A DNA stretch of 64,000 nt. Origin: Utricularia gibba (taxonomy: Eukaryota; Streptophyta; Magnoliopsida; Lamiales; Lentibulariaceae). A model generated the notes under the pieces. The model did no database searches. It was given only the letters and a program-made list of their open reading frames with translations, and was not told the origin of the DNA. The translations under genes and the position numbers were made by a program. Positions 1 through 64,000 of this stretch are shown here, one piece after another (position 1 is the first letter of the stretch; the number at the start of each line of letters is the position of its first letter). The stretch covers positions 6,128,501 through 6,192,500 of the forward strand of contig CM007990.1 in NCBI GenBank assembly GCA_002189035.1, read 5' to 3'.

Positions 1-12017: not shown

Positions 12018-12026
12018 TTTCTTTTT
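12018..12026 (+). terminator. Pol III terminator of tRNA-Val
   Basis: Interrupted T run 12 bp after the tRNA 3' end, in the position and form expected for Pol III termination. Confidence 0.55.
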
Positions 12027-12364
12027 GAAAGGCCAAAAAAAGCATTTGTATTTCATTTCGAGCTTTTCCGGCTAGCCCAAAAAACACGCCCGAATGTTCG
12101 CCGGAAAAGCCCAAAATGGCGGCCCGGTACTTCTGCATGCGATACGACGTCGCTGATGACGTCAGAAGGCATGATGCATTTCTGGCACATCCAACCACAA
12201 ATACTCTCTTTCAAAATATTTAGCAATCAAGTTTATTGTGTGTGTAAAGTGCAAGCTTCTGCAATAAATAAGACCGATAGCCCCCCACTCTCGCTCGCGT
12301 GCAACTTGCTTCTCCGCTGTTCCAGAACTTCCCAATCGGAATATCCTCGCAGATTCGTGTAGCT

Positions 12365-14438
<2,074 letters not shown>

Positions 14439-15061
14439 GGTGCCCGGCTTCTGCTTCTGCTTTTGCTTCTTCGCATGTGTTGCTGTTCGGGGCTGGGTTT
14501 AAGATCCCCACTTTGGCCCTGTTTTCACTTCGAGGAATAATTAGCGTCAGGTAACCCGAACTCAAATGACACTGTATTCAGGTTATGTGGACAGCTGGAA
14601 AACTTTTATTTCGAGGAATAAAAACGTTAGAAACATTTTTTTATTTTTGAAAAATTATGTAATCTTATTTTGTAATTCATTACAAGGATATGTGAAAACA
14701 TAGGAACAAAGTGTGTTTGATGTTCAGTCTATTGTGGAGTGCAGTCTATTGGGTTGGTTGGTTTAGCCCGAAGCCCTACGCACCTGATTGCAAGCGTGAG
14801 CGACCGACTGGGTGAAGTTGATGTTCATCGTGCGCAACCAAACTCAAACGTGTCTTCCCCTTCTTGTCAGTTGGCCTGCAATCATATGCCCGGATTTCAG
14901 TTTTTTACAAAACTAAACGCGCGAGGGCTTTTCGCCAGTGGCTATACAAAAACAAAAACTAGCCCTCCAAAGACTATGAAATTTAGATCCGGCCTACGAC
15001 TTTCAGAAGGTTCGTGTTTCCACCACAACACGCTAATGGTTTGGTTTGGTTTGGTTTGCCC
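14439..15061. other. Convergent intergenic region
   Basis: Region between the 3' ends of GAPC (+) and the F-box/MYND gene (-). It is AT-rich near GAPC. No coding frame or RNA is recognised. Confidence 0.4.
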
Positions 15062-16319
15062 TCACTGCTCGCCCATGGCTATGATGGCGGCCACTCTCCC
15101 TGCCGGCACGCAATCGGCCCTGTGCCGGAGCTTCCAATCCAGGGCCTGACAAGCACGTGAGCAGTAATTCACTGATCTGCAGACCGAGCACCGTCGAAAC
15201 TCGTGTCTCCGAGTCTCCGGCCGTCCGCAGCCCCAATGGGAACAGAGTCGTTTACCCGGACCCGGACCCTTGCCCGAATACCAGTCGCATAGAAATTGAT
15301 TTGCCGGGTGTGGTGCCGGTGGAGGAACACTACAACTAAAATCGCTTAACACGGGGCAGCAACCGCCGTCGTTTCGAGTGGCTGGCCGAACAAGCCACGC
15401 GCTATGGGCCACCGCGTTGGGACACACGGCCAAGACTTGCGCCAACCCACGCGCGTTGGCTTGAACGAATAACCTGCACTCCTCGGCGATATTGCGCTTC
15501 ACGTCGTATCCGCCTTGCAGGCAGTGATCAAGTTCCTGGAGTGCATCGAAGTGGCCGAGGTGCGCCGCGTGGGCACAAAGAGCGACGCCCGCGCGAAAAT
15601 TCTTGTCATTCTTAGACCCGCCGCTTCCGTTGAATTGGATGACGGCGAGCGAGTATAGCGCCGCTGCATGGGAGCCAATCGCCGCCTTAGCCATGAGCGA
15701 TGCTCCGCTTGCTCTCTTCTCCAGACAATAAAACCGAATCTGCGCCAGTAAAAGCAATACGCATCAGAGATTTGTCGATTCCTGGTGCGGGAGCGTACTG
15801 CAGTAAAAGCCTTTTAACAGCAGAACAAAAAGGGTCTAACCATGCCTAGGGTGAAACAGGCTTCAACATTCCCAGCATCCACACAGCTTCAGAAACCGGT
15901 GGGCACATTCCGACCAGTTTTTTGCCTTTACGGCGAGCATTCTGGGGCAAGCTTTAGACAACACCAGCGGGGAAACCCCAACCCGTTAAACCTCTTGCAT
16001 CTGTGTGAATCAGATCATGAGTTAATCATCAGATTCCAGGAAAAATAAAACCAGCAATACAATCCAATCCAATCCCCTACGTCATCAGAACACTGACGAA
16101 ATCAGCAGGGCTTTGCGCCGTGAGGCTGAGGTTTCCTAGAATACAGACCACCAAATCGTCCGGCAAAGCCTCGAAGTAATCGCCGCATCCCCTTTCCGCC
16201 GGGGGCGAAAATCTTGCCCTTTTAAGGCAACCCTTTTCCTCCGTCTTGCCATTCTTCCGCTTCGGTCCTTGATCGTTCGCGGCAGCACAAACCCATCTCC
16301 TTGTTCTCATTCGCTCCAT
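15062..16319 (-). pseudogene. F-box/MYND zinc-finger protein (At1g67340-like), frame-disrupted
   Basis: Homologue of plant SCF-type F-box proteins with Sel1-like repeats and a MYND finger. Exon 1 (16319-16081) starts MERMRTRRW and has the F-box (DYFEALPDDLVVCILGNLS). Exon 2 (16000-15841) should encode CKRFNGLGF...LVLSKACPRMLAVKAKNW...HRFLKLC...DAGNVEACFTLGM, but one base is missing in the CCCC run near 15970 and two bases in the GTGTG run near 15880; between them the frame is lost and a TAA follows. Exon 3 (15739-15062) is open, with IRFYCLEKRASGASLMAKAA and a complete MYND (CSHWGCGRPE...CSVC...YCSRACQ...H...C). Total exon length is still a multiple of three because the two deletions sum to three. 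Several usually invariant glycines in exon 3 are changed (ELDHCLQGGYD), which supports real decay over sequencing error. Confidence 0.8.
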
Positions 16320-17298
16320 TACTGTGTTTTTCCATCTTTCTTCACAGGCCGTCTGTCATTTAAAGTGACTTGATGTATAATGTACTGTGTGACATTTACG
16401 GAAGTACCCTCGTGGGTTGCCCCTAATCCGTGTCAAACGCCGTTGACCACACCCGATTTATCTGCAAAAAAGAAAACAAACATGCTCCAGAATAAAATAG
16501 GAAATCAGCTTCCCCTTTTTTTATATTTTACAAAGGGGAAGAACCAGATTAGATGAGAGGGTGGTTATAGAGGCCAACGAAGACGTGGAGTTAAAGCGCG
16601 GGGACATGATGAACAGGCCCACAGCAACACGCCGTGATCTTTTGTGGTTCATGCATGCCGCCATCACCTGGGCTGGTTACACCATAACAAAAAAATAAAG
16701 AGCAGCGTACCGCAGGCGCGGAAGTCACCACCCTCGATGCTACCCACATCATTCATGTTCGTACAGGACGGTCTCGTTCCATCGCGGCGGATCCGCTGGC
16801 ATACATCTTTTTTTGTTTCGGGCTTCACCCCACAGCCGAACTACGTACCCAAATTCATAAACCCCCTTCTTTTTTCTTTTTCTTTTTCTTTTGTACATAG
16901 GCGACAACTTGGTAAGGCTGCCCACTCACTAGTAACCACATCTTCTCAAGGCAAAACAGCGCTGCATATCTATCCTTTTGCAAATTACAGGATATTCAGA
17001 TGTCGCAGTACCATCAAAATTACTACATTCACTTATCCACAATTCACAGTGACATCAAATCGGAACCAACATCAATCATTCTATCCCCAATTTTACCATC
17101 CTCACGTCTTACCTTCAAAGCAATCACTACACCCTTCAAATCAACTAACTGGTCATTCACTAAACCCATTGATTGCCACACTCATCTTCTTGCACAGGAT
17201 TATAATTTAAAAACTAACCCGAATGTACCTCCCGATGGGTTTGATTGCGGTCAGATACTGGAAGATTCCTTCTTAACTTCCATTCGGCTGAACTTGTT
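16320..17298. other. Spacer with pyrimidine-rich microsatellite
   Basis: Between the 5' end of the F-box gene and the 3' end of the DnaJ-DUF3444 relic. It contains a (TTTTC)-like tract at about 16866-16893. The plus-strand open frames of 168-188 codons that cover it continue into the relic and show no family pattern, so they were not called. Confidence 0.4.
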
Positions 17299-19246
17299 TC
17301 ACAACCTCAACATCCTCCAGGGTAACTCCTTTCCTCTATATTCAACTTCCTCCACATCGTCAACACCTTCTGACGCCTCGATTCCCTCAAGGAATGATGA
17401 TGCAGTTTTGACAATATCAGATGGAATGGCACCAGGATCGAGCTCCCTACAAACCCCGAGCAACTACAGTCCTTCCTCCCGGGTAAATAAATGGGAGGGC
17501 ACCTGATGAGAAAATCGAGAGATTTCTTCACATGGGATCCTTCGAATTTGGCTTGGATCAAAATGCTGATGAAAAATGGCTTTGGATCCGGCCACCTTGA
17601 CCATTGGAATTACGATCACGCCAAAATTCTCATCGCAATCTTCCAGTACTTCAACGATATCATAACTGTGCAACAATTCATCTGCTGTCACTTCATTCCA
17701 TTCCAGGGACCAATTTCTATATAAAGCCCAGATATCTCCCTTCCTAGGATACACGAGAGTCCTACTGGGTGCTGGTTGCTTACATCTTACATGGTGTGAG
17801 AAACAGTCCACTGAATAAAGAAAAACTTGCTTCTCCATTTGGAACTCCCCACATGTTCCTGAAAATCCATTAGAATAGCAACTTGCGGTGCTGCTTCTGC
17901 TGTGCGTTACTGAAATTAGCCAACTAACTCTCAATCTAAAGGGATTCAGAGATATTATACTTCGAATCATCACATAATTGCGAGGCATACCGTCATCATC
18001 ATCATATACAGCCCATACTTGGTTCTTGCCAAACGAATGTACCCTCCTGTTCATGTCAAAGTCATGGAAGTCAGAATCATGGACATGCAATGAAAGTTGA
18101 TCAACTGAATTCCTCTCGGGACAAGGTCCTGAAGTGTTGCGATTAAGTCCATTCTCGGGGAAACTGCACTCAGTCAGAGGTAACCTACGTTGTGCGTTTG
18201 TTGTACGTTCTATGCTATTATCATGAATCTCCACAAAGGCTGCATTTCTCACTAAGGGTGCTGAGAAGCATTTACTCAACGTCTCACATATTTCTGCACA
18301 GGCTTTCTTCATCAACATCTGCTTAATATTCGAAACATCATTTCGTTTGATACCAGGCTTTCCATCACCAAGGTCAACTGACTTCAATGTCTCCTTATAA
18401 ATGTTGGATTCTTCATCCCCCTTACATCTTTTGAAAGCATTCAGATCGCTGGAGGATGCAACATAAATTCTTTTTCTCGAGGAAAGACTTCTACGAAGCG
18501 ATGCCTCCTTCTTTTTAAAAGCATCCTGTGCATTCTGTCTTTCTCGCATCGCTTTCTCATATTCCCGCTTAACCATATTTTCAGATTGAACGGGAGACCG
18601 AGTATTCGGCGACTTCTGTGAAGGAGCCCATCCAAAATTACAGTTATTGGAATTCTTGCCTTTATATGAATGGAAAGCTCCCTGTTGGCAGGACGAGTTG
18701 TTAATGGCAACACCAGATCCCTGCTGTTTCGCTTTCTGTTGTTGGAAATTGTTACAGCTATATGTAATCTTGGAATTCCGGGGTGATGGAGGATCAATTT
18801 CAACTGCAAAGTAAGCTTCTTGGCAATTTGGGCAGAGAAGATTGCGGTTGCAATATATCCGAAAATATTCATACTGGCTCCTACATCGATGGCAAACAGT
18901 CCAGAAGGTGTCTCTTTATTCCATATGAAATGAATAAGGAGCAGATGCGGCATTACGATTGCTGGCTTTAGTCTTCGAATCCCTACTCTTCAAAGCAACA
19001 GTGTTCTCAAAATGGAAAAATTCATTTCTCTTTGATGATTCTGAAGGGCGGTAGACGGTATCACTTTTATGCGGAAACATTCCACCAATTATCAGAAAGG
19101 AAATTCCATTCTTGAAATAGGAGCTAAAATGCTCCTTCAGATCCGAAAGACCTGTTTCTATCTTTCACTCCCTTGAAAACGTTAACCATAAATTTCCTCT
19201 CAGAAATCGTGTTTGCTCTCAAGGGGTCATCCCTGTTACCCTCCAT
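17299..19246 (-). pseudogene. DnaJ-domain / DUF3444 protein, decayed
   Basis: Relic of the plant family with an N-terminal J domain, a zinc-ribbon-like segment and DUF3444. The start is recognisable (MEGNRDDPLRANTISERKFM), but the sequence then jumps from about residue 25 to DRNRSFGSEGAF, so most of the N-terminal helices and the HPD-containing part of the J domain are deleted. J-domain remnants continue as stop-LLFQEWNFLSDN with stops at 19124-19126 and 19067-19069. A TAA at 18916-18918 directly precedes the well-preserved zinc segment DTFWTVCHRCRSQYEYFR...LLCPNCQEAYFAVE. DUF3444 follows intact (NQVWAVYDDDDGMPRNY, GDIWALYRNWSLEWNE, FSHQVPSHL) until a TAG at 17464-17466, after which CRELDPGAIPSDI continues in frame to a TGA at 17299. 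A 370-residue open frame from 18576 could still be made, but without a J domain. Confidence 0.85.
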
Positions 19247-20532
19247 CCACTGTTTTTGCTTGCTCCGAATCTTCTCTTCAAGAATCACCAACATAAATGT
19301 TCAAGATCCAAAGAATTAACCATGAAAGTACATATTAAAATAAGCACACGCACACACATAAACACTCAAGCTCTATTTATTCTGGTAATGAAAAACGGCA
19401 GAAAGCAGTGAACACATCATTCAAACACCAGCACATACATTAGCAGCTCGTTTAGTGATTCATAGAAATTGCTGTTCTTTTTGCTTAGATAGTATGATTT
19501 ATTGCGATGCAGAGCAAGCTCTCACAGAACAACAGACCACAAAGTCAGATGAAACACCGCTCCATGGTCATCAAGATAAATGAAAAACAAGAATGCAATG
19601 AGATAATCTAGAGCAACCCACCTGTAGTATCATCGCAGCCAAGATCTAATCACGCTCCCAATATGGCATTAAACCCGCATTCCAGTATACAGAACAAATC
19701 CGTGAAATTGATGATCAAGCGGCACAATATGACAGACATCCGAGCAGAGCGCGCGTAACCGGGTGAGTGTACTAAATTCAGCAGCAGGATTTCATTAGTA
19801 GAAAACGAAAAAAGAAACCGAGGAAATCGGAATTACAGAAATAAAGGAGCCCTAAAAGTGTGCCGATCAATCTTCCAATAGTAAACGCAAAGCTGCAAAA
19901 GAGGCCTAAAACACTCGCTAAGGGTAAAATGGAGAAGCGAAAATGCTTTGAGTGCCAAGCAAACTACTAGACAAGAAATTGTGATTAGATGCTCGAATCC
20001 AATAAAAAAAAAAAAAAAGATTTTTTGGGGCAGGCTTTGCTTTTGGGTCGACCAAAAATGTCATCTAATTGGGCCTAAATGTGAAGGAGCTGCAGCCCGT
20101 AACTGACGCCTTGCTTGCACTATAGTTCGCCGGCTATTCGTCTCCTCCTCAAAACTGAAAGTGGTGTTGCCCTCTAATTCGATTTCAGAATGGCGGGCCT
20201 TCGGCCATTGTGGCTCTTGGTGAATACGGATGAGATTGAGATTCGAATCCACTCGATTGAACTCCACTAAAGCGTACATAAAAATCCCCCAACTCGTAAC
20301 CCTAACTTTTTGTTTATTTTGTTTAGGAACATTTCAATGGCACTTGTTATGTGATGTAAAGATACTCCGAAAGAATCTCTCCCACCATGGAGATCGATCG
20401 TAGGGGACAGCAATGGCACTTGGTGGTAATTATAGAAACAAACGTTTGAAGATAAATAGCAGGGAATACAGGAAGGTGAACTTGTGGATGGCGTGGCATG
20501 GCTGAGTATAAGAAGTCTGTGTGTCTGTCTGT
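19247..20532. other. Upstream region of the DnaJ-DUF3444 relic; WRKY 3' side
   Basis: A GTGGGT donor on the minus strand near 19622 is compatible with an old 5'-UTR exon of the relic, as family members often have an intron in the 5' UTR. No coding frame is supported. An A-run lies at 20005-20018. Confidence 0.35.
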
Positions 20533-21369
20533 CTAGTAGGAAGGGTAAATCTGCATTTGGCTGAGTATGTGTTCGAAGTTGTCGGTGCATTTCTGGACAG
20601 GATGCGAATGCATCCCCTCGTAGGTTGTTACCACGACCCCTTCGTCGCTGGACTGGCGCTGGACTTGCTTCTTCACATTACAGCCTTGGAAGGTGCACCT
20701 GTAGTAGCTCCTGCAACACACATATCCAGGCCTTGATACAATCTTCGGGAGAGTAGTTCAGAAGATTCCAACACACAGGCTTGACAATAACATGATGTAA
20801 TTAAAACAACACTCTTGCCTTGAAAGGGTTTTTAAGCGCGATTACACTCAACACCTAAATTGTAAAATCATTCAATTTCCGAACAAGGAACACGGACAAC
20901 GAGTTCTGCTCGTTATGTTTTTGTAGGGTCGACAGGTTTGGTAGAAAGAGAGATCGAGAATCGATGGTAAGATAATAGACAATTATTCCTATCCTGACCT
21001 TGGGAACCTGTTGTTCTTGACAGCCTTCTGTCCGTATTTTCTCCACCGATAGCCATCATCGAGAATATCGACTTGGCTTCTGGTTTTAAAGGCGTATCTG
21101 GGCCTCTTCTCGGTCTTCTTCGGCTGATCCAAAACAACACCGTCGTTCATCATCTGAGAACTCGAAGAACCCTCGAACCCGAAACCACCCATGAAGCTGC
21201 TGTTGTTGCTGCCGCCATATCTCCCATGAGCATGATCCACCAAACCTTGGTGGATGTGGTGGTTGTTCATATTGATGAGGGAAAATTGAGGAAGCGCAGA
21301 AGAGGAAGCTGAAGAGGATGACGAAGAAGACTGGAACAGAGATGAGTAATTGTCCATCCCCAAACCCAC
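20533..21369 (-). CDS. WRKY transcription factor, group IIc (WRKY75-like)
   Basis: DNA-binding regulator recognising W-boxes; WRKY75 relatives act in phosphate starvation, senescence and root hair control. Two exons (21369-20999, 20710-20533) give 549 nt, 182 aa. The N-terminus is Ser/Asn/His-rich, then KTEKRPRYAFKTRSQVDILD leads into DDGYRWRKYGQKAVKNNRFPR. The intron falls after FPR, the conserved intron site of this group, and exon 2 continues SYYRCTFQGCNVKKQVQR with the zinc ligands C-x4-C...H-x-H (TYEGMHSHP). The C-terminus NFEHILSQMQIYPSY is nearly the WRKY75 ending. The start is either 21369 (MGLGMDNYSS) or 21357 (MDNYSS). A TATA-like TTTATAAAC lies about 80 bp upstream. Confidence 0.93.
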
Positions 21370-24300
21370 TCACTCTGGCGATGATGATGATGATGATGGA
21401 GATAGAAGACCTTTTTCCTCTTTTCTTTTTCTTTTAGATTGTGTTGGAGTTTATAAAACGAAAACGGAACTCCCAGTTAATGGATAGTTCCTTTCCAAGG
21501 CGGGCGCCCGACTAGTGTTTCTCAACTCTAGTTACGAACTTGACATCTAGTTCTTCTTCTGAGATGCCGCTAATACCGTTGTGTTGGTCAAACAAGGTGG
21601 ACGACGCACGTGCCTTTGGAAAAACCCAAGGATATGTGTGCCTGCCTCACCAACGTGTTCCTTGGCATTGCGTCGGAGGAGACTGACCAGTTAGGGCCTA
21701 CCCAAATACCATCCTGTCGCCATTCCACTGGTCTGGGACTGCAACGCGGCCCACAAGAACACCAGTCAACCGTACTATTTACTATCTTCTTGAGGAAGAA
21801 TAACATCACAAACACGGGAAAGAAAGTGCTTTGAGTGATTATCTGAATAATCAGGGACCAAATTCAGTGCACATAGTTTAATGAGCGCCCAGCATGATCA
21901 AGAAAAGAAATTGAATCGGAATCCGGCGGAGGGGAGGAGCCAGTTGGAGTCTGTGGGCAAACCAACACAACAGGTTGATCCATTTTCCACATAGGCAATA
22001 ATGATATTTAATAAAGAAATATATTTTCTCAACTCCCATCCCACTTCCCATGATAATGATTTGTTATCTCAACACAACACTTGTGTCTCCCTCCCTCCTT
22101 CCCTAACGAAGGTTTGTCATGCCTATCATCCATTTCGCTCAGGGCCTTAAATTTATTTACCATCCCACCCCCCAACTCTACCTAAGGCCTCAATATAACA
22201 ACATTTATTTGCGCTCTAGACCCTTCCGATCATATATTTGTTGATTCAGCTGCAAAGGGTGAAACAAATCCTCGTACGGGTTGAAAAGGCAAGCCACTCA
22301 AGTTGGAAGCCGGCGGGTCAAAAGTTGTTAAAAAATAACATTATGTTATTTACTTTTTGGTCGCATTCGGAATTTGTATGATTTAATCAGAACAAATCTT
22401 CCAAACACCTTAATGGCGACACCCCCCGTTTCTTTCCAATCTTAATTGCCGTGCTACGGAATCGGTGACTCTCCAGATAAATCTGAAAAAAAAAAAACAA
22501 GGAAGAAGAAGAAAGCATGATCAATAAAAGTGTAAATCAATTTTTTTAAAATAAAACAAAAAAAAGGGTAAATAGTGGGAGGCATGCGAGTGATATTTCG
22601 TTAAGGTTGTGTAGGGTAGTGGGGCAAAAAAAACAAGGGCTATGGCTATGAAATTGGGAAGCGTAGGTGCAGATATTTTCAACCATGGAACCCATTACTC
22701 AAAGTCTAGGGAGGAGAGTTTGTCCAAAAGGGTGGACTAATTGTCTTTAATATTCTATTATCAACAATGCTGATTGTCAATATTTGGCAATAAAGTTTTA
22801 CAGCATGTTTTGCTTTTTCCATGTTTCCCATCAATTCCAAGATACGACTCGCTCTCCAATATCAATCACCCTGTGACTGTGAGGAATTTGGGTGGGTGTA
22901 CGTCCACCCAGGCATTTGGGCCATGGCCTCCGTTCCCATCGGCCCAATCTGGAGCCATTCCACCAAAACTGCTGATTGTTGATGAGGTCATCCGATCCGA
23001 TTCCATGAACTAATCTTGGGGTTCGTGATCTCATCAATTTATTTATTTATGCTAACAAACTATGTTTTACCACGTCCATAATTTTCCAAGGGATGCCAAG
23101 GATGGAGATGCATAAACACCACTGAGTTGTTAGTCGTGCACCCAAGCTCTAACGGATTTACTGTCCGGGCTGCGCTTACGGAGAGCATCTTAAGCTCCCG
23201 ACAGTTACCTTTCTTTTTCTGCAGCTGTACAAGTGTACCCTCATCCATTATTTTAATGCCAAGTGTCATGCCTCATTCAATAAATAAATATACGAAAAAA
23301 ACAAGGTGAGAATGTATTCAATTTGGAAATTTCTCCATTGCTTCAAAGGTTGATGGACTACGCTCCAAACCCTAAACATTCATTACATTGAAAGGGGCAT
23401 GCCATGCCATCAGCAAGGTCCCGCGCACCTGATGCGAATAACCAACAGTAACTAAATTGTTTGGTTGCCCCCTCCGTTTTTGTTCAGACCCAGATTCCAC
23501 AAAACACCCGTGGATGGACGTTAAGAGAAAGGAAAGCTGTCACGGAAGCGTGTTTTCGGGGAAAATACTACACGCGCTAGCTAGGGTTACAGGCGGCTGC
23601 AAGCTTTTCTGACCCCAACCCTGTTCTTTAGTCCTCTTGTGGAATTGCTACATCCAACAGTGAATCAACCATTGATTTTGCTACTACCCGGTTGGAGCTT
23701 CACTTGGTCCCCGATGGCTCACTGCCTTGCTCATCATCAACCGTGCGTTTGTATTGATGTCATCTCATTCAATGAGGAGATAGATGTTGAGAGGGGGGAG
23801 GGAGGGAGGGAGCTCATGGCGCTTTGCGTAGAAAGTCCCTCACGCCATTGATTGGTTGCTTAGTCCGCATTGTACGAACTAAAAGGGATGATAACAACAC
23901 TGTTTATCATCGTACACCCCCTATTGATTGGGTGTCAGTGACTCATAACTTGGACAATTTCCGATTTCAACGCAACGTTCCTTTAAATATGAAAGAAAAA
24001 TACACAGCTCACCACAGGCCTACGTCATCATATAAAATAATAATAATACTAAACTCACAAGTTCATTTTTGTTTGGCACGGAAGACCAGCCCAGCCGCCT
24101 ACTAATCATCATCTTCCTATAGAATCCTTCCTTTGATTTTCCTTGTCCTTCCCTTCGATATTGACTCCATCTTCTTCAATGATGCCCTTGCAGCAGCAGC
24201 TCCTATCTCGGTTGGTCCATCACCCCCCCCCCCCCCCCCCTTATTAATTTCTACTACTTCATTGATTTTGATGACTGATTCAGATTTCACTCTACATCAC

Positions 24301-24465
24301 TAGTATCTCTGTTCATCGAGGTGCCCATACCGCACGCCTTTTCTTACCTGAAAATGCAATTTCGTCAAAAGACGAGCTCAGCTAACCTTCTTCTTCTTCA
24401 AGCTATATTTATTCAGCAGCTCCGTCCAAGTTGAAGTTAGGGCTTTGGAAACACGAGGAAGCAGC
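21370..24465. other. Gene-poor 3.1 kb between WRKY and MADS genes
   Basis: The largest stretch without a gene. It holds the divergent promoters of WRKY (-) and MADS (+). Short ORFs up to about 93 codons have no recognisable motif. A run of 18 C lies at 24223-24240, about 225 bp before the MADS ATG. The region is AT-rich with many short homopolymers. I see no terminal repeats or transposase remains. Confidence 0.45.
24223..24240 (+). repeat. Poly-C tract (18 nt)
   Basis: Uninterrupted C run upstream of the MADS-box gene, in the likely promoter or 5' leader. Its true length may differ because such runs are read poorly. Confidence 0.9.
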
Positions 24466-25722
24466 ATGGCGAGAGGAAAGACTCAGGTTAAGCGCATCGA
24501 GAAGGATGCGAACAGGCAAGTGACTTTCTCCAAGCGAAAAAACGGGCTCCTCAAAAAGGCCTTCGAGCTCTCGGTTCTCTGCGATGTTGAAGTGGCTCTC
24601 ATCGTATTTTCACCCAAGGGCAGGATATATGAATTCGCCAGCTCAAGGTATTCCTTCATTCGTATTTGTTCAAGAAGCCTTCCTTCTTTTGATTCGTCTT
24701 TCTGCCTTATTATATACACGTAATAACTTTTGATTTTTCGAGCTAATCATGGATGGCAGTATGATCGAGACATTAGACAAGTACAAAAAACGTACTATGG
24801 GGAGGGTCCACCCTACCATTCCACCTTCCGGAACTATACAGGTATAATGCTGCAGATTTATAATTGTGCAAGCTGAGCTTAGTCACACAACCTCATAAAA
24901 ACAAATTTCGCAGCAATCTAAAGATGAGATCGCAAACATGATGAAGAGGATCGAACAGCTTGAAGCGTCTAAAAGGTTAACCATATTGCGAAAGCCGCAT
25001 TAATTTCGTTTTGTTGTTTTTTTTCTAGGATCCATCGGGGAAAGTTTGATGATACTCGAGTGTTCATGTGTTTCTAGGAAGCTGCTAGGGGAAGACTTGG
25101 CCGCATGCACACTTGAAGAAGTGAAGAAGTTAGAAGAGCAGGTGGTGCCCAGTCTCAACATCATTCGATCGAGGAAGGTATGCGTCGCATCGTCCAATAG
25201 TCATTTGACATCCTTGGGATGAGTTGCTAACCTCTTGTGCCCCCAGGTTCATCTGTACGAGGAGAGGATTAAACAGCTGAAAGAGAAGGTGGGTCCTTTT
25301 ACTTGCCTGGGGAAGTCAATGATTGCGGTTTACATGGTTTTTAGATATGCATACCTAAGGGTTTGTTTTTTTAATACCATTCCTGTGTTGTGTGAGGCGC
25401 ACATTCCTAATAGTCCCAGTAACCATTTTTTGGATGGCAGGGAAAAGCCCTAGCACTCGACAACTCCAATTTTCTAGAAGAGGTAACGTCTCTTGATATT
25501 TCATTTGTGCGGAAGGGGTGGGGATGGGGGGTCTGATTTGCATGGCATGCGATGGGCACGCAGTTTGAAGAGGAGGGATTGAAGGAGGCGAATAGTTCAG
25601 GATCTGATCAGATGAATATGGCAGCTAGCGACATCTCCCGACTTTCGCTGAACCTGTGTATGGAGCAGCCACCGGAGAATGGGAGCCGAGTGAACCGTGA
25701 ACCCTACTTCTTGTTTATCTGA
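24466..25722 (+). CDS. MIKC-type MADS-box transcription factor, SOC1/TM3-like
   Basis: Type II MADS factor. Seven exons (24466-24647, 24760-24841, 24914-24975, 25078-25177, 25247-25288, 25441-25482, 25564-25722) sum to 669 nt, 222 aa, with the classical MIKC layout of a large first exon and short K exons. The MADS domain starts [20 protein letters not shown] and includes [19 protein letters not shown] and [19 protein letters not shown]. An I region ([14 protein letters not shown]) and a K domain ([20 protein letters not shown]) follow. ARGKTQ and the EFASSSM junction point to the SOC1/TM3 clade, where members promote flowering. Unusual are RRNGLLKK read as [17 protein letters not shown] instead of DAEVALI, and a C-terminus ending PYFLFI without the SOC1 motif, so clade placement is tentative. 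Confidence 0.9.
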
Positions 25723-26838
25723 GACTTGAGAGGGGAGGCCAGGGTAGCACCCTGCTTTTCTCCTCGAATGCAATATAATAATATGGTATTACTCGCAAGA
25801 GCATGTCGTTTGCGTGTGATATCGAAAATTGAGTTATCCTTCCGTTTTTTTTTTTTTTTTGACACACAAGAGAATTTTATTTAATGGCAGAATTGATTTC
25901 TTTCTTTCTTTCTTTCTTCTGATAGGATTTAAATGTGAATTGGTTTATAAGTAAAAACGGGTTCCCTATTACCTATCCTATCCTATCTATCTCGATGTAT
26001 TATGATGCAACAAAAGCCCTCATTTCATTCTTAACCTGGTGAACAAAGGAAGCCGGCCCAGCCGCCTGCCTAGATTGATCAGATCGATGAGCCAGCCAGC
26101 CAGCCATCCCCCAATAAACTATAGTTTTTTTTGTGTACAGCAAACAGGAGAGCCTAGGGTTACAGCAGTCAACACCTATCTATATTCTATAGTTGTTGAA
26201 CACATATTGAATTCGGAATATACGGCGTCCCTTGGGGGATTGGTGGGCTGCCTGACCTCTGTTGCCTCTTCCTTCCTAAGTAGAATGATGTAAGGCCATT
26301 TTGTTTGGATTCATCTCCAAACTTAGCCGCAGAAATGGGGGGTGCTTGAGTGGGCTTGGTTTCAGCATGATCCCAACTCCCATTCCCAGCCTAACCCTGC
26401 CGGGGCGGCTACCTCTACTCAAACGGAAGCCCATTAGAAGAACAGAACTGGTTTCCTGTTGGTGGAACTTGTCTGGAGGAGAAGCCCCGACACTCCTTGT
26501 TTGGGTTGGGTCCTGGGCCTGTTACTGGGCCTGGGCCTGGCCTAACTTGCTTCTCTTTCTGTTTATGCTGCTGTGCTGGGCTCGTTAACACAAGAAATTT
26601 GAACACCAACAAATCACTCCCTGGCCTTTAACTAACCTAACCTTTATGACACGTCTTGAGAAATCCAAAGTGCCTACCCCGCAACGCTCTTTGACTTGAA
26701 CCAAAAATGGCGACTCCGACTCCTATACGAATTCCTTCCACCTTTTTTCCCCTAACGACCATTTCTTCTGTCTTAATTTAGGGATCCTCTACAGCTTTGA
26801 TTTCTCTCCTTTAAAGTTTCTTCCTTGTCTGGAAAGGC
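25723..26838. other. MADS 3' region and spacer
   Basis: No gene seen. It contains a T run (25845-25860), a (CTTT)n microsatellite at 25899-25917, a short CCAGCCAG run near 26090-26105, and a G/C-skewed patch at 26330-26580 whose open frames lack family patterns. Confidence 0.4.
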
Positions 26839-29800
26839 ATGAATGAGCTGAAGACGTCGCTGAAGAAATTGAAGAATTTTGCAGCCCTTGGAAACGATGG
26901 AAGAGCGCGGAAGCAGTGTCCTGCTTCTCGCCTGGATGAGCTTGCTCGAGCCGCGCAGGTACTTTCCCCAAATTGGCTATTCAGATATTAATTTTCAATT
27001 TCATGGTTTGATTGTGAATTTCAGCCCTCGTTCTCAAGAATCAACTTCACTGGTTTTTGTATCCATATAGACCTATAGCTTGATACCTTTGAAAAGTTAA
27101 ATTTCTTCCAATTTTTTGCCTGCTGCTTTGCTTACCTCTCTATTCAGCGGGTCTAGTAGAAATGTGGCCATGCCCCCTAACTGTGTGGTAAAAGTGGCCC
27201 TCATTCAGCTCTTTCTTTGAACGATTTATTTCTTTCTATCAGAATATGAATGATGTGAAAGACTACTATGAAAGGTTGCTTTCCGCTGCTGCATTCACAG
27301 CCAACAGCGTATATGGTATGTAACTCGAAGACAATTGGAGTCTTTTTATCACCGCCTTTCCTCTGCAGCAGAGATTTTATCTCAGTATTGATATGGTACC
27401 TGTTTTCAGAATTCGCTGAGTCACTGACCGAGATGGGTAACTGTATCCTTGAAAAGTCAGCCTTGGACGGTGATGAAAAGAGTGGTAAGCCTGGACCCAG
27501 GTGTGCTCATACATATTAGTCACTTGAGCGGTTAGAGCTTTTGCAGTCAAGTGCAACACGGATTCATGAGTTTGGATTTGGTTGAAAGCATGTATGCATG
27601 ATTCAGTGGTATAAAAACTTGGCATTTGGTTGAACACCGAGCTCCCTTAATTGCAAAATTATGAAAATCAGACTCAACTTGGACTAGCCATTTTGCAGTT
27701 TACAGTTAGACTTACCTATCAATAAGCAATATGCTGAGCATTAAGGATGATCCAATTTTCAAGCTCAAAGTCAAGGCTTGTATCTTCAAGCTATCCTTGC
27801 CTACATGCTTGCTCTCTATTTTTAAAACTCTTCCTTCTTGAAGATCCCCCCTTCCTAGGACAGACGACTAAAGAGATTAAATTTTGCAGGGAAAGTTTTA
27901 ACAATGATGGGAAGAGTGCAGTTTGAACTTCAAAAACTGGTCGACGGTTATGTGAGTTTCTCCCTGAGTGCATTACTCTTCTTTCGTGGAGTATCCTTCA
28001 CATGTTGCTTTGGTGTATACTTCAGCGATCCCATATAATCCAGACGATCACAGTTCCTTCAGAGTCTCTTCTAAATGAACTTCGTGTGGTAGAGGTGAAT
28101 CCCTAGTTTTGTACTGCATTCTTTTAAGTTTTTGCTTGTATGTCAATTCTATTGAGATTTTTTTCGAGTATTCTTCGTCCGCATGCAGGATATGAAGAAG
28201 CGGTGTGATGATAAAAGGTAGATCCTTGATGTCCATTACATTTTAATTGATATTGCAGTCGTTTCCTGAAAAAATTATCTGCTTTTGTGCTGAGTGGCAG
28301 GGAAATATGCGAAGAACTGAAGAAAAGACACAAGGAGCAAGGGATTTCGAGAAAGAGTAAAAATGAAAACTTTTCTTTGTCTCAACTGCAACAGCTCCAA
28401 GATGGATATGAAGAGGAGGCAAATGCATTTGTCTTCCGTATGAAGTCCTTAAAACAAGGACAATCACGAAGTTTTCTCACCCAGGCATCCCGACATTATT
28501 CTGCACAGGTTGCTCAATCCCCCACAATGACACATTATGGATGTTCTCATCGTTGCATCTCAATTGACACATGGTTTCCGCTATATTCATCAGCTTTCCT
28601 TCTTCAGGAGAGCAGTCAGATCCTTGGAAGCCATTGAGACACACGTCAAACTCTTAGCAGAACAACATATTATAGATTACCAGATTAGTGGATTGGAAGA
28701 TACTGAGCATGAAACTTTAGATGACTCTGATGATGACAGAAATGATAAGGATGATAGTACCGAAGAAAGTTCGGCATCAGGAAGATATGATGCAAAGGGG
28801 GACCTTGGATTTGACCATGGACGAAATTATCCATCCCAAGATGAATCAGATCCCAAAAAATTGACGGAGGTATGCTATATGCGCTGCTCCATTGTTTCCT
28901 TGCATTATAGGAAAGCTTGGAGCCTCATTTCATTCGCTTGGCAAGTTTAGTCCAGTTTCAGTTTTTCTTCAGCTTAGTCAGGCTTGGCGTTTTTACGTTA
29001 AACTGTACATTTTGCAGCTGGAGAGTAGAGATGCATCATTCACTTCTGACCGTAAGCCTGAAGCTGCAAAGGTGAGGATGCTTTTACGACTATGTTGCAA
29101 ACATGAGTGATTTCTGGTTCGTTACAGCGAATGACCTTCCATTAGCGGATGTAGGAGCTTATGGGAAGCTACAGAAATTCATTTTCTTTCCACAGAGGGG
29201 TGGGAGCAGTCAGCAAGTCAGCACCTCTGTTTCCAGGGAACAAACAGAACTCAGCCGCGCGAGTTATGGAGTTAGGGCCCTTATCATCTGGCAAGGTTTC
29301 TTCTTATGTGCTGCCCACACCTGACGAGCCAAGGAGTTCGGTTTCAGTTAAATTATCCAGTGAAGTTGCTCAGAAAACAGAAGGCACAAATCATCTGAAA
29401 TCCGCCGGCATCAACTGGAAAAATTCGATAACCTTAGATATCATGAAGAAAGCAAGTATTGCAGCACCTTCAATCACAAAAGATGTTTCACTTAACCGAC
29501 AGGAGGTAGATGCTGGATTCTATGCACAGAAAGTCACAAGACAGGTCCATTCTGGCCCCATAGTAGGGAAACCACGGCCGAAGGGTCAAGGTCTTTCCGA
29601 CACCAGCTGCAGTTCCTCAGCACTTCCTCTGTTTTCAGGGTGGCAATTGCATACCCCATTACTCCGGCCATCATCGAACTCCCAGCCCTCATCTCAGGTT
29701 CCTACTAGCTTTGCACCATCTCTGAAGATCAGTGAGCTGCATGAGCTTCCTCGCCCCCCTGCTTCCGGAAGACAGCCGCATCCTATCACTCGCTCAGGTC

Positions 29801-29946
29801 CTTTAGTATCAAGACGTCAAGACCTCTCAACTGTATCTGTATCCGGAACTCCTATTGCTGCATCACGAGTGGTTTTGTCCCGCAGCTACTCTGTTCCTGC
29901 AGGAGGGATGGTGGAGGTAGCATTGCAGCATCCCCCGGAGTCTTAG
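26839..29946 (+). CDS. BAR-domain protein of the At2g33490 family
   Basis: Plant protein with an N-terminal BAR-like coiled coil, annotated in Arabidopsis as hydroxyproline-rich; it probably binds curved membranes, though its role is not settled. Ten exons (26839-26958, 27243-27315, 27410-27484, 27890-27951, 28026-28094, 28189-28217, 28301-28508, 28594-28869, 29018-29051, 29198-29946) sum to 1695 nt, 564 aa. The start is MNELKTSLKKLKNFAALG. The BAR part has ESLTEMGNCILEKSAL, MGRVQFELQKLVDGYRSHI, NELRVVEDMKKRCD and FVFRMKSLKQGQSRSFLTQA. An acidic linker (DDSDDDRNDKDDSTEE) leads to a disordered Ser/Pro tail with SKSAPLF, YVLPTP and KISELHELPRPP, all family motifs. Exon 9 must use the GTAAGC donor at 29052 and an acceptor at 29197 to keep the SAPLF frame. 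Confidence 0.85.
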
Positions 29947-30937
29947 AAATTCAACGCATCAGAAAATGTGGATTCGCCTCGGTTAACATCAACATCCATG
30001 AAGCAGCATATGCAACCTGCATCCCTTCCATCATGGATGGATCCCCTTCCTACACTTGTAGAACAGAAGGTTATCCTGGAACCTCAAAGAAAAGAATCAA
30101 AAATGCATTTGTTTTAATGTTTGGAAAACCACAGTGACAGAAATGACTGCTGACATTAAAGCCTTGCGAGAATGGCAAATGCATGTGAAAGAGTCCGGCT
30201 TCGCGATCATGAATCAAAACAGGGGGTTTACTCGTCGTATAGTTGGGTGACATGTACACGTACACACACACACCGCCACTAGGAAATGACTGAATGGTTA
30301 CCATCCCGGTGCCTCATGATGTTGGGTCATAGTTATTTCAAAGATGTTGGGTTGCTATAAAATAATAATTTAATATCAATCTAATTTTTGATTGAAGTTC
30401 AAAATAAATGATTATGTATGAAGCAACATCATTCGTAAAGGTTGGGGTTTTTATGATGACAAAATTAGTGTGTGAATCAAATATTGATTGAAGGTGATTG
30501 ACTTGAACTTCCATGCTCGGGTTTAGTTATTGTGGAAGATTTTTTTTCTTTTTTCCTTTCATGCTTGGATATAAAGAATATCAGCTTGATATTCCATCTA
30601 TTATGATGAACATTAATGATAGTTAATGAGTCAGAAATGTGTAGGCTCCAATTTCTCAAGCCATAAATATTTTCGTTTGGCTTTAAACTTTTGATGCCAC
30701 CAGGGGAATCCTCCCAAGTACTCCATACCAATTCGACATTTCGCGCTTCAGGGTAAGAAGGCAATCTCCTGAATCTCTGACTTCTCGTATGTACGCAGTG
30801 AGCAACTAGACATGCCTACCTTGTGGGGTGGATATTCTTTTTGTTTGAAGTAATTCATAAGAAAAAAAAAAAAAAAAAGAGGCTGTAAATGCGAGTAATT
30901 GGAGAAAATCCTTGCACTAAACGGTCAGACGAGCAAG
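29947..30937. other. Convergent spacer between BAR and otubain genes
   Basis: After the BAR stop, the frame goes on for about 55 codons (KFNASENVDSPRLTSTSMKQ...) before the next stop, so the stop may be recent or this is ordinary 3' UTR. An ACAC run lies at 30261-30271 and an A run at 30862-30878. No other coding potential is seen. Confidence 0.4.
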
Positions 30938-31077
30938 GACCAGGGCGATACAGCAAATTTACTGTTTCTCACTTTGGATACAGAATATCATAGTGACCAG
31001 GGCGATACAGCAAATTTACTGTTTCTCACTTTGGATACAGAATATCATAGTGACCAGGGCGATACAGCAGGTTGATG
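30938..31077 (+). repeat. 57-bp tandem duplication across the otubain stop codon
   Basis: Copies at 30938-30994 and 30995-31051 are identical by eye, and a third partial copy starts at 31052 (GACCAGGGCGATACAGCA). Each unit covers, on the minus strand, the codons for LLYRPGHYDILYPK, the TGA and part of the 3' UTR. The unit is exactly 19 codons long. Confidence 0.97.
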
Positions 31078-32932
31078 AACGGCTCGGAGACAGCACTAAC
31101 AGCATTGCCTTGGACGGGAGTGAAATCATGATGGTTAACTCTGGCACTGCCTTTGTCATCACAGCTTCGGTCCAGATACACTACTCGAATTGACACACCC
31201 AGCGCATCGGACAAGGCGGTGATGTGCACGTGATCGCTTTCTTCACCCATTGGCTCCACTGACGACTTGCAGAACTTTCCCAGAAAAAAAACAGAAACGA
31301 GTGAGTCATGGAACAATTCTCTATGTTGTCGTGCGTCGATGGCTACAGATAACGCGATGGAAAACTAGCAGAATGTTGTAAGGCCCGGAAAATTAACCTG
31401 GTCCACTGAGGAATTTGTTAAGCCTTGAACAAAAGGTTCATAAAACTCTGAGCGCTTTCTTATTTCGCCAGATGTAATAAACCTGAAGAACATTACCACT
31501 AACCAAAAAGGTCCCATTAACTGGATGTTGGTAAGCTACAGGAAAGTAAGCAGGTAAAATGATGCATGCGATTCCATCATAGACTTGCATGCTCAATGCT
31601 ACTCACCATAGTCAGATACCGACTGATCTCTACATCTTTTCACAAGCTCCTCATGACTGTAAAGGGAAAGCAAATTTTAGATGTAACGTCATTGGAGACC
31701 CAAGGAAATGGTGAACTACTGAGAGATATATAAGTTCATAAACCTTGTGGAATCACCAGTCCCAAGCACACTCTCAAGTTGTTCAAGGAAAAGCTGGAAT
31801 AACAGTACGCCAAAGGTTAACCAACTCCATATGAAGATCAGTTGTACGCAATACTTATTCCCTAAACAACATGATGATCTCAGGTAGCAATATGATAATG
31901 AGTGAAGCGAACCTATCTCATGACTAGCTGACAGTATTTGTGAATGACAGATAGAAACTCCCAAAATATTATGCACGAACTAGATGATAAAGCAAATTAC
32001 CCATAAAAACAGGATTAGCCATCTCACTGAAACATGTTAAGAAGGATTTTGGAGATAACCAATCCATACCGCAAAAAAATCTTCAAAAGTAAATTCTGCA
32101 TATCCCAAGTCAAGAAGTGTTTTTCTGCATTGTTCCACATTGACTTTGATGCGATCAAATTCCACACGGTCTTGTTTTATGAGAATGTGCTCCTGTGAAG
32201 AGAAAATACTAAGCTTTAGAAATATGATCCCAAGTGAACGTGACAAGGACAAAATCATCATGAAGAATTTAGACATTCAAAAAACATACAAGGTATGCAA
32301 ACATGAAGCCTCGAAAGAAACAGTTCCCATCTCCCCTTGTTCGCCTGATGGAATCATATTGCTGTGCTAGAGCCTGTACGCATAAAAAATTCAAAGCCTA
32401 CTCAAGAAAACTTGAAAGAGATGGAGAATTTATAAGAACATACCTTAATCTTTACCCCAAATACAGGGTTTCCCAACTTGTATTCAGCTTCTAGAGACGA
32501 CAGAGGCTCCTAAAATTTTCAGTACATGATATATTCAACATCTTATTTTTTAAGTGAGGGGAAAAAAACCAGGCATTTTCGTATCAATATAGGAAGACAG
32601 AAAGGAGAACGGTTATTCAGCATAAGTAGATAAATGTTCAAGGAACCCAATGAACGCAAACATGTTTTATTCCAAAAATAGTATGATGAAGTGTGGCAAC
32701 AGCAAAGATATTACTGAACTTTATCTTATTAACATAGACTGCTGACACGGACAAAATTAATTCCTTCCTGGATTACCTTGTTGCCGACAAATGGTATTTT
32801 TGCAGCTTCCTCAGCTTGGATGTCGTATTTTTGTTGCATTATGTCACCATCCTTGAAATCCTCCCAGTTATCAGTTTCTGCAGGCTTGCTACTCACTTCA
32901 AACTCCTCAGCAGGTCCATCCTTATTTTCCAT
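31026..32932 (-). CDS. Otubain-type deubiquitinase (OTUB1/At1g28120 homologue)
   Basis: Cysteine protease of the OTU family that cleaves ubiquitin chains. Eight exons (32932-32777, 32509-32444, 32373-32290, 32192-32070, 31793-31744, 31656-31607, 31498-31398, 31274-31026) sum to 879 nt, 292 aa. The catalytic Asp and Cys are in IRRTRGDGNCFFRGFMFAYL (exon 3) and the catalytic His in VNHHDF (exon 8). Other family stretches are DRIKVNVEQCRKTLLDLGY, FTFEDFFALFLEQLE, HEELVKRCRDQSVSDY, FITSGEIRKRSEFYEPFVQG and SVEPMGEESDHVHITALSDA. All catalytic residues are present. The protein ends GHYDILYPK, somewhat shorter than Arabidopsis OTU1, at the stop that lies in the duplicated 57-bp unit. The start MENKDG is the first ATG in frame before the EEAAKIPFVG motif; an upstream non-coding exon is possible. 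Confidence 0.92.
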
Positions 32933-34198
32933 CCTTACACCAGTGGTGAAAAATGATGGGGCGCAATAATCACAAGAGATCAATGTCACGTCCTACTCAG
33001 ATCAAGTATGCAAATGAAGAAGACTGAGTTCAAGAAAACGATGAATGATGGTGAATTCATGCAACAAATCCGTTGTATTTTTCATGTCAGAAAAAACGAA
33101 CATACCAGTATAAGCCAAGTTCTATTAATTTTATAAACAAATAAACCTTTCTACAGATGAAACTTACTAACAAACGTACTAGCTCGAATTAAGGCTAGAA
33201 GCCCACATAAACCAGGTTTCTTGACATTAAAGGGGATGAAACACCAGGCCAACCTACACTCAGAACGCCGTAATCATAAAACAGGTAGATATCATATCAA
33301 CTGAACGCGCTAAAGAAATTGAAACATTCCAAAAGAAAGGCAATCTCATTGTACGTAACCGTCTCCGGTACGAGAGTACCGGAATGAAGAATCCAAAGGA
33401 ATAGCAGTTAGCAAAGCAAATCATATCAATAAACCAAAACGAAGAAGAAGTGAAGCTGCAAACCGGAAACGGCGGATCACGGAAATGACCCTCGATCAGT
33501 ATCCCTTCGCTCTCAGAGCCAAGAGTGAGTCACCATCAATGGGCGAAAATATATATTATATATACAGATAGGGCTGAGGAAAAAAATAATAAAATTTGTG
33601 TTTTAATAACTGCCTGGAATCTGTAAAGCCCATAATATTATTCATTTCCTATGGGCCGGACTGACGACTCGCCAATATTTTCTTCTGCAGAAGGGAATGA
33701 AGCCCAGAGATCCGCTTTGATTTTCTCTTGAAGTGAACCTGCTGAACTTGGCGGCGGGTGCTTCCGGTATAACTAATTCATACAAGAAACAACAATTGGT
33801 ATACTTGGATTATAAAAGCAAATTTCTTGGCAATAAAAAAAATTGTAGGCAGAGAGCAGCTCAACACTGCACTGCGGTGGAACAACCAGTGTTACACTAT
33901 CATTTAAAGTGATTTCTCGTCTTCAATGTCTCTTGTAAGCGCCTAGTAGCATTACACAATGCGCACCCTTCGTGCCACTTAAGGGAGATTTAATGTCATG
34001 GGATCAGTGCTGTTTTTTAGGCTTCCCCTTATTTCATCCTTCTTTTAACTAGCTCTGGGCATCATGATATGTGTTATGCTTCCTGAGTATCTGCTTCATC
34101 AGAGTGCTGCCACTCATTGGTCTAGTGTTGATGGCTTCATGCTGAGTTACAAACCCATGCTTGCTACAGTTGCAGCTATAATTTGTTTAAGGTTTTTT
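32933..34198. other. Otubain upstream region and spacer
   Basis: 5' UTR and promoter side of the otubain gene up to about 33570, then sequence without recognisable coding content until the Rieske-like segment. Confidence 0.35.
33550..33566 (-). promoter_or_regulatory. TATA-like element of the otubain gene
   Basis: AT-only stretch (ATATATATTATATATA) some 620 bp upstream of the otubain ATG, which suggests a long or spliced 5' UTR if it is the core promoter. Position and composition are the only evidence. Confidence 0.35.
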
Positions 34199-34712
34199 TC
34201 TGGCGCTATTCCACCAGGGCAGGGAACCGTGATAGCACCCGAACAGGAAGCCGGGTTGATTCCAGATTTCCCTGCTTCAGTTGCAGCCATCAAGAGTCCC
34301 GGTGCAAAGATTGTTTATGATGAGCATAATCATCAGCGTTATCCACCTGGTGATCCATGCAAACGTGCTTTTACATACTTCGTATTGACTGGGGGTAGGT
34401 TTGTGTATGCATCATTGGATCAACTGTTACAGTGCAGTGGCGTGAGGAGCCAGTGTTCATTAGGAATAGAACTGAAGATGGCGTCAAGTTAGCAAACAGT
34501 GTTGACGTTTCCAGAATCTGATTACGTGAGAATCAAGAATCCAGAATGGCGTGTGGTTGTCGGCGTTTGGACTCATCTTTGTTGCAATCCATTTCCAAAT
34601 GCTGGTGGTTTTGCCCATGCCATGGGTCACATTACGATATTTCCGGCAGGATTGGCAAGGGGCCTGCCCCGTAGAGTTGGAGTTACACTCTTACACTCTC
34701 CTGGATGAGAAA
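34199..34712 (+). pseudogene. Mitochondrial Rieske iron-sulfur protein, broken copy
   Basis: Fragments of the ubiquinol-cytochrome c reductase (complex III) Rieske subunit. The first segment (to about 34416) reads PDFPASVAAIKSPGAKIVYD, EHNHQRYPPGDP and [19 protein letters not shown]. About 33 codons, the membrane-flap region, are then missing, and the sequence resumes in another frame with [20 protein letters not shown] and KLANSVDV to a TGA at 34519. A further frame has [19 protein letters not shown], where the first cluster-box Cys is Trp and the Gly before the second Cys is also changed. A fourth segment (from 34606) has [16 protein letters not shown], then a TAG at 34672. No introns are visible within the remaining sequence, which would fit a processed copy. 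It cannot make a working Rieske protein. Confidence 0.9.
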
Positions 34713-35478
34713 TAGGATGATTATGCTGTTAGCAATGCCTGAATCTCTCCAGAAACATTCATTGGTAACACTAGTTATTTTGGTAGTTTGTTATGAATGA
34801 TTCTGGGATGCGGTTATGAGCACAATATCTTGACCCCCTGGGAGTTAACGCTGCGGAAGCCTCCACGAAGATGGGCTGAGTCCGCCGACAACGTGACCTG
34901 AAGAAATTCAGTGGCTTGGGCTGACTTAATGACAGGCCGATGAGGCTGCAATCAGACTAGATGGGCCTCACGTAATGGCCTCTGCTCTTTTATAGGCCAG
35001 GTCCAAAATATGGTGATGCTCACCTGTTCAGTGTTCACTCTACAGTCCACACGGCTTCCCTGGCGTAATTTACTCATGTTTCAATTGATTACAAAAAGCA
35101 TGTGAGTTCGAATCGGCCATTTTGCGACAGGCTTCAGGATTCAGAGTTATAACACAACGGCAACTCAGGAGCAATCTGATTCTGGCAAAGAAAATTTTAA
35201 TAGGACCTAGACAAAGCCCAACAAGGGCAAGTCATTCTGCTGCCTATCGTAACCAACATGATTAAAAATGGGTGGGGGCTGGAAGAAACTCTGCAACGTG
35301 AGCTGTAAATACGCGGCGGGTGTTCGACGAGATAAGTGACTATTTATTACCCAGATACGACGATTATGAAGTTTGAGGAGCTTGGGTCGTTTCTCTCTCG
35401 CTTTTTAATACGCAAAATAGCTTAGGTACACCAGAATTAAATGGGGCCAAGGCATTAGACCGGATCGGATCCGCAACA
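34713..35478. other. Spacer downstream of the HAK gene (-)
   Basis: Sequence after the Rieske relic and the 3' side of the minus-strand potassium transporter. No coding frame or RNA recognised. Confidence 0.35.
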
Positions 35479-38331
35479 TCAAATTTCATACGTCATGCCT
35501 ACTCGCAACATCCTGGCATGTGGAATGGCCAGCGTTTGGTCCGCCTGCCGGAAATTTTGTCTCAACAAGTTATATGCCTTGTTGATCACAAACTTCCTTA
35601 GCAAGTTCGATCCCTCCACCGCCACCACCTCCGCCTCTCCGATGAGGTAGAACACGCCTTGCTCCATCGCCCGCTCTACAAATTTCACCTCCTCCTCCGC
35701 CTCCCGGCGACTGTCCCGGTCCAAGGATTGAATTGGTCCGTTGGGATTGGAATGACGAAATGGATTTGTTCTGGTGAAGGCGGCCGCTTCATCCGTAGCA
35801 GACCTGAGATTCTGTTCAAGGATGAACGATTTGAGTTTTTCTATGAGCTGCATCTCGAATTCCTCTCCCTTCTTTATGATGTCTTTGTACCCGTATCGGA
35901 CGACGCAACGGAAAATTCGATACTGCCTAGGCTCCACCTGCCGGAAAAGGAACCGCTCCTCTGGCAACACCCTGCTGATGGGAATGGACTTTATGGAGAC
36001 GAAGATGACGACCGAGTGAAAAGAGGGCACATTCCGAACGAAGTGGGGGAAGATTGGGGGTATCCCCTCAACGAGCTCTGCGTACAGAAGTCCAATTCCC
36101 GGGAGTCTGTTGATGTTAGCATCGGTGGCCAACTGTCTGACGTATTCGCTAGAGACTTTGTGTTTGAGCTCATACATGTAACGATGAACGTGGGTGTAAT
36201 GCCAAACTCCCATGATTGTCAGCAGCACGGCGGCGAAGCACAGGGGAAGGTACCCTCCCTCTGTGAACTTCACCAGGACTGAAGACATGTAGATCAGCTC
36301 TATCGAGATGAAAACTCCAAAGAACAGGGAGATGACCCATATGCTCGTCTTCCAAATCACCACCATGATTAGGCTAACCATGCAGGTGGTTATCAGCATC
36401 ACGGTCAGAACGGCGATACCTGCAACAAAATGACTAGTTTTAGCAGGGGGCCCAATATCATGTTTCTGTGCTTGATGAGTGATTCTGCTCTCTTATGCTC
36501 TGCTCACCGTAAGCATTCCCGATATTGGTGGTGTTTTTGAAGCCCAAAGTGACTAAAACGCAGGCGATCATGAGAATGTAGTTGATTTCAGGGATATAAA
36601 CTTGACCCTCATACTTGGGCGAGGTGTGAATGACCTTCATTCTCGGGAAGCATCTGAGGCTGAGGGATTGAGAAATGATGGCGAAGGCGCCAGAGATCAT
36701 GGCCTGGCTGGCGATGATGGCTGCCATAACGGCGACCACAAACGTCGGCCAGTACAGGGGACCTACAAAAACAAAACAAAACAACACAGATCAGGATGTA
36801 TTTGATTCTCTCTTCTACGTAAAGAAGGCACTCACTCGGTATGCAGGCGTAAAAAGTGTTGCCAACGTTTTCAGGGAATTTGGTTAGATATGCGCCTTGT
36901 CCGATGTATGCCAGACATAATGCAGGAAAAACAAGCGTAGAGAAACTTATTTGGACGGCGCGAACATTGAAATGTCCCAGATCAGCAAACATCGCTTCCG
37001 TTCCTGATGAAACACAAGGATATGTAGTGAGAACGGGGGGGCAGGGTAGAATATGCTGAGTGTATTTTGAAGAAACCAGCCTGTGATGCAGAGAAAAACG
37101 CCGCCTAAAGAAACCCAACCAGTTTTTCCATTCCTCCGGAAGTAATCAACTATGTATTTTGGATTGAAGGCACGCAAGACAGTCACGTCATACTTGATCA
37201 GGTTGTACACCCCAATTCCAGCTATGAAGGAGAACCACACGCAGATTGCCGGAGCAAACGTGTAGCCAACTTTGTCTGTCCCGAATCGTTGCACGCTGAA
37301 CAGGACTACCAATATGGTTGCAGAAATATAGGCCACGGAATCTGCACCACCGACACCAGAAAGCATCCATAATGTGACTGCGCAAAATTAGCATGTAGTA
37401 GTATTCGTAGTTGCTTACCGCCATGGAGACCCTTGATTCCACTCACCGCGGAAAGAACTGAAAATGAAGAAAGGAAGAAAAGGGTTAAGTAGAGACTAGT
37501 GTGGTGTTCAAGATGCCACGATATATTTACCGGAGATACTAGGCGTGAGAACGCCATCTCCCATCACCATAGAAGTTCCTAATATTGCGCAGAGAAAGAG
37601 AGCAACTTTAGCAAAGGCACTTGACTCGAGCTTGTTCTTGATCATTTGTGATCGTCCAAGTCGAGATGGGGGCACCTCAAGCTCATAATTGGATAGATTT
37701 CTATCCTCAGGTTGGTGATTTGGCATAAGACTAACGTTGGCGTACCGACATAGTTTGGAATACAATGCAAATGTTCCTCCTAAAGAGACAAAGCCAGAGG
37801 AGCATCCATCACTCTGTCTTGTTTTTAAATGGCACTTCTATCTATCATCAAAGTTAGGGAGGCCGATATTACCGTCACCGTTGTCGTTGGCCCACAGGAC
37901 GATGAACACGTATTTGATGAATGGTACCAAGGCTATGGTATAGATTATGAGGGATATGACACCCAGTATATCCTGTGTGTTTTTTATCCCATCTGTAAAG
38001 GTGCTGGCGTAAACATACAAAGGGGAAGTTCCAATGTCTCCGTAGATTACTCCGATACTCTGAAACGCCAAGTGCAACGTTGTCTGCCAACATCCCTATT
38101 CAAATTCAACTTTCAGATCATCTGCATAAACTCAAGATATCCGTATAGTAAATCAAAGGTAGTGGTTATTAAGATGACCGGAGCTCCAGCATGGTGCCCT
38201 GGAGAAGAGAAAACATTTCCAGCTTCGACGTGCAAGGAGTCAACATGGCGGAGCCGTTCCCAGGATTCCTTGGTCGCTGCTGGGGCGGCACCGGGATTGT
38301 GCTCTGGTTTTCCATTCAAGCATGCCTCCAT
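35479..38331 (-). CDS. HAK/KUP/KT potassium transporter, cluster I-like (HAK5 type)
   Basis: Plasma-membrane potassium uptake carrier. Eight exons (38331-38179, 38095-37873, 37779-37531, 37457-37419, 37341-37081, 37003-36836, 36762-36508, 36419-35479) sum to 2289 nt, 762 aa. Family hallmarks are [20 protein letters not shown] in the first membrane segment, [56 protein letters not shown], and the cytosolic tail with [20 protein letters not shown] and [20 protein letters not shown]. It ends [12 protein letters not shown], as in cluster I. The exon 5/6 intron has a GC donor (ACAG|GC at 37080-37079) where its paralogue has GT. A TATATATA at 38392-38399 lies about 60 bp upstream of the ATG. Head-to-head with the next transporter, with the same exon structure. 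Confidence 0.92.
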
Positions 38332-38391
38332 TTCCCTTCCACCACAAGGTAGCACACGTAGCTTTTGCGCTTTCTTAAGGCTAGACTAAAT

Positions 38392-38399
38392 GTATATAT
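38392..38399 (-). promoter_or_regulatory. TATA box of the minus-strand HAK gene
   Basis: TATATATA about 60 bp upstream of the chosen ATG, a fitting distance for a short 5' UTR. Confidence 0.45.
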
Positions 38400-40924
38400 A
38401 GGCTCTCCATAAGCAAGTTTCCGGGGAGAAACCGAGTCCTCTATTTATTTATTAACAGTTATTTCAAATGTATCGTGAACCACTTTTTTACTTGGTAGTC
38501 TGGCCATCAGCTGTTGGGGTTTGACCTTGGCGGATTTTCCTGATTCATATTAAATCCGAACTGGAAATTTTTCTTTTCAAATTATTGATCTTCAAAATCG
38601 AAGAGGGACGGAAAATACCCCTTGGCCAGCCAGCCCTCCGACACCATTCCCTTCCGTTTTCTTTAGACTCCCCTTGAATACAAACCATTTTTCAATAAAA
38701 AGGAGATTGACCTGATTTACAAACTCCTCCTACTACATAGATAGTGCTTTTAACACGTCATACAGCAGTCATCCAGGAATAATTATGTGGCTAATGGCGA
38801 ATAGATGACCTCGGCTCCTTTTTTTTGACACATCTTGTTCAACCGTTGAATGATTTGTAGAAATTCCATCAGCAAATTCGGGGATTAATGGTGCAGAGCC
38901 GCAGAAGTTTACTAGACGCTCTCCCGAAAGGGAGAATGCTGAATGTCCAGCACTTGCAATGACAGTACTTCATGGTGCTCACCATGAGAAAAAAGTTGCG
39001 ATCATAAGCAAGCATAAACCGTGTCATTCCGCCGTGGAGGCCCGTCCGGAATTTCGAAGCCTGGTGTCTGGGAAGTCCAGGAGAGGGCTGTTGCTAAAAA
39101 TCATAAAAAACTTGACTGTGGTGGAGTGTCAAGAATATGGTGGCCAGACCAGTCTTACCAGCACGGCCAGTTTAAGCTTGGATATTACCCGCTGACGACA
39201 TGTTGAACATAGGGGATATCGATTCCAAATCCCGCGACGTCAGTGCAGTCACGCTGTAGCTGCTCTCTTTGTGCATACTTTTAGTAACATCGTCGGTAGC
39301 CTTCTCCATCTGTTGATTTTAATTACTAAAACCCTCGGTACTTGTGAATGGTCGGTCGGTCACGGAAATAGTAAGCACTCTTTATTAATAAACTAAAAAC
39401 AAATATGTTAAATCAATTAACAAAAATTATTAAAAATGTATTCCATTCCTTTATTTATTCATCAATGTAAATACGAAGAAACATGACGTTTATATTTATA
39501 TTGACTATTAAATAATATTATATTTGCGTTCATTAAAATCTGACGACACGTCCAAAATGATGTTGGCCCAGTGACTCCAGATGCTCGAAGTGGGTGAGCC
39601 CAGGAGATTTGGATCTGGATCACAAATTAGGTCTGGGCCTCTCCGTACATGACTCGACACAGCACACTCACTATCCCAATCCGTATGTTTGAAAAATCTA
39701 TCTGCCTGGGCCTGGGGCCTGGGGGCTTCAAGTATATCCATATTATTTGAATGTACCGTTTATACGATGGAGGGGTAATTATAATGTATACGAATAAAAG
39801 AAAAATATCTCGCTATGAAAAGAAAAATAAATACCATAAATATCTCGTTATTGAAGAGCCTCGATATATATTGTCTGTTTGATCGTAAGATGATGCACTG
39901 GTGGTTTGAGTATTTGCGGTTAGTAATGAAGTCAAGTCAAGGAGCGCATCGCCGTGACGCAACGCCTGACTGACTTTTCTTGTTCTACTGCCACTATTGA
40001 CTTTGCAGCAAACGCGTTCATATTTCTTTCTTTCCTAAATGGCACACGTGTTGTGTTTTCATTGACACACTGACTTGGTTGCACATTCATAAACCTTCCT
40101 GCTAGTTCCTACTCTACTCCCAATCCCAAACTGAATTTTGTGTGTTTAATGGATGTGTAACTTGCTTCCTTTTAAAAAAATAAACTAATCACATCTGAAA
40201 AATAATATTCTTCTAAATAACCACATCTGAATAAAGTCGAATTCTAGTAGTAGACTGGGTGAACAGTCAACGCATGTGGGGACGGGCGATAATTTCTGGA
40301 TACCTGGTGCATGGTCGGTGGTGCCTAGAGAAAACGGCAAGAGGAAAACGCTGGGATCAATAATGCCACGTGTGTGTTAATGCTGGGTTGCCTTGCAAAT
40401 ATTTTCGTCGGTGGTCGTATGGAATTATTACAGACGCCCGCCCACCTCTTCTAGAAGACGAATGCAATTTGTGGTTTGTGCGCACCTGATATCAACCTTC
40501 TAATCAAAAAGTCCACAACTCATTCCCTTCCGTCCGCGGGCGCCCTCACCGCCCCTGGTTTATGCAATTCTACACTTGCCACTCTCACTCGACATAAAAA
40601 ACCCAAAAAGGAATAGACCAGATTTTTGAGTCCCACGTTATTTTAGGCAGAGTGATGTCATGCGCTTCCAGAAGACATGTTTTTGTTCCAATAATATAAC
40701 AAGTACGTTGGCACGTTGAGGTCTAGTTCAGTTCATGAAATAAGTGTATTCGATTATTCAGTGTGGTTTGTGTTCCTCCGGCGTGTTTAGCGGTATGTAT
40801 GTGGGTGGAGCCCCCTCAGCTCAGACATGGCATTTGAAAACTCCAGAAGTTGAGCGGTTGTTTGGAAATAAAATAACCCCCCAAAAAACGAGGCTAAACA
40901 TCTCTTGAATTTGGCCGCGGCGCC
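38400..40924. other. Shared upstream region of the HAK pair
   Basis: About 2.5 kb between two divergent transporter genes. At 38895-39200 there is a longer open frame (HGAHHEKKVAIISKH, then in another frame GGVSRIWWPDQSYQHGQF) that looks like a worn gene fragment, but I could not assign a family. The stretch 39400-39900 is AT-rich. No tRNA or transposon ends were recognised. Confidence 0.4.
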
Positions 40925-40930
40925 TATAAA
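40925..40930 (+). promoter_or_regulatory. TATA box of the plus-strand HAK gene
   Basis: TATAAA in CCTATAAAACA, 46 bp before the ATG. It implies a very short 5' UTR. Confidence 0.5.
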
Positions 40931-40970
40931 ACAAAGTAGACCAAGTTCCGCAGTTAGGGGATTTGGTGAT

Positions 40971-43859
40971 ATGGCGTCCCCTACTGCTACTGGATACCAA
41001 CGGGAATCAAGTTTCAGCGCCACATCCCAGAAGCAACTTCCCGACGCTAACAATAAAGGCCTCCATCATGCGGATTCTCTGAATGTCGAGGCCGGAGATG
41101 TTTCCACTGCTCCAAGCCATCGCGCCGGAGCTCCGGTAATCCCGTTGATCACCCATCCTACATGCTCGATTTCCCCGTGTTTTATCTACTGAGATCTGGA
41201 ACAGGCGAGTTGGCAGAGAACGTTGCGCTTGGCGTTTCAGAGCATCGGAGTAATATATGGAGACATCGGGACCTCGCCCCTGTACGTCTATTCCAGCACC
41301 TTCACAGAGGGAATCAAGAACAGAGATGACATCCTGGGTGTTCTTTCACTCATAATCTACACTGTAATTTTGATCCCCATCATCAAATACGTCTTCATCG
41401 TGTTGTGGGCTAACGATCACGGCGACGGTAAATCCCCGACCCCCATTCTTCGCTCTTTCTTTCTATGCAGCTACTGCTGCAATGATTTCTAGCGTTATAT
41501 TGATTAGGAGGAACTTTTGCACTGTACTCAAAAATCTGCCGGTACGCCAAAGTCAGTCTCATACCAAATCATCAACCCGAGGATAGAAGCCTATCCAACT
41601 ATGAGGTGCTCGAGGAGGCACAGTCATCTCTACTTGGACGATCTAAATTAATCAAAAACAAACTCGAGTCGAGTACCTACGCCAAGATTATCCTTTTTCT
41701 CTGCGCAATATTAGGAACTTCCATGGTGATCGGAGATGGTGTTCTCACTCCTAGCATCTCTGGTCAGAGAATGGAAAAGTCTTTTTTACTGTTAATTCAA
41801 TTCGACCCAACAGTACACGTATCCATAATTTTTTCTTTCTTCCCTTGCAGTTCTTTCTGCCGTCGGTGGAATCAAGGGTCTTCACGGAGGTAACCACATA
41901 CTCCGTTTGTGCAGGTGGGTGGAACCATGGAGATTATATCAATAAATTCATGTCCTTGCTCATGGTTGCAGATTCTGTTGTCTACATATCGGCAGCCATT
42001 TTGGTGGTTCTCTTCTGCGCGCAAAGATTCGGGACGGACAAAGTCGGTTACACTTTTGCGCCAGCGATCACCTTGTGGTTCTTGTTCATAGCGGGAATCG
42101 GTGTCTACAACTTGATCACCTACGACGTCTCCGTCTTGAGGGCTTTCAATCCGAGATACATAATCGATTACTTCCAGAGAAACGGAAAAACTGGATGGGT
42201 TTCTTTGGGTGGAGTTGTTCTCTGCATCACAGGTTCCCGCTTTCTTAAACGCTTCCTAAAGTCACTGCGCAAAACATGACTACCTCACGGTCATGTGGCT
42301 GACTATTACATGTGTTTGCTCCGTTCTATTATTCCATCAGGAACTGAGGCGATGTTTGCTGATCTGGGCCATTTCAATGTTCGTGCCATCCAAATAAGTT
42401 TCACAACCATGGTTTTTCCAGCTATATCGCTTGCCTACATCGGACAAGGTGCATACCTCACCAGATTCCCAGAAAACGTCAGCAATACTTTCTATGCCTC
42501 CATACCCAGTAAGTTGGCCATCCACTTTGTTTAATCGTCTCATAGCAGAGCAATGAGGCAAAAAACACAAACAGCTTGTGTTATTTTGTAGAACCAATCT
42601 ACTGGCCAATGTTCGTGGTAGCGGTTGTGGCTGCCATAATAGCCAGCCAAGCCATGATCTCCGGCACCTTTGCCATTATTTCTCAATCACTCAGTCTCGG
42701 CTGCTTCCCCAGAGTGAAAGTTATTCACACATCAGCCAAATACGAGGGCCAAGTCTACATTCCTGAAATCAACTACCTCCTCATGACCGCCTGTGTTGTG
42801 GTGACCTTAGCCTTCAAGACAACCACCAGCATCGGCAATGCATATGGTGATAAGATCAAAAAAATATCCTCAGATGATTATCAAAGCGTCCCTTTATTCA
42901 CAATCTTTCTTGCAGGTATTGCTGTTGTGGCTGTGATGCTGATCACAACCTCCATGGTGACTCTGATCATGCTTGTCATATGGAATACGAGTATATGGCT
43001 GATCGCGTTATTTTTCGGAGTGTTTATCACTATAGAAATTATCTACTTCTCATCTGTTTTGTTCAAGTTCACTCAGGGAGGCTACCTTCCTCTGGCCTTC
43101 GCAGCAGTGCTGATGACAGTCATGGGAATTTGGCACTACGTCCACAAACAACGTTACATGTACGAGCTGAGGCACAAGGTCTCGAGTGATTACGTCAAAC
43201 ACCTGGCGATCGACGCTAATATCAACAGATTGCCCGGAATAGGACTTCTATACGCAGAGCTCGTTCAGGGAATTCCCCCAATCTTCCCCCATTTTGTTCG
43301 AAATGTGCCCTCTGTTCATTCGGTCATCATCTTCGTGTCTATAAAGTCGATTCCCATCAGTAGGGTGTTGCCAGAGGAGCGATTCCTTTTCCGGCAGGTG
43401 GAGCCCAAGGAATATCGAGTATTCAGGTGCGTTGTCAGGTACGGATACAATGATGTGATCAAGGAGGCCAATGAGTTCGAGACTCAGCTGTTGGAGAGCC
43501 TGAAAGCCTTCATCCGCCGTGAGAATTACAACAATCTCATGACTGAATCAGCAGTAGCTGCTCCACCTCCTCACTCCAGTGCTCTCCTGGTAGCTGAGGA
43601 GTCGCTGGAGCAAGTACCAGCAGTGGAGTGCGAAGAGAGAGTTTCATCGATGCAATTCGTCGATAGAGCGATGGCGGAGGGCGTGTTCTACCTGATCGGA
43701 GAAGCGGAGGTGGTGGCGCGTCATGATTCCAACTTGTTGAGAAGTTTCGTGATCAACAAGGCCTACAGTTTCTTGAGGAAGAACTTCCGGGAGGCGGGGG
43801 AGACGCTGGCGATTCCGCGTGACAGAATGCTTCGCGTCGGTATGACCTACGAAATATGA
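40971..43859 (+). CDS. HAK/KUP/KT potassium transporter, cluster I-like (HAK5 type), second copy
   Basis: Paralogue of the transporter at 35479-38331. Eight exons (40971-41135, 41205-41427, 41508-41762, 41851-41889, 41972-42232, 42341-42508, 42592-42846, 42916-43859) sum to 2310 nt, 769 aa. Exons 2, 4, 5, 6 and 7 have exactly the same lengths as in the neighbour (223, 39, 261, 168, 255), showing descent from one gene. Motifs include [54 protein letters not shown] and [17 protein letters not shown], ending [12 protein letters not shown]. The copies differ most in the N-terminal ~45 residues and in the tail before the last 70 residues (here [16 protein letters not shown]). Intron 7 is 69 bp with no in-frame stop, so its retention would add 23 residues without breaking the protein. 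Confidence 0.94.
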
Positions 43860-44290
43860 AAAGCTATAATACAGCATAAAGACTAGAACGCAAAGCGTCC
43901 GAGTACATTGGCCAGCTCGGTGCCCCTAGTTGTGTGTGTGTGCGTGGATGATGAATTGATCACGGAATCAAAGCGGCCTTTCTGGTGGCGATTCAACTCC
44001 AACCCGGATACTTAAACAAGACTCAATCGTTTCCTAGCACAAAACCTGGTCTCTCGTTTTAGCCCGCTTTTCTTGAGTCCATGGTGGACTGTTTATCTGA
44101 TCCAACAAACTGTCCATAAACCGTGCAAAGCAAAACTTTTTCCATCTTGAACAGGGGCGAGTATTCCTTCAATCATACGCTCACCACAGAGTATGCATGG
44201 AGTAGTCAAGAGCTGTATTCTGCCCGATTGCTCTAGGAAGGCCATCAAATATGGGGATGGCTGCAGAAGAAAGAGCGTGAAAATCTGATT
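43860..44290. other. Spacer after the plus-strand HAK gene
   Basis: 3' UTR and spacer; a short TG run (GTGTGTGTGTGCG) lies near 43931-43945. No gene seen. Confidence 0.35.
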
Positions 44291-44818
44291 TTATGCTCCA
44301 CTTGGATGATTGCTATAAAGATGAAATGCTTCATTATCTGCACCTGGCAGACTTGGAATGCTTGATGGCATAGAGTGAATGGGCCATTGATATAGGGCTC
44401 GTACTGCCAGCTCGGAATCAGAAGACGTTCTACTGAAGACTTGGGTGGCTCTCAGAGCCAACACTTGTTGCCATGCTGCTGCACTACCATTAGGGATTCC
44501 CTCCTCCACAATTTTGCCAGTTTGGGTAGACAAAAAATCACTCTCTTTAACTTTTAACGCCTTCTCAACTAGCTTCAAAATCCATTCATCTGTGCCCAGT
44601 GCCCGTACAACATTCCCCATCACCTGACAAAAGAGGATCGTGGAGACCACCATAAGTCTTGTCTTATAGCAAATTTCCCATTTTCCGTGATACTCGATGG
44701 CGCTTGGGGATTGGGGAGTGGTGAAGGAGAAGGAGATGAAATAAGCTGACTGCAAACCCTTCCAGGATAGATTTTTATCTTCTTCCCAAGTTCCATAATA
44801 ATCTTGCCAGCTACTCAT
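44291..44818 (-). CDS. Unrecognised 175-codon reading frame
   Basis: I do not recognise the family. The frame starts MSSWQDYYGTWEEDKNLSWK and ends HLYSNHPSGA. From about residue 67 it has a helix-rich, well-composed segment (VMGNVVRALGTDEWILKLVE, GSAAAWQQVLALRATQVFSR, SELAVRALYQWP) that reads like real protein. The part before it is less protein-like and may contain an intron (VVSTILFCQ precedes VMGN like an acceptor tract). It could be a small gene, the last exons of a larger one, or a fragment of a duplicated gene. It stands alone between the HAK gene and the SNARE gene, with a 25-bp A run upstream. Confidence 0.45.
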   Translation of the reverse strand: MSSWQDYYGTWEEDKNLSWKGLQSAYFISFSFTTPQSPSAIEYHGKWEICYKTRLMVVSTILFCQVMGNVVRALGTDEWILKLVEKALKVKESDFLSTQTGKIVEEGIPNGSAAAWQQVLALRATQVFSRTSSDSELAVRALYQWPIHSMPSSIPSLPGADNEAFHLYSNHPSGA

Positions 44819-44937
44819 AAGTCATAGCTGGGGAAACTTGTCTGCGAAAACCAACGGTCATGGAAATGTATGAAGTGAAACATTTTGGACTCTACAGTAT
44901 ACAGTACAAAAACAAAGTATTGTATTTTACTGTCTAC

Positions 44938-44962
44938 AAAAAAAAAAAAAAAAAAAAAAAAA
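44938..44962 (+). repeat. Poly-A tract (25 nt)
   Basis: Uninterrupted A run between two divergent genes. On its own it could be the tail of an old retroinserted sequence, but no element is seen next to it. Confidence 0.85.
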
Positions 44963-45284
44963 CCAGTATCCTATTTTTAAATTTTGTAATAAAATAAACA
45001 ATTAATCTTTCAATGTTCCCTTCTCTCCCTTCGACGGAATGGTGTCTGGCAAACCCTCGGTTATATTCCAGATCTCAGCTTTCCGTCGACTAATCCCACT
45101 TCTTGCGTTCCAAGCAATCTGGATCCTTCTGCTTGCTTCTTATTTCTTTGGCTAGCTGATCCATATTTCCGGTGAGGCGATCTTACATCAAACGCCTTTA
45201 CTGACGTTTGTATTATCGAGATCTCTTCTTCTGCGGCGCTGGGCTCTTCTCAATTTTTGATTCAGATAAGTGACAGTCTCCGTG

Positions 45285-48106
45285 ATGTCCGGCTCTGGAC
45301 TGACTATGACTCCTCAAATGGAGCAGCTTCATGGAGAAATTCGCGACACTATGCGGGCCATTGCGTATGACTTCTTAACATACTTCGCTCTGCTCTTGTG
45401 TAGATTATCGGAATCAGTTTTTACTGTTCCTGTTGCGCCTGTTTCTGTTTCATCTCGAAGTGAGGATTTAAGCTGCCCCAACGAGCTGATTTGCTTTCAC
45501 ATAACTTTCCTCTGAAGGATCTCTTTATTGCTTCTGTTGGATTGCTCTTACTTTTAATTTTACGTAACTTAGTGCTGGGAAATCCTAACTCTTGCTTCAG
45601 TGTAAATCAGACTTCGTACTGGAGCTATTGACTTGCTTGCTTCTTTTCATAACCAGACATGGATTTCAGAAATTGGATAAAATCAAGGAGCCTAATAGGC
45701 AAAGTAAGCAGTTGGAGGAGCTTACTGGGAAGATGAGAGAGTGTAAAAGGTAACATAACTGTTTTTTTGTGCAGCATGTTGGATTTGCCAGTCGTTTAAA
45801 CCTTCTGTTTGGCTGTTGGTGTCGTCTTCTAAGGCTTATTCTTTGTTCAAATTTACGTGCTTTTGATTAATATTGATGCCAAAAACTTGCAGATTGATTA
45901 AGGATTTTGACTCTGAAATTAAGGACGAGGAATCAAAGAATCCTCCGGAAGTTCACAAGCTGCTAATTGAGGAAAAACAATCTATGGTAAGTGTGACGAC
46001 TTGGAAAATTTCATTTTCAAGAAGTGGTCGTGTATATAAAATGTTTATTCTTCATAGTACAAGTAACAATGCTTTTGTTTCAGAAATTTAATTTTTATTA
46101 ATGATTCATCTACTGCGTGCATATATTGATATGATGCAGTGTCTCAATGAAAGCATCTCTCTTCTTTCCTTTTTTGAGTTTCTCGAAGAAAATAACTACA
46201 TCTGCAATCCTGTTAATTCTACATTAATCACGTAGCTTGCACAGAAGGGCTTGGAGTGTTTCTGTAATATTATGATGTGTTTTGTTTGTGAAATCTTCTC
46301 TGTAGTAGAACGACGTTGGTGGATTACTGTTCATTGATTTTTAGGTTTCCAATCTTCCATTGACATGGTGGAGTTCTACTTTTGTATTGTAGTGTCAATA
46401 TTATATGTCGAATTCTATTGTAGCGTTAACCTTTATGGGTAGGAGGTGCATCTTAAACCAGTACCTTGTTCTACCTTTTATGTTGTTATGATTCAGTTCT
46501 CTTTTGCAGATAAAAGAGTTGAATTCATATGTTAGTTTGAGGAAAACGTAAGTTTGTTTTTTTCTTTGTCTGTCCTAATGTTGTACTATGAAATTTTTTT
46601 ATTCTCTGACTACATCCTTCTCATATTTAGTGTTTTTCCATGATTTGTTTTCTCTTTTTACACAGTTGCATTTTCTCCCATTTGTTCGTGCAGTTATATG
46701 AGCACTCTTGGAAATAAAAGGGTAGAATTGTTTGATATTGGAACTGGTGTTTCAGAGCCAATGGCTGATGAGAATGTTAAAGTGGCATCAGGTTGTATCC
46801 TGTATCTTTTTTTTTTTCCATTTTTTTAACTGGGTTCCCTACTAGCAGTACTTGAATGTTTGGATAGTTGTCCAACTGAATGAGGTCAGGATCATCTTAG
46901 TGTATGCTAATCTTAAAGCCTCGCGTTCTGAATTATACAGGTTCTGCTGCACCAAGAACTCGTAGTGGCTTAAGCACTTACTAGACTCTCCTTCTTTCCC
47001 TTTTTTTTTTTAATGTAGAAATGTCAAATCAGGAGCTTATTAGTGCGGGTATGAAGACAATGGATGAAACAGACCAAGCCATTGAGCGATCTAAACAGGT
47101 AATTTTCATTTCATTGGATAACCCCTCTTGAAAAATATAAGACAAGTAAGTTATCCACCGTGTTGTATCTGAACTTACTGTCACCGTAGGTTGTTCACCA
47201 AACTGTTGAAGTTGGAACACAAACAGCTGCTGCATTGAAGGGCCAAGTCAGTTATCCACTGTGCTGGTCTCGTTGTCATGTCTTCAATCGCCTTCGTTTA
47301 TACTAACTGGTGGTTTCTTTATTGCAATTCATGTAGACTGAGCAAATGGGTCGTATCGTGAATGAATTGGACACTATCCAGTTTTCCCTCAAAAGGGCAT
47401 CACAGCTTGTGAGGGAAATCGGTAGGCAGGTACATCAGTTACAAAAAAGAAAAAAAAAACCATATGAAAGTGTATTCTACCTGTCTGCGGCAATACTATA
47501 GCATGTGTCTGGAAGCTTGCGAATGCCTCTGTAATATGAGACCGAAATTAGGATCCCGCATAGGTTACATGAACCGCACTGTATATTATCCTTCATTCCA
47601 GCATGCTGTAAGTGAATATTCACCCTCTTCCTATTTACAATTTTACAGGTGGCTACTGACAAATGCATCATGCTTTTCCTTTTTCTAATCGTGTGTGGAG
47701 TTATTGCCATCATTGTGGTTAAGGTACATACACAGACCCATTTAGGTTTCTCAAGCTTCACCCAATCATGTCTTCCTTACCGCTTTATGCAGTTTTGTTT
47801 TAGTTGATCCAGGTTTTACCAGGAGAACTGCATGATCCTGGACTACTAAGATTTTACTCTTTTCCATTTCTTTTTAAAATCACGTAGTCTCTGAATTACC
47901 GCTTTTTATTTTTATTATTGCATTGCTATTTCTTCTATTTTACCCTTGACCCTGCCATATGTGATTTTAATGATTGGTAAACTATGCTATTGTAGATTGT
48001 GAATCCCAACAACCGAAATATTAGAGATATCCCTGGATTGGCTCCTCCTGCACAGACGTCAAGGAGATTACTGTATTCAAAGGCATTAGCACCGTATCTT
48101 GAGTGA
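45285..48106 (+). CDS. Novel plant SNARE, NPSN13-like
   Basis: Qb-type SNARE unique to plants and some protists, acting in membrane fusion at the plasma membrane and cell plate. Ten exons (45285-45364, 45657-45749, 45893-45986, 46510-46547, 46694-46791, 47019-47098, 47190-47246, 47337-47429, 47649-47723, 47996-48106) sum to 819 nt, 272 aa. The N-terminal helical part reads MTPQMEQLHGEIRD, HGFQKLDKIKEPNRQSKQLE, ELTGKMRECKRLIKDFD. The SNARE motif runs from MSNQELISAGMKTMDETDQA through EQMGRIVNELDTIQFSLKRA, with the membrane anchor CIMLFLFLIVCGVIAIIVVK and a short luminal tail IVNPNNRNIRDIPGLAPPAQ. NKRVELFDIGTG and the DIPGLAPPAQ tail are closest to NPSN13. Every exon joint keeps the family frame. 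Confidence 0.95.
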
Positions 48107-48527
48107 ACGTATGTTCTGCAATAGGGTCAACCATCATTCAGTTTCTTGTTCTATATGTCCATTACTGCGTGTGAATAGAGGGTGTGCGTACCTGAATTGA
48201 AACATCTTTCTTCACTTCATTGGTTGAACCTGGAAGTTCATAAGATTGTGTTTTAGCTTGTTTCATTGCGAGGTCTACATAATTTTGATGAATCTGGCAG
48301 GTCTTCCACAAGGTTCGCATCTACGCTCAAACTAAGTGGATATGATGCAGAAGGCCACGCGCCTCTGAAACATAATACAGCAAACTCACCTGATCAATAA
48401 ATGAGCTCTCAATTCAGAAACCTGGGGGAAAATACATATCTGCAAGAGCACACACAAAACCACACCAAAAGCAATATTTTGAAGAGTCGGACCCTTCATC
48501 GTCAACATGTTGAAGTATGAATGGCGT
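48107..48527. other. Convergent spacer
   Basis: 3' ends of the SNARE gene (+) and the PTI1-like gene (-) face each other here. No gene seen. Confidence 0.4.
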
Positions 48528-50246
48528 TTAGCTGGATGAGCTGGATCGTGCATTCAGTAGAGGCTGCAGTGTATTCACTATAATGCTGATGTTGGGACGA
48601 AAATCTGCCTCATATTGCACACACAAGGCAGCAACTGCGGCCATCTGTTTTTGTGTCCACCAATTCATAATAAGCGCATGCAGTCAAACGATTAGTTTTT
48701 TATTTTGATATGAATGAAAATAAATCTTACTTGCCTTAGCAACTGCCTTAGGAGGGTAATTCCCATCGAGTCTAGCATCCACGCACTGCTGTACCTTGTC
48801 CTCGCTCAGCTTGGGCGTTGCCTCATTATTCCCGCCTTTTGTTCAGAACGACGGCCATGAAGCAATAGAGAAAATGCTGTGCAATAAGTGGTGGATTTAC
48901 CCATGTCACAAGGCTCTGCTGCCCCCTCGGTAGTGTACGATCCACCGGTTTACGGCCGGTCAAGAGTTCCAGCAGCACAACACCGAAGCTGTAGACATCA
49001 CTCTTTGAGGTTAGTTGGCCTGTCATTGCAGACCTGCAACCAAAGAGAAGAATCCAGCACTGTGGAAAAGAACAAAACAGACCCTTGTATCCATTACGTC
49101 TCACCGTCTAACCTAAATTACAAGGGCCACTCGAAAGAGGAAATAATATCGGGGAGCATACTCTGGGGCATGATATCCAAAAGTTCCTAGAACACGAGTC
49201 GAATGAAGTCGCGCTGCCATGTCTGGGGCTTGGTTTGACAAATCAAAATCCGCAATCTTAGCAACATCATCGTGGAAAAGTAAGACGTCGCTTGACTTGA
49301 TGCCACAATGAATTATAGAGGGTTGTGCCTTTTCATGCAAATATTCCAACCCCTTAGCAGCCCAACGGCAATTTTAACTCTTTGGGACCATGATAAAGCA
49401 GGACCCGGAGTTGCAGTTTTATCACCTTTTCGTCCTGCACGTAGCTAAAGAGGTTGGAGTTCCCAAACAATGCAATTATTAGGGAGACATCCTGAGTGAA
49501 CCGATTATTAGATCATCAAATTCTGCATGCGTATAATATCCCTGATAGCACGCTTACAGATATATGACTTAATTTTCTTCCCTAGAAAGATTTTCGAAAG
49601 CATTTGAGAAGTTCAACTAGGGGAATTACTCACCGTGCAGCATGTCATGCAAAGACCCCCTTGGAGCAAATTCATAGGCCAAAACTCGAAGACCACCGAC
49701 GACACAGTAGCCAAGAAGCTGAACCACATTTTCACACATTATGCGGGACATCATAGAGACCTGAAACACAGTGTCAGGAAACCATCGAAAGTTGATGTGA
49801 AGTGTTCAATCAGGGAAATGTGAGGCAACGATGCAGACAAACTTGCGATAAAAATTCTTGATCCGGTTGCTTGCTAGAATCCAACTTCTTTATTGCTACA
49901 TCCTGTCCATTTTTGAGAGTCCCACGATAGACCCTCCCATAGGAGCCCTCACCAATCAAAGAACCTTGGCCAAAATTATCAGTTATGTCCCTAAGTTCCT
50001 CCACTGAAATTTCAGGGACATCAATAGGCTGTATGCTAATATATTTCCTGTCCTCAAGGGCGGTTTCCATGGCTCGATGTCCTGCGGGATTGCCTACGGA
50101 AAATTCTGCTGGGATAAACGAAGACAAAATCATCCAAATAAGGACAACCTGAGAGAAGGCTCACCAGCAGAATAGTTTGTCTGATAGGATCGGTTAACAC
50201 GAGCCCTACGTGTGTCATCGTCATCACAACAGCTGAAGCAACTCAT
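48528..50246 (-). pseudogene. PTI1-like receptor-like cytoplasmic kinase with frameshift and lost HRD motif
   Basis: Family VIII cytoplasmic Ser/Thr kinase (Pto-interacting 1 type), usually acylated through an N-terminal Cys-rich motif and downstream of OXI1/receptor kinases. The N-terminus MSCFSCCDDDDTRRARV matches. The glycine loop ([13 protein letters not shown]), lysine ([16 protein letters not shown]), DFD loop ([20 protein letters not shown]), APE (GYHAPE) and the C-lobe ([20 protein letters not shown]) are all readable. Two lesions stand out. One base is missing near 49361-49363 (GTTGGGCTGC where [10 protein letters not shown] needs GTTGGGGCTGC). The catalytic HRDIKSSN reads HCGIKSSD (about 49302-49310), so Arg and the catalytic Asp are lost. 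The last exon starts [18 protein letters not shown] and ends at 48528. The intron before it has a GC donor of consensus form (AAG|GCAAGT). Splice sites otherwise look usable. Confidence 0.82.
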
Positions 50247-50900
50247 GATTTAATGGTGCATTGAAAATATCCGAAAAAATGGGAAAAACTGTCAGAACAT
50301 GATCCCCAAGAATGATAACGGGTTCTTATTCGATTTGGAGGAAAAAAACGCATTCGTCCATTATAACGTGCTTCTTTTACATGAGAAATCTTTGGAGGCA
50401 CTTCATTTGAAACCAAAGTTTGAGAACATCTGTCACCTTGTCAGAGGAAACATAAACTCGCAGCGCACTTGAATAATTCGAAAGAATAGAAGTGCAGTAT
50501 TTCAAATGTTTCGATAAGTGTAACTCCTAAGAGATTCAACAGTATACGGCATCCGTGATGATTCGGAGATGGACCTTCAATATTGAGATACGCAAGCAAT
50601 CTTGGTATCCCTAATTGCCGGCAGGAATAAAAATCATTTGGATTCACACCTTTAAACAGAATACCCAACGAAAACGCAAAGCCAGAAACAAAAGAACATG
50701 AAACAGAAGATGCAATGCGAAATAAAACGCAAGCCAGGAAACAAACTGACGTACATAAAGGACAACGGCCGACGCCTTACCGGAAGAGAGTTTAGTGATG
50801 GTGAATATGAGGGTTGAAAATGCTTGGGACCTACTGCTGCAGTCGAAACACGGGAGGAGACGATAGTGAGTAAATCACCTATTTCATCGCCCGCCATACT
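50247..50900 (-). other. 5' UTR/intron region of the PTI1-like gene with a possible upstream exon
   Basis: On the minus strand at 50897 an ATG opens a short frame (MAGDEIGDLLTIVSSRV...) ending at a good donor (TTCCG|GTAAGG) near 50780. It could be a 5' UTR exon with an upstream ORF. I found no partner coding exon that joins it to the kinase in frame. Confidence 0.3.
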
Positions 50901-52153
50901 TGCCGTGTCCGGTCTAGCAATGATATGAGAAAAAACGAAAAAGAAAAGGCGAAGTGCGTGAGAATTAGAATTTTCATCCCCGACCCCGCATCAGCCGCAG
51001 TTTAGACTTTTTGCATCAAGGGGATCTTCCCAACCTTACACCAACTGCTCTACTACCGCAAATCCATTCACTGAACCAACTAACGCACTGCCTCAAACAC
51101 AACCGGTGTGAATGCTGTTTTTTTTTTTTTTTGGCCTAAACTGAAAACGTTATTTTTTCATACAATATAGAAAACTATAATGTCATGCACATTAGATTAT
51201 CATCTTCTTCCAATTCAAGGCAACCATATATATGCGTAAGTACAAGAAACGCCACAAATTCATTCAATGATTTATCCTGCAACTCCATTGGAACAAAAGC
51301 AATTTATATATTATGTTATCGGTTTTTTAGACAAGTGTAAGGGAAAAAAATAGCCTTTTTTCAACACAAAATCTAGTGGAGTCTGGAGGGAGTAAACGGA
51401 ATTGTAGGTAAAAGGCGGGCGCGGACCACGGGGATATTTACTTTCCATGGGTTCATTATATTTACATTTGTACCATGGGGATAGTCGTGGCTTTCTTTTT
51501 TTTTTATTTTGAAGATTCACCTTATCTTATAATTTTCAATCATAATAGTACAACAGCGTTCCGTTGCACCGTTTTTCGGTGACACCTTTCCCTAGCGTAG
51601 TCCCTATTAGCCGATGCCCGTTGGATCTCGTGGGGATAGTCGTGGCTTACACTTCCGGTATTCAGCAGAATTCCGCATCCTCCGTATGGTAGGCGTGGCG
51701 GGACCTGATCGACCATTATGTCATCCAAATTTTGTTGCAAGTGGACTGAGAAAGATCAGGAGCTTTACTTTTTACCTCTTATATTGTAAATCCATCTGAT
51801 TACTTTAGGACGCTGCATGCAGTATGATAACATTCATTGGATATTTAATAATGGGGGCAACGTTGCCTTTTTTCTTTTTAATAATGGATGTAAGTGGTGG
51901 TTGTTTGTTTGTTGAGATTGATAAAATGAAGGTATGCGCCCTTCCACTAGTTTGATTGTCATCATCTTTGTTCCGGGCTCGCATTCCCATTTTAGGCATG
52001 TCCAGAAAAGCCAGCGTTGTTCCGAGAAGAGGTAGATCCCTGTGGTGATCCTGTTCCGTCTCCAAAGTTCACAATTCCATTTACTTTGTTTTATACAATA
52101 AATAGAAGCGTTGATATCAACCTGCATCCACCGGTAAAATATAGAACAGAAAA
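50901..52153. other. Divergent intergenic region
   Basis: Promoters of the PTI1-like gene (-) and PMEI gene (+). A 16-bp direct repeat (GGGGATAGTCGTGGCT) occurs at about 51477-51492 and 51631-51646. A T run lies at 51118-51132. No coding frame is supported. Confidence 0.4.
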
Positions 52154-52723
52154 ATGAAGGCAACGTTGCTCCTCTGCATTCCCCTGTGGCTCGGCAGTGC
52201 GTTAGCCTCCGGGTCTCGCGTTCACAATGACCCCCATACAAGCCAAAGGTACGTGGTGGCACCTGGTCATGATCATCATGCAGCCCTGAAGAGGATATGT
52301 GGCAGCACCGACCATCCGGATCTCTGCTTCTCCTCACTTTCTCCCTTACTAACGGACGGCAAGGAAACCGTTGATTCCGCTCTCGATGCATCAGTGAATG
52401 CGGACGACAAATTCGGGCACTACGCCCTTGATGAGATCAAGAAGATGGCTCGTAATGCACCGCCGGACATGCGTCCCACTTTCAAGGACTGCATAGATTT
52501 CTACGAGACCGCCTTGGAGGGGTTCACCAAAACTTTGCAAGCTCATCCTGTTCATGATTTGGGCACCATGAAGGTCCAACTCAGCGCAGCCATCACCTGG
52601 TTAGAAACCTGCGAGGATGAATTTTCTGAATCAGGCAGCGCTTCTCCACTGAAAGGCTTTGCCGAGAAGCTGCAGAGTATGACCAGCGACAGCCTTGCCA
52701 TTGTTGATCAGATGCACGCATGA
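52154..52723 (+). CDS. Pectin methylesterase / invertase inhibitor (PMEI family)
   Basis: Secreted single-exon protein of 189 residues, the normal length. A signal peptide is visible at residues 1-19 (MKATLLLCIPLWLGSALAS). The family's four cysteines are present: ICGSTDHPDLCFSSL gives the first hairpin pair, and DCIDFYETALE and TWLETCEDEF give the second pair. The rest is helical and Ala/Leu/Lys-rich as in the four-helix bundle. Members bind and inhibit pectin methylesterases in the cell wall or invertases; sequence alone does not tell which. AT-rich TATA-like sequence lies 50-60 bp upstream. A histidine-rich stretch (PGHDHHAALKR) after the signal peptide is unusual. Confidence 0.92.
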   Translation: MKATLLLCIPLWLGSALASGSRVHNDPHTSQRYVVAPGHDHHAALKRICGSTDHPDLCFSSLSPLLTDGKETVDSALDASVNADDKFGHYALDEIKKMARNAPPDMRPTFKDCIDFYETALEGFTKTLQAHPVHDLGTMKVQLSAAITWLETCEDEFSESGSASPLKGFAEKLQSMTSDSLAIVDQMHA

Positions 52724-53805
52724 GCATCCTACCTACATGGATGGTTGGATAATGAAGATTATTCATTCCCATGTCTAACTGAATATCTGTTTGGTACTAG
52801 TTCTCATTTTACTTTTAAATAAATCAGGCCGCGGTTCCTCTCCCAAGGGGATTGGAAGGGGTGCCTCAGCTTGCCCGTTGTATTAGTGAGTAGATTGTTT
52901 GAATGGTCGGAAGGGGGATGCCTATGACTTGAAATCTGAGAATGGAATCTTGCATCCTTGTTGAGATGGAGATATTTCATACCCCAATAGTTAAATAAAT
53001 AAATGCTAATATTTTGTTTTCGTTGACAACGTTGCAAGGAGTAGGACTACATATGCCAAGTTATGCGGAAAAGCCCCTGCACATTAATTTATATTTCTTT
53101 CATCTTTGGATTAAATATGAATGTTTGAGTATTTCATGTGACATTAAAAGAAATGGTGAGTGATTTTTGGTAAAAAGTTACATTAATTTTAAAATTGCAT
53201 GAGAGGGAAATTGATCTGGATGGACCGGACCATAAGAATTTAGGGCCGTTGTGAACCTGGCGTGTCGTGTCTGTTTACCCGCCGCATGGGCATGATTGTT
53301 GTTGAAGTGGCCAAAGATGGCTAATTGGTTTAGAAGTCCGAGTTCCGCAGGCACATGGTAATTCAACTACTGCAGGCAACTAACTACTATTGAGGACTGA
53401 CATGCTCCCCTCCGGTTTCATCTTGTGCGGAGACGACGCCACCACGTGAACATCAACTCCTTCGTCCACCAACTTCAAAAATCTGTCTTTCTATTTACCC
53501 GGAATGCTCATAGTTATCAAGGAGTTTCAACGGTGGGAGATTCTTGAGCTTAGAATTGGAAATGTGACATTGAAAAATACTTTTTAGTTGTATAGATCTG
53601 ATATTTAACTAAAAAAATTTTAGTGTCTGCACAGTTTGGATGTGACCCCTCCATGGAGGTCGGGTGTTGGAGAAATGCCCACGATGGCTCCTAGTCCTCG
53701 CTATAATACTGTGGCGCTTCAATTCTGTATATAAACATGGCCGCACCACTCTCATTTCTTCCATGAGCTCAATTAAATCCTGTGCACTTCTCGTTCATTC
53801 TCAAA
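52724..53805. other. PMEI 3' region and MYB promoter
   Basis: No coding frame is supported. TATATAAA at 53728-53735 lies about 75 bp before the MYB ATG and is the likely core promoter. Confidence 0.45.
53728..53735 (+). promoter_or_regulatory. TATA box of the R2R3-MYB gene
   Basis: TATATAAA about 71-78 bp upstream of the start codon. Confidence 0.5.
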
Positions 53806-55263
53806 ATGGGCGTGAATCCTTGTTACGACAAAGTTGGGCTCAAGAAAGGCAAATGGACTGCGGAAGAGGATGAGAAACTCATGAATTATATTAAGGCCAA
53901 TGGAGTTGGCTCCTGGAGATCGCTCCCCAAAAATGCTGGTGTGGTACCCTCACCCTCATCCTACCATTGGAAAAAACCTTCTGTCATCTTGTTTACAAGT
54001 TCTCTTCTCCTTCAATAGGGTTGCTGAGGTGCGGCAAGAGCTGCAGGCTAAGGTGGATGAACTATTTGAGAGAAGGCGTGAAAAGAGGAAACTTCACAGC
54101 GGAGGAGGAGGAGACCATAGTCAGGCTGCACCGAAGCTTGGGAAACAGGTCACTAACTTTATTCTTTCTTTTCCTGCCATTATACTTTTTTAGGTTTCTG
54201 TGATGATTCTGCCTCTTCTTTTGTTGTTTTTGGGTTTCAAAAAATACACTTGCATGTAGTTAAGTTAAGCGTCGTTGAAAAACAACCAACTTCAAAATAA
54301 TACCTTGTGTTTTCAAAAGATGAACCATTTAGAATACTCAATGGCAATTAAATGGTCGGGGCGTGTCCTGGGTGGAGTCGGTTGGGAATGGGAGAAGAGG
54401 GGGCTTATCTGATCTTGTGTGTACAAAATGATTGTGGTGTCGAGTCGGGTCGCGTCGCGTCCGGTCCTTTAGCAGTGGCCCCCTGTGTTTGTTGATGGCA
54501 ATGAACGACTGATCTTGTGTGTGGCGTGTGGTTGTGCAGGTGGTCAATTCTCGCCAGCCATCTGCCGGGGAGAACAGATAACGAAATAAAGAACTACTGG
54601 AACTCCCATCTCAGCCGTGAGATCTACCGATTCCGATCGACTGGGAATGATGCGCCATGCGATATCATGTCGTCCATCACAGCCAAGAAATTGACGCCCA
54701 GAAAATACAATATCATCAGCAACTCCAAAGATTCGACAAAAAGGGGAAGTGAACTGGTGCTGGAAGAAAAGAAGAGGGCCTTGGAGGTGGGTGCTCTCCT
54801 CTGCCGTTGTGAAAGCAGCAGTAGCAATGGCAGCTGGGACAAGGAGAAGTTATTAGGCGCAGAAGTACGGACTGAAGCCTTTATGCAACATGAGGGCTCA
54901 CCCACAAAAGTGGAAGATGATGACGCTCATAGGGATATACTAATGGGAGCACTTAGAGACGTGGTGAATGAAGAAGAACAAGAGGAAGAGACGCTATTAT
55001 TGAACGCACGAGTAGAACAAGGAGGTTTTCTCGAGAGTGAAAAAAGGAGCAACCGACGAATGGATGAAATACTATCACCATATAGTGAAGAAACCGACCA
55101 TGGGGCTTGGAGTTGGAGGTCTACGTGGGATCATCTTTATCCTTGTTGTTCATCCCCACTAAACTCTTATTTCTTCCCAGATCAGCTTCACTGGAATACT
55201 AATGGATCATCATCGTCGGAGGATACGCTTAGGATCGAAGAGGAGCACATTTTGCTTTGGTGA
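53806..55263 (+). CDS. R2R3-MYB transcription factor, flavonol-type (subgroup 7-like)
   Basis: Nuclear DNA-binding factor. Three exons (53806-53938, 54019-54148, 54540-55263) sum to 987 nt, 328 aa, with introns at the two standard R2R3-MYB sites. The R2 repeat is [20 protein letters not shown] through [20 protein letters not shown], and R3 is [20 protein letters not shown] through [49 protein letters not shown] and IYRFR are typical of MYB11/12/111, which switch on flavonol synthesis, and of related P-like factors. The [D/E]Lx2[R/K]x3Lx6Lx3R motif for bHLH contact is not evident, which fits subgroup 7. The C-terminus is acidic ([11 protein letters not shown]) and ends HILLW. The second residue group MGVNPCYD differs from the usual MGRAPCCD. 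Confidence 0.92.
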
Positions 55264-55684
55264 TGTAATGTGTAATGTAAGAGACCTCATTCTTGTAATC
55301 TCATTCTATCTATTCCGGACCACTCCTCGATTGGTTAAAAGGCCTTTTAATTAGAATGACGTGTTCGCTCACAAATCACAATTTTAAGAAGAATTTTGTC
55401 TTCACACCCACCTCCTCTCTCTCTGCCTGGACAGAAAGGATAGTGAATCTAGATATCTGCCTCACCCGTGATTTTATATGTTTGAATACTGTACAATATC
55501 CAAATTATTACGCGATTGCTTGCAAAAAAGTTCACCAACAAGGACAGGAGATAGGATTAGAACACAAAAAGGAATATCTAGCCTTTAAGCAACCTTTGCT
55601 CCAAGCGATTCTCCAATATCCACTCAAAACGTTCATTACTCCTTGGTCTTCGTTGTATTTCAACACAGACGGCTGACTGATGTA
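55264..55684. other. Spacer between MYB and DUF1218 genes
   Basis: 3' UTR of the MYB gene and upstream sequence of the DUF1218 gene. The open frame at 55356-55676 has no family pattern. Confidence 0.35.
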
Positions 55685-56581
55685 ATGGCTATGGGAGTCA
55701 CCCATGCAGATCTTGCTCCGAGCCCGAGAGGCTGTCAACTCGGGAGCAAAACGGGCGCATTCCTAATGGTGTTTTCCATCTTCCTCGGTCTCCTCTGCTT
55801 CATACTCTGTCTTATAGCCGAGACTTGTCGCTCAGAGGTGTCTTTGCTTTTGTGAGTATTGTCATCCACAAGACGGATTGGATCATCGTATGATATTTGT
55901 GCAGGTAAAGTGGGAGGAATCAGGGTGTGCTTATTCAGGGAGTGGAGAAGTTCCTCTTCTATCTGCCACAGCGGCGTTTTTGTCCCTTGGGGTGGCGGTG
56001 GCAGTGCAGCATATATATTTACTTGTGGCGGTTAGTCAATCACCCTCACTAGGTGAAGTTTCTTGGGCAGTTCCCCTGGCATGCCGGGCCGGAATTTTGT
56101 TTTTCTCAACATGGTAGGTCCAGTCCTTTGTTCATTGAAATCAAATACATCAACTACCATTTAATTTGATGCGAGTTGAGATGGCTGGTACAGGACTTCC
56201 TTCGCCGTGGGAGAGATTCTACTGTTGATCGGACTGAGTGTGGAGTCCGGGCACCTGAATAATTGGGCAATTTCAAGGCCCAGTTGTGTGGTGATTGGAC
56301 GAGGTTTGTTCACAAGCGCGGGTATTCTGGGACTATTGACTGTGTTTCTTGCATCGGGCCTCTGCATAACTGCCCTCAGAATCCAAACACACTTTCAAGA
56401 ACGCCAAAACACCAGACAGGAGATTTTAGATATCTCCGCTACTTACGCATCTCCATCTCTGTCTCCTGTCAGGCTGGCATCAGCAAGTTCCACCATCACT
56501 GGAAGTGGAAGAGGACAGAACATCGTCACTTTGCATCATCAATTCTTGAGCTACATCGATAAAATTTCAAGGCTGGTGTAA
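55685..56581 (+). CDS. DUF1218 four-helix membrane protein (MWL/DESIGUAL family)
   Basis: Plant membrane protein of the DUF1218 family, whose studied members influence lignin in the cell wall or leaf bilateral symmetry. Three exons (55685-55837, 55905-56113, 56194-56581) sum to 750 nt, 249 aa. Four hydrophobic segments can be seen: FLMVFSIFLGLLCFILCLIA, LSATAAFLSLGVAVAVQHIY, ISFAVGEILLLIGLSV-like in exon 3, and GILGLLTVFLASGLCITALR. The first ends AETCRSEV, the AE-R signature of the family, and conserved Cys occur at GCAY and RPSC. The Ser-rich tail (SPSLSPVRLASASSTI) is cytosolic by prediction. The ATG at 55685 precedes the first helix by about 25 residues. Confidence 0.82.
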
Positions 56582-56852
56582 ATGAATGCACTGATGCATA
56601 AAAATGCGGTTGATGTTGAGGATGGATACGAGAATACATTGTGAAACTGTAGTTAGGGTTCAGTGATTTTCCATGCTCAAATAAGGTTCCAGGGACTCTC
56701 TATGATCACATTAAATAATACAAACGAAAGCGTAATTGTAATACAACAGGGTAATTCAAAAACGAACAAAGATTTACAGTTTCCAAAGGAAGTATGTCCG
56801 ACTACCAGCATCACACAAACAAACGAGAGGATCTTCTTCACATTTGGGGCCT
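56582..56852. other. Convergent spacer
   Basis: Only about 270 bp separate the stop codons of the DUF1218 gene (+) and the RLP4-like gene (-), so their 3' UTRs probably overlap. Confidence 0.4.
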
Positions 56853-59680
56853 CTATGGAGGCACGGATAACATTGGATTTCCTGGAGTAAACCTGAGATG
56901 AAGTGATTTCCCACCGCTTCATCATACTTAACTCCGTAGATAGAAAAAATTAACTCACGCGAAGTTACCTGAGTAGCAATCCAGGTTTGGTTGTCAGGTT
57001 TCTTGGTATGCCACCAGTGAGATTGTTATTTTGCAGAAAGCTGCGCAGTAGTGAAAAGATTCGTGTCATAACCCACTAATAATCTCCATAGAATTCAGTC
57101 ACCCACCAAATGGAGATGGAGGAAGCATTATCCTCAGACTACAAGCGCGGTGCAGAAAACATAAATTCAAGACAAAACATGCGAATCTAAAAAAAAATGC
57201 CAACTACCTTCAAACAATTAAAAAAAGAAAATGGAGTGCATGCCACAGTCACAGATGTCCTTTTTTTGGAATACAACTCACAGTTCACGGAGTCTTCTCA
57301 AGTTTCCTAATGAGGGAGGAATAACTCCATTGAGCTGATTGCCTTCCAGATGCCTGCGTGGAAAAACGAGCACTTGGGTAAAAAAATGCAAGCACCGACT
57401 GCTGCCAAACCGTCATCTCTCATGCCATCTAAAAATGATCTCACGATAATTTTTTGTACACAGACAATAATAGTTGACAGCAGACCGCACTTACAAGATC
57501 TCCAATCCTCTCAACGTACTAACATCTGGTATCATTCCGCCCAAGCTGTTGTTCCAAGCATGCTATAATGACAAAACATATGCCATAAATTGGGAGCATG
57601 AAATCCGTTGAACCATGAGAAAATTTACAGCTTGATATTTACTCACATGCTTTTCAGAGCTGTCAGCCGCGCAATGCTGGGGATATGGATCCCGAAAGAC
57701 CTAGGCTGCTTAGATTTCTGACAACATTGAAAAATAGATGTTTAAACCTTTTTCTTATCTGCTTCAAAATTCAAATGATGAAAAACCTTCTAACAATGAA
57801 AACGGGATCAAGGGGGTCAAGGGAATAACTACATATACAAAATAAAATAGTATATACTATCATCCAACTCACAAGGCGACCACACGAACACGAGCTTCTC
57901 CTGAACAAGTGACCCCAGTCCATGGATATTGGGTAGGTAAACATGGCTCACCGTACCAGTCAGTTGGAGGGTTCTTGAAGCTGTTTCGTAAATCTATCAT
58001 TGCAATTACTGCATGTGTATAACATCACACAAACAGGATCTTCAACATCCACCAAAATATTACATTAAATTAGAATATAGCCAGTTCAGCATTGCACAAA
58101 ACACAGTCCTACCATCTCGTGGCAAAGTTCTTCCACCCACAGGAAGTAACTGGAAAATCTCTCCAGCATTGATTAGTGGGCCAGCCGCTGACCCAGGAAT
58201 ACTAGTCAAGGTCAGGTTTGTACTTCCAGAGAGAGGCCACAAGTTTGCAAATACAACAAGACCAGCTGGACTGACAGTCAAGTTCTTGTAGTATGTTACG
58301 CCACTTAAAATTATATCCATCATCCTTGAGCTTCCTGAAGAAGTCTGAAAATCTGCAAAGTAAAGAGCTATAGAATAATTACACAGGGGTAGAAGACCAG
58401 GAGGCCAGAGTAATGTTAGATGCTCTGCTGGGCTCTTTGTCAATCGTGTCTCGAACACTTTTGATGGTGGCAGGTTCCATATGCCAGAAACAGAAAGTTC
58501 TCTTGAACTAGATTGGCTAGATGAATGTTCCCCAAATGGTTGCCAGAAGCGATAGAATTGATCATCAGGATGTCTGTTGAATAATACAGCCTATGTGACC
58601 AACAACCAGTAATAACATGATTCATTGCTGAAAAATGTACATTTGAATTTCCTTTTGTAACACCAAACACGCAGACAAGTTATTTTGAAATAAATCAATT
58701 TGGGTAAATACTGATAAGCCATAAAATCCACATAACATTCCATCCAATCTCCAAACCATTAAAAAGGGTGTTTGCCTTTTCATTTTCTAATATTAAAATG
58801 CTAAGCGTTCTGTTGAGACTTCAATAGGAGCAAAAAAAAGAAAAAAAAAAGAAAAAAGAAAAAAAAAAGAAGCTACAACACTACACCTCACGTCAACCAT
58901 CTGAAGCTAGCCAAAGAATGATCTCCATTAAAAAATGCAAAAAGGAACGCAAAACTTACTCAATCATCTCCCCAGCGTACCCAAAACTATGTCTCGCAAC
59001 CAAACTTAGATAATTTGCTCTGAAGTCCGTATAATTATATACTTGATCCCACAAACGCACAACTTCTAGTGCAGAGATAAAAGGATCAGAATCCGTGTAG
59101 GTGTTTGCTGCCAAACACACGCTTAAATTTCTTCCCTTCGGCATAAAGACTACTTCATAGTAGCTTGCATTCCGATTAAGATAATCTGCAGTTGTATTAA
59201 CCTTAGTCCATAATGTGCCGTCGACAATCTGATCAAAAACAGGAGGATTAGCATTCCCATTCACACCACCATAGTAATACGTGGTCCTGACTAAGTACTT
59301 CCTCGTTCGATGAACAGGGATTTCGTAGCAAAACTTTCTAAAAACGTTGTTCTGGAGAGGAAATGATCGCACAGTCGAGAGAATAGGGATCAGGCCTTCC
59401 ACTTGAACGTTCTTTGATATCCCAAAATTTACGTATTGGGCATCTGGAAGCCAGCGGATACCCTTGATCGTGGCCTCAGAATCAGCTCCGCAATCAATAA
59501 AAAAGTCTGCAACAGAATTCGAATTACATCTAACAAAAAGTTGGCCAGCTATAGAAATAACCTAAAAAAGAGATTCCTTCACATTCAAATCCAGGGTGTG
59601 AACATTCTACCTGGGAGCGTCTGGGAGATGGAAAGTGGAAGCAGCAAATGAAAGGCCAAGAAGAAAAGACTGGCAGTCAT
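56853..59680 (-). CDS. Malectin-like / LRR receptor-like protein (RLP4, At1g28340/At1g25570 type)
   Basis: Secreted or membrane-tethered receptor-like protein without a kinase. It starts with signal peptide MTASLFFLAFHLLLPLSISQ (59680). The malectin-like (di-glucose-binding) domain follows: DFFIDCGADSEATIKG, FCYEIPVHRTRKYLVRTTYY, PVFDQIVDGTLWTKVNT, YEVVFMPKGRNLSVCLA, then FYRFWQPFGEH and CNYSIALYFADFQ. After it come DLRNSFKNPPTDWYGEPC and WTGVTCSGEARV, then LRRs in short exons (LGNNSLGGMIPDVSTLRGLE, HLEGNQLNGVIPPSLGNLRR, LQNNNLTGGIPRNL). The last exon gives FTPGNPMLSVPP and the TAG at 56853-56855. I see no transmembrane segment or kinase after the LRRs, so the protein may be soluble. Exon edges in the LRR part are approximate. 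Confidence 0.85.
58829..58871 (+). repeat. A-rich simple repeat in an RLP4 intron
   Basis: AAAAAAAAGAAAAAAAAAAG-like purine tract inside a minus-strand intron; on the transcribed strand it is a long pyrimidine tract. Confidence 0.7.
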
Positions 59681-60048
59681 GTTGATGCCCTAACGGAGAA
59701 AGACGAAAACGCAGATATGTCCAGGAAGATTAATGCAGCGATTGAGTGGAAAGAGGAGATGTCGGCGATCTGCAGAGACGAGATGGAGTCGTTGAAGAGG
59801 AAAGCATCGGTATACAGTCTTGGTAAACGCAGGAAGACGACCAGACCAGGTCATAGGCGGGGTTGTTGTGGGCTGGGCGGTGGCCATTCCATCTGTTGTA
59901 CTGCTTGCACATTTCATCATAGTAATTTGACAATTTGAGGTACATGGCTAACATCGTCAAGAAAGGACGCACCGCCCCCTCGTTTTGACATACAATGCGA
60001 CTTTCTACGGGAAAAATTCTTCTACGGACTATATTAGATTGGATTTAC
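59681..60048 (-). other. RLP4 5' region / KAPP 3' region
   Basis: About 370 bp between two minus-strand genes. Open frames on both strands here (up to 96 codons on plus) lack family features. It must contain the KAPP 3' UTR and the RLP4 promoter and 5' UTR. Confidence 0.4.
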
Positions 60049-63000
60049 TTATACAGCTCTGTACGTGAAGTCTAAGAAAATTATCGAGGTATTATCCTTG
60101 GTGCGCAGAGCTCTCGCTTCGGCCAGCAACACGTTAGCTACCCCGTCAGCACTATTCTCCCCTTCTACCCTGTCCTTGTCCAGCGCCTACGGTAACATAA
60201 AGTGAAAGTGAAGGTGATGATGCATTTTATTCTAGGTATGCCCTTTCAGAAAACACAATCTCTCACCTGATGGACGAGTTGAACGGCTCTCTTGACATTC
60301 ACAACATCCCAGAAACCGTCACTAAATGAAGACGACGCTTAGCAAGTTACTAACTAATAAAACACCTAAAGCGAGTTCCCGAGGCAAACTCACCTAGCTA
60401 ACAGGGCAAAGCCATCTCCAGAAACATTCATTTGAGTAACTTCACTTATATAAGGTTCCGAACTGAAGCGTATGTCCTGCTCCTTCAGAAATTTGTCACC
60501 AAGCATCCTGGCGAGGTTCATCCCTGTATCAGAAACACAACCCCTATAATGAGGATGTAAAACCCGTCACAAGTACATAACAATGTGTCACCACAAATTC
60601 GAGTTTCTCCATCTCTCAGAGGTGGACCTAATGCCTCGATCCGTAGTCTTTCGGAATGGCTGGTTATTCTGTGGTCCTCAGTCATCTTGATTAGCATTCC
60701 TCCAATACTTCCACATGAATGAATGGAGAAATTAGTACAAGAACGAATAGCTCATCTAGGAGAAAAAGATTTAAATAATTGCAGTTCTTTGGCAGTAGTT
60801 AAAAAAAAAAAGCAAATCTTGGTGGCGTGAGACGCTCATAAATGATTCAAGACGCCAGCACACTTCGTTATTAAAAAAGCATTTTAGGTCTATTACAAAG
60901 TCACTAACGAGAGCATTTTATCAACTTCAACAGAAAAAGTGCTAATGCAGCATTCACAAAAACTCATTTGTCCAGGAACCCACCTCACAACACAAGCTGA
61001 GTCTCCAACGTTGGCACATTGCAAAAAGAAATTTGCCTCGTCATCAACCCAAACCAGAACAACTGTTGCAGTACAACCCTGAAAAAGTTTCATTCTTAGG
61101 AGACCACCATGTTACAATTTGACGAAAACAGAACTCAGTTTCATTACGCTATTGAGTCTGATCATGCGATTTCATCTCCAAAAGCTATAGCACAAGTAAA
61201 AGTGGGGAAAAAATGCCAGGTTCAATGAATTGTAGCATGCAATACCAAAATAGAAGAGCACCTCATAATAGTGATTAATTTTAGCTTCTGTTTCATGGAA
61301 CGCTTCTCTAAGGACATCAGAAGCATCACAATACAATAAAACCTTCTCTCTTCTGAAGTTATTTGACAAGATTCCAGCAATTGCTGTTGGCATTATCCTG
61401 TAACAGACAATTTGCATTAAGCAACATTTTTAAATAGAAATAGCGTTATGAAATTTTCAAAAGCATATAAATAACAACTTGCTGGCGGAAGTGGCTGCAT
61501 TAACTCCCCCATGTCCATCATAAATTCCAAAAACACCGAACTGCAATACTAAATTTCAGAACCCAATCGTATTTCAAGGGCTCGATAGTGACTAGGTCTG
61601 ACACCAAAACCTGATCAAGTCCTGGAAGTGGCCACCTATCGAAGCAGACATCTTCCATGGGCAACTTTTTCCCTCCTCGACGTAAAGCCATAGAATCTGA
61701 TGCTTTACCAATCCCGAAGGGCAAATTTCTAATTGTTTGAAAAGTAATATGGACCTGCACGCAATTACTGAATAAATGGGAAAACTACATAGCAAGTGCA
61801 CGATTACTGTTCACATTGTTTATGAAAAACAATATACTCCAAAAAGGAGGGTTTCCTGTTGCATGTGCTTACCAAAACCTTTGAACCTGTGCCCAAAGTA
61901 ATTATGTCACCATCTGAAAGCTCCACAGGATCACTCCAACATCTGTTTTTAGATTGAGGAAGCTGGACCACTATGGAGTTCAATAATGTACCATTCAAGC
62001 TACCCATATCGATTAGCTCCCATTTAAATTTCTACATCATTACATAAAGCATAATAGCAATCAGAGATCATATCATAATTTATTAGACAGAGAAGACAAT
62101 CTTACATTGACATTCCAATTAATCATAGCATGCTTTCCAGAAACCTCTGAGTCCTTTAGTATGACTTCACATGGGGAAACTCTTCCAATGGCCACCTGAA
62201 GCTTGGAGGAGTTTTTTGATTGAAATGAATATTGAGAACCGTAAGAAGGACCACATATCACCTCCAGCAGGAGAGTGCTTCCTGCACTTCTTAGACAATC
62301 CATGATCAATTTCTTTCCACACAACCAACATAGAAACAGATACCAACACCCTCCCAATTGTTGTGATCCAGATATAAAACAATCCCAATGTAGTTAAAGG
62401 AATAGGAAAACAAATTACTTAGGCTTGAATCACCGGTGGGAGAAAGGTCACTGAGCAAGCCCCTGTGATTGCCATTCGTATCTTCTCCTGTTTTCCTCAA
62501 TTGTTCTTCAGTAAAATGTTTCACTGGCACGGCATGCTTCAGCGTCAAACCCACTGAAGAATCTTCAAAAGAGTTTGCAGAGTGAAGAACAGATCTACTG
62601 CCTGGAATAAGACAAGATTATGATTTCCCAAATTCATTTGGTAATATAAGAGAATCAGAATAAAGAGACTAAAATCCATTACTATTCTCATGGAGATAAG
62701 ATAATGGATGGCAACTAGCTTGTTTTGATTCTGAAATTGACTGAGGTAGTCCAACATGGTGCTCCGGTTGAAGACTAGACTGCTCAGTAGTGTCACCGGA
62801 GGCAGACCCACAGTTTAGGCTTTCAGAAAGAATGGAGTCTTCTGAGATAAGAGGTCTTTCAATGTCATCAACCTGCATTGGCAAATGCCACGTTTTGCAT
62901 AAGAAAGACAGCCGGAAGCAAACGCATTTGCACACAAAAGCACATATATGAAGAGAAGTTAACGCTGACGAGATATACAAGTCCCAAAGATGATATTGTA

Positions 63001-63580
63001 GGAAAAAAAAACTTTAGACACTTTTTCAGTATTCAACGAGTCCCCGAATCAAATGACGTGAAACCCGGAACTCTATGCACGTAGCACACGTAGCTAGAAT
63101 GCTCAAACAACTTAAATTTAATGCTAAAATCGATCGACCACCAAAATAGCGAGTGCAACGTATCATTAACAAGTGACAATCAGCGCCATGAAAACTGGCG
63201 AGGACCACGGATAAAACCGAACAATGTGCACATAATCAAAGCCAAAAGAACAATGACAAATTATTGCGAGTTAACAAAAATTTAATCCAGCGTACGAATC
63301 AGGTAGTGGATGAAAATCCAGAGCCTCAACTTTGAAAATTGGGGGATTCGAAGGGGAAAGGGTGAGAAGACACCAAATTCCATGTAGACCATAAATCAAA
63401 GAAATCTAAGACCTTGGGCGACGCGGAGGACAACAGGGAATTGCAGCGGCGGAACGGATTGAAATAGCAAGCGAAAAGGATGAAGATGAGGAGCGCAAGA
63501 ATGAGAATCGGGGCTGCTATCTCCAAGAAAGGCAAAGATACTAAAATGCCGGCACCGGAGAGGCGCATCTGCTCCCCCAT
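60049..63580 (-). CDS. KAPP: Kinase-associated protein phosphatase: FHA + PP2C
   Basis: Membrane-anchored type 2C protein phosphatase that binds phosphorylated receptor kinases through its FHA domain and down-regulates them. Exon 1 starts at 63580 (MGEQMRLSG) with a signal-anchor helix (ILILALLIFILFACYF, about residues 24-39). An acidic linker (VDDIERPLISEDSILSES) follows, then the FHA domain (LLLEVICGPSYGSQYSF, VAIGRVSPCEVILKDSEVSG, KHAMINWN, WELIDMGSLNGTLLNS). The PP2C domain has KLPMEDVCFD, FGVFGIYDGHGGVNAA, ANVGDSACVVR, MTEDHRITSHSERLRIEALG, SDGFWDVVN and KDNTSIIFLDFTYRAV, so the metal-binding Asp residues (MED, DGHGG, DGFWD, KDN) are all there. The stop is at 60049-60051. Exons not listed singly are short, with introns of about 80-540 bp; the first intron is the longest. 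Confidence 0.92.
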
Positions 63581-63862
63581 CAGAAGCTAGTACGGGGGTT
63601 TGCCCAAGAGGATGAGATGAGAAAGGAAATTCACTTTTATTCGATTTATGCTGTACGTGGGCTTTCCGACAGCCAGGAAACCGCTCGACGAGCGATTGGA
63701 AGAGGGGTGAGCAGATGGGCCATGAGAAGGTTAATGACTCCTGCACTCTGTGTTAACGACTAGGCCCGGATTATGATCGAGAAAGCCCATATGTACCATT
63801 GCTGCTGATGTTGCATATCATCGTGTTCGGTTACGAAGATCCATCTTCCACCCTATTTCCAG

Positions 63863-63955
63863 ATGGATCATCAGATGTTGTTCCAGCGCCACGTTCAATT
63901 ATCAATTGAAGGTGTAGGGATTAAACGATTTGCAAATATGGAGGAGGATGACATG
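63863..63955 (+). other. Possible first exon of a gene leaving the window
   Basis: An ATG at 63863 opens a frame (MDHQMLFQRHVQLSIEGVG, IKRFANMEEDD) that meets a good donor (ACAT|GTGAGTT) just before its in-frame TGA. It could be the first exon of a plus-strand gene to the right of the window. Evidence is limited to the open frame and the donor. Confidence 0.25.
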
Positions 63956-64000
63956 TGAGTTTTTTGTGTTACAAGTGCATGCTTCTTAAATTCTGATGTA

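Follow-up and report, generated by a model that had tools for sequence, protein, structure and literature searches.

The window analysed here, 64,000 nucleotides of the Utricularia gibba genome (contig CM007990.1, positions 6,128,501 to 6,192,500), contains a PTI1-like kinase gene whose catalytic loop is HCGIKSSD and whose reading frame is broken. In the kinase fold the HRD aspartate is the catalytic base, and the locus raises the question of whether such a gene is a young pseudogene or encodes a pseudokinase that has been retained. Our best reading, which on the sequence evidence we consider probable, is that this gene (here termed W) is the dying duplicate of a retained pseudokinase gene (termed P) located elsewhere in the same genome, and that the aspartate would have been lost once (HRD to HRG), before the two copies were separated by duplication.

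Structure of the W gene and its lesions

W is a seven-exon PTI1-like (RLCK-VIII) gene on the minus strand of the window (50246-48528), the features of which are collected in Table 1. A sequence-only reading of this stretch had claimed that the catalytic aspartate is absent, that one base is missing upstream of the loop and that the splice sites are preserved. All three observations hold: the loop lacks the aspartate, exon 4 measures 273 nt compared to 274 in P, and the splice sites are all intact. The frame that follows the deletion reaches a stop immediately upstream of the catalytic loop. The acylation motif noted in the same reading is present in a narrower sense: its MSCFSCC sequence retains Cys3, Cys6 and Cys7, but residue 2 is Ser instead of the required glycine, so that the motif would be one of S-acylation and not of myristoylation. 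Comparison with P and the relatives assigns four changes to W only, i.e., R197C, N203D, Y246S and the frameshift.

Intron 6 (window 48734-48645; L009:5440-5535) has a GC donor in W and P and a GT donor in the other four RLCK-VIII genes. The GC-AG intron is a derived state common to W and P.

Table 1. Features of the W locus and its duplicated segment, in window positions
Feature	Position	Strand	Remarks
W exon 1	50246-50165	-	start codon and MSCFSCC acylation motif
W exon 2	50093-49843	-	glycine-rich loop GEGSYGRV, ATP-binding lysine (AIKK)
W exon 3	49760-49634	-	
W exon 4	49434-49162	-	frameshift, HCG loop, DFD, activation segment
W exon 5	49033-48901	-	PES; PEY in P and all relatives
W exon 6	48821-48735	-	followed directly by the GC-AG intron common to P
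W exon 7	48644-48528	-	ends in stop codon
One-base deletion relative to P	49363-49361	-	within GGG, exon 4
HCG codons CAT TGT GGC	49310-49302	-	P counterpart CAT CGT GGC (HRG)
SNARE gene beside W	45306..48103	+	ten recognised exon pieces, all intact
Duplicated segment (SNARE and PTI1-like gene)	45361..50897		copy at G000:C451:25321-30230

A sister gene without the catalytic aspartate

Searching the genome from which the window derives, for which a long-read assembly of 581 contigs with an N50 of 3.4 Mb has been described (PMC5793159), revealed the second copy, P, at G000:C451:25974-27651. Its DNA is 84% and 81% identical to the two halves of W; its seven exons correspond to those of W and make up a full frame of 356 aa, with no stops or indels. 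The P loop is HRGIKSSN; the catalytic aspartate is therefore absent in this copy too, and the Asp-to-Gly change is represented in both genes by the identical GGC codon. W and P differ at about 11% of the coding and about 21% of the intron positions, and a loss observed in two loci so far apart is not a sequencing error. A read error at the HRD site of W is rejected for the same reason, as the Gly codon recurs at a separate locus, and it is very unlikely that reads would show HRD at W when P independently has the same codon. The possibility that W and P are alleles is likewise rejected, in view of the intron divergence and the different flanks.

The two proteins share an MSCF(S/G)CC N-terminus (W/P), and the kinase domain of P begins at residue 71, with no receptor or transmembrane part. 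P matches the Pfam kinase domain at 1.5e-47 and retains Cys3/6/7, the glycine loop, the ATP-binding K96, the Mg-binding N203, the DFD motif and, in the activation loop, a threonine that by equal numbering would correspond to Thr233. The changes found only in P are conservative in nature (I/L, R/K, V/I, D/E and G/S), whereas those found only in W strike conserved or invariant sites. Neither W (HCG) nor P (HRG) thus possesses the HRD aspartate of an active kinase, and P combines the loss of this catalytic motif with a fold that, as judged from its sequence, is retained, as expected of a pseudokinase.

Placement among the RLCK-VIII genes

A query with the catalytic region identified six RLCK-VIII genes in the searched genome, after which the hits weaken steeply, from 2.5e-23 to 3e-11. 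HRD is kept in four of the six genes, namely A1 and A2, which read HRDIRSSN and DFN, and M1 and M2, presumably MARIS-like, which read HRDVRSSN; it is absent only in W and P. A1 and A2 also consist of seven exons, and exons 2-7 were matched in M1 and M2, exon 1 having been left out of these models. In the phylogenetic tree, W and P are grouped with Arabidopsis CARK1 (support 99/98). The latter (PDB 5xd6) is the closest solved relative, 84% identical to P over 301 aa and 82% to W, and reads HRD. Of the six genes found, W and P alone belong to the PTI1/CARK1 branch, and an unseen HRD copy of the branch may exist in genome stretches that fall into gaps or lie outside the sequence searched.

Selection on the two copies

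The comparison of W with P gives a dN of 0.058 and a dS of 0.363 (NG86). Synonymous sites are saturated relative to the remaining paralogues, which leaves no means of apportioning the change between the W and P branches; omega was therefore estimated for W, P and the background using a codon model in which a clock is imposed within each gene pair. In this model, the omega of P is 0.093, which differs from 1 (p 4e-16) and not from the background value of 0.057 (p 0.31). The omega of W is 0.244 and differs both from 1 (p 7e-10) and from the background (p 8e-6). The dN/dS comparison with the paralogues, which had been suggested as a check on W, thus shows relaxed constraint, yet an omega that is far below 1. 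A clock-free branch model yields a joint omega of 0.169, and in that model neither W nor P alone excludes 1; an amino-acid rate test (13 W-only versus 7 P-only changes) was not significant (p 0.26).

The designation of W as a young pseudogene, one of the two interpretations originally offered, is in keeping with its single frameshift, its relaxed omega and its changes at invariant sites. It does not extend to neutral evolution: the disrupted frame renders W a candidate pseudogene, subject to possible assembly error, but its omega with the clock is 0.244, and 0.240 in the part 3' of the frameshift. The introns of the pair provide a measure of the lesions to be expected. They contain 31 gap events in 571 aligned bases, which, scaled to the coding sequence, predicts about 58 indels between the two copies; one is observed. 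In the absence of selection, each lineage should have accumulated about 6.5 stops, and none is observed. A W gene left unconstrained since the duplication would thus carry about 35 lesions (half of the 58 indels plus the 6.5 stops), and the single one seen places the loss of its frame, by estimate, within roughly the last sixth of the post-duplication time at most. The constraint on W 5' of the frameshift (omega 0.256) equals that on its 3' part, which indicates that the frameshift is either very recent or an assembly error.

If the frameshift were an assembly error, W would encode a full-length HCG pseudokinase, a situation that is compatible with our reading of P. Early PacBio assemblies (presumably the platform used here) typically retain consensus errors in which one base of a G run is lost, and this, together with the equal constraint on both sides of the site, makes an error a serious possibility. 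We nevertheless lean against it, since the constraint on W is relaxed and additional invariant residues have been replaced in it, and a non-systematic look at other genes of the window revealed no obvious single-base breaks.

The duplicated segment

The segment that includes W and P also harbors a SNARE gene, which we take to be NPSN11-like. Next to W this gene is intact; in the copy beside P (L009:6093-7862), no convincing counterpart is seen for five of the ten exon pieces, frameshifts disrupt two, and the last contains a stop. With the SNARE gene intact at W and decayed at P, and the kinase gene broken at W and intact at P, the two loci exhibit reciprocal loss after duplication. The M1/M2 pair is located on the same two contigs as W and P, which fits a duplicated chromosome region. 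P itself is positioned 26 kb from the telomere-repeat end of contig C451, the start of which (G000:C451:1-300, L044) shows AAACCCT telomere repeats interspersed with AACCCTC-type variants.

When the aspartate was lost

Most simply, the loss of the aspartate would predate the W/P duplication. The two genes have 37 differences from CARK1 in common, which are assigned to the stem before the duplication. A different history, in which the loss is recent and either spread by short gene conversion or occurred in parallel, would mean that most of the measured constraint dates from the era of an active kinase. Such a history could draw on the 15 identical bases that span the Gly codon in W and P, and on the clock-free model, which leaves their rates unsplit. 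A parallel change to the identical GGC codon would however be a coincidence, and any conversion tract must have been very short, as differences resume right beside the codon on both sides; we therefore regard a recent loss as unlikely. Provided that the loss came before the duplication and that the clock applies, the omega of 0.093 indicates that P has been under purifying selection after catalysis was lost. The second original interpretation, that of a retained pseudokinase, thus does not apply to W, but would apply to its intact sister, which lay beyond the view of the sequence-only reading.

By extension, the whole PTI1/CARK1 branch in this genome may have become pseudokinase before the duplication, one copy having since been constrained by selection as tightly as its HRD relatives, such that the signalling of the branch (ABA receptors, OXI1/Pto-type immunity) could proceed without catalysis in a natural species. 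We advance this broader proposal tentatively, as one that is nearly as likely to hold as to fail.

Comparison with characterized proteins

ABA receptors are substrates of CARK1, which is an active kinase (PMC6006248). Arabidopsis CARK1 (At3g17410) resembles W and P in its branch, the DFD motif, the same K and N residues (the latter being Asp at 203 in W) and 84% kinase-domain identity; it is HRD-containing and active, whereas W and P are devoid of the aspartate. The counterpart of P N203 in CARK1 is N204, the alanine mutant of which is catalytically inactive and fails to bind ABA receptors (PMC6322571); this inactive CARK1-N204A may exert a dominant-negative effect (PMC6006248). SlPti1, ZmPti1a and OsPti1a (of tomato, maize and rice, respectively) are RLCK-VIII proteins that have Cys in the N-terminal region, a DFD-type motif, Thr233 and K96 in common with the present pair (PMC1609167, PMC8960991). 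K96 is needed for SlPti1 activity (PMC1609167), and Thr233 is phosphorylated by Pto and OXI1 (PMC8960991). SlPti1 and ZmPti1a autophosphorylate, whereas the HRG and HCG motifs of P and W predict a loss of activity.

No adjacent acidic residue in P obviously substitutes for the missing catalytic base, and it is accordingly doubtful that P has kept kinase activity through some atypical mechanism, even though K96, N203, DFD, the glycine loop and the Thr233 equivalent are all kept. The plant pseudokinase ILK1 is active despite a degenerate catalytic motif, one other than the loss of the HRD aspartate, and activity is disputed for the animal ILKs that lack this residue (PMC9403797). It is similarly unlikely that both copies are heading towards pseudogenes, the branch being dispensable and P intact by chance: the frameshift and invariant-site changes of W and the many stem substitutions could be viewed in this manner, but P evolves much like the HRD relatives (0.093 versus 0.057), would have avoided stops without selection with a probability of about 0.0014, indels left uncounted, and acquired no lesion in its kinase frame over the period in which the adjacent SNARE gene decayed.

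A proposed non-catalytic role for P

On the preferred reading, namely that P is retained and W is dying, the PTI1/CARK1 branch would have lost its catalytic aspartate once, ahead of the segment or genome duplication that gave rise to W and P, and P would have been retained from then on in a non-catalytic signalling capacity. Its product should still be able to bind nucleotide, interact with partners and become phosphorylated, but would lack the usual means of passing phosphate on. Most likely it would bind, and be phosphorylated by, upstream kinases and other partners, acting at the plasma membrane as scaffold or competitor instead of phosphorylating substrates itself. W, in turn, has acquired R197C, N203D and Y246S, and has either only just lost its frame or suffered one assembly error.

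The scaffold or competitor role is our best guess, based on the probable dominant-negative behavior of CARK1-N204A and on the inactive MAZ and CARK6, which restrain the oxidative burst in Arabidopsis (PMC11981891). MAZZA, CARK6 and CARK7 of Arabidopsis are RLCK-VIII proteins that act without catalysis, as proposed for P; they keep most active-site features and contain DFN, and A1 and A2 are closer to them (PMC11981891). W and P, unlike these three, have lost the HRD aspartate itself and belong to a DFD branch. RKS1 and ZED1 (RLCK-XII) and BIR2 are likewise pseudokinase adaptors or regulators in plant immunity, from subfamilies other than that of W and P (PMC12170986, PMC11981891). Inactive RLCK-VIII proteins with biological roles are already known, and the aspartate loss in W and P would add another case. 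In the part of the literature covered, we found no report of a PTI1/CARK1 gene without the HRD aspartate, nor of W or P in Utricularia.

Since the discovery that MAZZA and CARK6/7 function in the absence of catalysis, it has been an open question whether RLCK-VIII proteins require it. A species with only Asp-less PTI1/CARK1-branch genes, one of which is strongly conserved, offers a natural test of the non-catalytic role versus kinase activity, and P points to the protein surfaces that are still protected by selection.

In A1 and A2 (L010 = C304:2126.2-2127.9 kb; L048), DFN replaces DFG, as reported for MAZ and CARK7 (PMC11981891). In view of this likeness to inactive proteins, non-catalytic function may reach other RLCK-VIII genes of this genome.

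Elsewhere in the window, two KUP-type potassium transporter genes (41000-43860 and about 35820-38091) occur in opposite orientation and are 72% alike. Relatives of these genes are clustered at G000:C412:35000-47000, with matching pieces at C451:599000-604000.
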